From the NCBI GenBank assembly GCA_023251895.1, contig JAHEXX010000003.1, positions 1 through 42,306 on the forward strand: DNA of 42,306 nt. Direction: 5' to 3'. Every line of letters begins with the position of its first letter. The first letter of the stretch is position 1. Source of the DNA: a bacterium (GTDB lineage: Bacteria > Actinomycetota > UBA4738 > HRBIN12). Shown here piece after piece: positions 1 through 42,306 of this stretch. Below the pieces are notes generated by a model that was not told the DNA's origin, ran no database searches, and worked only from the letters and a program-made list of their open reading frames with translations. The position numbers were made by a program, and so were the translations under genes.

Positions 1-23
1 GCGTGTTTGACGAGCCCAAGCAT

Positions 24-1100
24 CTAGGGCGGTAGCGGCTGGGTGGGCAGTGGGTGGGCCCCGTCGCGGTCGACGCGGGCCCGCGTCTCGACCACGTCGT
101 CGTCTGGGAGGTTGGGGATGGCTCCCTCGTTCCGGACGTTGACGATCTGGACGTCGCCGGTGCCTGCATGCAGCGAGGCGACGAGCGCCGCTGCCGCCTC
201 GCTGTAGAAAGCGCCGCCCCGCTCCTCCAAGAGCTTGGGCTTCGTGTCGAGCGCGGGGTCCTTGTACATCTCGAGCAGCTCGCGCTCGATGTCCATGACC
301 TCCTCGGCCCTGGTCCGGTGGGTCCGTTGGTGTTGCAGCACTTCGTCGGTCAGGTAGTAGTAGTGGAGGTAGTACGAGGGGATGGCCCCCAGCGCCCTGA
401 TCAGCTCGGCAGGCATGTCGGTCTCGTCCGCGACCAGACCAATGTCCCTCTCGAGGAGCTCGGGAAGCCGGTTCACGCCATCGATGTAGATCGCCCGCTC
501 CCACGAAAGGTGGTTGAGCCCTACGTGGTCCAGCTCGACACGGGCCGGCTCGACCCCGAAGTGAGCGGCCAGCTCGCGCTGGAACCCGATGCCCACGTTG
601 CACAGACCTATCGCGTGGTGACCGTCGTCCAGCAGCGCCTGTGTGACCAGCCCCGTCGGGTTGGTGAAGTCGACGAACCAAGCGCCGGGCGCGCCCCGGC
701 GAGCCGTCTCTTCGGCCAGTTCGAGGACCACGGGAACGGTGCGCAAGGCCTTCGCGAAGCCGCCGGGGCCGGTGGTCTCCTGCCCGATGCAGCCGAACTC
801 GAGGGGAATCGTCTCGTCCTGGAGCCGGGCGGCCTGGCCGCCCACCCGGAGCTGGACGATGACGAAGTCGGCGCCTTCCAGGGCTTCGTCCCGGTCCCCG
901 GTCAGGGCCAGTCGACCGCTCCAACCGGCCTTCGACAGCATCCGGCCGGCCAGCGCGCCCACGATGTCCAAGCGCTCGGGATCGATGTCCAACAGGGCAA
1001 GCTCATCGACGGGCAGCCGGTCCTCCCGGGTCGCGAACCCCTCGACGAGCTCGGGGGTGTAGGTGCTCCCCGCGCCCACCACGGCGACCTTCACACCCAT
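24..1100 (-). CDS. GH4 family 6-phospho-beta-glucosidase-like protein, cut short by an in-frame amber codon
   Basis: Glycoside hydrolase family 4 enzymes use NAD+ and a divalent metal to cleave phosphorylated disaccharides in the cytoplasm. Visible are the N-terminal dinucleotide loop VAVVGAGSTYTPELVEG, the substrate loop DFTNPTG, the metal-site motif GLCNVGIG and the second metal motif HVGLNHLSW, typical of the 6-phospho-beta-glucosidase branch. ATG at 1100 is chosen because the NAD fold begins there; a TACGAT -10 box lies 9 nt upstream, so the mRNA is probably leaderless. The product is 358 aa, short for a family of about 420-450 aa. It ends PLPP then TAG (24-26), and the same frame continues MLGLVKHA to the window edge, which resembles the normal continuation of the family. 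The gene is therefore either recently broken by a nonsense change, read through, or miscalled at one base. Neighbours suggest an amino-sugar or chitobiose-type substrate. Confidence 0.85.
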   Translation of the reverse strand: MGVKVAVVGAGSTYTPELVEGFATREDRLPVDELALLDIDPERLDIVGALAGRMLSKAGWSGRLALTGDRDEALEGADFVIVQLRVGGQAARLQDETIPLEFGCIGQETTGPGGFAKALRTVPVVLELAEETARRGAPGAWFVDFTNPTGLVTQALLDDGHHAIGLCNVGIGFQRELAAHFGVEPARVELDHVGLNHLSWERAIYIDGVNRLPELLERDIGLVADETDMPAELIRALGAIPSYYLHYYYLTDEVLQHQRTHRTRAEEVMDIERELLEMYKDPALDTKPKLLEERGGAFYSEAAAALVASLHAGTGDVQIVNVRNEGAIPNLPDDDVVETRARVDRDGAHPLPTQPLPP

Positions 1101-1126
1101 CGCCTCGGCATCGTACACTGCGCTCG
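1101..1126. promoter_or_regulatory. Divergent promoter with two -10 boxes sharing one TA step
   Basis: Only 26 bp separate the start codons of the GH4 gene and the SIS gene. On the plus strand TACACT (1114-1119) lies 7 nt before the ATG at 1127, with TTCACA (1090-1095) as a -35 candidate at an 18-nt spacing. On the minus strand TACGAT (1115 down to 1110) lies 9 nt before the ATG at 1100. The two -10 boxes overlap on the symmetric TA at 1114-1115. Neither gene shows a convincing Shine-Dalgarno sequence, so both transcripts are probably leaderless. Polymerase binding in one direction should exclude the other. Boxes are seen; function is inferred. Confidence 0.5.
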
Positions 1127-2203
1127 ATGAAATCGTTAGGAAAGTTTCCTGACCCATTCCTGGCTGAGATCTGCGGTCAACCCGATGCGCTCCGCCGCAG
1201 CGCCGCCGCCCTCGTCGATCAGCGCGACGCGCTGGCCCGGTTGCAGCGGGCCAAGGACTCGGCCCGGACCATCGCGTTCACCGGCATGGGGAGCTCGTAC
1301 GACGCGTGCTATCCGGCCGTCAACGACCTGGCCGCTCGCGCGCTTTCCGCCATCCTGGTCGACAGTGCGGAGCTCCTGCACTTCCGCCGTCCCATGCTCG
1401 GTCCACACACGCTGCTCGTGGTCGTCAGCCAGTCCGGGCAGAGCGCAGAGGTGGTGAAGCTGGTCGAACAGCTCGCCAATCAACGGTACCGGCCGTTCGT
1501 GGTATCGGTCAGCAACGGCACCGACAACGCTCTGGCGGAACGAGCCGACCTGGCCCTCGACACATGGGCGGGTTCGGAGAGCGGGCCGTCCACCATGACA
1601 TTCGCCGCCGCCCTGGTCACCCTGACGGCGGTGTCGCACGTGCTGGCCGGCGGCGACCTCGACACGGCGGTGGATCGGACCCGCACGGCCGCCGAGGGCG
1701 CGGCCCAGTCGATCGAGCGGCTGGTGGACACACCCGAGGAATTCGCCGCGCAGCTTGGCGAATGGCTTGGGGACCGCCGCGTGATGGTGCTGCTGGGGCG
1801 GGGTCCAGCTCGAGCTGCCGCGGAGATGGGCGCCCTCCTCATCAAGGAGGCCACCGGCCTGCCGGCCGAGTCCCTAGAGGCGGCGATGTTCCGCCATGGC
1901 CCGCTGGAGATGGCCGGGCCCGACATGGCCGCCTTCGTGTTCGCCACCGAGCCGGAGACCCGAAGGCTGGACATCGGTCTCGCCGCCGACCTCATCGACA
2001 CCGGAGCGGCGGTGCTCGTCGTGACGCCGGACGGTGAGGCCCCGGCGGGCGCATTGGCGGTCGCCACCGGCTACCTGGACCGCGCGCTGACCGCGGCCGC
2101 GTCGGTGGTCCCGGCGCAGCTCCTGGCCTGGCGCGTCGCGGTGCTCCGTGGCAAGCACCCCGGCGAATACACACGGGCGACGAAGGTAACTACCCGTGAG
2201 TGA
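1127..2203 (+). CDS. SIS-domain sugar-phosphate isomerase/deaminase-like protein (GlmS C-terminal type)
   Basis: Double SIS-domain protein of 358 aa, like the isomerase half of GlmS and the AgaS/FrlB group, which act on phosphorylated amino sugars or fructosamines. The first SIS domain carries GMGSSYDA (around residue 53) and SQSGQSAE (around 100). The second carries LGRGPARAAAEMGALLIKE and the characteristic FRHGPLEM (around 250). No glutaminase domain is present. It begins a same-strand series with the deacetylase, sugar kinase and ABC ATPase, overlapping the next start by 8 bp. In this setting a glucosamine-6-phosphate deaminase/isomerase role is plausible but not proven. Start at 1127 is supported by the leaderless promoter, not by a ribosome site. 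Confidence 0.87.
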   Translation: MKSLGKFPDPFLAEICGQPDALRRSAAALVDQRDALARLQRAKDSARTIAFTGMGSSYDACYPAVNDLAARALSAILVDSAELLHFRRPMLGPHTLLVVVSQSGQSAEVVKLVEQLANQRYRPFVVSVSNGTDNALAERADLALDTWAGSESGPSTMTFAAALVTLTAVSHVLAGGDLDTAVDRTRTAAEGAAQSIERLVDTPEEFAAQLGEWLGDRRVMVLLGRGPARAAAEMGALLIKEATGLPAESLEAAMFRHGPLEMAGPDMAAFVFATEPETRRLDIGLAADLIDTGAAVLVVTPDGEAPAGALAVATGYLDRALTAAASVVPAQLLAWRVAVLRGKHPGEYTRATKVTTRE

Positions 2204-2825
2204 GGCCGACGCTCTCCGGGTCGCTCTGACCTTCGACGCGGAGCACCCCGACCGACCCAAGGGTCCCTCCGGCAACGCCGAGGCGATCCTGGACACGCTC
2301 CGAGACGCGAGGATCCGGGCCACCTTCTTCATCCAGAGCCGGTGGGCCACATCCCATCCCACCACTACCGAGCGCATCGCGAACGAAGGCCATCTGGTCG
2401 GACACCATTCCAAGTTCCACGCCCCGATGTCGCTTCTCTCCGACGACGGCCTTCGGACCGATGTGCGAGAGGCCGAGGAGGAGATCGAACGGATCGCCGG
2501 CGCGAGCCCACGGCCGTGGTTCCGGTGCCCCTTCGGCGACGGGCGGGACGACCCGCGCGTGCTCGCCGCACTGAACGACCTCGGGTACCGCAACATCCAC
2601 TGGGACGTCGAGGCCGAGGACTGGGAAGACTGGCAGACCGGCCCGGGGGTCCGAGACAGGATCGTCGACGGCGTCCGGGCCCGCGGGTTCCGAGACGTCG
2701 TCGTGCTGCTCCACACATGGCCAGCTCCCACGGCGGAGGCACTGCCCGGCATCCTGGGGGCGCTGGACGCGGAGGGCGTGCGCTTCGTGACGCTCGACCA
2801 GCTCGAGGAGGCGCAGGTACCGTGA
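2196..2825 (+). CDS. NodB-type polysaccharide deacetylase without a signal peptide
   Basis: Carbohydrate esterase family 4 fold, 209 aa. Motif 1 is TFDAEHPD, where the catalytic-base Asp is kept but the usual second Asp is Ala; motif 2 is HHSKFH (H-S-x-x-H metal ligands); motif 3 is RCPFGDG; a DVEAEDW motif and the LLHTW motif follow. There is no signal peptide or membrane segment, so it should work in the cytoplasm on small imported N-acetylated sugars rather than on cell wall. GTG at 2196 overlaps the SIS gene by 8 bp and has AAGG upstream at 2184-2187. The gene also overlaps the kinase gene by 4 bp (GTGA), so the three are probably translationally coupled. The metal site is unusual enough that activity needs testing. 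Confidence 0.87.
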   Translation: MSEADALRVALTFDAEHPDRPKGPSGNAEAILDTLRDARIRATFFIQSRWATSHPTTTERIANEGHLVGHHSKFHAPMSLLSDDGLRTDVREAEEEIERIAGASPRPWFRCPFGDGRDDPRVLAALNDLGYRNIHWDVEAEDWEDWQTGPGVRDRIVDGVRARGFRDVVVLLHTWPAPTAEALPGILGALDAEGVRFVTLDQLEEAQVP

Positions 2826-3841
2826 GCCGACCGGCGATCCTCGCCGTCGACGGCGGCGGGAGCAAGATCGACGCCGCCCTCGTAGCGCGGACCGGACGGC
2901 TGATCGGCGCCGCCCGCTCGTACGCCTACACGTACGACGGCACGGACGCGGTCAGCCGACTCGAGGGGATCAGGGAGGCCATCAAGGCAGCCTGCGCCGA
3001 CGCGCGCCTGAGCCCGGACGAGCGGCCCATCGCCGAGGTCGGGGTGTTCTGCCTGGCCGGGGCCGATCTCCCCCAGGACGACCGTCGCATCGCCCGGGCC
3101 CTGAAGAAGCACGGCTGGGCCGACACCGACATCGTTCGCAACGACACCTTCGCCGTCCTCCGGGCCGGTACCGAGCGGGAATGGGGCGTGGCCGTGGTGT
3201 GCGGCCACGGGACCAACTGCTCGGGGGTGGCCCCCGACGGGCGCATGTGCCGGTTCCCCGCCGTGGGCGTGATCTCCGGCGACTGGGGCGGCGGCTCGGA
3301 CGTCGGCGAGGCCGCGCTGTGGTACGCGCTCCGGGCGCGGGACGGGCGCGGGGAGAAGACGACCCTTGCCTCGCTGGTGCCGGCACACTTCGGGATGAAG
3401 CGCCCCCGGCAGGTCATGGAGGCGATGTACTTCGGCCGCTTGGATGAGGATCGGGTCGAGGAGCTCGCGCCGCTCGTCTTCCGGGCGGCGGCCGAGGGGG
3501 ACCGGGTCGCCCAGAGCATCGTGGACCGCCAGGCCGACGAGGTCGTGGCTATGGCCGGCACGGCCGTCCGCAAGCTGCGGCTGACCAAGCTGGACGTCGA
3601 GGTCGTATTGGGGGGCGGCATCTTCCGTAACCGGTACGAGAACTTCTTCGACCGGATCCGGGAGGAGCTGTGGAAGGTCGCGCCACGGGCCCAGGTTCAC
3701 GTGCTGACCGCGCCGCCGATCGTGGGGGCGGCCCTGCTGGGTCTGGATCGCCTGGGGTGCGGCCCGGACACGGCCCGCCGCGTCCGGGCCGCCTTGACGC
3801 ACGACCGCCTGCGCTCCGAGACTGCTCTTGGGAAGGAGTGA
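2822..3841 (+). CDS. BadF/BadG-type ATPase, probable N-acetylglucosamine kinase
   Basis: Predicted 339-aa kinase of the ASKHA fold, related to eukaryotic-type GlcNAc kinase and the BadF/BcrA ATPase family. The N-terminal phosphate loop is [13 protein letters not shown], the second phosphate motif is CGHGTNCSG, followed by [14 protein letters not shown], and an adenosine motif with LGGGIFRN appears near residue 265. The GTG at 2822 overlaps the deacetylase stop by 4 bp and fixes the start, since an open frame extends further upstream only as a shadow. It would phosphorylate GlcNAc or glucosamine after import. Exact sugar is inferred from the neighbouring SIS and deacetylase genes. Confidence 0.88.
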
Positions 3842-3843
3842 GC

Positions 3844-5043
<1,200 letters not shown>

Positions 5044-5046
5044 GGC

Positions 5047-6180
5047 TCAGGCGGAGCGATCCGCGCCGGACTCGTAGCGGGGAAGCCAGCACTCCACCGA
5101 CGTCCCGGCGCCGGGGCGGGTATCGACACGACCCCACCCCCCGGCCAGTTGGGCTCGCTCCAGCAACGAGGACAGCCCAAGGTGACCCGGGGCCGGACGG
5201 TGCAGGAGGGTTACATCGAACCCCTTCCCGTCGTCCGTGACCCGGATCAAGACCCCGTCGTCGACCGACTCCAGCAGCACGCCGACCCGCCTCGCCTCGG
5301 CATGCTTGCGGATGTTCGCCAGCGCCTCCTGTGCGATGCGGAACAGCGTGGCCTGCATTTCCGCCGGCGGCTCGGATTCCAGCCGATCGTCCAACTCGCA
5401 AAGCAGCCCCTTCATCGCTTCGGAGTACTTGAGGTATTGGCGCAGCGCGGCCGAGAGCCCCTCGTGGTCCAACGCGGGCGGCCGCAGCTCGAAGAGCAGG
5501 TTCCGGAGGCGCTCGATGGCGTCGGTGACCACCATGTGGACGTCCTCGATCGCGCGGCCGACCTCCGTGCCGGCGGACTCGTCGGCCAGGAGCCGCAGGC
5601 GCATGTCGGCCGCGCTCATGGCCTGGATGGGGTCGTCGTGGATATCCTCGGCGATGCGACGCCGCTCCTCCTCCCGGGCCTCCTCCAGTCGGAACAGCAG
5701 CTGCCGCCGCTCCTCCATCGTTCGGCGCAATGCATCGAGGCTCCGGCGGAGCTTCTCTTCCGCCTCCTTCTGCTCGCTGACGTCGAGCATGATCCCTCGC
5801 CAGAAAAGCGGCTCCCCCGCCTCGTCCCGAACGATGACCGCCTCGTCCCGGAGCCACACCCACCGGCCGTCCCGGGCCCGCAGCCGGTACTCCGCGCGGA
5901 ACCGCTCCCCGGTGACGCTGACCTTCCGGTCCTCCTCCGCGACCCGATCGACATCGTCGGGATGCATGATCGAGAACCAGAGGTCCGGGCGGGCCGTCCA
6001 ATCCGCCGGGGAGTAGCCCAGGATGGCCTCGATCTGGGGACTCGTGTACAGGTTGGTGCTGAGCTCGTCGGGGGCATCCACGTAGACCGCGGCCGGGATG
6101 CCTTCGACCAGGTGCCGGTAGGTCTCCTCGGCCTCGACCAGCCCGCGGATGAACTCCGAGGAGAGTGGGATCTGTCTCAT
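5047..6180 (-). CDS. PAS-domain sensor histidine kinase (HisKA_3, NarL type)
   Basis: Soluble 377-aa sensor kinase with no membrane segment. A PAS domain with PAC extension covers about residues 20-145, then a coiled stretch rich in Glu/Arg leads to the HisKA_3 box RRRIAEDIHDDPIQA (phospho-His near residue 186) and a GHKL ATPase domain with EALANIRKHA and the DDGKGFD and GLSSLLERA motifs. This architecture normally pairs with a NarL/LuxR-type response regulator, but none is encoded in the window, so it is an orphan. ATG at 6180 overlaps the stop of the adenosine-specific-kinase-like gene as ATGA, so the two should be co-translated. Only 3 bp separate its stop from the convergent ABC gene. Confidence 0.9.
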   Translation of the reverse strand: MRQIPLSSEFIRGLVEAEETYRHLVEGIPAAVYVDAPDELSTNLYTSPQIEAILGYSPADWTARPDLWFSIMHPDDVDRVAEEDRKVSVTGERFRAEYRLRARDGRWVWLRDEAVIVRDEAGEPLFWRGIMLDVSEQKEAEEKLRRSLDALRRTMEERRQLLFRLEEAREEERRRIAEDIHDDPIQAMSAADMRLRLLADESAGTEVGRAIEDVHMVVTDAIERLRNLLFELRPPALDHEGLSAALRQYLKYSEAMKGLLCELDDRLESEPPAEMQATLFRIAQEALANIRKHAEARRVGVLLESVDDGVLIRVTDDGKGFDVTLLHRPAPGHLGLSSLLERAQLAGGWGRVDTRPGAGTSVECWLPRYESGADRSA

Positions 6181-6659
6181 AGCTTGTAGCCGAACCTCCG
6201 CAACAGCTCCTTGCGCTCCGTGATCTCGGCGTCGCCCTCCACGCCGAGCGGCGACCCGCCGTCGACGACCCCCAGGATGGCCCTGCCTCGTTCGGTCTGC
6301 CCCACCACCACCTCCACCGGGTTGGCGGTGGCGCAGAAGATACGGCACACCTCGGGCACCATCTTCACGGCGTTCAGCACATTGACCGGGAACCCATCCC
6401 GCAGGAACACGATGAACGAGTGCCCAGCCCCGATGGCCTGGGCGTTGCGGATCGCGAGCTCCTCCAGATCCTCGTCGTTCCCGCTGTAGCGGACCAGGCG
6501 GGGACCCGAGGACTCGCAGAAAGCGAGCCCGAACTTGAGGCCCGGAACCCCCTGAACCAGCGTCTCGTGGAGGTCCTCCACGGTCTTGATGAAGTGAGAC
6601 TGCCCGAGGATCAGGTTCAACTCCTCGGGGTTCTCGATCGGAACGGTCATGAGTTCCAT
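6177..6659 (-). CDS. Adenosine-specific kinase family protein (PF04008)
   Basis: Member (160 aa) of the small conserved family called adenosine-specific kinase, best known from archaea and thermophiles. The match runs end to end: EELNLILGQSHFIKTVEDL near the N-terminus, GLAFCESSG, a central GAGHSFIVFLRD, VPEVCRIFCATANPVEVV and a C-terminal ERKELLRRFGYKL. Structures of this family suggest binding of adenine nucleotides, but the cellular role is poorly established. ATG at 6659 has a GAGGGGGG site upstream and lies 12 bp after the M20 peptidase stop. The stop overlaps the start of a histidine kinase by 4 bp, which is unexpected and may link the protein to signalling. Confidence 0.93.
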   Translation of the reverse strand: MELMTVPIENPEELNLILGQSHFIKTVEDLHETLVQGVPGLKFGLAFCESSGPRLVRYSGNDEDLEELAIRNAQAIGAGHSFIVFLRDGFPVNVLNAVKMVPEVCRIFCATANPVEVVVGQTERGRAILGVVDGGSPLGVEGDAEITERKELLRRFGYKL

Positions 6660-6671
6660 GTGGCGCCCCCC

Positions 6672-7844
6672 TCAGAACTCGGACGGCAGGCGCGAGATCA
6701 CCCCGGCCAGCAAGGTGATACGCGGAACGACACTGGTCAGGTCGATCCACTCGGCCGGGGCGTGATCGTCTCCCCCGATGGGCCCCAGGCCGTCGATCGT
6801 GGGAACGCCGGCCGCGGACGTCGTATTCGCGTCTGAGGCACCGCCCGTCGCGGCATCCCGCAGCTCGAACCCCAGCTCGTGCGCGATCGCGACGGCCAGG
6901 GCGGCCAGCTTGGCCCCGCCCTCCCCCTTCTCCATGGGCCGGTGCCACTTGCCACCGGAGACCACGACCTCGACGTCGGGAACCGTGTGCTCGCCCGCGA
7001 TCCGCTCCACCTCGGCCTCGGCCGCAGCGAGCGTCTCTTCGTGCGGGGAGCGCAGGTCCACCTCGATCACACATCGGGCGGGAACGACGTTGGTCCGGGT
7101 CCCACCTTCGACCAGCCCAACGTTCACCGAGACGCCCGGCCACCGCTCGTTCAGGCGCTGCATCGCGATCGTCTTGTGGGCGGCCTCCAGGATCGCGTTC
7201 CGTCCCTTCTCCGGCTCCACGCCGGCGTGCGCGGCCCGGCCAACGATCTCGATCCGGTAGTCGGACACGCCTTTGCGAGCCGAGACGATGTCGCCGTTCG
7301 CCCGCGCGCCCTCCAGCACGAACGCGACGTCGGCCTCCTTCGCCTGCTCCAAGATGTGCTCCCGGGAGAACGGGGAGCCGATCTCCTCGTCGGGGTTGCA
7401 CACGTAGGTGATCCGCCCGAACCGCTCGAATCCGGCCTCCTGGAGCGCCTCCACCGCGACCAACCCGAGGAGCAAGCCGCCCTTCATGTCCGAGACTCCC
7501 GGCCCGTAGGCCCGGTCGCCCTCGATCCGGAACGGCCGCTCGGCAACCGTGCCCTCGTCGAACACCGTGTCCATGTGCCCGATGAGCAGGATCCGGGGAC
7601 CCCCCGAACCTTCCAGGCGCCCGATCAGGAGGTCCCCGAGCTGCGGTCCCCGCCCGGCCAGCACGTGGGCGATCCGTTCCACGCTCCAGCCGTTGGCCTC
7701 GAATCCCCGCTCGCACATGTCGGCGACGCGGTTCACGCCCTTCGGCGTGTACGACCCACAGTCGACGTTCACCATCTCCCGGAGGACGCCGACGTACTCG
7801 TCGTACCGGCGCGCGGCGGCGCCTCGGATGGTCTCGAGGTCCAC
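6672..7844 (-). CDS. M20 family metallopeptidase (CPG2/ArgE/DapE type)
   Basis: Zinc-dependent amidohydrolase/exopeptidase of 390 aa. Metal and catalytic motifs are visible: IGHMDTVFD (first metal His and catalytic Asp), GPGVSDMKGG (bridging Asp), NPDEEIGS (catalytic Glu and metal Glu) and GGDDHAPAEW near the C-terminus (last metal His). A dimerisation domain lies between about residues 180 and 295. The closest functional relatives are glutamate carboxypeptidases and acetylornithine deacetylase-like enzymes; the substrate cannot be named. The GTG at 7844 is chosen because the conserved N-terminus starts there and TACCGT lies 6 nt upstream, giving a likely leaderless mRNA. Upstream codons would run into the divergent dehydrogenase promoter. 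Confidence 0.9.
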   Translation of the reverse strand: MDLETIRGAAARRYDEYVGVLREMVNVDCGSYTPKGVNRVADMCERGFEANGWSVERIAHVLAGRGPQLGDLLIGRLEGSGGPRILLIGHMDTVFDEGTVAERPFRIEGDRAYGPGVSDMKGGLLLGLVAVEALQEAGFERFGRITYVCNPDEEIGSPFSREHILEQAKEADVAFVLEGARANGDIVSARKGVSDYRIEIVGRAAHAGVEPEKGRNAILEAAHKTIAMQRLNERWPGVSVNVGLVEGGTRTNVVPARCVIEVDLRSPHEETLAAAEAEVERIAGEHTVPDVEVVVSGGKWHRPMEKGEGGAKLAALAVAIAHELGFELRDAATGGASDANTTSAAGVPTIDGLGPIGGDDHAPAEWIDLTSVVPRITLLAGVISRLPSEF

Positions 7845-7890
7845 GCCCGGACGGTAGCATGGCCGCCACGCTGGGAACCAGGAGCGATGG
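7845..7890. promoter_or_regulatory. Second divergent promoter with -10 boxes sharing one TA step
   Basis: Between the M20 peptidase and the alcohol dehydrogenase, a plus-strand TAGCAT (7855-7860) and a minus-strand TACCGT (7856 down to 7851) share the TA at 7855-7856. The minus-strand box lies 6 nt before the GTG at 7844, so that transcript is probably leaderless. The plus-strand box gives a leader of roughly 24 nt that contains AGGAG (7880-7884), 6 nt before the ATG at 7891. No good -35 is seen for either direction. The layout matches that at 1110-1119. Confidence 0.5.
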
Positions 7891-9000
7891 ATGGGGCGCG
7901 AGGCGCGAGGTGCGATCGTCGATGTGGCGGGCGGCGGCATCACGGTGGAACCCATCCTGGTCGGCCCGCCGGGGCCTGGCGAGGTGCTCGTACGCCTCGT
8001 CGCGAGCGGCGTGTGTCACAGCGACGAGTGGGCCCGACACAACGGGAACTGGGGCTTGCCGTTCCCGCTCCTGCTCGGCCACGAAGGAGCCGGAGTCGTG
8101 GAGGAGATGGGCGAGGGAGTCGAGGATCTCAGCCCGGGCGACCGCGTCGTGATCGCCTGGGCCGTTCCCTGCGGGGGATGCCGAGCGTGCCGGCGCGGCG
8201 CCCCGCGGAAGTGCGCCCACCAGATCTCTGGGCAACGTCCCCTGCGGCGGGCCCGGGACGGCGCGCAACTCTCAGGCGTGCTCCAGTGCGGCACCCTTGC
8301 GACGCACACCGTGGTGCTGGCCAGCCAGGCCATCGCGATGCCCGACGAGATCCCGCTGGAACGAGCTTGCCAGCTGGGGTGCGGGGTCTCCACGGGCGTT
8401 GGGGCGGCGCTCCAGACGGCGAAGGTGTGGCCCGGGGCCCGGGTCGCGGTCATCGGCCTGGGCGGGGTCGGACTGTCGACGCTCCAGGGCGCGAGGATCG
8501 CCGGCGCGGAACAGCTGATCGCTGTTGACGTCGTGCCGGCCAAGCTGGAGTGGGCGAAGCGGATGGGGGCGACCGATACGGTGGATGCGTCGGCGAGCGA
8601 TCCGGTCGACTGCGTCCTCCGGCTCACGTCCGGCGACGGCGTCGACTTCGCCTTCGAGGCCACCGGCAACCCCAACTGCGTCCGCCAGGCCGTCGAGATG
8701 GCCGGGTTCGCCGGAACCGCCGTGGCGATCGGCGTGCCCCCTGTACCGAGCGAGGTCACGCTTCCTTGGGCCGGCCGGGACGGAGGTGCCTACTCGCGCA
8801 AGGTGAGCCTGCTCGTGACCGACGGAGGTGACCCCATCCCGTCGGAGGACTTCCCCGAGCTCGCCCGCCGCTACCGAGACGGGGAACTGGACCTCGACGG
8901 GATGGTCACCCGGGAGCTCGCGCTCGAGGACGTGGAGGACGCGTTCCGGGCGATGCTCGCAGGCGAGGTGATCCGCTCCGTCGTCCGCTTCGACTCCTGA
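7891..9000 (+). CDS. Zinc-dependent alcohol dehydrogenase (class III / NDMA or mycothiol type)
   Basis: Medium-chain dehydrogenase of 369 aa. Catalytic zinc ligands are the Cys of GVCHSDEW and the His of GHEGAGVV; the structural zinc is bound by four Cys in CGGCRACRRGAPRKC; the NAD fold has GLGGVGLSTLQGA near residue 190. This layout fits S-(hydroxymethyl)mycothiol dehydrogenase and NDMA-dependent alcohol dehydrogenases of actinobacteria, so formaldehyde or alcohol oxidation is likely, but the substrate is not determined. ATG at 7891 has AGGAG 6 nt upstream; another ATG at 7887 is in the wrong frame. Confidence 0.92.
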   Translation: MGREARGAIVDVAGGGITVEPILVGPPGPGEVLVRLVASGVCHSDEWARHNGNWGLPFPLLLGHEGAGVVEEMGEGVEDLSPGDRVVIAWAVPCGGCRACRRGAPRKCAHQISGQRPLRRARDGAQLSGVLQCGTLATHTVVLASQAIAMPDEIPLERACQLGCGVSTGVGAALQTAKVWPGARVAVIGLGGVGLSTLQGARIAGAEQLIAVDVVPAKLEWAKRMGATDTVDASASDPVDCVLRLTSGDGVDFAFEATGNPNCVRQAVEMAGFAGTAVAIGVPPVPSEVTLPWAGRDGGAYSRKVSLLVTDGGDPIPSEDFPELARRYRDGELDLDGMVTRELALEDVEDAFRAMLAGEVIRSVVRFDS

Positions 9001-9036
9001 GCTTGCACCGCCATCCGGGGTAGCATCCGCGTCGGC

Positions 9037-9714
9037 ATGAGCGACGCACCCGACGGGTACAACTGGTGGTGGCGGATCGGCCCTCCGATCGTGGGCTCCG
9101 CGTGCCGGTTGCTGTTCCGGCTCCGGTACCGCGGCGTGGAGCACATCCCCCCGTGGGGCTCGGCCATCCTCGCCGCCAACCACGTCAGCATGCTCGACGG
9201 CATCGTCCTCGCGCTCGCCCCCGCGAGGTTCCGACGCCGCCCCTGCCGGTTCCTGGTGGCTTCGGAGTTCTTCGAGAGACCGTTGCTCCGCTTCTTCCTG
9301 AAGCGGTTCCGGCAGATCCGGGTCCGCCGCGGGGAGCAGGACACCGAGGCCTTGGACGAGGCGATCCACACCATCCGGGCCGGTGTCCTGGCCGGCATCT
9401 TCCCGGAAGGCCGCATCAACGAGGGCACCGAGCTCCAGCGAGGCAGATCGGGCACGGCGCGCATCGCCCTCGCCACCGGGGCCGCCGTCATCCCGGCCGG
9501 CATCTGGGGGACCCAGGACCGGTACCCCAAGTCGGGCCTTCGACGGCAGCGCCCGTGGCGGACCCGGATCACCGTCTCGTTCGGCGAGCCCATCCTTCCG
9601 GCCGGCGACGCCGATTCGCCCGAGGACATCCAGCACTTCACTGATCGCGTCATGGCCGCCATCGCCGATCAGACCGCACGGGCTCGCGCCGACGCCGAGG
9701 GGCCCCGGCGGTAG
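9037..9714 (+). CDS. plsC: 1-acyl-sn-glycerol-3-phosphate acyltransferase
   Basis: Acyltransferase of 225 aa that adds the second acyl chain to lysophosphatidate at the inner membrane face. The catalytic NHxxxxD box is NHVSMLDG (around residue 48) and the glycerol-phosphate binding box is FPEGRINEG (around 125). A hydrophobic helix near the start anchors it. TAGCAT at 9021-9026 lies 10 nt before the ATG at 9037 and there is no ribosome site, so the mRNA may begin almost at the start codon. It is 36 bp after the dehydrogenase and ends 3 bp from the convergent rtcB stop. An exact acceptor other than lysophosphatidate cannot be excluded. Confidence 0.9.
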   Translation: MSDAPDGYNWWWRIGPPIVGSACRLLFRLRYRGVEHIPPWGSAILAANHVSMLDGIVLALAPARFRRRPCRFLVASEFFERPLLRFFLKRFRQIRVRRGEQDTEALDEAIHTIRAGVLAGIFPEGRINEGTELQRGRSGTARIALATGAAVIPAGIWGTQDRYPKSGLRRQRPWRTRITVSFGEPILPAGDADSPEDIQHFTDRVMAAIADQTARARADAEGPRR

Positions 9715-9717
9715 CCG

Positions 9718-11154
9718 TCAACCCTTGACGACGCCGACCGGGCGCAGGCGAGCCACGATCCGGCACAGCCCGGCCCCCTCGCACACCCGCACAACCTCGG
9801 AGACGTCCTTGTAGGCGTAGGGCGCCTCCTCGGAGAGCAGCCCCCAGTGCGCCGGGGCCAGCGTGATGCCCTCCGCCTCCAGCTTCCGGGCCACCTCCGG
9901 CCCGCTCATGACCTTCTTCGCCTTCGTCCGGGACATGGCCCTGCCGGCGCCGTGGCACGTGGACGAGAAGGAGCGCTCGGCCGACTCGTTCGTGCCGACC
10001 AGCACGTAGGAGGCGGTCCCCATACTGCCGGGGATAATCACCGGCTGCCCGATGTCCCGATAAGCGCTCGGCACCTCAGGATGCCCGGGGCCGAACGCGC
10101 GCGTGGCCCCCTTCCGGTGCACGCAGACGGTGCGACGCTTCCCCTCAACGACGTGGTCTTCGACCTTCGCGAGGTTGTGGGCCACGTCGTACACGAGGGA
10201 CAGACCCAGGTCCCGAGCGCTCCGCCCGAACACCTCCTGGAACGCCTCCCGGGCGCCGTCGCCAAGTACATGGCGATTGGCCCGGGCGAAGTTCGCCGCC
10301 GCGTACATCGCCCCGAGGTACTCGTCGGCCGCGGGATGCGACAGCGGGACGCACGCGAGCTGGCGGTCGGGGACCTCGATGCCGATGCTCGGCATGAGCC
10401 GGTCCATCACCTTCACGTGGTCGGTGCACACCTGGTGTCCCAGGCCCCGCGAGCCCGAATGGACCATCACGCAGACCTGTCCCACGAACATCCCCATCAC
10501 GCCTGCCGCTCGCACGTCGGCGATCTCCTCCACCACTTGGACCTCCACGAAGTGATTGCCGGCGCCCAGCGAGCCGAGCTGCGACGAACCGCGCTGGAAG
10601 GCCTTCTCCGAGACGAACTCCGGCCGGGCCCCCGCCAGCGTGCCACGGTCCTCGCAGTGCTCGGCGTCCTCCTCGAACCCCACGCCACGCGACAACGGGA
10701 ACCGCACCCCTTCGACGAGCACACGCTCGGTCTCCGTCCCGGATAGCCGCATGCGTCCCTTCGTCCCCACCCCGCGGGGGACGTGGACACCGAGCACGTG
10801 CACCAGCTTCTCGATGACCGGCTCGACGTCCTTCTGCCATTCCAGGTCCGAGCGGAGTAGCCGCACCCCGCACGCGATGTCGAACCCCACCCCGCCCGGA
10901 GAGATCACGCCGTGGTCGGCGTCGGTGGCAGCCACGCCGCCGATGGGAAAGCCGTAGCCCCAGTGGATGTCGGGCATCGCGTATGAGGCCCCGACGATGC
11001 CGGGTAGCGTGGCCACATTGGCGACCTGCTCGATGGCTCGATCCTGAACGGCCCTGTCCATCAGCTCCTGCGATGCGAACACGATGCCGGGGACCCGCAT
11101 CCCGGCTTCCACGGGGATCCGCCACACGTATTCCTCGAGCCGTTCGAGTTCCAT
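9718..11154 (-). CDS. rtcB: RNA-splicing ligase RtcB
   Basis: RtcB joins RNA 2',3'-cyclic phosphate or 3'-phosphate ends to 5'-OH ends using GTP and Mn2+. The 478-aa protein shows the family motifs in order: DIHWGYGFPIGGVAATD, GGVGFDIACGVRLL (metal Cys), GAGNHFVEVQ, MVHSGSRGLGHQ, DVAHNLAK, CVHRKGATRAFGPGHP, IIPGSMGTASYVL and STCHGAGRAMSR, which holds the guanylated His. Length and motifs match an intact enzyme. It lies 10 bp downstream of archease, its activating partner, so the two form a functional operon. Likely jobs are RNA repair after stress or tRNA repair; no tRNA or rtcA gene is nearby. Confidence 0.97.
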   Translation of the reverse strand: MELERLEEYVWRIPVEAGMRVPGIVFASQELMDRAVQDRAIEQVANVATLPGIVGASYAMPDIHWGYGFPIGGVAATDADHGVISPGGVGFDIACGVRLLRSDLEWQKDVEPVIEKLVHVLGVHVPRGVGTKGRMRLSGTETERVLVEGVRFPLSRGVGFEEDAEHCEDRGTLAGARPEFVSEKAFQRGSSQLGSLGAGNHFVEVQVVEEIADVRAAGVMGMFVGQVCVMVHSGSRGLGHQVCTDHVKVMDRLMPSIGIEVPDRQLACVPLSHPAADEYLGAMYAAANFARANRHVLGDGAREAFQEVFGRSARDLGLSLVYDVAHNLAKVEDHVVEGKRRTVCVHRKGATRAFGPGHPEVPSAYRDIGQPVIIPGSMGTASYVLVGTNESAERSFSSTCHGAGRAMSRTKAKKVMSGPEVARKLEAEGITLAPAHWGLLSEEAPYAYKDVSEVVRVCEGAGLCRIVARLRPVGVVKG

Positions 11155-11164
11155 GCCTCCCCCT

Positions 11165-11575
11165 TCACACGTCGAGGTACACGTCGGCCTCGACCCGGCC
11201 GGATCCCTCGCGAACCTCCAGCTGGTGGTACGTGGCGGCCTTCACGGTGGTGCCCCCGGCCCGTCCGTCGAGCGGGGCCATCTCCACTTCGGCCTCCAAC
11301 TCCGAGTCGGAAACGCGGAGCACCCGAACCCGCCCGAACCCGGCCTCCTCGATCTCGTGCAGCACGATCAGTTCGTTCAGGAAGTCCACCAGAACGGCCG
11401 CGGCGTCGGTACCTTCGACCTTCACTGTGCGCGCCACGATCGGCATCCGAGCCCGGGCGCCCATGACATCGATCAGTCCTCGAGCGGCCTGCTCGAACGC
11501 CTGCTCGCGGGTCGCGCCCCAGGCCCGGATACCCAGGTCCGCCGTGTGCTCCAGGATGTTGTAGCCGGCTGACAT
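11165..11575 (-). CDS. Archease, RtcB activator
   Basis: Archease promotes RtcB guanylation and turnover. The 136-aa protein begins YNILEHTADLGIRAWG, which carries the conserved EHTAD metal motif, has LVDFLNELIVL in the middle, KAATYHQLEV in the last third, and ends in DVYLDV, the acidic C-terminus typical of the family. ATG at 11575 is chosen because the conserved N-terminus begins 3 residues later; upstream sequence in frame is low-quality. It directly precedes rtcB, an arrangement also known from other prokaryotes. Confidence 0.95.
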   Translation of the reverse strand: MSAGYNILEHTADLGIRAWGATREQAFEQAARGLIDVMGARARMPIVARTVKVEGTDAAAVLVDFLNELIVLHEIEEAGFGRVRVLRVSDSELEAEVEMAPLDGRAGGTTVKAATYHQLEVREGSGRVEADVYLDV

Positions 11576-11751
11576 GCGGAACTCACCCCCGCGGACACCT
11601 CCAGTCTCACACAAGTGCGCGTGGTCCCACTGGTCCCGGGACCTGCGACCTATGCAGCCACAGCCCGCAGCCGACTCGATGTGGTTCCGAGGAGCTAGGG
11701 CGACAAGCCCGCGGTCCTCCGGAACCCGCGCGTTCCGGCAGCGCTCGGCCG

Positions 11752-11991
11752 TCAGGCCGCTTGGCGCAGCAGGTATCGGTTGCCGGACAGTCGTTGAACG
11801 ACGCCCCTGCCCACCAACTCGCGGAGGATCGCCCTCACGACGTCGACGCGGATGCCGTACCAGGTGGATAGCCCGGCCGGGGTCCACACGAGCTTCGGAT
11901 TGCGCACGAACGCATCGAGAACTACCCCGCGCTCGAACCCACGGCCCCGGCCCGTGGTCGATCCGCCCATCAGGTCCGGACGACGCTTCAT
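11752..11991 (-). CDS. Small winged-helix-like DNA-binding protein
   Basis: Short basic protein (79 aa) from the ATG at 11991. After a Gly/Arg-rich N-terminus, residues 20-79 resemble a winged helix: helix VLDAFVRNPK, TPAGLSTWYGI as a turn before a recognition-like helix VDVVRAILRELVGRG, and a wing VVQRLSGNRYLL. A GGGGG stretch lies a few nt upstream of the start. It is 25 bp downstream of the alpha/beta hydrolase stop, so it is probably in the same transcript. The family is not one I can name. It could act as a local repressor, but only the fold is supported. Confidence 0.55.
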   Translation of the reverse strand: MKRRPDLMGGSTTGRGRGFERGVVLDAFVRNPKLVWTPAGLSTWYGIRVDVVRAILRELVGRGVVQRLSGNRYLLRQAA

Positions 11992-12016
11992 CGGAACCCC
12001 CGTCGGCACCCTCACC

Positions 12017-12688
12017 CTACTGCGCCTCGGCCCGGGACGACGAATCCCCTGGTGACGCCGCACGGAGGTGTCGGCCGAACCAATCAGCCGCGAGTTCCGT
12101 GGCACGCTCCAGAGCCCCAGGCTCTTCGAACAAGTGGGTGGCCCCGGGCACGATCTCCAGACGGTTCTCGCATCGGAGCAAGCGCTGGGCGTCCCGGTTC
12201 AGCTCGATCACCACCGGGTCGTCCTCTCCCACGATGAGCAGCGTGGGGGACACGACCTCGGCCAGACGCGGTTCCGCCAGGTCCGGGCGGCCGCCGCGGG
12301 ACACCGCGGCCGCGATCGCAGACCCGAGGTCGGCCGCGGCCCACAACGCCGCCCCGGCCCCCGTGCTGGCCCCGAAGTACGCCAGGGGCAAGCTCGTGAA
12401 CTCGGGAACGGCCCACACCCAATCCGTGGCGCCGAGCAGCCGAGTTGCCAGCAGCGGGATGTCGAACACTTTGGCACGGTCCGCGGCCTCCCCCGCCGTC
12501 AGCAGGTCGAACAATAGGGTGCCGATCCCAACGCCGTTCAGGTGTCGGGCCACCGCCGCGTTCCGGGGGCTGTGACGGCTGCTGCCGCTGCCATGGGCGA
12601 ATAGCACGCAGCCGACGGCGCCATCCGGAACGGCCAGCTCGCCGGGCAGCGACACCGGGCCGATGTCGAGCGTGACCTCGCGAGGCAT
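12017..12688 (-). CDS. Alpha/beta hydrolase of the dienelactone hydrolase group
   Basis: Cytoplasmic hydrolase of 223 aa. An oxyanion motif FAHGSGSSRHSPRN is near residue 30, the nucleophile elbow is GASTGAGAAL (Ser near 108), the acid lies in VGEDDPVV and the His in PGATHLFEEPG. This sequence class often follows phosphoribosyltransferase or universal-stress genes in actinobacteria, but the substrate is unknown. ATG at 12688 has a very strong GGAGG-rich site. It is 18 bp after the zinc ribbon gene and 25 bp before the winged-helix gene. Confidence 0.85.
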   Translation of the reverse strand: MPREVTLDIGPVSLPGELAVPDGAVGCVLFAHGSGSSRHSPRNAAVARHLNGVGIGTLLFDLLTAGEAADRAKVFDIPLLATRLLGATDWVWAVPEFTSLPLAYFGASTGAGAALWAAADLGSAIAAAVSRGGRPDLAEPRLAEVVSPTLLIVGEDDPVVIELNRDAQRLLRCENRLEIVPGATHLFEEPGALERATELAADWFGRHLRAASPGDSSSRAEAQ

Positions 12689-12706
12689 GCCCTCCCCCCC
12701 TCCGGC

Positions 12707-12922
12707 TTAGTAGGAGAATACGGGCGACCGATGCGGATGGTCGTGCGGCGAGATCGCCGGCTCCCGGTGGTCCCACACCAGATGGAGGTGCCTCCCCCGG
12801 CGCAAGACGTGCGCACCACACACCTCGCACAACATGACGGCGAGATCCTCGCGGCCGGTCGGCAACAGCAGATCCACGCCACACGCGGGGCACGTGAACC
12901 GCACGTGGCGCTCCCTGGTCAT
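12707..12922 (-). CDS. Small zinc ribbon protein
   Basis: Protein of 71 aa with two CxxC knuckles: CPAC near residue 11 and CEVC near residue 33, plus a His-rich tail (HLHLVWDHREP and HDHPH). It most likely binds one zinc ion. ATG at 12922 is chosen because GGGAGGTGG stands just upstream; an in-frame ATG 10 codons earlier has no ribosome site. No domain beyond the ribbon is seen. It is probably the first gene of the transcript that includes the alpha/beta hydrolase. Confidence 0.6.
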   Translation of the reverse strand: MTRERHVRFTCPACGVDLLLPTGREDLAVMLCEVCGAHVLRRGRHLHLVWDHREPAISPHDHPHRSPVFSY

Positions 12923-13050
12923 AGCCACCACCTCCCGCGGAACCACAACCACTGTGCCACGGTCGGGGCCGCGAATCCCGGGCCCAGGGTCCCGTTACGG
13001 ACGTGACCCCAGGCGATGCCCGCCGGGGAAACGGTCCCTTCTCGGACCTC

Positions 13051-13983
13051 CTACAGCGCGGCGACGGCCGAGATCAGGTTGGAGTCGCGCAGCTTCCGAA
13101 GGGCCTCGCGCTCGATGAGGCGAACCCGCTCGCCCGAGAGCCCCAGCACCTTGCCGGTTTCGCGCAGAGAGAGGGGCTGCCCGTTCTCGAGACCGTAGCG
13201 AAGGGCCACAACCTGCCGCTCCCGCGTATCCAGCACCCGGTCCACGGCGTCGCCGATCTCCTCGCGGAGCAGTGCATCCTCGACCTCATTGAAGGCAGCA
13301 TCGGAATCGACCTCCTCGATGAGGTCGCCGAGCTCGGTGTCTTCGCCAACCGGCGACTGGAGCGACAGCGGCTCGCGCCGGCCCATCTCGGTGAGGTCGT
13401 CGATCTCTTCGATCGTGGTATCGAGCGCCTTGGCCAGCTCCTCCCGCGAGGGCTCGCGACCCATGGACTGCGCGAACTGGAACCGCGTGCGGTTCAGCTT
13501 GCGCAACCGGTCGTGGATGTGCACCGGCAGGCGGATGGACCGGGATCGGTCGGCGATGGCCCGGGTGATGCCCTGGCGGATCCACCACGTGGCGTAGGTA
13601 GAGAACTTGAAGCCCCGTCGCCAGTCGAACAGCTCAACGGCCCGCATCAGCCCGATGTTGCCCTCCTGGATGAGGTCCAGCAGGGGAAGCCCCTGGCCCT
13701 GGTACTTGCGGGCTACCGAGACCACCAGGCGCAGGTTCGCCATGATGAACCGCCGGCGGGCCGCCTCCGCCTTCCGGACCTCGGCCTTGGCCCGCATGAT
13801 GGAGCGCTCGGAGCGGAGCCGCCCGGCCCGCAGGCGCTCCTCGGCCTCCTTGCCGTGCTCGATGGTCATGGCAAGCTCGACCTCCTCCTCCTTGGTCAGG
13901 AGGGGCTCTCGGGCGGCAGCCTCCAGGTACAGCCGGAGATCGTCGGCGTCGTCGGTGCCCAACGGGCGTGCAGGTTCTGCCAT
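13051..13983 (-). CDS. RNA polymerase sigma factor, sigma-70 family (RpoD/SigA-like)
   Basis: Sigma factor of 310 aa with region 1.2 ([25 protein letters not shown]), region 2 ([22 protein letters not shown], with [18 protein letters not shown] as the -10 reader), region 3 and region 4 ([17 protein letters not shown] and the SGERVRLIE helix that reads -35). Region 1.1 is missing. An insertion of about 20 charged residues sits between regions 1.2 and 2.1. ATG at 13983 precedes MAEPARPLG; its GGGGGAG site is about 13 nt away, rather far. An in-frame ATG at 14103 would add 40 basic residues and lies 9 nt after a good -10 box, so it is a serious alternative, although rare Arg and Ile codons in that stretch argue against it. 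Confidence 0.93.
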
Positions 13984-14396
13984 GCTACGTATCACTCTCC
14001 CCCTCGAAGCCCTGGAGCGGGCGCGTTGCCGTTCCCATGGAGGTCTTCGGGATCTTGCGGTGAACGCGTTGGGGCGCGCAGAAAAGCCAGCCTCCTCGGC
14101 CATTCAATTGCGATGGTAACTGGGAGCCTCCTCCTTGTAAAGGCGGCGCCACGTTGAGGTCTTGTGTCTTCATCCGTTCCTCACGGATAGGCGGGCCCAT
14201 CCCTGCGGGGTCGTGACACCTCCCTACGCACGGCTTCTGTTGTCTTCCCGGAGGAACAACGCTGAGCGACGACTTCGGATTCCTGCCGCCTGAGCGCCCG
14301 CCCTAGCCCAGCAGCTCGCCATGCACTGCGGCACCGTGCCCCGGGGGACGAGACCGTCGTCGGGGACGAGGCGTTCCTGGAGGCCCTCGCCGCCGC
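13984..14396. other. 413-bp region without a supported gene
   Basis: Between the sigma factor start and the MpaB-type gene stop. It holds the sigma promoter (14113-14141), an ATCCGT/ACGGAT inverted repeat with a 5-nt loop (14172-14188), and an imperfect GTTG/CAAC plus TTCC/GGAA stem (14239-14260) downstream of the MpaB gene without a T-tract. A minus-strand 62-codon frame (13985-14173) has two TTA codons and poor codon bias. No tRNA or recognised riboswitch was found. Confidence 0.6.
14113..14141 (-). promoter_or_regulatory. Sigma-70-type promoter of the sigma factor gene
   Basis: On the minus strand TTTACA (14141 down to 14136) and TACCAT (14118 down to 14113) are separated by exactly 17 nt, the best -35/-10 pair in this part of the window. 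Transcription would begin near 14106, either a few bases before the ATG at 14103 (leaderless, 350-aa sigma) or as a leader of about 120 nt for the ATG at 13983. Confidence 0.5.
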
Positions 14397-15275
14397 CTAC
14401 CGGGCCCGGTTCGCGGCCGGCGCCCCGGGGCGGACCCGCCGGTCGGCCGCCGTCGCGTGCGGCCACTGGCGCACCCCGGCCGGCAGGAGCGGGACCATCG
14501 CCCGGCAGATCGCGGCGGCCGCATCCAACGCCCGTTCCTTCCTCGGCGACCACGCCAGCCCGAAGCCGTCGCGCAACCGGGGCGGCAGCAGGCCGACGGT
14601 GACGGACCGCATCGCGGCCACGAGCGGGCGGAGGACCCGCGGGGCAGGGGGCCCGAGGATGCCGGGCGCCAGGGCCCGGGCCTCATCGGTCACCTCGATC
14701 GAGGCCAGCGAGTCGTCGAGGTACCTCGCGAAGTCCCTGTACGAAGCGGGGATCACGTCGTCGGGCACGAGGAAGGCACGCGCGAGGCCCTTCATCTCCT
14801 CGTAGTAGCGCTCGAGGGCGTATGGCGGGATCGGTCGGACGAAACGTTCGAACGTGACCGACGCGGAGTCGACGAGCGTGGCGAACACCCATAGCAACAG
14901 CTCCGGGTCGAGCGCGCGGTAGGCACGGCCGCCGCGCGCGCCCGTCACTCGCCCATGTACCTGGTTCACGCGCGCGGCGGCTTCCCCGGCCTGGTCCGTG
15001 TCCCCGAATCCAACCGTGAGCACTGCGTCGAGGGTCCGCCACAGCCGCTCGAAGGGGTCCCGCGCGAAGTCGCTGTGATCCGCGACCCCGGCGGCCACCA
15101 TCGGATGGGCGATCTGCATGAGCAGGGCCCGGCCGCCTCCCAGGACCGTCACGGTCTCGCCGTTCAGCTTCCACACCATCGACCCCGGGCCGAACGGCCC
15201 CGGGTCGCCGGGGCGGCCTGGCTCCGGCCTGGGGAACCCGCGGAAGACGCCGGCGATGCCGGGCGCGTAACTCAC
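14397..15275 (-). CDS. MpaB-type oxygenase (DUF2236, latex-clearing-protein-like)
   Basis: Protein of 292 aa of the DUF2236 family, heme b-binding oxygenases related to the rubber-cleaving Lcp proteins. The conserved start FGPGSMVWKLNGE, the LLMQIAHPMVAAGVADHSDF segment with His residues expected to contact heme, FERLWRT, LLLWVFATLVDSAS and the Tyr-rich ALERYYEEMKGLARAF are visible. A hydrophobic stretch near residue 240 ends RSVTVGLLPP. GTG at 15275 is chosen because about 40 residues before GPGS are normal; an internal ATG at 15179 would remove them. It starts 10 bp after the broken DUF5655 gene. Physiological substrate unknown. Confidence 0.85.
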   Translation of the reverse strand: MSYAPGIAGVFRGFPRPEPGRPGDPGPFGPGSMVWKLNGETVTVLGGGRALLMQIAHPMVAAGVADHSDFARDPFERLWRTLDAVLTVGFGDTDQAGEAAARVNQVHGRVTGARGGRAYRALDPELLLWVFATLVDSASVTFERFVRPIPPYALERYYEEMKGLARAFLVPDDVIPASYRDFARYLDDSLASIEVTDEARALAPGILGPPAPRVLRPLVAAMRSVTVGLLPPRLRDGFGLAWSPRKERALDAAAAICRAMVPLLPAGVRQWPHATAADRRVRPGAPAANRAR

Positions 15276-15285
15276 AGGGGCGATG

Positions 15286-15761
15286 TTAGCGGGCGGACCG
15301 GCGCGTTCCGATCGCGTTCTTCGACCCCTGCAGGTGGCGCTGTACGCCCACGTCGTAAGCCTCTCGGAGCCAACCTCGCACCTCGTCATCGAGGTCGTCT
15401 TTCGACCGGATGTGCACGTGGTAGACGTAGTTGTTCGGCGGGATCTCCTCGATCCTGGCGAAACGAGGGCTGTCGATGCGCCGCTTCAGCCAGAACCCGA
15501 TCCGCAGGCCTCGCTTCTGGAGCGTGGCTCCGGCGAATCGCACACGGACCATGAAGCCGATCCCCGTCTTCACCGCCACCGCCTTCACGCCGGGCCCGGA
15601 CGCGCGGACCATCCGCGCGTCCGGTACAGGTCGACGACCTCCTTGGGCTTGCCGCGGAGCTGATCCTGCACGGTCATGCGGACGCATGAGTGCCACATGT
15701 TCCTGGTGACGAAGCGCTGGCCGCAACGCGGGCACCTCCAGAGCGGTCGGAGGTCCCCCAC
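15286..15761 (-). pseudogene. DUF5655-type protein gene broken by a frameshift
   Basis: Two adjoining frames rebuild one DUF5655-like protein. The first (15761-15585, 58 aa) starts at GTG with LWRCPRCGQRF and a second Cys in WHSC, a small zinc ribbon, and runs to EVVDLYR at 15621. The second frame resumes at MVRASGP from 15612 and continues KTGIGFMVRVRFAG, KRRIDSPRFARIEE and DDEVRGWLREAYDVGVQRHL, the rest of the domain. The 8 nt between (15613-15620) are not divisible by three, so 1 or 4 nt seem to have been lost. This could be genuine decay or a base-calling or assembly error. It starts 5 bp after the MoaD-BNR stop. Function of the family is not established. Confidence 0.8.
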
Positions 15762-15766
15762 CGCGC

Positions 15767-17098
15767 TTACCTCGTCGCCCGCACCGATGTGACCGGCGCG
15801 AGGCGAGGTGCGACGGTGCTCCATGTCTCGCCGCCGTCCGCCGAACCGAAAACCTCGCCGGACGTCGCGCCGAAGTACATCCCGAGCGGCTCCAGTCCGT
15901 CGTGCCCGAAGGCTTGGCGGAGGATCGTGAGGTAGGCGTCCCGCGACGGCAACCCCTCGGCCCGAGGTGCCCACGTCTCGCCCGCGTCGCGGGTCTCGTA
16001 TACGCGGAGCTTCCCCTCCGGCGTCACCCGGTCCCGGTCGGCCACCAGGGGGATGACGAAGGCCCGGTCCGGGTCGTGCGGGTCCACGACCATCGGGAAC
16101 CCGAAGTCCGACGGGAGCCCGTCCGCGATGTCGATCCAGCTCTCCCCGGCGTTGTCGCTGCGGTACACGCCCCCGTGGAACTGCATGAACAGCCGCTCCG
16201 GGCGGCGCGGGGCCCGGTGCATGTTGTGCACGCACAGGTCGAGCGTGCTGGCACGGGCCTCTTCCGGGAGGTACCGGGGGACCAGGCCGCCGTTGCCGTT
16301 ACGCCAGGTCTCCCCGCCGTCGTCGGTGATCCACACGCCGACCGCCGAGATGCCGACCGCCATCCGCTCCGGCGCCTGCGGCCACGGGCAGATCGAGTGC
16401 AGCGCCAGCCCTCCCAGCCCCGGCTGCCAGTCCTTGCGACCGGGCTGGTCCCACAGGCCCCGGTTCAGTTGCCAGCTGTGGCCGCCGTCCTCGCTGCGGA
16501 ACAGCGCCGCGGGATCGACGCCCGCCCACACGACCCCGGGCTCCTCTCCGGGCTGCACGACCCAGGTCCGGACGACGCTGGCATCCTCGCCCTCGGGGAA
16601 CTTGGGGCCGTCGGCTTGTTCCCACTCCTCCGCCAGCGGGTCTTCCGTGTGGTAGAGCCGCGGACCGAACTGCCCGTGGGTGACCGAGGCGAAGTAGCGG
16701 CCCGACCGCGGGTCGCGCGTCGCGAACTCCACCATGGTCCCGGAGAACCGCCGGGCCGCGATCTCCATGGCGCCGCCCCGAGGGCCCCGCAGGACGAACA
16801 GCCCCTTCTTCGTTCCCACCAGGACCTCGGCGTCGTCCGCGCCCCCGGAGATGGCGGGGAGGATCTGAACGCGGTCGGCTTCCGACACCGGGGCCTCCGG
16901 ACCGGCGCGTTCCCCGTTCACGAAGACGGCGACGTGCACGCGGATCGAACCTTGTTCGTCGAGCACCCACCCGGCCAACCGGGGATGGGCGCGTTCGAGC
17001 CCGCGGACGACCTCCGCGACGCTCTCCCCGCCGATCCGGACCTCCCGCTCGCCGCCGGCCAGGTCCCGGAGCGGTGACCGCAGGCTGACCACCGCCAT
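15767..17098 (-). CDS. MoaD/ThiS-like ubiquitin-fold domain fused to a BNR-repeat beta-propeller
   Basis: Fusion of 443 aa. Residues 1-86 form a beta-grasp domain of the MoaD/ThiS kind, with VVSLRSPLRDLAGGE at the start, VHVAVFVNGE in the middle and the PAISGG end where stand-alone carriers stop in Gly-Gly. Without a stop the chain runs into VLVGTKKGLFVLRG, the start of an exo-sialidase/WD40-like propeller with repeated Asp-box elements (SEDGGHSW, TDDGGETW, SDNAGESW, RDAGETW, SADGGETW). ATG at 17098 starts the beta-grasp domain. In stand-alone carriers the Gly-Gly tail is adenylated or conjugated; here it is buried at residues 85-86 unless the chain is cut. No signal peptide. Lies 10 bp after a Rid gene. 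Confidence 0.85.
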   Translation of the reverse strand: MAVVSLRSPLRDLAGGEREVRIGGESVAEVVRGLERAHPRLAGWVLDEQGSIRVHVAVFVNGERAGPEAPVSEADRVQILPAISGGADDAEVLVGTKKGLFVLRGPRGGAMEIAARRFSGTMVEFATRDPRSGRYFASVTHGQFGPRLYHTEDPLAEEWEQADGPKFPEGEDASVVRTWVVQPGEEPGVVWAGVDPAALFRSEDGGHSWQLNRGLWDQPGRKDWQPGLGGLALHSICPWPQAPERMAVGISAVGVWITDDGGETWRNGNGGLVPRYLPEEARASTLDLCVHNMHRAPRRPERLFMQFHGGVYRSDNAGESWIDIADGLPSDFGFPMVVDPHDPDRAFVIPLVADRDRVTPEGKLRVYETRDAGETWAPRAEGLPSRDAYLTILRQAFGHDGLEPLGMYFGATSGEVFGSADGGETWSTVAPRLAPVTSVRATR

Positions 17099-17108
17099 GT
17101 GCCGGAGT

Positions 17109-17501
17109 CTAGCCGTCGTCGACGATGGCCGTGACCTCGACCTCCACCAGGATCTGGGGATCCAGGAAGGTGAGGCCACCGACGGTCGTGTTCGCCGGCT
17201 TCACGTCGCGAAAGATCTCACCGTGGGCCCTGGCCGCCTCCTCCCACCGGGTCGCGTCCGCCAGATAGATCCGCGTGCGGACGACGTCGGCGAACGACGC
17301 ACCGAGCTCGCCCAGTGCCTCCCCGATCGTCTGCAGCGCGGCAGCGGTCTGGCCCCGCAGGTCCCCTGGATGGAGCACGGTTCCGTCCGGCGTGGCCGGG
17401 GCCGTGCCGGCCACCTCCACGATGTTCCCGACCCGAACCGCTCGCGAATACCCCATCACCTTCGCCCACGGGCGGTCGGCGTCCACCAGCCGTCGCGTCA
17501 T
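17109..17501 (-). CDS. RidA/YjgF-family protein
   Basis: Rid-family trimer-forming protein, 130 aa, with the family segments VEVAGTAPATPDG, LRGQTAAALQTIGEALGE and VVRTRIYLAD and the C-terminal LVEVEVTAIV strand. RidA proper hydrolyses reactive enamine/imine intermediates using an Arg just before the last strand; here that segment reads TVGGLTFLDPQILVEVE without an Arg, which suggests a Rid subgroup with a different activity. ATG at 17501 has GGAAGGAG upstream. Probably leads the transcript that also carries the MoaD-BNR fusion. A TATGGT -10 candidate lies at 17541 down to 17536. Confidence 0.9.
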   Translation of the reverse strand: MTRRLVDADRPWAKVMGYSRAVRVGNIVEVAGTAPATPDGTVLHPGDLRGQTAAALQTIGEALGELGASFADVVRTRIYLADATRWEEAARAHGEIFRDVKPANTTVGGLTFLDPQILVEVEVTAIVDDG

Positions 17502-17553
17502 CGTCTGCTCCTTCCGATCCCGCTCCAGGAACGAGACCATATCCACCCCGCGG

Positions 17554-17559
17554 TAGGCT
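17554..17559 (+). promoter_or_regulatory. -10 box TAGGCT of a short-leader promoter
   Basis: TAGGCT ends 8 nt before the ATG at 17568. A purine-rich GGGGAA lies inside this short gap. No clear -35 is seen. It matches the TANNNT boxes placed 6-10 nt before other first genes in the window. Confidence 0.4.
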
Positions 17560-17567
17560 GGGGAACG

Positions 17568-18464
17568 ATGGGGCGCATGCAGATACCGGACGCGCAGGTC
17601 GTCGACCTGCGCGGTCCCGTCTCGTACCGTGAGTGGCCGGGGCCGAAGGCAAGGACGTTCGTCCTGAGCCACGGCCTGGGCGGGGCCCATGTCAACTGGG
17701 CGCAGGTCGCACCCGGCCTCGCGGAGCGAGGCCGGGTGCTGGTGCCCGACCTCGCCGGGTTCGGCGACACGCCGCTCGCCGGGCGTTCGGCCACTCTCAC
17801 GGCGAACCGGGAGCTGCTGTCGGCGTTCCTTGAGAAACTCGTGGGCGGGTCTGCCGTCCTGATCGGGAACTCGATGGGGGGCGCGATCTCGATGCTCCAG
17901 GCCGCGTTGGAGCCGGCGTCGGTGGAGGCGCTCGTGCTGTCGTCCTCGGTATTCCCGTGGGCGAAGGGGGCGCGGCCGGCCGCCATCGTGATGGTCGGGT
18001 TCGCCCTGTACCGGACGCCCGGGGTCGGCCGGTGGCTGGCAACCAGGCGCTTCCGCCACATGGACCCCGAACAGGCCGTGCGCATCGGGTTCCGCATCAT
18101 CACTGCAGATCCCCGGGCCATCCCCACCGACGTGGTCCTGGCACACGCGGAGCTGTTGCGGCAACGGCAGCGGGACCTCGAGGCGGAGGAGGCCTTCCTC
18201 CAGGCCACCAGGTCGCTGCTGTCCCTCGGCCGCCGCCCGGAGGTAAGCAGACGGATCCTCGACGGGATCGCGAGTCCAGTCCTGGTGATCCACGGCCGCC
18301 GCGACCGCCTGGTACCCATCGAGTTCGCCGAAGCCGCCGTCGAAGAACGCCCGAAGTGGCGACTCCGCGAGTTCCCCGACCTCGGCCACGTGCCCCAGCT
18401 CGAGGCTCCGGTGCGCTGGCTGGCCGCTGTCACCGGCTGGCTGGACGAACTCGACGCCGCCTGA
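17568..18464 (+). CDS. Alpha/beta hydrolase
   Basis: Hydrolase of 298 aa. The oxyanion motif is SHGLGG (near residue 40), the nucleophile elbow GNSMGGAIS (Ser near 102), the acid lies in HGRRDRLVP and the His in DLGHVPQLEAP, so the triad is complete. The lid region (about residues 135-225) is rich in Arg and Met. Similar actinobacterial proteins are annotated as lipases/esterases or epoxide hydrolase-like. It could act on acyl esters, as a wax-ester synthase is encoded convergently 7 bp away, but this is only context. A second in-frame ATG is 3 codons downstream. Confidence 0.87.
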   Translation: MGRMQIPDAQVVDLRGPVSYREWPGPKARTFVLSHGLGGAHVNWAQVAPGLAERGRVLVPDLAGFGDTPLAGRSATLTANRELLSAFLEKLVGGSAVLIGNSMGGAISMLQAALEPASVEALVLSSSVFPWAKGARPAAIVMVGFALYRTPGVGRWLATRRFRHMDPEQAVRIGFRIITADPRAIPTDVVLAHAELLRQRQRDLEAEEAFLQATRSLLSLGRRPEVSRRILDGIASPVLVIHGRRDRLVPIEFAEAAVEERPKWRLREFPDLGHVPQLEAPVRWLAAVTGWLDELDAA

Positions 18465-18471
18465 CCACGGG

Positions 18472-19869
18472 CTACAGGCCGGCGGCCTTCCCGAGCTCGG
18501 CGATCGAATCCTCGAGGGCCCTGGCCAGGGAGTCGATGTCCGGCACGGCGTCCCAGTCGGCGGTCAGACCGAAGGCCATCGTCCCGGCGAGCGACGTGCA
18601 GGCGATGGAGAGCCCGGCGTTCTCGCCGAGCGGCATGGACGGGTAGCTCGCGAGCAACCGGGCACCGGCCAGGTACAGGGGCATCTGCGGCGCAGGGATG
18701 TTCGACACGACCAGGTTGAACCACGGGCCCCGCGAGGCCAGGCGGGCCGCCATCATGTGCAGCACGGGCGGCGCGTACGTCCCCAGGTTGATGATGGCGT
18801 CCGCACCGAGCGCCATCATCGACTCCTTCAGGTGCCGGGTCCCCTCCCGCACCAGCACGAGCCGGCGCTTCGATCCCATGGGGCCCACCGGCAGATCCAC
18901 GAACGCCGGCGCGACCCGGTTGCCGACCAGATCGTGCTGTTCGGGCGACCGCACAGAGACCGGCACCAAGGCGCGCAACGTGCGCCCGCGGGTCCGTTCG
19001 CCCCGGGTCCGGAGAAGGTTGTGGATCGCGCCGGCCGCGGCGGTCAGCACCACGTCGTTCACGGTGCCGCCGAGCGCGCGCTTCACCTCCTTGAACCGCT
19101 CGAGCGGCGCTTCAGCCATGGCGAACCGGCGGTTGGGGCCGATCTGCACGTCGAACGGTCCCACGGGCCGCCCGCCCATGCCCAGGATGTCGCGGGCGCC
19201 GGCGAGGGGGAGGCCGAGCGCCTCCGACACCACGGCCGGCGCCCGCACGAGCGTCCGGGCCGCCTCGACGAGGAGGCCGGCGGGGTGGAGCAGCTGGTCC
19301 TCGATGGCCTCGCGGACGAGGTCGGCCTCCGAAGGTGGCGGCTCCGGCGTCCACGGTTCGCCGGCCTCCTGAACGGACAGCTCGGGCGTCGTGTCGAACA
19401 CCGTCCCTGCTATGTGCATACCCGAGATGCCGTCGATCAGGCAGTGGTGCACCTTCAACAGCGTTGCGAGAAGCCCACCCTCCAGGCCTTCGTACACGTA
19501 CATCTCCCACAGCGGCTTGGAGCGATCCAGGGGACGTGACAGCACGCGCTGGACCGCGTCGGCCAGCTCGCGCCGGCCCCCAGGGTGAGGCAGCGCAGCC
19601 CGTCGGAGGTGGAAGGAGAGGTCGAAGTGCTCGTCGTCCACCCACACCGGCCTGGCCAGATTGAACGGCACCTGCAGCACCTTCTGCCGGAACCGAGGTG
19701 CCAGGTGGAGGCGGGAGGCGACGACCCGCCGGACGTCCTCGAACCGCAGGCGCCCGGTGGGGCACGTGGCGGGGTCCAGGATGGACAGCCCACCGACGTG
19801 CATGTGCATCGCCGGCCGCTCCAGGTAAAGGAACGACGCGTCGAGGGCCGTGAGTCTCTCGGGGGCCAT
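18472..19869 (-). CDS. Wax ester synthase / diacylglycerol O-acyltransferase (WS/DGAT)
   Basis: WS/DGAT enzymes use acyl-CoA to make storage triacylglycerol or wax esters, common in actinobacteria. The 465-aa protein starts with LTALDASFLYLE, typical of the family, and carries the catalytic HHxxxDG box in KVHHCLIDGISG near residue 141. Further family segments are GTVNDVVLTAAAGAI and the C-terminal NLVVSNIPAPQMPLYLAGARL. ATG at 19869 fits the conserved N-terminus; a TACCGT -10 box ends 9 nt upstream. Substrate choice between fatty alcohol and diacylglycerol cannot be read from the sequence. Confidence 0.93.
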   Translation of the reverse strand: MAPERLTALDASFLYLERPAMHMHVGGLSILDPATCPTGRLRFEDVRRVVASRLHLAPRFRQKVLQVPFNLARPVWVDDEHFDLSFHLRRAALPHPGGRRELADAVQRVLSRPLDRSKPLWEMYVYEGLEGGLLATLLKVHHCLIDGISGMHIAGTVFDTTPELSVQEAGEPWTPEPPPSEADLVREAIEDQLLHPAGLLVEAARTLVRAPAVVSEALGLPLAGARDILGMGGRPVGPFDVQIGPNRRFAMAEAPLERFKEVKRALGGTVNDVVLTAAAGAIHNLLRTRGERTRGRTLRALVPVSVRSPEQHDLVGNRVAPAFVDLPVGPMGSKRRLVLVREGTRHLKESMMALGADAIINLGTYAPPVLHMMAARLASRGPWFNLVVSNIPAPQMPLYLAGARLLASYPSMPLGENAGLSIACTSLAGTMAFGLTADWDAVPDIDSLARALEDSIAELGKAAGL

Positions 19870-19946
19870 CGCAACTCCACGGTACCGCGTCCGGCGGGGC
19901 GCCGCGACCCGGGAGCGACCGGGTGCTATCGTCCGCGGCCGAGGCC

Positions 19947-21890
19947 ATGACCGTCCGACGCCCTCCGGCCACGCTCGTGCTCGCCGCCCTCGCTCTCGTT
20001 GCGATGGTCGGTATGCCGACAATCGCTCGCGCCGCGTACGAGGATGGCGGAACCTACACGGTCGAGGCCCGGGACAACTTCTTCGCCCCCGAAGTCGTTC
20101 GGATCCCCGTGGGCGGGACCCTGGTGTGGACGAACACCGGCCGCAACCCCCACACCGTCACCGCCGACGACGGTTCCGTGGACTCCGGGAACATGGCGCC
20201 CGGCGCGACCTACGAACGGACGTTCCATGCCTCCGGCGCCTATCCCTACTACTGCGTCTACCACGGCTCGGCTGGCCTCGGGATGGCCGGCACGGTCCTG
20301 GTGGGCGACGCGTCGCTCCCGGGCGAGGCCTCCGGCGTGGGCCCCGGACGGGAGGAGCCACCGGCGGTCGTGGGGCCGACCATCCGGGTGCCCACTGACC
20401 GCCCCACGATCCAGTCTGCCGTCGATCACGCGCAGCCCGGGGCGCTGATCATCGTCCAGCCCGGCGTCTATCACGAGGCGGTGAAGGTCACGACCCCGTT
20501 CCTGACGATCCGGGGAACCGACCGAAACCGGGTGATCCTGGACGGCGACTTCGAGCGGCCCAACGGCATCTTCGTGTTCGAGGCCGACGGTGTGGCGATC
20601 CAGAACATGACCGCGCGCCGCTACCTGCTGAATGGGTTCTACTGGTCGAGTGTCAACGGCTACCACGCGTCGTACCTGACCGCCTACGACAACGGCGACT
20701 ACGGCGTCTACGCGTACGACTCCCAGTACGGACGGTTCGACCACTCCTACGCGAGCGGGAGCCCCGACTCCGGCTTCTACATCGGCCAGTGCCACCCGTG
20801 CCACGCCGTCATCACCGACGTCCTGGCGGAGAACAACGCGCTCGGGTTCTCCGGCACCAACGCCAGCGGCGACCTCTACATCGTGAACTCGGAATGGCGA
20901 AACAACCTCTCCGGCATCGTCCCGAACACGCTCGACTCCGAGGAGCTGCCGCCGCAACGGGACGCGGTGATCGCCGGGAACTGGGTCCACGACAACAACA
21001 ACCTGGAGGCGCCGGCCAAGGCGCTCCAGTACCCCACGTACGGCATGGGGATCGTCGTGGGCGGCGGCCGGGATGACCTGGTGACCCACAACCTGGTCGA
21101 GAACCACGCCACGTTCGGGATCGTCGTGATCGTGAACCTTGACCGGAACGTCTGGGTCACGGCCGACAACGAGGTCCGCGACAACGTGGTGCGGGGTTCG
21201 GGTCGGGCCGACCTCGCCCTCGGGGCGCCGTCGGCGGGTGGCGACTGCTTCGCCGGGAACCGCTTCGACACGAGCCTGCCGCCGCTGATCCAGGCCCAGT
21301 ACGGCTGCGGATTCACACTGAACCCGGCCGGCGGCGGCGATCCCAGCGTCACGCTCGGGTCCCTCGTCCGGTTCGCCGAGGCCCAGGGCGGCGGCTTCTC
21401 ATCCGGCGACTGGAAGACCCAGCCCGCCCCCCCGCCCCAGCCCAACATGCCGGAGGCAACCGGCCTGCCGACGCAGCCGGCCGTTCCGGGGCCGGTGGTC
21501 CCCGGTGACTTCGAGATCCGCGACGCTCGCCGTTTGGACGTGCGAGCGAGCGTCCACCAGAGCCCGGAGGTGACCGTGATGGGTGTTCCGCTCGCGACCA
21601 CGTGGTGGGGAGTCCTGCTCGGGCTGTACGGCTACGTGTTACCGCTGGTGCTGTACTCGGCCTGGGTCTCGATCGCGCTGTGGGACCTGGTGCGGCAGGA
21701 CGCCGTGTCCACGTCCCGGCGGGCGTGGTGGATGGCCGGGATCCTGCTGGTGCCCGGGATCGGCCCCGTCGCCTACTATGCGCTCGGCCGGTCCCCCATC
21801 CCCCGGTCGCTCAGGCTGATGCTGGTGGTCGGAGGGCTCGCGATCTACCTGGCGATCGACGCGGTCCTCTACCTGATCGGTTCGAGCTAA
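19947..21890 (+). CDS. Secreted cupredoxin / NosD-like beta-helix / membrane-anchor fusion protein
   Basis: Fusion of 647 aa. A signal peptide ends in MPTIARA near residue 29. A plastocyanin-like domain follows (about 33-120) with type-1 copper ligands in NPHTVTADD, YPYYCVYHG and GLGMAG. After a Pro/Glu linker comes a right-handed beta-helix (about 150-500) starting RPTIQSAVDHAQPGALIIV, typical of NosD/pectate-lyase-like repeats, with many Asn and Gly turns. A Pro-rich linker leads to three membrane helices (about 545-645) that resemble a PLDc_N-type domain. ATG at 19947 is preferred over the GTG at 19923, because the TATCGT -10 box (19927-19932) lies between them. An extracellular copper protein tethered to the membrane is likely; its ligand is unknown. 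Confidence 0.85.
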   Translation: MTVRRPPATLVLAALALVAMVGMPTIARAAYEDGGTYTVEARDNFFAPEVVRIPVGGTLVWTNTGRNPHTVTADDGSVDSGNMAPGATYERTFHASGAYPYYCVYHGSAGLGMAGTVLVGDASLPGEASGVGPGREEPPAVVGPTIRVPTDRPTIQSAVDHAQPGALIIVQPGVYHEAVKVTTPFLTIRGTDRNRVILDGDFERPNGIFVFEADGVAIQNMTARRYLLNGFYWSSVNGYHASYLTAYDNGDYGVYAYDSQYGRFDHSYASGSPDSGFYIGQCHPCHAVITDVLAENNALGFSGTNASGDLYIVNSEWRNNLSGIVPNTLDSEELPPQRDAVIAGNWVHDNNNLEAPAKALQYPTYGMGIVVGGGRDDLVTHNLVENHATFGIVVIVNLDRNVWVTADNEVRDNVVRGSGRADLALGAPSAGGDCFAGNRFDTSLPPLIQAQYGCGFTLNPAGGGDPSVTLGSLVRFAEAQGGGFSSGDWKTQPAPPPQPNMPEATGLPTQPAVPGPVVPGDFEIRDARRLDVRASVHQSPEVTVMGVPLATTWWGVLLGLYGYVLPLVLYSAWVSIALWDLVRQDAVSTSRRAWWMAGILLVPGIGPVAYYALGRSPIPRSLRLMLVVGGLAIYLAIDAVLYLIGSS

Positions 21891-22804
21891 GGGATCTCGG
21901 CCGGCGTCACGGTCTTGCGAGCCGTGGCGGCCATCACCGACCCCACAACGATCAGCACGCCGCCCGACGCCAGGCCCGGACCCACCTTCTCACCGAGGAT
22001 CGCGAAGCCCAGGATCGCCGCGGTGAGCGGCTCGGACGAGGAGATGATGGCGGTGCGCACGGACCCCAGCCGCTTCAACCCCTCGAGCAGGCACACGAAA
22101 GCCCCGGCGGTGCATGCGCTCATCCCGAAGATCGGCCACCACCCGTGCCAGCTCGTCGGCACATCGAAGTTCCCGGTCATCAACGCGAAGACGAGCAAGC
22201 CCGATGACGCGGCGGCAGCCTGCCACATCGAGCCGGTCAGCGCATTGGTCCCCTTGATCACATGATCGGCGCCGATCAGGTACGCGGTGTACATCAGCGC
22301 CGACCCCAACGCGAAGACCACGCCGATGGTCTCGATCGCGATGCCCCCGGATGTGCCGACGATCAGCGCAGCTCCCGAGACCGCGCACGCGAGCGCGGCG
22401 ACGGTCAGCCCGCCGGGACGTCCCCAGCCCAGGGTCCACGAGGCCAGGGTCACGAAGACCGGATAGGTGAAGAACAGGAGCGTGACCGCGCCTGCCGTTC
22501 CGTGTGGCACCGCCGCGAAGAACAGGGACGCCTCCACCGCGTACCCGGCGATCCCGATCACCACGATCCCGAGGCGCTCCCCAGGCACCGGCGCCAGCGG
22601 CAGGCGCACGGCGACGAGAACTGGAACGAGCACGAGTGCTGCCAGAGCGAAGCGGATCGCCAGCATCGACACGACGGGGATGCCGGTCCGCAGCTCGACC
22701 TTGCCCAAGATGACCACCAGGCCGAAGAAGAACGCAGACAGGAACAGAAGGAAGGCACCCAGCAGGTCTCCTCGCTGCTGTGTTCCTCGTGCGGTCGCGC
22801 TCAC
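21887..22804 (-). CDS. EamA/DMT-family transporter
   Basis: Ten-helix drug/metabolite transporter of 305 aa with two EamA repeats. Helices start at LLGAFLLFLSAFFFGLVVIL and continue to the last helix, GGVLIVVGSVMAA; the second repeat has SSSEPLTAAILGFAILGE, the typical end-of-family motif. GTG at 22804 is the only plausible start; GATACT lies 7 nt upstream, so the mRNA may be leaderless. The stop overlaps the stop of the convergent cupredoxin fusion by 4 bp. Likely exports a small metabolite or amino acid; substrate unknown. Confidence 0.9.
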   Translation of the reverse strand: MSATARGTQQRGDLLGAFLLFLSAFFFGLVVILGKVELRTGIPVVSMLAIRFALAALVLVPVLVAVRLPLAPVPGERLGIVVIGIAGYAVEASLFFAAVPHGTAGAVTLLFFTYPVFVTLASWTLGWGRPGGLTVAALACAVSGAALIVGTSGGIAIETIGVVFALGSALMYTAYLIGADHVIKGTNALTGSMWQAAAASSGLLVFALMTGNFDVPTSWHGWWPIFGMSACTAGAFVCLLEGLKRLGSVRTAIISSSEPLTAAILGFAILGEKVGPGLASGGVLIVVGSVMAATARKTVTPAEIP

Positions 22805-22812
22805 GCCGGGAA

Positions 22813-22848
22813 GTATCTCAGCGCCGCTCAGGCCGACGGAGGAGATAC
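22813..22848. repeat. Inverted repeat between hydrolase and EamA genes
   Basis: GTATCTC (22813-22819) and GAGATAC (22842-22848) are perfect 7-bp arms 22 nt apart, directly before the EamA GTG (22804) and after the hydrolase stop (22853). One arm overlaps the GATACT -10 candidate. It may be an operator or an RNA stem; no T-tract follows. Confidence 0.35.
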
Positions 22849-22852
22849 ATCG

Positions 22853-23638
22853 CTACGCCTCCGCGAGGAACGCCGCGACCCGCTGCGCGATGGCGGCGAT
22901 CGCCGAGAATAGCTCCTCGACGTTCGCGTACTCCATCAGCTCGGCGTTGGGCAGCAGATCCGCCAGAATGCGCCCCAGCTCGACCGGATGGATGGGGTCG
23001 TCGTCCACGCAGATCAAAAGGACCGGGGCCGTCACGGCGCGGAGCAGCTCCCGATCGGACACCGGGAAGTCCTCGATTACGCCGCGGATCGCGCGGGCCA
23101 GCGCGTCGGGTTCCCCGTGCTCCCACAGCGCACGGTCGAGCTCGATCCGCCACGGCATCGCCAGATACTCGTTCACGCGCTCGGGGTCGGAGAGCAGGGC
23201 ATCGACCGCCTGCTCCGGCGTCCTCCCCTGGACCTGGGAGGCCATGTGGTGGAACCGCTCCTTGTACTGGAACGGCCGGTCCAGGCCGGCCGGCAGCAGG
23301 AACACCATCCGCTCGAACCGATCGGGCCTTCGCGTGAGGAGGTTCCCTATGGCGCCCGCGCCCAGGGATGTCCCTACCGCGCAGGTCGCGCCATACGCGT
23401 CGGCCACCGCCTCCAGGTCGTCGGCGAAGTCGGCGAACCGGAACCCGGCGTCGGGCGAGGTCCGGGAATGGCCGTGGCCCCGGAAGCAGAACCGCACCTT
23501 CGTTCCCGGCACGAGAGGGGTGAACGCGGCCAACTCGCGGCAGCTGTTCGTCAGGCCGTGCGCCAGCACGGTGACCGGCTCGCCGTCGCCGTCGATCTCG
23601 ACGTGCAGGGTCGCTTGGGGCGTGACGATCTCGGGCAC
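22853..23638 (-). CDS. Alpha/beta hydrolase-fold protein lacking a clear catalytic His
   Basis: Protein of 261 aa with LAHGLTNS (oxyanion), CFRGHGHS, the nucleophile elbow VGTSLGAGAIG and the acid motif LICVDDDPIHP. After the acid, the last 45 residues contain no His; where GHxxxxE is expected the sequence reads EYANVEELF, so the triad appears incomplete. The fold could still bind a ligand or use the His of DDDPIHP. The GTG at 23638 has GGAGG 4 nt upstream and is preferred; an ATG at 23668 in the same frame has its purine tract touching the start codon. Same strand as the EamA and GNAT genes. Confidence 0.78.
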   Translation of the reverse strand: MPEIVTPQATLHVEIDGDGEPVTVLAHGLTNSCRELAAFTPLVPGTKVRFCFRGHGHSRTSPDAGFRFADFADDLEAVADAYGATCAVGTSLGAGAIGNLLTRRPDRFERMVFLLPAGLDRPFQYKERFHHMASQVQGRTPEQAVDALLSDPERVNEYLAMPWRIELDRALWEHGEPDALARAIRGVIEDFPVSDRELLRAVTAPVLLICVDDDPIHPVELGRILADLLPNAELMEYANVEELFSAIAAIAQRVAAFLAEA

Positions 23639-23719
23639 AACGCCTCCGGACGTTCCGACGCGAACCATCCTCTCAGGTCGTAGTGGAGACGAGTTCCGTC
23701 ACCCCAGGACCGTCACGCC

Positions 23720-24130
23720 TCAATAGCGGCGGAACATCCCGGGCGCGTCGTCGGGCCTGGCCCGGAACCCGTACCGTTCGTAGAACCCCTCATACCCCTT
23801 GGCCGCCATCAGCCCCACGAACGCCCCCGGAGGCGCGTGCTGCTCGAGCCAGGCCATCACCGCATCCATGATCCGCGCCCCGAGCCCGCGCCCCTGGAAC
23901 TCTGGCAGGACAACGATGTCCTGGACGTAGAAATACAGGCCGCCGTCGCCGGCCACTCGGCCGCACCCGACCACGCGCCCGTCGTGCACCAGGGCGATCG
24001 AATACAGCTCGCGGCCGAGCGAGGCGGCGACCGCGGCTTCCGACACCTCGCTCCAGCCCACCGACCGGCGCAGGGGGAAGTACTCGTCGGGAGTGAGGAC
24101 CCGCTCGATCAGCTCGAACCCATCGGTCAC
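23720..24130 (-). CDS. GNAT-family N-acetyltransferase
   Basis: Acetyltransferase of 136 aa. The acetyl-CoA binding motif is VLPEFQGRGLGARIM near residue 80, preceded by the YFYVQDIVV strand, and the C-terminal half has KGYEGFYERYGF, typical of GNAT enzymes. GTG at 24130 is 9 bp after the stop of the large MFS-fusion gene, so both may be cotranscribed. Substrate unknown. Confidence 0.9.
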   Translation of the reverse strand: MTDGFELIERVLTPDEYFPLRRSVGWSEVSEAAVAASLGRELYSIALVHDGRVVGCGRVAGDGGLYFYVQDIVVLPEFQGRGLGARIMDAVMAWLEQHAPPGAFVGLMAAKGYEGFYERYGFRARPDDAPGMFRRY

Positions 24131-24139
24131 GCCGACAGG

Positions 24140-27100
24140 CTACGACGAGGTGTCGGCCGGAACCGGCTCCGCCACGTCGTCACCGCGGGCCAGCTGGTCG
24201 CCGATCCTCCCCGACCAGGCCCAGATCAAAGCCGTAACGACCAGGAAGGCCACGCCGGACGCGATCAGGATGGGGCGAACCCGATTCTCCGACCAGATCA
24301 ACGAAAGGATCAGCGCCGGCACGATCCAGCCCAGGTTGTACGCGATGTCGAACAGGCTGAACCCGCGCCCCCGGAAGTCGTCGGGCAGGGCCTGTTGCAT
24401 GATGGTGTCGGCCGAGATCTTCCCCAGGAAGAACCCGAAGGCTCCGACGAACGTGATGGCCGCGTACCCGGCGATGCTCTGGACACCGCCGAACAGGATG
24501 ACCCCGACCCCCAACGTCCCCATCGCCGAAAGGAGCAGCCGGATCGGCGGGACGTGGTCCCTGAACTTCTGGGCAACCACCATGCCGATGGCCGCGCCCA
24601 CCGCCCCCGTCGCGCCGGCGACCGCCACGGCCGCGTCGCCGCCCTTCGCCCCCGTCAGCAGGTTCCGGGCCTGCAGGGCGAAGACGAGGGCCACGAAGCC
24701 GAAGAACTCCATCCGCAGCGCCTGGAACGAGGTCAGGCCGAGGGCCGCGGCGGGCCGGCGCACGACCTCCCGCAGCCCGGCACCGATGTCTCGGACGATC
24801 CGCCGGACTTCCTCCCCGAACGCCGTGGCCCGCTTCGTATACTCCAGGCGATCAATCTGCTTGGCCACGATCGCGGCCACGGCATACAACCCCGCACCGA
24901 CCAACGCGACGAGTCCAGCGCTGGCTCCTCCGGTAGCGACGAAGGCGAGCCCTCCGCCGAACAGCTGGAAGATGGCCCCACCGGCCTGCGAGAGTCCGTT
25001 GCCCTGCAACAGGTCCTTGCCCTGCAGGACGGCCGGCAGGCCGGCGGACTTGATCGCGAGCAGCATCCGGGTGCAGGCCAACGCGATCAAGATGGCCAGG
25101 ATCGGCACGACGTCGGACAGCCTGTCCCCCAGCCCGGTCAGCGCGATCGCCGCCATCGCCACCACCGCAGCCCGGAACAGGTTGGAGACGACCAGCAGCC
25201 GACGGCGCTCGAACCGGTCAACGAACACGCCGACGAAGGGGCTCACGAATGTGTACGGCACGTACAGCGCGAGCACCACGATCAGCAGGTACCGGGTGGA
25301 CGGCACGTTCGCGACGTCGAAGCCCTTCTCGTTGCCGATGGCGATGGCCTTGGCCAGCGAGCCCTGGACCATGCCGTCGGCCATCTGCGCCACGAACTGC
25401 ACACCCATCAGCGCGGCGAAGCTGCGGTTGGAGAACACCGCGAACATCCTGTTGAAGAAGCCGGAGAAGGCCTGGAGCGGCCGCAGGAGCCTTCGCCGCC
25501 AGGCCGCCAGGCCGGCGGCGACGCCGGTCGCGATCGCCAGCGAGATCCACGCGTCTGCCGAGCTGAACGCGTTCCGGGTCACCGCGATCACGGCGATGGC
25601 CGACAGGATGACGAGCGCCATCGAGACACCGGGGATCAGAGCGATCTTCGTCCACGGGTCGTCGATCTCGAACCACTTCGAGGCGATCAGGCCGGGCAGC
25701 ACGACGAGCAGGAACAGCCCGCCGAGGACCCGGAGCGTGTGCAACGGGTTCTCCCACGGCCTCGCCGGATGGGACAGCCGAGCGGCCACACGGTCGCTGG
25801 CGGCCTTCGCCGCGGCGACGGCCCGCGGCGAGGGGGAGGCCAGATCCGGGCCGGTGACGACCGAGACATCGGGCGTGACCCGAGTGAAGCGGCCGAGATC
25901 CGCGTCCGCGTCGACGCTGCCCCGGTAGAAACCGCGGATCAGGAACACGACCGGCTTGCCGTCCGCGTACTGAGAGAGCTTGTGCCCGAGCTGGCCGAAG
26001 TACATCTTCGAGACCTTCGTGTACTCCGGGGAATTCCCCTCGGTCGGCCGCCCTGCCAGGAAGTCGTGCACCGACCCGAAGAAGGTCGCCGACCGCTGGG
26101 CCGCCGGACCGGGGAGCCCGTTGCGGGCCACGTTGGTGAAGGTCTTGGCCCACCCGTAGGCAACCGGGTCATCCCGGTAGTTCACGACGAAGACATTGGC
26201 CTGGTCGGGGTCAGTCCGGGCCACGATCTCGTGGACGGCCGCCAGCGCGGCGCGGGTCTCCTGGTTGATCCACTGGTTCTTCTCGGTGGTCCACCGGTGT
26301 TGCAGGCCGTCGTTGATGACGAAGCCGAGGGCGACCACGATCAGGATGCATCCGGCTAGACCGACGACCCGACGGGGCCCCTCACCACGGAGCAGCCACC
26401 GAAGGGCCACCCACGCCCCCAGCCCGGCCAGCCCCATGAAGGCAGCCGTGGCGTTGACGAACCGGTAGTACGGGTACGGCTTGGCGACGAACAGGAACCC
26501 GAGCGCGCCGAGTAGGGGCAGCAGCCACGCGATCGACAGCGCCCCGAACTCGCTGGAGGGTTGGCGGTCCCGCCGGGCTCGCCATACCGTCCACCCGATG
26601 GCCAGGGCGATGAGCGGGAACGTGATGAGCGGCTCCAGGCTGGCGAACCAACCCGCCAGGCGGTTCAGGAAGAAGTCCCTGGTGTAGGGCGGCGGCACCG
26701 CCGCGTCCTTCAGCGACCCGGCAGGCCCCCATATCCCCACCACCCATAGGCCAAAGCCGAAGACCATGCCGGCGCCGGTGGTCAGCAGGCTGGGGCCGTA
26801 CCGCTTCAGCGCCGGGGCGATCCGGAATCGGCTGGTCAGGAAGCTCACGCCGAACGCGGCCATCATCGCCAGACCGAAGAACACGCACGTCGTCGGGTGC
26901 GTGAAGGCCGCCAGCACGGCCAGCAGGAACACCGCCGACCTTGCGCCCCAGGAGGTGCGGGCCGCCGGATAGAAGGCCAAGAGCGACGACAGCACGAACA
27001 AGACGGTGATGTTGTCGAGGTATCCCACGAACGGCGTGGTCAGGAACAGCCCGACGGTCGCGAACAGGACAAGCAGGAACAGCAGCGGGTCGCGATGCTG

Positions 27101-27499
27101 TCGGTACGCGAACGCACCGAGCGCGAGGCCCGTCAGCACCGGGATCCCGATCATCATGAACGCGCTGAACGTGAACCGGTCGATGCCCGCGATCCGCCGG
27201 AGCATCGCGCCGGCGAGGGGCACGCTCACCCGGTAGCCGCCGGCGAAGACTCCCCCGGGCCCCCATCCCTGGGCCAGGCGACCGGGGGCGCCCTCCATGA
27301 TCACGTTTGCCCGCCACGAGTACCAGGCGGGATCGCGGGTCGGGGCGGTCATGCTGGTGTCGGCGAGGAACCCCCAGCCCAACGCGGCCAGCAGGACAAG
27401 GGCCAGGGCCACCAGCACGATCGGACGCGAGAGCCACCCGTCTTCGGTCTCCGGGGGATGGACGACCTGGCTCGTCGGAGCGTCCTTGGTCAGCGTCAC
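24140..27499 (-). CDS. Large membrane protein: N-terminal GT-C-like multi-helix region fused to an MFS transporter
   Basis: Protein of 1119 aa. Residues 25-430 hold about ten membrane helices with an early outside loop containing PTRDPAWYSW, a layout reminiscent of GT-C membrane glycosyltransferases, though no family motif proves this. A soluble segment of about 170 residues follows, then two or three helices (about 585-675). From about 685 an MFS domain starts (FAVFSNRSFAALMGVQFVAQ) with the loop GVFVDRFERRR (MFS motif A) and a second-half segment LPDDFRGRGFS. The GTG at 27499 has AGGGGGA upstream. No frameshift is apparent. Possibly it builds and moves a lipid-linked sugar; substrate unknown. 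An upstream gene encodes a secreted phosphoesterase. Confidence 0.82.
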   Translation of the reverse strand: MTLTKDAPTSQVVHPPETEDGWLSRPIVLVALALVLLAALGWGFLADTSMTAPTRDPAWYSWRANVIMEGAPGRLAQGWGPGGVFAGGYRVSVPLAGAMLRRIAGIDRFTFSAFMMIGIPVLTGLALGAFAYRQHRDPLLFLLVLFATVGLFLTTPFVGYLDNITVLFVLSSLLAFYPAARTSWGARSAVFLLAVLAAFTHPTTCVFFGLAMMAAFGVSFLTSRFRIAPALKRYGPSLLTTGAGMVFGFGLWVVGIWGPAGSLKDAAVPPPYTRDFFLNRLAGWFASLEPLITFPLIALAIGWTVWRARRDRQPSSEFGALSIAWLLPLLGALGFLFVAKPYPYYRFVNATAAFMGLAGLGAWVALRWLLRGEGPRRVVGLAGCILIVVALGFVINDGLQHRWTTEKNQWINQETRAALAAVHEIVARTDPDQANVFVVNYRDDPVAYGWAKTFTNVARNGLPGPAAQRSATFFGSVHDFLAGRPTEGNSPEYTKVSKMYFGQLGHKLSQYADGKPVVFLIRGFYRGSVDADADLGRFTRVTPDVSVVTGPDLASPSPRAVAAAKAASDRVAARLSHPARPWENPLHTLRVLGGLFLLVVLPGLIASKWFEIDDPWTKIALIPGVSMALVILSAIAVIAVTRNAFSSADAWISLAIATGVAAGLAAWRRRLLRPLQAFSGFFNRMFAVFSNRSFAALMGVQFVAQMADGMVQGSLAKAIAIGNEKGFDVANVPSTRYLLIVVLALYVPYTFVSPFVGVFVDRFERRRLLVVSNLFRAAVVAMAAIALTGLGDRLSDVVPILAILIALACTRMLLAIKSAGLPAVLQGKDLLQGNGLSQAGGAIFQLFGGGLAFVATGGASAGLVALVGAGLYAVAAIVAKQIDRLEYTKRATAFGEEVRRIVRDIGAGLREVVRRPAAALGLTSFQALRMEFFGFVALVFALQARNLLTGAKGGDAAVAVAGATGAVGAAIGMVVAQKFRDHVPPIRLLLSAMGTLGVGVILFGGVQSIAGYAAITFVGAFGFFLGKISADTIMQQALPDDFRGRGFSLFDIAYNLGWIVPALILSLIWSENRVRPILIASGVAFLVVTALIWAWSGRIGDQLARGDDVAEPVPADTSS

Positions 27500-27564
27500 T
27501 CCCCCTCGTTCTTTCGGAAAGCCGGACGGTCTGCCCCGGCCTCGGGGAGACGCACCAGGATAGA

Positions 27565-27581
27565 CGACGGCATGGCCGTCG
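27565..27581 (-). terminator. Hairpin after the PLC-like gene, possible weak terminator
   Basis: CGACGGC and GCCGTCG form a perfect 7-bp stem with a 3-nt loop, 5 nt after the phosphoesterase stop. The following bases TCTATCC are only mildly T-rich, so intrinsic termination would be weak. TATCCT next to it could also serve as a -10 for the MFS-fusion gene. Confidence 0.35.
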
Positions 27582-27586
27582 AACGC

Positions 27587-29065
27587 TTATCCGCCCCGGG
27601 AGGCGGGGCCCGGCGGCGGGTGCAGCGGAAGGATGAGCGGCGGCAGGGAATCCTGGTTGAAGTCGAACTCCTTCCACAGGTTCCCCAGGATCTTCACATC
27701 CTCCCGGACTGTGGGCCGCGAGTCGGGACGACCGTCGGTCTTGGGGTTCAACCGAGCTCCGCCCATGAACCGATCCTCGATCAGCTTCAGGTACGCATCG
27801 AACGAGAGGACCTGATGGTCGATGAGGCCCGCCCGCGCCCACGGGCTGATCAGGATGCCGGGAGTCCTGAACCCGAACCCGTTCTGGTCCACCACCGGCG
27901 GGACCACGTGATCGTAGAAGCCGCCCCAGTCGTCCCAGGTGATGAATATCGCGGTGCTGTTCCAGTCGGGGCCCTGCATCGCGGCATTCACCATCTGGGT
28001 GACGTACGTCTGGCCGAGCGAGAGCGGCTCTCCGGTGTCAGGATGCTCGCTCCGGCCCACGCTCGGCATGATCCACGACACGGCGGGAAGGGTCCCCGCA
28101 GCCGCGGCGTTCAGATAGGCGTCGTGGCCCTGGACGTGGCCGAGCTGACGAGTTTCGCGGACGTCGGTGAAGCCGGGCAAGGGGTTCTTGTTGGCAGACG
28201 TCGTGTCGTCCCCGGCGGGACACCGGTGCGCGTCGATGCAGGTGTCGGGACCCACGTAGTATCCCCAGCTGACCCCGTACCGGTGCAGGAGCCAGGTGAT
28301 GTCGGTCCAGGCGTAGAGGGGCTTCTGGACGCCCTTGTTCTGTATCCGCAGGAAGTCGCCCAGGCCCAGGTCGGACCGGCAGCTCATCGGATCCTTGGGA
28401 TCGCGACACCTCGCCGACCATGCGGAAACCAGGAACAGGTGGGAGGGCAACGTCCACGAATCCATAGGGGCGAACATGCGATCCTGCAGGACGAAGTGCT
28501 CCGCGTAGGACCAGTAGTTCGGGATCTCCCGCGCGTCGTGGTACCCGACCACCGTCGGCTCGCCGTGCGGCCCCCGCTTCGTGGCGCACTTCGGCAGGCT
28601 CCGGTGCGTCCCGCACAGGCTACCGACAGAGACATACGTCTGTATGAACCCGTTCATCTTCCCGCCGTTCAGGTCCTTCTTGAACGCGTTCTCCGTATGC
28701 GGTCCGCCCTCGTTGATCAGGTTGGGATCGTGATAGACACCGACGCACCGGCCGAGGGTCGGGTCCGGGATGCACACGTCGAACCGCCCGTCCGGCTTGC
28801 GCGGGATGCCGTCGGCGCCCGGGAATGTGCCGAAGTAGTGATCGAACGACCGGTTTTCCTGCACGATGAAGATGAGGTGCTGGATCTTCTGGTAGCCCTC
28901 CGGCACCCCCTTCGGGGGCTTGACCCTCTCGGAGGGGGTGGGCTGGACGGTGGACGGGTCGGGCCTCGAAGCCTCCGAGCCCGGGCCCGGCTGACCCTTG
29001 GTCTGGGTGCAGGCTGCCGCGAGCACCGCGATCGCGACCAGCAGCGTCGAGAGCCTTGCTCTCAC
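27587..29065 (-). CDS. Lipoprotein phosphoesterase of the PLC/AcpA acid phosphatase family (PF04185)
   Basis: Secreted lipoprotein of 492 aa: signal peptide with lipobox LAAAC (Cys near residue 19), a Pro/Ser-rich tether, then the phosphoesterase domain starting [19 protein letters not shown], whose [10 protein letters not shown] motif includes the Asn of the active site. Further motifs are [18 protein letters not shown] and [17 protein letters not shown] with metal-binding Asp and His. Homologues are non-haemolytic phospholipases C and acid phosphatases. The GTG at 29065 overlaps the previous gene by 4 bp (GTGA). Several Cys pairs (for example CIPD, CGTH) fit an extracellular enzyme. Exact substrate (phospholipid or phosphomonoester) unknown. 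Confidence 0.9.
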
Positions 29066-30711
29066 GGGCGCGCTTCCGGCAGGCATGGCAGGGACTCCAT
29101 CATCGACGAGGGGAAAACGGCCTGGAAGACGCGGTCGCTCCCGTGCCCGGGCGGGATCGTCGTTCCCGCGCCCGCCGTCATCGACTTCGTGAACGTCATG
29201 AGGTACTGGGAGACCTGATCGAGGGACACGTGGTTCCTCTTGACCTCGTCCCTGTTCATGATGACCTGAGTCTGGTTCAAGCCCTCGACGAGCCTCACGT
29301 TGTCGCCGTCGCGATCGAACCGACCGTTGATGCGAGCAGCCAGCTCGCTGGTCGAGATCTGGAAGCCCCCGGTCACCTTCGGGCTGGGGAGCGCCCCGTG
29401 GTCCGCGGTGACCACCATCGCCCAATTCCCCGCGCCCACCTGGCGGTTGAGGAACTCCACGAACGTCTTCAGCGCCCGGTCCTGGGCCACCACCGCGTCC
29501 TTCATCTCCGGGCTGTTCATCGTCCATACGTGGCTGATGTAGTCGATCTCCTTGTAGTTCAGGAACAGGAGGTCGGGCACTTCGTCGGTCCCGAACCCCT
29601 CGCGCTTCACGATCTCTTCGATCACCCTGGTCTCGTACGGAGTGCGCGCCGGCGTGTCGAAGCCCTTCAGCAGGGGCTCGATCTGGTTGTTCCGCCACTT
29701 GCCGTCGAGCCTCCCGTCGGCCCGGTCGAGGGCCTGGACGTCGCCCTCGAAGCCCGGCACAGCGTTCGTGTACGCCGGGAACCTGTAGTAGGGCTGTACG
29801 TTGTCTGGGAGGTTCCACCGGAACCCCTCGGCGCCAAGGGTGTCGGCCTGGACCGTGCGCAGCACAGCGATGTCGCGATCGCCCCCGCCCCAATCGCTGC
29901 CGTGACCCATCATGCCGAGATGGATGCTGACCGTGCCGACCAGGCCCACCAGTGCCTGGTCCCCGGTGTGGCGGTCGAAGAGGTCCGCGAGCGTCGGGAG
30001 GATCAGGTAGGACAGCCCGTTGGAGTAGGGGCCGGTGATCTGGTCCCCGATCACCAGGTGATGCCCGACGATCCCGTGCTTGTTGGGGTACGCCCCGGTG
30101 CCCATCGTGGCGTGGATCTGGGCCGTGCTGGTGGGCGACGACCCCACGGTGGCGTGCTCGTACCACGTGCCCTTCGGGATCAGGGACTTGAGGTACGGCC
30201 ATTCGTCCTTCCACGCATCGAGGACGTCGCGGCCCCCCGCGTCCCACACCATCGTCACGATGAGCTTGGGTGGCGACTTGCGGTCGGCCGCCGGGACCAA
30301 GGCCTCGGTCATCGGGGTCCCGTCCGGCGCATGGAAATCGAAGTGCAGCAGATCGGCTTCCGTGGGCGCGATGTCGGCCGACGTGACCGGCCTGTTCACC
30401 CGGTCCTGCCCCCGGATGAAGCCGGGCCCGTACCAGAACATCGGCACGTCCTGGACGTATGGCCACGGCCCCACGTGGGGAAGCCCGGACCCCACGAAGT
30501 TCGGCTGGAGCGCGACGATCTGGATCTGGCCGCTCCGATCCGGCCGGTAACCTCGCCACATACGCAGGAGCCATTGGTGGGGAAGGCTGCACGCGACCTG
30601 GCGGAGGTCGGCGATCAGCACCGCCCGCGTGGGTGCGCTGGAGGCGATGGCCTGAGGAACCGACAGCAAGGCGAGACAGCAGAGGACGCTGAGCGTTCGC
30701 CTGGGGGTCAC
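29062..30711 (-). CDS. Secreted alkaline-phosphatase-superfamily phosphodiesterase
   Basis: Protein of 549 aa with a signal peptide ([18 protein letters not shown]). It shows nucleotide pyrophosphatase/phosphodiesterase motifs: VWDAGG (first metal Asp), a Thr nucleophile in [16 protein letters not shown] followed by [11 protein letters not shown], the metal pair in [18 protein letters not shown] (Asp and His), and a C-terminal PGHGSD with the last zinc His. All expected ligands are therefore present, unlike in the divergent paralogue at 30800. GTG at 30711 has no ribosome site; TAGTTT (30729 down to 30724) lies 12 nt upstream, so a very short leader is likely. Substrate unknown; co-transcribed with the lipoprotein phosphoesterase. 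Confidence 0.88.
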
Positions 30712-30786
30712 AAGCAGACAACCAAACTACAAATGTCCCGGAACGGCAACCATCGACGGGGGGCCGGTTCCGGTTTCGAGCCGAGA

Positions 30787-30792
30787 TAAGGT
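30787..30792 (+). promoter_or_regulatory. -10 box TAAGGT before the pseudophosphatase gene
   Basis: TAAGGT ends 7 nt before the GTG at 30800, the same spacing as at other leaderless starts. AGGTGAGG overlaps it and could act as a ribosome site instead, so the exact leader is uncertain. No convincing -35 is seen. Confidence 0.35.
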
Positions 30793-30799
30793 GAGGCCC

Positions 30800-32149
30800 G
30801 TGTCGACTCCCCGACGCCTGCTCGGACTCCTCCTCGTGCTCGCGATCCTCGCCGTCCCCCCGGCGATCTTCCGGGCTATGTGCCTCGGGAACAGCTGCGC
30901 CGGAACCGGAGGCGGCACGACGCGGGTTCCGTTCTGCCCGCTGCCGCCCGAGCTCCGCTCCGACATCCAGGCCGGCTTCCGGACCGGACGCTCCCCCGAC
31001 GTGCTCGGCGTAACGGCCGGCACCCCGGTGATCGGCGGGACCGCCGAGGGGGAGCAGCGGTGGATCACAGCTCGGTGGCCATCGACCGCCGAGCTGCCGG
31101 ACACCCGGGTGCCGATCGCGTTCGCCGGGGCAGGGGTGTGGCGCGGAGCGCGGATCCCCCCGGGCACCGGACTGGATCAGATCGCGCCGACCGTTTCGGA
31201 CGTCCTGGGGTTCCCCCGCCCGCACCCCGGCGTCCGCGCCGGGGTGGCCGTCCCGGGGGTTCGCAGGACCGGGGCGACGCCGCCGAGGCTCGTACTGGAG
31301 GTGGCCTGGAAGGGGGTCGGTTCGGAAGACCTCGAGCGGGTGCCGGGGAGGTGGCCCTTCCTCCGTTCGATGATGGCCCAGGCCGGAACGATGGACGGCA
31401 CCACCGGATCCGTCCCCGTCGACCCGGCCGCCACACTGACTACGATCGGCACCGGCGGACTCCCGTCCCAGCACGGGATGACCGGAACCGCAGTCCGCAA
31501 CGACCGCGGCCGGGCCGTGCGGGCGTGGGGTCCGGGTTCGCCCATCTCGGTGATCGCGACGCTTGCCGACGATATGGACCAGGCGATGCATCAACGGCCG
31601 ATGATCGGCCTGGTCGCGACGGACCCCGCGGACCGGGGGATGGTGGGTGGCACCTGGTACGTGCCCCACGATCGGGACCGCGTCTCCTACACCGCCGGCA
31701 GGACATCGCAGCAGCGGGCGGTCGCAAACCTACTGGCGGACGGCTTCGGCGCGGATGGCGTCCCAGATATCCTGGCCGTCGTCATGCAGGGCCCCATCTT
31801 CCAGATGGACGCCGAGCTCCGCGAGATCGTGGGGGCGACGAACGCGGCGACCGGCGGTTCCACGATCGTCGTCGTGGCGGGAACCGGCTCCGCGCTCGCC
31901 CCGGACGGCTCGGGGGTCCCGGCGCAGCGTGTCGTCGCGCAGGTCGAGCGGGCCGTGGGCGGAGAGCGGCCGGTCGTGGCCGCGGCGGTGCCGGGCGGGC
32001 TCTTCCTGAACCAGCCTGCATTGGCCGCTGAGGGCATCTCCGGCCAGGCGGTTCAGCAAGCCGTGCTGGACCTCGATGGGCCGGGGGCCCAGCGCCTGTT
32101 CACCGATTCGTTCCAGGGGTTCGCCGTCTCGTTCGCGAGGTACTGCTGA
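30800..32149 (+). CDS. Catalytically dead alkaline-phosphatase-superfamily paralogue, secreted or anchored
   Basis: Protein of 449 aa with an N-terminal hydrophobic segment ([18 protein letters not shown]). The fold aligns with the divergent neighbour at 29062: RWPFLRSMM versus EWPYLKSLI, and [13 protein letters not shown] versus [13 protein letters not shown]. But the first metal Asp is Lys (AWKGVG), the nucleophile Thr position is Pro ([10 protein letters not shown]), the D-x-x-x-H metal motif is gone ([11 protein letters not shown]), the DHG motif is replaced by AGTGSALAP, and no C-terminal GHG is left. It is intact as a reading frame, so it is a pseudoenzyme, not a decaying gene. It ends with its stop overlapping the start of the UPF0718 permease by 1 bp. 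Confidence 0.8.
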
Positions 32150-33162
32150 TGGCGCGGTCGGCGGTCCCGACCCACCGCGACGCCGCGTCGTCGCGCACGT
32201 CGGTCGCCGTCGTGGTGGGCTTGATCGGCGTCGCCCTTCTCTTGCGCCTGGCGGCGCCGGAGCGCATCGCGTGGGTGCAGACGTTCTTCATCGTCTTCGG
32301 GTCCTTGTTGATCCAGGCGCTCCCCTTCGTGCTGATCGGTGCGTTCGCCTCCGCAGCCATCGAGGTGTTCGTTCCGCCGAACGCGCTCGAGAAGCTCGCC
32401 CAGTTGCCCAGGACCCTCCAACTGCCGGCCGCGGGCTTGGCGGGCATGGCCTTCCCCCTGTGCGAGTGCGGCTCCGTGCCGGTCGCGAGGCGGCTCGCGG
32501 CCAAGGGCTTGATGCCGTCGGCGGCGGTCACCTTCATGCTTGCCGCACCGGTCGTGAACCCGGTGGTCATCGCCTCGACCTTCGTCGCCTACCGCGGACG
32601 GACCTCGCTGTGGACCATGGTCGGCGGCCGGTTCCTGCTCGGGCTGCTCGCCGCGATCGCGGTCGGATGGGTCATCGGAGGGCGTTCCAAGGACGAACTC
32701 CTCCGCCCCCGTGCCGACGACGCAGCCCACGACGAACATGTCGCGTTCGGACCCCCTGAGGCCAGGTGGCGGCAGTTCTTCGTGCACATGGGGATCGACT
32801 TCTTGTTCATGGGCCGGTACCTGGTACTGGGCGCGACGGTGGCCGGCGTCGTGCAGACGTTCCTCCCCCAGGCGATCATCGGTCACGTCGCCGGACTGCC
32901 GGTCGTGAGCATCCTGGTGATGATGGCGCTCGCGGCGGTCCTGTCTCTGTGCTCGGAGTCGGATGCTTTCATCGCGGCTTCATTCGTGCAGTTCACGACG
33001 TCTGCGCAGCTGGCCTTCCTCGTTTTCGGGCCGATGGTCGACCTGAAGCTCCTCGCCATGTACACGGGGACGTTCGATCGCCGCTTCGTGCGGACGCTGG
33101 TCCTCACGGCGGCGGCCGTGACGCTGGTGGGGGCGATGTGGATCGGGGTGGTCGCCGGATGA
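32149..33162 (+). CDS. UPF0718/DUF318 family permease (YcgR/ArsP type)
   Basis: Integral membrane protein of 337 aa, about eight helices. The first half contains the family signature FPLCECGSVPVARR with the Cys pair, followed by TFMLAAPVVNPVV; the second half repeats it as SLCSESDAF. Homologues are permeases for metals or organoarsenicals, and in Bacillus the YcgR-YcgQ pair combines such a permease with a TIGR03943 protein exactly as here. The central loop has HDEH-type acidic/His residues. ATG at 32149 overlaps the pseudophosphatase stop by 1 bp and this gene overlaps the next by 4 bp. Confidence 0.9.
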   Translation: MARSAVPTHRDAASSRTSVAVVVGLIGVALLLRLAAPERIAWVQTFFIVFGSLLIQALPFVLIGAFASAAIEVFVPPNALEKLAQLPRTLQLPAAGLAGMAFPLCECGSVPVARRLAAKGLMPSAAVTFMLAAPVVNPVVIASTFVAYRGRTSLWTMVGGRFLLGLLAAIAVGWVIGGRSKDELLRPRADDAAHDEHVAFGPPEARWRQFFVHMGIDFLFMGRYLVLGATVAGVVQTFLPQAIIGHVAGLPVVSILVMMALAAVLSLCSESDAFIAASFVQFTTSAQLAFLVFGPMVDLKLLAMYTGTFDRRFVRTLVLTAAAVTLVGAMWIGVVAG

Positions 33163-33869
33163 AGTGGTCGCTCAGCCCCGCCCGGATCACCGGGGCCCTG
33201 GTGCTCGCGGCGTGGGGGGCGCTGTTCTGGTTCCTCCTTCTGACAGGCCGCACCAACCTCTACCGTTCCACCCGAACGTCTTGGGTGGTGCCGGTGGGAG
33301 CGGTGCTGCTCACGCTGGGAGCCCTCGGCCGTCTGGCCGCGGCTCGCGTCGGCTCACCGCAGCCGCTCCGGGCGAGGGAGGCCTGGATCATGGGCTTGAT
33401 GGTGCTCCCCGTGGTCGTGCTTCTGGCGCTGCCGCCGGCCACCCTCGGCCAGTTCTCGGCTTCGAAGAAGACGTCGTTCTCATCGCGGCCGTTCCTGACG
33501 CAGTACGGGCAGTTCAACTCGACCGGTCCCATCACGCTCCTGAACGTCGCGGCGGCGCAGACGAACGATGTCGCCGGCAGGGCGCTAGCGAAGCGAGCCG
33601 GAACGAACGTCGATTTCATCGGCATCGTCACCCGGTACGACGACACGCCGGCCGACGAGTTCCTGCTCACTCGGTACGTGATCACGTGCTGCGTGGCGGA
33701 CGCCACGGTTGCCCAGGTCCGCGTGGTCAACGTGGTGCCGGGCAGGTTCTCCGCGGACGAGTGGGTCGAGGTGAGGGGCCCGATCTATCCCATCGGGCGC
33801 GAGATCATCGTGGACGCGTCTTCGATCCAACAGGTCGCCCAGCCCGACAAGCCGTACGTCACGCCCTAG
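33159..33869 (+). CDS. TIGR03943 family membrane protein (YcgQ type)
   Basis: Protein of 236 aa with two N-terminal helices pairs (ITGALVLAAWGALFWFLLL and the WVVPVGAVLLTLGAL pair, then MGLMVLPVVVLLALPP) and a C-terminal beta-rich domain with NVDFIGIVTRYDD, RYVITCCVADAT (the characteristic paired Cys) and EWVEVRGPIYP. Partner of the UPF0718 permease, with which it overlaps by 4 bp (ATGA). Thought to be involved in metal or cofactor traffic; the cargo is unproven. Its stop overlaps the zur stop on the other strand by 11 bp, so the two operons meet tail to tail. Confidence 0.9.
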   Translation: MKWSLSPARITGALVLAAWGALFWFLLLTGRTNLYRSTRTSWVVPVGAVLLTLGALGRLAAARVGSPQPLRAREAWIMGLMVLPVVVLLALPPATLGQFSASKKTSFSSRPFLTQYGQFNSTGPITLLNVAAAQTNDVAGRALAKRAGTNVDFIGIVTRYDDTPADEFLLTRYVITCCVADATVAQVRVVNVVPGRFSADEWVEVRGPIYPIGREIIVDASSIQQVAQPDKPYVTP

Positions 33870-34305
33870 CCGCGGAGCGGCGGCCCCGCGCCTGTCCGGA
33901 GCAGTCGGCGCACAAGCCGAACACCTCGGCCTGGTGCGAGGACAGCGCGAACCCCCGGCGGCGGGCGGCGCGGGCGGCCCACGGCTCCACCTCGCACGAC
34001 GGGATCTCGATGACCAGCCCGCAACCCTCGCAGATCAAGTGGTGGTGATGGCCCGGGTCGCACAGCTTGTAGGCGAGCTCGCCGTCCCCGGCCGGGAAGG
34101 TCCGGGCCAGACCGGCCTCGGCGAGGGCCTGCACCGTGCGGTACACGGTGGCAAGGCCGGGGCCGGGCCGCGATCGCGTCAGCCGGGCGTGCAGTGCCTG
34201 CGCCGTCACCGGCCGTCCCGACCGGGCCAGCGCTTCGGCGACCGCGGTCCGCTGCCGGGTGGGGCGCAGGCCGGCCTCGGCCAGCATGGAGGCGATCTCG
34301 TTCAC
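33859..34305 (-). CDS. zur: Fur-family regulator, probable Zur
   Basis: Regulator of 148 aa. The winged helix contains LRPTRQRTAVAEAL and GPGLATVYRTVQAL (recognition helix). The metal-binding part has HHHHLICEGCGLVIEIP with a CxxC, and a second CxxC in GLCADCSG, together the structural zinc site; the HHHH cluster contributes to the sensory site. Placed at the end of the znuA-znuC-znuB operon, so Zur is the best call, although another Fur-family sensor cannot be excluded. GTG at 34305 has GGGAG upstream and overlaps znuB by 4 bp. It probably represses its own operon through the palindrome at 36741-36753. Confidence 0.9.
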   Translation of the reverse strand: MNEIASMLAEAGLRPTRQRTAVAEALARSGRPVTAQALHARLTRSRPGPGLATVYRTVQALAEAGLARTFPAGDGELAYKLCDPGHHHHLICEGCGLVIEIPSCEVEPWAARAARRRGFALSSHQAEVFGLCADCSGQARGRRSAARA

Positions 34306-35132
34306 GCTCCCACCCTCCGGGGATGCCTCCTCGCCGCGCGACGCCCGATCACGGTGGCCAGCACGAACACGGCGATGGCGGTCAGAACGATGGCGCCACC
34401 GGACGCCAGCGTGCCCTGCGCGATCGATCCCACCAGGCCGACCAGCGCGGACGCGAACCCCGCCGCGACGCCCCACAGCATCGACCCCCGGAACGAATGG
34501 GCCAGTCGGGAGCCGGCCGCGACCGGGATCACCAGGAGCGCCGCGATCAGAAGGAGCCCCACGACGTGCATCCCTGCCGCCACGAGCAGCGCGGTGAGGA
34601 CGAGCAACAGTACGTTCAGGCGGTCGACGGGGAGCCCGGATGCGCGGGCCGTCTCCTCGTCGAGGGCCACGGCGAGGAGCTCTTTGTAGAACACGGCCGT
34701 GACCCCGAGCACCGCCGCGCAGAGGACCGCGATGACCGCGATGTCGGTCCAGTCGGTCACCAGGATGTTGCCGAACAGGACCGTAAGAGCGGACGCGTCG
34801 AACCGATCGATAGCCGACAGCACCACGATCCCGAGCGCGATACCGAAGTAGAAGATCAGCGCGAGCGACAGGTCGCCGGCCAGGCGGCCGCGGGCTCGGA
34901 GCACCTCGAGCACGAAGCCCCCCAGGACGGCCGCGCCCAGCGCGCCCCACACCGGCGAGATCCCCATCCACAGCCCGAGCGCCACGCCGGCGAAGGCCAG
35001 GTGCCCCATCCCGTCGCCTATCAGGGAGAGCCGCCGCTGGACCAGGAAGCTCCCGATGACCGGCGCCGTCACCGCCACCAGCCCCCCGGCCAGGTAGGCG
35101 CGGATCGCGAACGGGACCAGCAGGCGCGTCAC
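34302..35132 (-). CDS. znuB: Zinc/manganese ABC transporter permease (ZnuB type)
   Basis: Permease of 276 aa of the metal-uptake ABC-3 family. Eight or nine helices are visible, with the conserved FLVQRRLSLIGDGMGHLAFAG early, SALTVLFGNIL in the middle and MHVVGLLLIAALLVIPVAAG near residue 190. GTG at 35132 overlaps znuC by 4 bp (GTGA) and begins the conserved helix RLLVPFAIRAYLAGG. Its own stop overlaps the zur start, so the whole operon is translationally coupled. Confidence 0.93.
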   Translation of the reverse strand: MTRLLVPFAIRAYLAGGLVAVTAPVIGSFLVQRRLSLIGDGMGHLAFAGVALGLWMGISPVWGALGAAVLGGFVLEVLRARGRLAGDLSLALIFYFGIALGIVVLSAIDRFDASALTVLFGNILVTDWTDIAVIAVLCAAVLGVTAVFYKELLAVALDEETARASGLPVDRLNVLLLVLTALLVAAGMHVVGLLLIAALLVIPVAAGSRLAHSFRGSMLWGVAAGFASALVGLVGSIAQGTLASGGAIVLTAIAVFVLATVIGRRAARRHPRRVGA

Positions 35133-35842
35133 CGGGAGCCGCCCCCTCCGAGGGCCAGGTGCGTGTGGAATTCCTCGTGCGTGATCTGGCGGACCCTGCC
35201 GTCCTCGATCACCAGGATCCGGTCGCACTCCTGGTGGAAATCATCCGGATCGTGCGAGACCGCTACGACGGTCGCGCCGGCGTCCGCTCGCCGCCGGAGC
35301 TCCTGGGCAAGGGCCGGACGCAGGCGCTGGTCGATCCCTGTGGTGGGCTCGTCGAGGAGCAGGATGTCGGGATCCGCGACCAAGGCCCGAGCCAGGATGG
35401 CCCGTTGCTGCTGGCCCCCGGAGAGCTCGAACAGACACTCGGCCGACAGGTCGCCTAAACCCACCGACTCGAGTGCGGCGTTCACCTTGCTCCAGTCCCG
35501 GCGGTCCATCCTGCGAAGCAGCCCCTTCGACGGGGTGAGGCCGGCCGCCACCACCTCCGTGACCGAGACCGGCAGGGAGGTGGCCATACGGAGCCCTTGC
35601 GGCGCATAGCCGATCCGCCGCCGGATCGCCGGGTCGAGGGGCGAGCCGCCGAGCACCGTGACCGACCCATCCGCCGGCCGAAGGAGCCCGACGCACAGCT
35701 TGAGCAGCGTCGACTTGCCGCTCCCGTTCGCACCGGCCAGCACTGCGAACTCGCCGGCCGAGAGATCGAGGTCGACGCCGTCGAGGATGGGTTCCGCTCC
35801 GTACCCGAACCGCACCCCGGTCAGCTCCACGGTCACCGGCAT
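35129..35842 (-). CDS. znuC: Zinc/manganese ABC transporter ATP-binding protein (ZnuC type)
   Basis: ATPase of 237 aa with Walker A GANGSGKST, Q-loop YAPQGLR, signature LSGGQQQRA, Walker B DILLLDEPTTGID and switch His in VSHDPDDF. The C-terminus has HEEFHTHLALGG, a His-rich tail. Its start overlaps the end of znuA by 10 bp. Energises metal import through ZnuB. Confidence 0.95.
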   Translation of the reverse strand: MPVTVELTGVRFGYGAEPILDGVDLDLSAGEFAVLAGANGSGKSTLLKLCVGLLRPADGSVTVLGGSPLDPAIRRRIGYAPQGLRMATSLPVSVTEVVAAGLTPSKGLLRRMDRRDWSKVNAALESVGLGDLSAECLFELSGGQQQRAILARALVADPDILLLDEPTTGIDQRLRPALAQELRRRADAGATVVAVSHDPDDFHQECDRILVIEDGRVRQITHEEFHTHLALGGGGSR

Positions 35843-36720
35843 CGCAGTCCCTCCCGGAGGGTGGTCAGGTTCGCGCGCATGACCGTACGGTAGTCGCCCG
35901 ACCTCGGCGCGAACTCAAGGGTCGACATCGGGAGCGCTGGAACGCCGGCGTCCGCGGCCACGCTCTCCCCGATCCGGCGCCCCTCCTCGGTTCCCTCGTA
36001 GAAGACGGCCGGCGCCGCTTCCCCCGACGAGATCGCGTCGAGGGCGACCTGGATGGCGGCCGCGCTCGGCTCGCTCTCGGGGGTGAGCCCCTCGATGCCG
36101 AGCTGCGTGAGGCCGTACCGCGCCGCCAGGTAGCCGAAGGCCTCGTGGGTCACGACGAAGGTGCGGGCGCCGCAGCCGCTGAGGCCGTCGCGGTAAGCCG
36201 CGTCCAGCGCGCGGAGGGCCGCGAGCGCGGCGCCGGCGCGCCGCTCGTAGCCAGACGTGCCCTCGGGATCGGCTGCCGCGAACGCGTCGGTCACCCTCGT
36301 GACCACGTGTTCCATCAGGACGGGGTCGAGCCACACGTGCGGGTCGAAGGAGAGGTTGTGCGCTTCCGAGGGCTGGAGCTTCATCCCCTGGCTCACCGCC
36401 ACCACTGTGCCGCTCGCCTCCCGCGCGGCCCGCTCGATGTCGGGCTGGAACCCCAAGTCGCCCAGCAGGACGACGACGTCCGCGGTCTGGAGGTCGGCCC
36501 GTTCGTTCGCGGTGAGCGTCGTGTCGTGGGCCTCCACGCCGGGCGGGGTGAGGTCCTCCACCTGCACCCGGGGACCGCCCGCCGCCTGGGCCGCCCACGC
36601 CAGCGGGTACATCGACGCCACGACCCGAAGCGCTCCTCCCACGCTCGTCCCGCGGCATGCCACGGCCGTCGCCCCGAGGGCGACGGCCATTGCGAGCAGG
36701 ATCCTGAGGGCTCGGGCCAC
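35833..36720 (-). CDS. znuA: Zinc-binding lipoprotein of the ZnuA/TroA family
   Basis: Metal-binding substrate protein, 295 aa, with a lipobox ATAVAC (Cys near residue 22). The metal ligands are the His of VEAHDTTL, the His of DPHVWLDP and the His of VTHEAFGYLA, plus a likely Asp/Glu near the C-terminus (STLEFAPRSGDY). The long His-rich loop of some ZnuA proteins is absent, so zinc over manganese is supported mainly by the Zur context. GTG at 36720 is chosen because TAGGGT ends 8 nt before it; a GTG two codons earlier (36726) would lie 2 nt after that box. Exported and anchored to the membrane. Confidence 0.92.
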   Translation of the reverse strand: MARALRILLAMAVALGATAVACRGTSVGGALRVVASMYPLAWAAQAAGGPRVQVEDLTPPGVEAHDTTLTANERADLQTADVVVLLGDLGFQPDIERAAREASGTVVAVSQGMKLQPSEAHNLSFDPHVWLDPVLMEHVVTRVTDAFAAADPEGTSGYERRAGAALAALRALDAAYRDGLSGCGARTFVVTHEAFGYLAARYGLTQLGIEGLTPESEPSAAAIQVALDAISSGEAAPAVFYEGTEEGRRIGESVAADAGVPALPMSTLEFAPRSGDYRTVMRANLTTLREGLRCR

Positions 36721-36728
36721 AAACACTC

Positions 36729-36757
36729 ACCCTAGTCGAGAATGATTATCATTTCAA
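36729..36757 (-). promoter_or_regulatory. znuA promoter with Zur-type palindrome between -35 and -10
   Basis: On the minus strand TTGAAA (36757 down to 36752) and TAGGGT (36734 down to 36729) are separated by exactly 17 nt, a good sigma-70 promoter. The spacer holds the 6-1-6 palindrome AATGATTATCATT (36741-36753), overlapping the -35 by two bases. It resembles Fur-family boxes. Zn-loaded Zur binding there would block polymerase. Confidence 0.7.
36741..36753. promoter_or_regulatory. Candidate Zur operator (AATGATTATCATT palindrome)
   Basis: Perfect 13-bp palindrome with single central T, the only strongly AT-rich palindrome seen in this GC-rich window. It lies in the 92-bp gap between znuA and the divergent LLM gene. 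It sits 60 bp from the LLM start at 36813 and its -35 candidate TTGTGT (36777), so control of the LLM gene is less likely. Operator identity is inferred from Fur-family sites. Confidence 0.65.
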
Positions 36758-36776
36758 TTCCGGGTCGACGCCCGGG

Positions 36777-36806
36777 TTGTGTGCGACGCAGCGCGACCGG
36801 TAGGTT
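36777..36806 (+). promoter_or_regulatory. Leaderless promoter of the LLM oxidoreductase
   Basis: TTGTGT (36777-36782) and TAGGTT (36801-36806) are separated by 18 nt, and the -10 ends 6 nt before the GTG at 36813. No ribosome site lies in between, which fits a leaderless mRNA. Confidence 0.45.
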
Positions 36807-36812
36807 TGGGGG

Positions 36813-37847
36813 GTGGCGGTGAAGATCGGCATCGGTCTGTTCACCGGGCAGATCCCTGCGGGATCGCCTCGGACCTTCGAGCGGGAGTTCCGAGAGACGC
36901 TCGACCTGGTTCGCTTGGCCGAGGCCCTGGGGTTCGACTCGGCGTGGGTCAGCGAGCACCACGGCTCATCCGATGGGTACTTCCCGTCGCTGCTCGTGAT
37001 GCTGGGGGCACTGGCGGCGGCCACCGACCGGATCGAACTTGGAACCGGGCTCGTGCTCGCGCCGTTGCACGATCCGCTGCGCCTGGCGGAGGACGCAGTC
37101 ACGGTGGACCAGCTTTCCGGCGGCCGGTTGATCCTGGGACTGGGACTGGGGTGGCGGGCCGAGGAGTTCCGGATGTTCCGCGTACCACGCTCGGAGCGTT
37201 CGCAACGCACGGACGAGACCATCGAGATCCTGCGGAAGGCCTGGACCGGGAAGCGGTTCTCGCACGAGGGGAAGGTGTTCCGGTACGACCGGGTGCGGGT
37301 GATGCCGCCGCCGGCCCGTCCTGGTGGACCACCGATCTACGTGGGCGGGTACGCTCCGGCGGCCCTTCGGCGGGCCGGGCGCCTGGCCGACGGCTACCTC
37401 CTCGACGCGGGCACCGTCGAGGAGGTGAGTCGGGCGCTGGCGCAGGTCGAGCAGGCGGCTCGCGACTCCGAGCGGGACCCCGAGGCCATCGGCCTGGCCC
37501 TCGGCCACAACGTGTGGGTCTCGACCGACCCCGATCCCTGGTCACAGGTCCGCGATGGGGTTGCGCACCAGCTCGGCGCGTACGCGGCGTGGGAGGAGGG
37601 ACACGACACGCCGGAACACGACTCGCTCGAGCCGGCGACCGACGGGGAGGAGTTCCGGCGCGCGACCGCCGCGGGAACGCCGGCCGAAGTCTCACAGCGT
37701 CTCCGCCCCCTGGCCGAGGCGTTCGGGGACCGTCGGGAATTCCACTTGATCGTGCGGCTGCACTACCCGGGGATGGACCTCGAGACCGCGGCGGCGGCCA
37801 CCGAGCTGTTCGCCGAAGGGGTCATCCCCGCCTTGAGGGGCAGCTAG
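36813..37847 (+). CDS. LLM class F420-dependent oxidoreductase-like protein
   Basis: Luciferase-like monooxygenase (TIM barrel) of 344 aa, in the group that mostly uses F420 in actinobacteria. Visible are LAEALGFDSAWVSEHHG, IELGTGLVLAPLHDPLRLAEDA, GGRLILGLGLGWRAEEF and GGPPIYVGGYAPAALRRAGRLADG, the usual cofactor and barrel motifs. GTG at 36813 is supported by the promoter spacing; a GTG two codons later is possible. No F420 biosynthesis genes are present here, so FMN use cannot be excluded. Substrate unknown. Confidence 0.88.
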   Translation: MAVKIGIGLFTGQIPAGSPRTFEREFRETLDLVRLAEALGFDSAWVSEHHGSSDGYFPSLLVMLGALAAATDRIELGTGLVLAPLHDPLRLAEDAVTVDQLSGGRLILGLGLGWRAEEFRMFRVPRSERSQRTDETIEILRKAWTGKRFSHEGKVFRYDRVRVMPPPARPGGPPIYVGGYAPAALRRAGRLADGYLLDAGTVEEVSRALAQVEQAARDSERDPEAIGLALGHNVWVSTDPDPWSQVRDGVAHQLGAYAAWEEGHDTPEHDSLEPATDGEEFRRATAAGTPAEVSQRLRPLAEAFGDRREFHLIVRLHYPGMDLETAAAATELFAEGVIPALRGS

Positions 37848-37856
37848 CGCCCTTCA

Positions 37857-38084
37857 TCACCTGGTCTCGTCCAAGACCTTCTTCCGCTCGCGGTACTCCT
37901 GCTCGGAGATCTCGCCGCGCGCGAACCGCTCCGCCAGGATCCGATGGTCGGCCCGCTCCGGCGATCCGCTCGACGAGCTGCCGGACACAGCCCGGACGAG
38001 CAGGAACACGATCAGGGCAATGAGGGCCCACGAGAACACCATCCAGAAGACCCCCCAGCCGGTCATCCACCCGTAGGGCATCAT
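37857..38084 (-). CDS. Small membrane protein with a SHOCT domain
   Basis: Short protein of 75 aa. One membrane helix (FWMVFSWALIALIVFLLVRAV, residues about 13-33) is followed by a Ser/Gly linker and a SHOCT domain, ILAERFARGEISEQEYRERK. ATG at 38084 has GAGGGC upstream. It lies 7 bp after the Met/His-rich gene, so it is the last gene of the two-component operon. SHOCT domains often act in oligomer formation; its role here is unknown. Confidence 0.85.
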   Translation of the reverse strand: MMPYGWMTGWGVFWMVFSWALIALIVFLLVRAVSGSSSSGSPERADHRILAERFARGEISEQEYRERKKVLDETR

Positions 38085-38091
38085 CTTGCCC

Positions 38092-38436
38092 TCATCGTCC
38101 GAAGTGGTGAGCCCACATCCCGCCGCTTCTCATGCCGCCCGTCATCATCCCGCCGCCTGGGCCGCCATCGGTCATCATGGTGGGTCCCATCCGACCCGCG
38201 CCGCCCATCATCTGACCCATCTGCGCGTGCATCGCGTCGCACTGCGCCCGCCACGCCGCCGGCATCTGCGCATGCATCCGCTCCATCGCAGGCGATTCGT
38301 GCATCGCGTTGCATGTCGCGAACATGGAACCCATCCCGCCGGTCGGCGCGGCGGAGCGATCCGCGAAGGCGAACCCCAAGGACAACGACAGCACGATCCC
38401 GATCGCGACTCCCACGAAGATCCAACGTCCCTTCAT
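38092..38436 (-). CDS. Secreted Met/His-rich protein with repeated CxAMH motif, putative copper-binding
   Basis: Exported protein of 114 aa: hydrophobic signal region (WIFVGVAIGIVLSLSLGFAFA) then a mature part with 17 Met, several His and only two Cys. Both Cys lie in the same motif, C-N-A-M-H near residue 42 and C-D-A-M-H near residue 66, each followed by more Met/His, and the tail is Gly/Met-rich (GGGMMTGGMRSGGMW). Thioether-rich sequences of this kind bind Cu(I) in known copper proteins. ATG at 38436 has a strong AAGGAGGAG site and overlaps the histidine kinase stop by 4 bp (ATGA). No assigned family; copper binding is inferred. Confidence 0.75.
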   Translation of the reverse strand: MKGRWIFVGVAIGIVLSLSLGFAFADRSAAPTGGMGSMFATCNAMHESPAMERMHAQMPAAWRAQCDAMHAQMGQMMGGAGRMGPTMMTDGGPGGGMMTGGMRSGGMWAHHFGR

Positions 38437-39863
38437 CGTTCTCCTCCTTCTTCCGCGCCAACGGTAGCCGGCCGGTATGAAGGCCCCGTGAAGTTCCCGG
38501 CGGACTCCGATGAAGGGCGTGGAAGGCGAACCGTGAACGTCGCTCCCGCTCCGGGCTTGCTCGCGACCTCGATGTCGCCGCCGTGGGCGCGGGTGAGCTC
38601 CCGGGCGACGGTCAGGCCGATCCCGGAGCCACCCGCCCGAGATCCCCTCCCCCGGAAGAAGCGGTCGAAGACGTGGGGGAGCTCGTCGGCGGGGATCCCC
38701 GGACCGGTGTCGGATACCCCGATGACGCCATCGGACCCCTCAGCACTGAGACTCACGGCCACGACCCCGCCCCGCGGCGTGAACTTGAGGGCGTTGGACA
38801 GCAGGTTGCCCACGATCTGGCGGACACGAGTGGGGTCGGCGAGAACGATCACGTCGGAGAAGTCGGCCAGCAGCTTCACCCCGGCGGCGTCGACGGGCCC
38901 GGCGAACTCCCGAACCGTGTCGTCGAGGATCCGGCGCAGCTCCACGGGTCGTCGCTCCAGCGAGAACCACGCCGCGTCGGCCGATGCCAGGGCCTCCAGG
39001 TCCGCAACGAGGCGCGAGAGCCGCAGCGTCTCCTCGTGCAGCGACTCGAAGGCGGGCGGGGCCGGTTCCACCACACCATCCTGCAATCCCTCGATCTGGC
39101 TGCGGAGGATCGCGAGGGGCGTCCTGAGCTCGTGCGCCACGTCGGCCGCGAAGGCCCGCCGCAACCGGTCCTCCTCCCCGATCGTGTCTGCCATGGAGTT
39201 GAATGCCCTGGCCATCTCGCCGAACTCGTCGGTAGCCTCGAAGGCGACGCGCTCCGAACGCTCGCCGGCGGCGACCGCCCGCGCGGCGCGAGTCAGCTCG
39301 CGCGCGGGGGCGGTCGCCCGCCGTGCCAGGACGACGCCCAACGCCAGCGCGACGAGGCCCGCGAGGATCCCGCCGACGAGCAGCAGCCGGTTCACGGAGG
39401 ACCGGAACGTGACGTCCTGCGGAAGGAGCCCCGGCTCGGGAAGCCTGACGATCGCCGTTCCGACAACCGCCCCGTTCACCCGAACCGGGAAGGACAGCGC
39501 GGGCCCGAGCGGCCCGCCTCCCATCATCCGGCGGTGCATCGTGGCCATCCGCGACCCGGCGGCGCCGGCGGACGGCTCCCAGATCCTGCGCCCCGACGCG
39601 TCGACCAGCCGGACCGTTCCTCCGTCCATGAGCGCGAGCGGGGCGAGCGTGTCCAGATCCACCCGGTCCCAGCCGCCCATCCTCGAGTAGGAGTCGGCGA
39701 GCGCCGCGGCGAGCTGGGCCTGCCGGACGTGCCTCTGTTCCTGGAGGTACGAGGTGAAGCGGGTCCCGAAGGCGAGGTTCACCAGGATCGCGGTGAGGGC
39801 GGCCGCCGCGATCCCCACCCCTGCAAACGCGGCCGCCAGCCGGAACGCGAACGACCTACGCAT
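38433..39863 (-). CDS. Membrane sensor histidine kinase, likely metal-responsive
   Basis: OmpR-type sensor kinase of 476 aa. Two membrane helices (about 10-32 and 158-180) frame an extracellular domain of about 125 residues that includes SRMATMHRRMMGGG, a Met/His-rich stretch. Then come HAMP (ARRATAPARELTRAARAV), the H-box FAADVAHELRTPLA, the N-box NLLSNALKFTP and the DTGPGIP and GSGIGLTVA motifs. It forms a unit with the response regulator, overlapping it by 8 bp, and with the Met-rich protein, overlapping by 4 bp. The Met/His segment in the sensor suggests copper or silver sensing; this is inference. Confidence 0.93.
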   Translation of the reverse strand: MRRSFAFRLAAAFAGVGIAAAALTAILVNLAFGTRFTSYLQEQRHVRQAQLAAALADSYSRMGGWDRVDLDTLAPLALMDGGTVRLVDASGRRIWEPSAGAAGSRMATMHRRMMGGGPLGPALSFPVRVNGAVVGTAIVRLPEPGLLPQDVTFRSSVNRLLLVGGILAGLVALALGVVLARRATAPARELTRAARAVAAGERSERVAFEATDEFGEMARAFNSMADTIGEEDRLRRAFAADVAHELRTPLAILRSQIEGLQDGVVEPAPPAFESLHEETLRLSRLVADLEALASADAAWFSLERRPVELRRILDDTVREFAGPVDAAGVKLLADFSDVIVLADPTRVRQIVGNLLSNALKFTPRGGVVAVSLSAEGSDGVIGVSDTGPGIPADELPHVFDRFFRGRGSRAGGSGIGLTVARELTRAHGGDIEVASKPGAGATFTVRLPRPSSESAGNFTGPSYRPATVGAEEGGER

Positions 39864-40554
39864 CCGGCTTCACCCCGAACTTGTAGCCGACCCCCGTCAC
39901 GGTCAGGACGTACCGGGGATGCCGGGGGTCGTCGCCAAGCTTGCGGCGCAGGTTCTTCACGTGCGCGTCGATGGTCCGCTCGTAGCCCTCGTAGTCGTAG
40001 CCTTGGACCTTCGTGACGAGCTCGTACCGGGAGAACACGCGGCCCGGGCGCGTCGCCAGCGCGTGGAGCAGGTCGAACTCGCTCCGGGTGAGTTCTACAG
40101 GCTCCCCATCGATCGCGACCTCCCGAGCCTCCCGGTCGATCACCAGCCTGTTCTCATCGAACGACATGGTCGACGGTGTCGCTCCGCCGCCCGCACGGCG
40201 CAGCACCGCGTCGACGCGGGCCACTAGCTCGCGTGGGCTGAACGGCTTCACGAGATAGTCGTCGGCGCCCTGGCGGAGGCCGGCCACCCGGTCGTCCTCA
40301 CCCGCCTTGGCAGTCAGCATGATGATGGGGAGATCGGAGTGGCTCCGGACGTTCCTGGCGATCTCCTCGCCGGTGAGGTCGGGCAGCATGAGGTCCAGCA
40401 CGAGGAGGTCCGGGTGGGCCCGCTCCACTGTCTCGAGGGCTCGCTGGCCCGTATCCGCCACGAGCACCGAGTAGCCCTCCCGTTCGAGGTAGGAACGGAC
40501 GAGGTCCCGGATCTTGCGCTCGTCGTCCACCACCAGGATCGTCGCGGTTCCCAT
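39856..40554 (-). CDS. OmpR-family response regulator
   Basis: Regulator of 232 aa. The receiver has VVDDERKIRD, the phospho-Asp in VLDLMLPDLTG, Thr in MLTAKAGE and Lys in YLVKPFSP. The C-terminal winged helix has ELTRSEFDLLHALATRPG and YERTIDAHVKNLRRKLGDD, the DNA-recognition helix, and TVTGVGYKF. ATG at 40554 has GGAGG upstream. Partner of the kinase it overlaps. A TAGCGT -10 candidate lies at 40592 down to 40587. It probably controls genes for copper handling, perhaps its own operon, but no operator was identified. Confidence 0.95.
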   Translation of the reverse strand: MGTATILVVDDERKIRDLVRSYLEREGYSVLVADTGQRALETVERAHPDLLVLDLMLPDLTGEEIARNVRSHSDLPIIMLTAKAGEDDRVAGLRQGADDYLVKPFSPRELVARVDAVLRRAGGGATPSTMSFDENRLVIDREAREVAIDGEPVELTRSEFDLLHALATRPGRVFSRYELVTKVQGYDYEGYERTIDAHVKNLRRKLGDDPRHPRYVLTVTGVGYKFGVKPDA

Positions 40555-40659
40555 GTTCGCATACCTCCACGGGGTATCTGGTCCCGACGCTAGGCTCCCC
40601 TCGAGATCTTCGGAGGGCCGACGGTCCCCACGCGGGCGGGCCGTTCGACCCGGCGAGGG

Positions 40660-41781
40660 CTAGTTGTCCCTCGCCCCCTGGGCGATCCAGGTTGCGATGA
40701 GCTGGACCTGCGCGTCCGGCAAGGGCGGCACAGAGGGAGGCATCTGCATCCCGACGGCAAGCAGGTGGGCGATCAGCTCGCTCTCCTCCGGCTTGCCCGG
40801 CACGACCACCCCTTCCTTCGCCATGACGCCCTCGTACGTGTCCAGCCGTAGGTTCCCGGGGGGCGGCGAGTTCCGCGGGGCCACCACGTGGGGTCCGCCG
40901 TGCCGCTGGAAGATAGGCAGCACCTCGCCGGAGAAGCTCACGGTCCGGTCCAGCGGCATCGGCATCTCCCGCATCGGCATCGGCTTCCCGATCCGGGCCA
41001 CCGGACTGCGCTGGTAGTTCATGGTGTCCGGGGGGGACATGAGATTGCCGTGCGTCCTTGGCGAGCGCGCGACGATCGCCAGCAGGCTCCCGCCGATCAG
41101 CCCGATACCGGCCTGAGCCCCATAGGGCAAGGCTCGAGCGAGGAACTGCCGTCGGGACGTCGTCCCATGCACCTCGAGGGCGGCCGCCGGCTCCCCCCGC
41201 AGGATCTCGAGGATCCGCAACCCGACGACGAAGTACAGCACCCACACCAGCGCGATCACGCCCCCGAGAACCCACAGGTTCAGCCACCGGATCCGGATCC
41301 CGGCGTGCGAGCGGAACAGCTGACGGTCACCGGTCACCGTGTAGCTCGCGCTCGCCTCCGTTTCGCGGTACGTCGAGTTCCCGGCGAACAGCGCATCGAC
41401 ATCGCTCCCCCCCGCCTCCCGCAACTGCTCGGTGATCGTGGCCATGCCCATACGATCGGTGACGGCGCTGCCGATCAACATGTGGCCGTTGACCTCGTCG
41501 CCCCAGTACGCCGGCCGCTCGAAGTAGATCGTCGCGCCCGAGATCGGGTGACCGTCCGCATCGGTGAGGCTCGCCCGGATCGTGACGGTAGCCCCGAGCC
41601 TCACCCGGTCCGGGAGGACGACCTTGAGGTGCGCAGGGTGGTCGCCGACCGGCATCGCCGCGCCGGATGGCTGGGTCGTCGGCTCCTGCATCTGGCCGTG
41701 CGCCCACGCGAGCCTGGCCGGTGCCAGGAACGTGCCGACGAGGAACGCGAGGGCCAACGTGCGCCTCGCGGCCATCCTCAT
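40660..41781 (-). CDS. Membrane protein with Ig-like domain and a cytochrome-c-like domain lacking heme cysteines
   Basis: Protein of 373 aa. A signal peptide (TLALAFLVGTFLAPARLAWA) is followed by an Ig/carboxypeptidase-regulatory-like domain (about 48-150; RASLTDADGHPISGATIYF), a membrane helix, a Tat-like TSRRQFLAR motif with a second helix (about 225-255), and a region with Met/Pro repeats (PMPMREMPMPLD). The C-terminal 95 residues resemble planctomycete-type cytochrome domains: SGEVLPIFQRH, NLRLDTYEGVM, VVPGKPEESELI, MQMPPSVPPL, LIATWIAQGA. Where CxxCH should be, the sequence reads HGGPH, so both heme-binding Cys are lost while the His remains. ATG at 41781 overlaps the NrfD-like gene by 4 bp. 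Confidence 0.78.
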   Translation of the reverse strand: MRMAARRTLALAFLVGTFLAPARLAWAHGQMQEPTTQPSGAAMPVGDHPAHLKVVLPDRVRLGATVTIRASLTDADGHPISGATIYFERPAYWGDEVNGHMLIGSAVTDRMGMATITEQLREAGGSDVDALFAGNSTYRETEASASYTVTGDRQLFRSHAGIRIRWLNLWVLGGVIALVWVLYFVVGLRILEILRGEPAAALEVHGTTSRRQFLARALPYGAQAGIGLIGGSLLAIVARSPRTHGNLMSPPDTMNYQRSPVARIGKPMPMREMPMPLDRTVSFSGEVLPIFQRHGGPHVVAPRNSPPPGNLRLDTYEGVMAKEGVVVPGKPEESELIAHLLAVGMQMPPSVPPLPDAQVQLIATWIAQGARDN

Positions 41782-42306
41782 GACGCCGCCACCCCCTGGG
41801 TACCGAGGGCCGGCTGCGCGGCGGGCACCGTATCCGTCCCCTCCTCGTGCTCGCGGATCTCCCACATCGACATCACGGGGAGGAACCTCGTGAACACGGC
41901 GATCATCAGGACGAAGAGCGCGAGCGCGCCAAGGCTGAGCGCGATCTCGATCCAGCTCGGCAAGTACCGGGCCGGATTGGCGTACGGCATCTGCGGCACC
42001 TTCAGGCTCGCCACGACGATGATATAACGCTCGAGCCACATCGCGACACCGACCAGCGCAGCGGCCGCCACGATCCACCGCACGTGCCGGGTGCGCCTGA
42101 CCGTCACGACCAGCACGGGGACGAGCAGCCCCGCGACAACGTAGAACCAGTAGAGCGGTGCGAAGGTCCCAGTGAAGATCTGACCGAGGTAGACGGGCTC
42201 GCTGCCCTCGAGCTTGTAGCCGGCGGTCAGGAACTCCGAGATGTTGAAGTAGAGGATCACGAGCGCGAGGGCCGCGAGCAGGTAGCCGAGGTTCACGAAG
42301 TGCCGC
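41778..42306 (-). CDS. NrfD/PsrC-like membrane subunit, C-terminal part (cut by window end)
   Basis: Partial gene: the frame is open to the last base, so the true start lies beyond the window. About 175 residues are visible with at least four helices (GYLLAALALVILYFNISEFL, LYWFYVVAGLLVPVLVVTV, IVAAAALVGVAMWLERYIIV and IEIALSLGALALFVLMIAVF). The NISEF and WLERYIIV segments fit the quinol-binding NrfD subunit family found in alternative complex III and molybdopterin reductases. Only its end is seen, so the type of complex cannot be decided. It is translationally coupled to the cytochrome-like gene, which suggests the two products belong to one membrane electron-transfer complex. Confidence 0.85.
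   Translation of the reverse strand, partial: RHFVNLGYLLAALALVILYFNISEFLTAGYKLEGSEPVYLGQIFTGTFAPLYWFYVVAGLLVPVLVVTVRRTRHVRWIVAAAALVGVAMWLERYIIVVASLKVPQMPYANPARYLPSWIEIALSLGALALFVLMIAVFTRFLPVMSMWEIREHEEGTDTVPAAQPALGTQGVAAS

Follow-up and report, generated by a model that had tools for sequence, protein, structure and literature searches.

In-frame fusion of a ThiS/MoaD-like carrier domain to an Asp-box beta-propeller in Actinomycetota and Acidobacteriota

Our analysis describes a genuine gene fusion in a bacterium of the phylum Actinomycetota (UBA4738; HRBIN12), in which a small ThiS/MoaD-like carrier domain ending in Gly-Gly continues without a stop into a seven-bladed Asp-box (BNR) beta-propeller. 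The fused form is evidence for a physical link between carrier and propeller, which in many soil bacteria are encoded by adjacent genes. At a probability of about one half, our best explanation is that carrier and propeller form a dedicated pair and that the fused protein is a capped carrier, which would be freed by a cut after Gly86 and then be activated by an E1 enzyme, with the propeller as its partner. If such a cut does take place, a propeller family that bears glycosidase labels would belong to sulfur-carrier or ubiquitin-like chemistry. Common as it is, the pair is annotated only as “MoaD/ThiS family protein” plus “exo-alpha-sialidase” or “hypothetical protein”, the names under which it also appears in plasmid records.

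The fused gene and its surroundings

The gene lies in the window, i.e. the whole stretch of 42,306 nucleotides that was analysed (GenBank assembly GCA_023251895.1, contig JAHEXX010000003.1, forward strand positions 1 to 42,306). Its parts and neighbours are as follows.

15767..17098, minus strand: fused gene (P0001), ThiS/MoaD-like domain plus Asp-box (BNR) beta-propeller, 443 aa; homologous start MAVV in relatives
16841..17098, minus strand: ThiS/MoaD/SAMP1-like beta-grasp domain, residues 1-86 (Pfam ThiS, NCBIfam SAMP1 and PDB sequence matches)
16841..16846, minus strand: Gly85-Gly86, the buried Gly-Gly, invariant in 18 fused proteins, with varying codons
16829..16840, minus strand: junction linker ADDA, residues 87-90, without in-frame start codon
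15770..16828, minus strand: seven-bladed Asp-box beta-propeller, residues 91-443 (Pfam BNR; 3b7f by sequence and fold)
17109..17501, minus strand: Rid-family gene (PF01042), 130 aa, upstream, with its end some 10 bases ahead of the fused gene
15286..15761, minus strand: DUF5655 gene, downstream, with a broken reading frame

The reading frame of 443 codons, on the minus strand, opens with an ATG at 17098 and closes with the stop codon at 15767-15769, matching the coordinates given in the original prediction. The latter described a MoaD/ThiS-like domain in the first 86 residues, ending in PAISGG and followed in frame by a propeller, and this architecture is confirmed by the Pfam matches to ThiS and BNR. 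The Gly-Gly is thus not at a free C-terminus of the gene product, with 357 more residues lying downstream of it. Residues 9-86 match ThiS (PF02597) with an E-value of 4.7e-8 and 33.9 bits (curated cut-off 22.5), and the best match with a name for the N-terminal part is NCBIfam SAMP1 (NF041918, E 1.4e-11), at 44.7 bits below the equivalog cut-off of 60 bits. In a PDB sequence search the closest solved structures to residues 1-86 were 4n6e (a ThiS/MoaD family protein), archaeal SAMP1 and mycobacterial CysO (3dwg, chain C); MoaD was also matched. Sequence comparison served to place the beta-grasp domain, the Foldseek and VIA results falling mainly on the propeller.

For the propeller, the 443-aa protein matches BNR (PF02012) above the cut-off and Sortilin-Vps10 marginally. 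The nearest solved propeller structure is 3b7f (34-35% identity, phmmer E 1.7e-54), and the two agree in fold with a VIA Z-score of 50.3 and an rmsd of 1.8 over 350 residues. Relatives are annotated as glycoside hydrolases (sialidase/GH74); GH74 structures match the fold of the propeller at 11-19% identity, and the glycosylhydrolase model NF045728 scores 42 bits where its cut-off is 175. A functional site in the propeller is suggested by invariant polar residues, which include His146, His203, Gln218, His220 and Arg225 (in the propeller's own numbering). An AlphaFold model of the fused chain (four plasmid-collection rows were left out of the input) reaches a mean pLDDT of 95.9, about 97 in the propeller, and a pTM of 0.86 for the two-domain chain. 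Ser-Gly-Gly 84-86 is the sole stretch of three or more residues in this model with a pLDDT below 50.

The neighbouring genes had been noted together with the fused gene as a set of unrecognised pathway. This set is not conserved: Rid recurs as a neighbour in G004 only, the nearest relative, and DUF5655 in no fetched relative. Both are chance neighbours, and a Rid-carrier-DUF5655 pathway was rejected. The zinc-ribbon-like N-terminal part of DUF5655 and its C-terminal part are in different frames, so that this gene is either a pseudogene or affected by a local sequence error. Active RidA proteins are expected to carry a PAR-type motif; the Rid protein of the window has PANTTVGG at the corresponding place and is possibly no ordinary imine deaminase.

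Spread of the pair and conservation of the Gly-Gly

A scan with one genome per species yielded 80 loci, and removal of duplicates left 18 distinct fused proteins from independent assemblies of Actinomycetota and Acidobacteriota, five of them from the latter (L048, L050, L052, L053 and L055). Within the order of the source genome, the propeller is present in 17 of 26 relatives. Fused examples are G004, G019, G020, G021, G002, G012, G024 and G026, while other relatives have two genes: in L007-L009 the carrier ends at a single in-frame TGA, and elsewhere a short overlap or gap is found between the genes. L082 is an apparent further fusion with a frame break. Of 396 genomes sampled from the phylum, 89 have the propeller at an E-value of 1e-40.

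The original prediction had proposed a search for stand-alone MoaD-like and BNR genes lying side by side, and such pairs proved to be abundant. Their host groups include Actinomycetota, Acidobacteriota, Eisenbacteria, Gemmatimonadota and Pseudomonadota; Burkholderia, Cupriavidus and a Pseudomonas plasmid carry them too, and cultured organisms with the pair include Solirubrobacter, Patulibacter, Cupriavidus and Burkholderia. For 100 different propellers on the tree, the carrier is located just upstream (33), downstream (36) or in the same chain (16); for 14 propellers no carrier lies close by, in part owing to contig ends. The two genes mostly overlap or leave gaps of a few bases, as translationally coupled genes do. 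Fused forms and carrier-first pairs make up one well supported group of the propeller tree, on which the fused label requires at least two to three changes; fusion or splitting has therefore happened more than once. An all-against-all comparison of neighbouring reading frames detected no conserved third gene near the pair, returning the pair itself and local synteny of related strains only, and phage records gave no match.

In several lineages no carrier gene adjoins the propeller. L027 is such a case; its carrier may be encoded and act at another place, or have been lost. Five species of Nonomuraea (L043, L090, L092, L097 and L101) keep a carrier-like partner that lacks the Gly-Gly and consistently ends in PALA (PSLA in one). 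An ending of this kind rules out a classical carrier role for the partner, in which nature has, as it were, mutated the carrier motif.

All 18 fused proteins have [ST]GG at the junction. All four glycine codons are in use at each of the two positions, i.e. the codons have turned over without a change of amino acid. The linkers behind the motif comprise 4-24 residues and are unconserved, and 15 of the 18 proteins have Ala or Ser directly after the Gly-Gly. Among the 15 complete fused proteins that were aligned, the carrier domains share a mean pairwise identity of 51% (35% at the lowest), and both glycines are among the 14 invariant columns out of 86. The evidence leans to selection on the Gly-Gly itself, at the least. 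The main argument for more than this comes from the linkers: an exact [ST]GG has been retained ahead of about 20 residues that would make it unnecessary as a mere hinge, and we infer that the Gly-Gly is still chemically active or serves as a recognition site for an enzyme.

A start codon within the linker, from which the propeller might be translated on its own, was rejected, as 12 of the 18 linkers, ADDA included, have no in-frame ATG, GTG or TTG. Free carriers located upstream of a propeller extend past the Gly-Gly by 1-4 residues in 16 of 38 cases, and by 25 residues in L154, where the tail seems to overlap the propeller gene start out of frame. Such tails are common in the phylum and not special to paired carriers, since CysO-like paralogues have residues past the Gly-Gly at least as often (17 of 31; 1-4 residues in many).

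Processing, docking and other explanations

In the explanation that we favour, a carrier of the MoaD/ThiS/SAMP1 type and a cytosolic propeller of the Asp-box family would act as a dedicated pair, whose two adjacent genes have become one reading frame in the source lineage. A JAMM peptidase or another protease would cut after Gly86, an E1 enzyme would activate the freed Gly-Gly for thiocarboxylate formation or conjugation, and the propeller would be the partner of the carrier, either as sulfur acceptor or enzyme or as a docking platform. Candidate enzymes are encoded in one cluster elsewhere in the genome (L002, G000:C129:125-1616).

C129:125-388: CysO-like carrier
G000:C129:490-1200: E1 (ThiF match, E 3.1e-82), single copy in the genome
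C129:1278-1616: JAMM peptidase, single copy in the genome

E1-like or JAMM genes had been suggested as possible neighbours of the fused gene. None is near it, and the genome has one of each, beside the CysO-like carrier on this other contig. The genome holds four ThiS-family domains including the fused one, and the CysO-like carrier is a separate paralogue with 37% identity to the fused carrier over residues 4-87. JAMM was also found in 13 of 13 further genomes (in one weakly), comprising seven from outside the order that encode fused proteins and six from the genera Nonomuraea, Actinomadura and Microbispora. Since nearly every genome of the order has JAMM and E1, their presence is uninformative; it is compatible with processing but cannot discriminate between the hypotheses, and was dropped as a discriminator.

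The capped-carrier explanation is built on the pairing, the fusion, the selection on the Gly-Gly, the disordered junction and the enzymes present in the genome. The proposed cutting would follow the precedents of MoaX, DR2607 and QbsD/PtmS1 (see below); the activation and the role of the propeller are likewise proposals. Between the two options of the original prediction, processing or a structural role of the domain, the evidence leans to processing (Gly-Gly in 18 of 18, codon turnover, a disordered motif), and the structural option is kept by the Nonomuraea pairs. These pairs without Gly-Gly count against a capped carrier, as do the propellers without an adjacent carrier and the lack of a conserved third gene around the pair. 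More tentatively, the pair may constitute a pathway of sulfur transfer or ubiquitin-like modification that spans several phyla and has not been described before, in which fused forms would be precursors, JAMM would free the carrier and the propeller would be its dedicated acceptor or a ligase-like platform.

The main rival is a chain that stays uncut. Here, the carrier domain would be a docking or regulatory subunit, the fusion would fix a non-covalent complex, and the Gly-Gly would be structural, forming a tight turn or docking as a tail. Neighbouring genes that fuse usually encode parts of a physical complex, the model of the two-domain chain has a pTM of 0.86, and Nonomuraea retains a carrier-like protein beside the propeller despite the loss of the Gly-Gly. 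Yet the Gly-Gly is the least ordered part of the model, and a hinge would not need an exact [ST]GG in front of linkers of about 20 residues. We regard an uncut docking subunit as possible, though less likely than processing.

A neutral accident, i.e. the recent loss of a stop codon with the Gly-Gly persisting by inertia and the fusion having no mechanism of its own, is improbable. Few changes would be needed, since one in-frame TGA separates the genes in close relatives (e.g. L009), and two to three changes on the tree are enough to place the fused label. Against this, the fused carrier domains come from two phyla and differ at up to 65% of positions, and both glycines show synonymous turnover without a single loss in 18 proteins. 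Finally, a joining of two genes by sequencing or assembly error, which relatives with a stop codon after the Gly-Gly were to have revealed, might be suspected from the fragmented assembly behind this contig and the frameshift in the adjoining DUF5655 gene, but is dismissed in view of 18 in-frame fusions without internal stops in independent assemblies from different projects and phyla.

Comparison with known carrier systems

Our searches of openly licensed papers found neither the carrier-propeller pair nor the fusion. In a survey of prokaryotic ubiquitin-like domains (PMC1779556) the words propeller, BNR and sialidase are absent, and a second such survey (PMC1949818) mentions a propeller once, in a figure key. 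MoaD-MoaE and ThiS-ThiG fusions are already known (PMC1779556). The closest precedents are two of the former: MoaX (Rv3323c) of M. tuberculosis is cut between Gly82 and Ser83, with Gly81 being required (PMC4326299), and the Deinococcus fusion DR2607 is cut by DRJAMM (PMC8832034). Like our fused protein, both have an N-terminal MoaD whose Gly-Gly is buried by an in-frame C-terminal partner, and versions with separate genes exist. The small residue after the Gly-Gly is a further likeness; MoaX has a Ser there, and the carrier-propeller fusions have Ala or Ser in the 15 cases mentioned above. They differ in the partner, which is MoaE with its known active site instead of an Asp-box propeller, for which the cut is a proposal drawn from these precedents.

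Short caps are known from Streptomyces, in which PtmS2 and PtmS3 extend two residues and one residue past the Gly-Gly, respectively, with removal attributed to a JAMM peptidase that acts like QbsD (PMC6006322). QbsE and PtmS2/PtmS3 with their JAMM proteins QbsD and PtmS1 resemble the present case in having a ThiS/MoaD-like carrier, residues past the Gly-Gly and a JAMM in the genome. Their caps, however, are one or two residues and not a whole propeller domain, and our fused gene has no adjacent JAMM. The CysO-MoeZ-Mec pathway shares the SAMP1/CysO-like fold, and the JAMM-E1-CysO cluster of the genome is a possible source of shared enzymes, whereas the fused carrier is a separate paralogue and no cysteine synthase was seen at its locus.

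On the propeller side, 3b7f (reut_b4987 of Ralstonia eutropha) is a seven-bladed Asp-box propeller whose function is listed as not known (PMC2716378); it matches the propeller family over its full length and lacks a fused carrier. The MoaD-related protein 1v8c of Thermus (168 aa) likewise combines a MoaD-like domain with a C-terminal extension past the position of residue 86, according to the sequence match, but at about 80 residues this extension is too short for a propeller.
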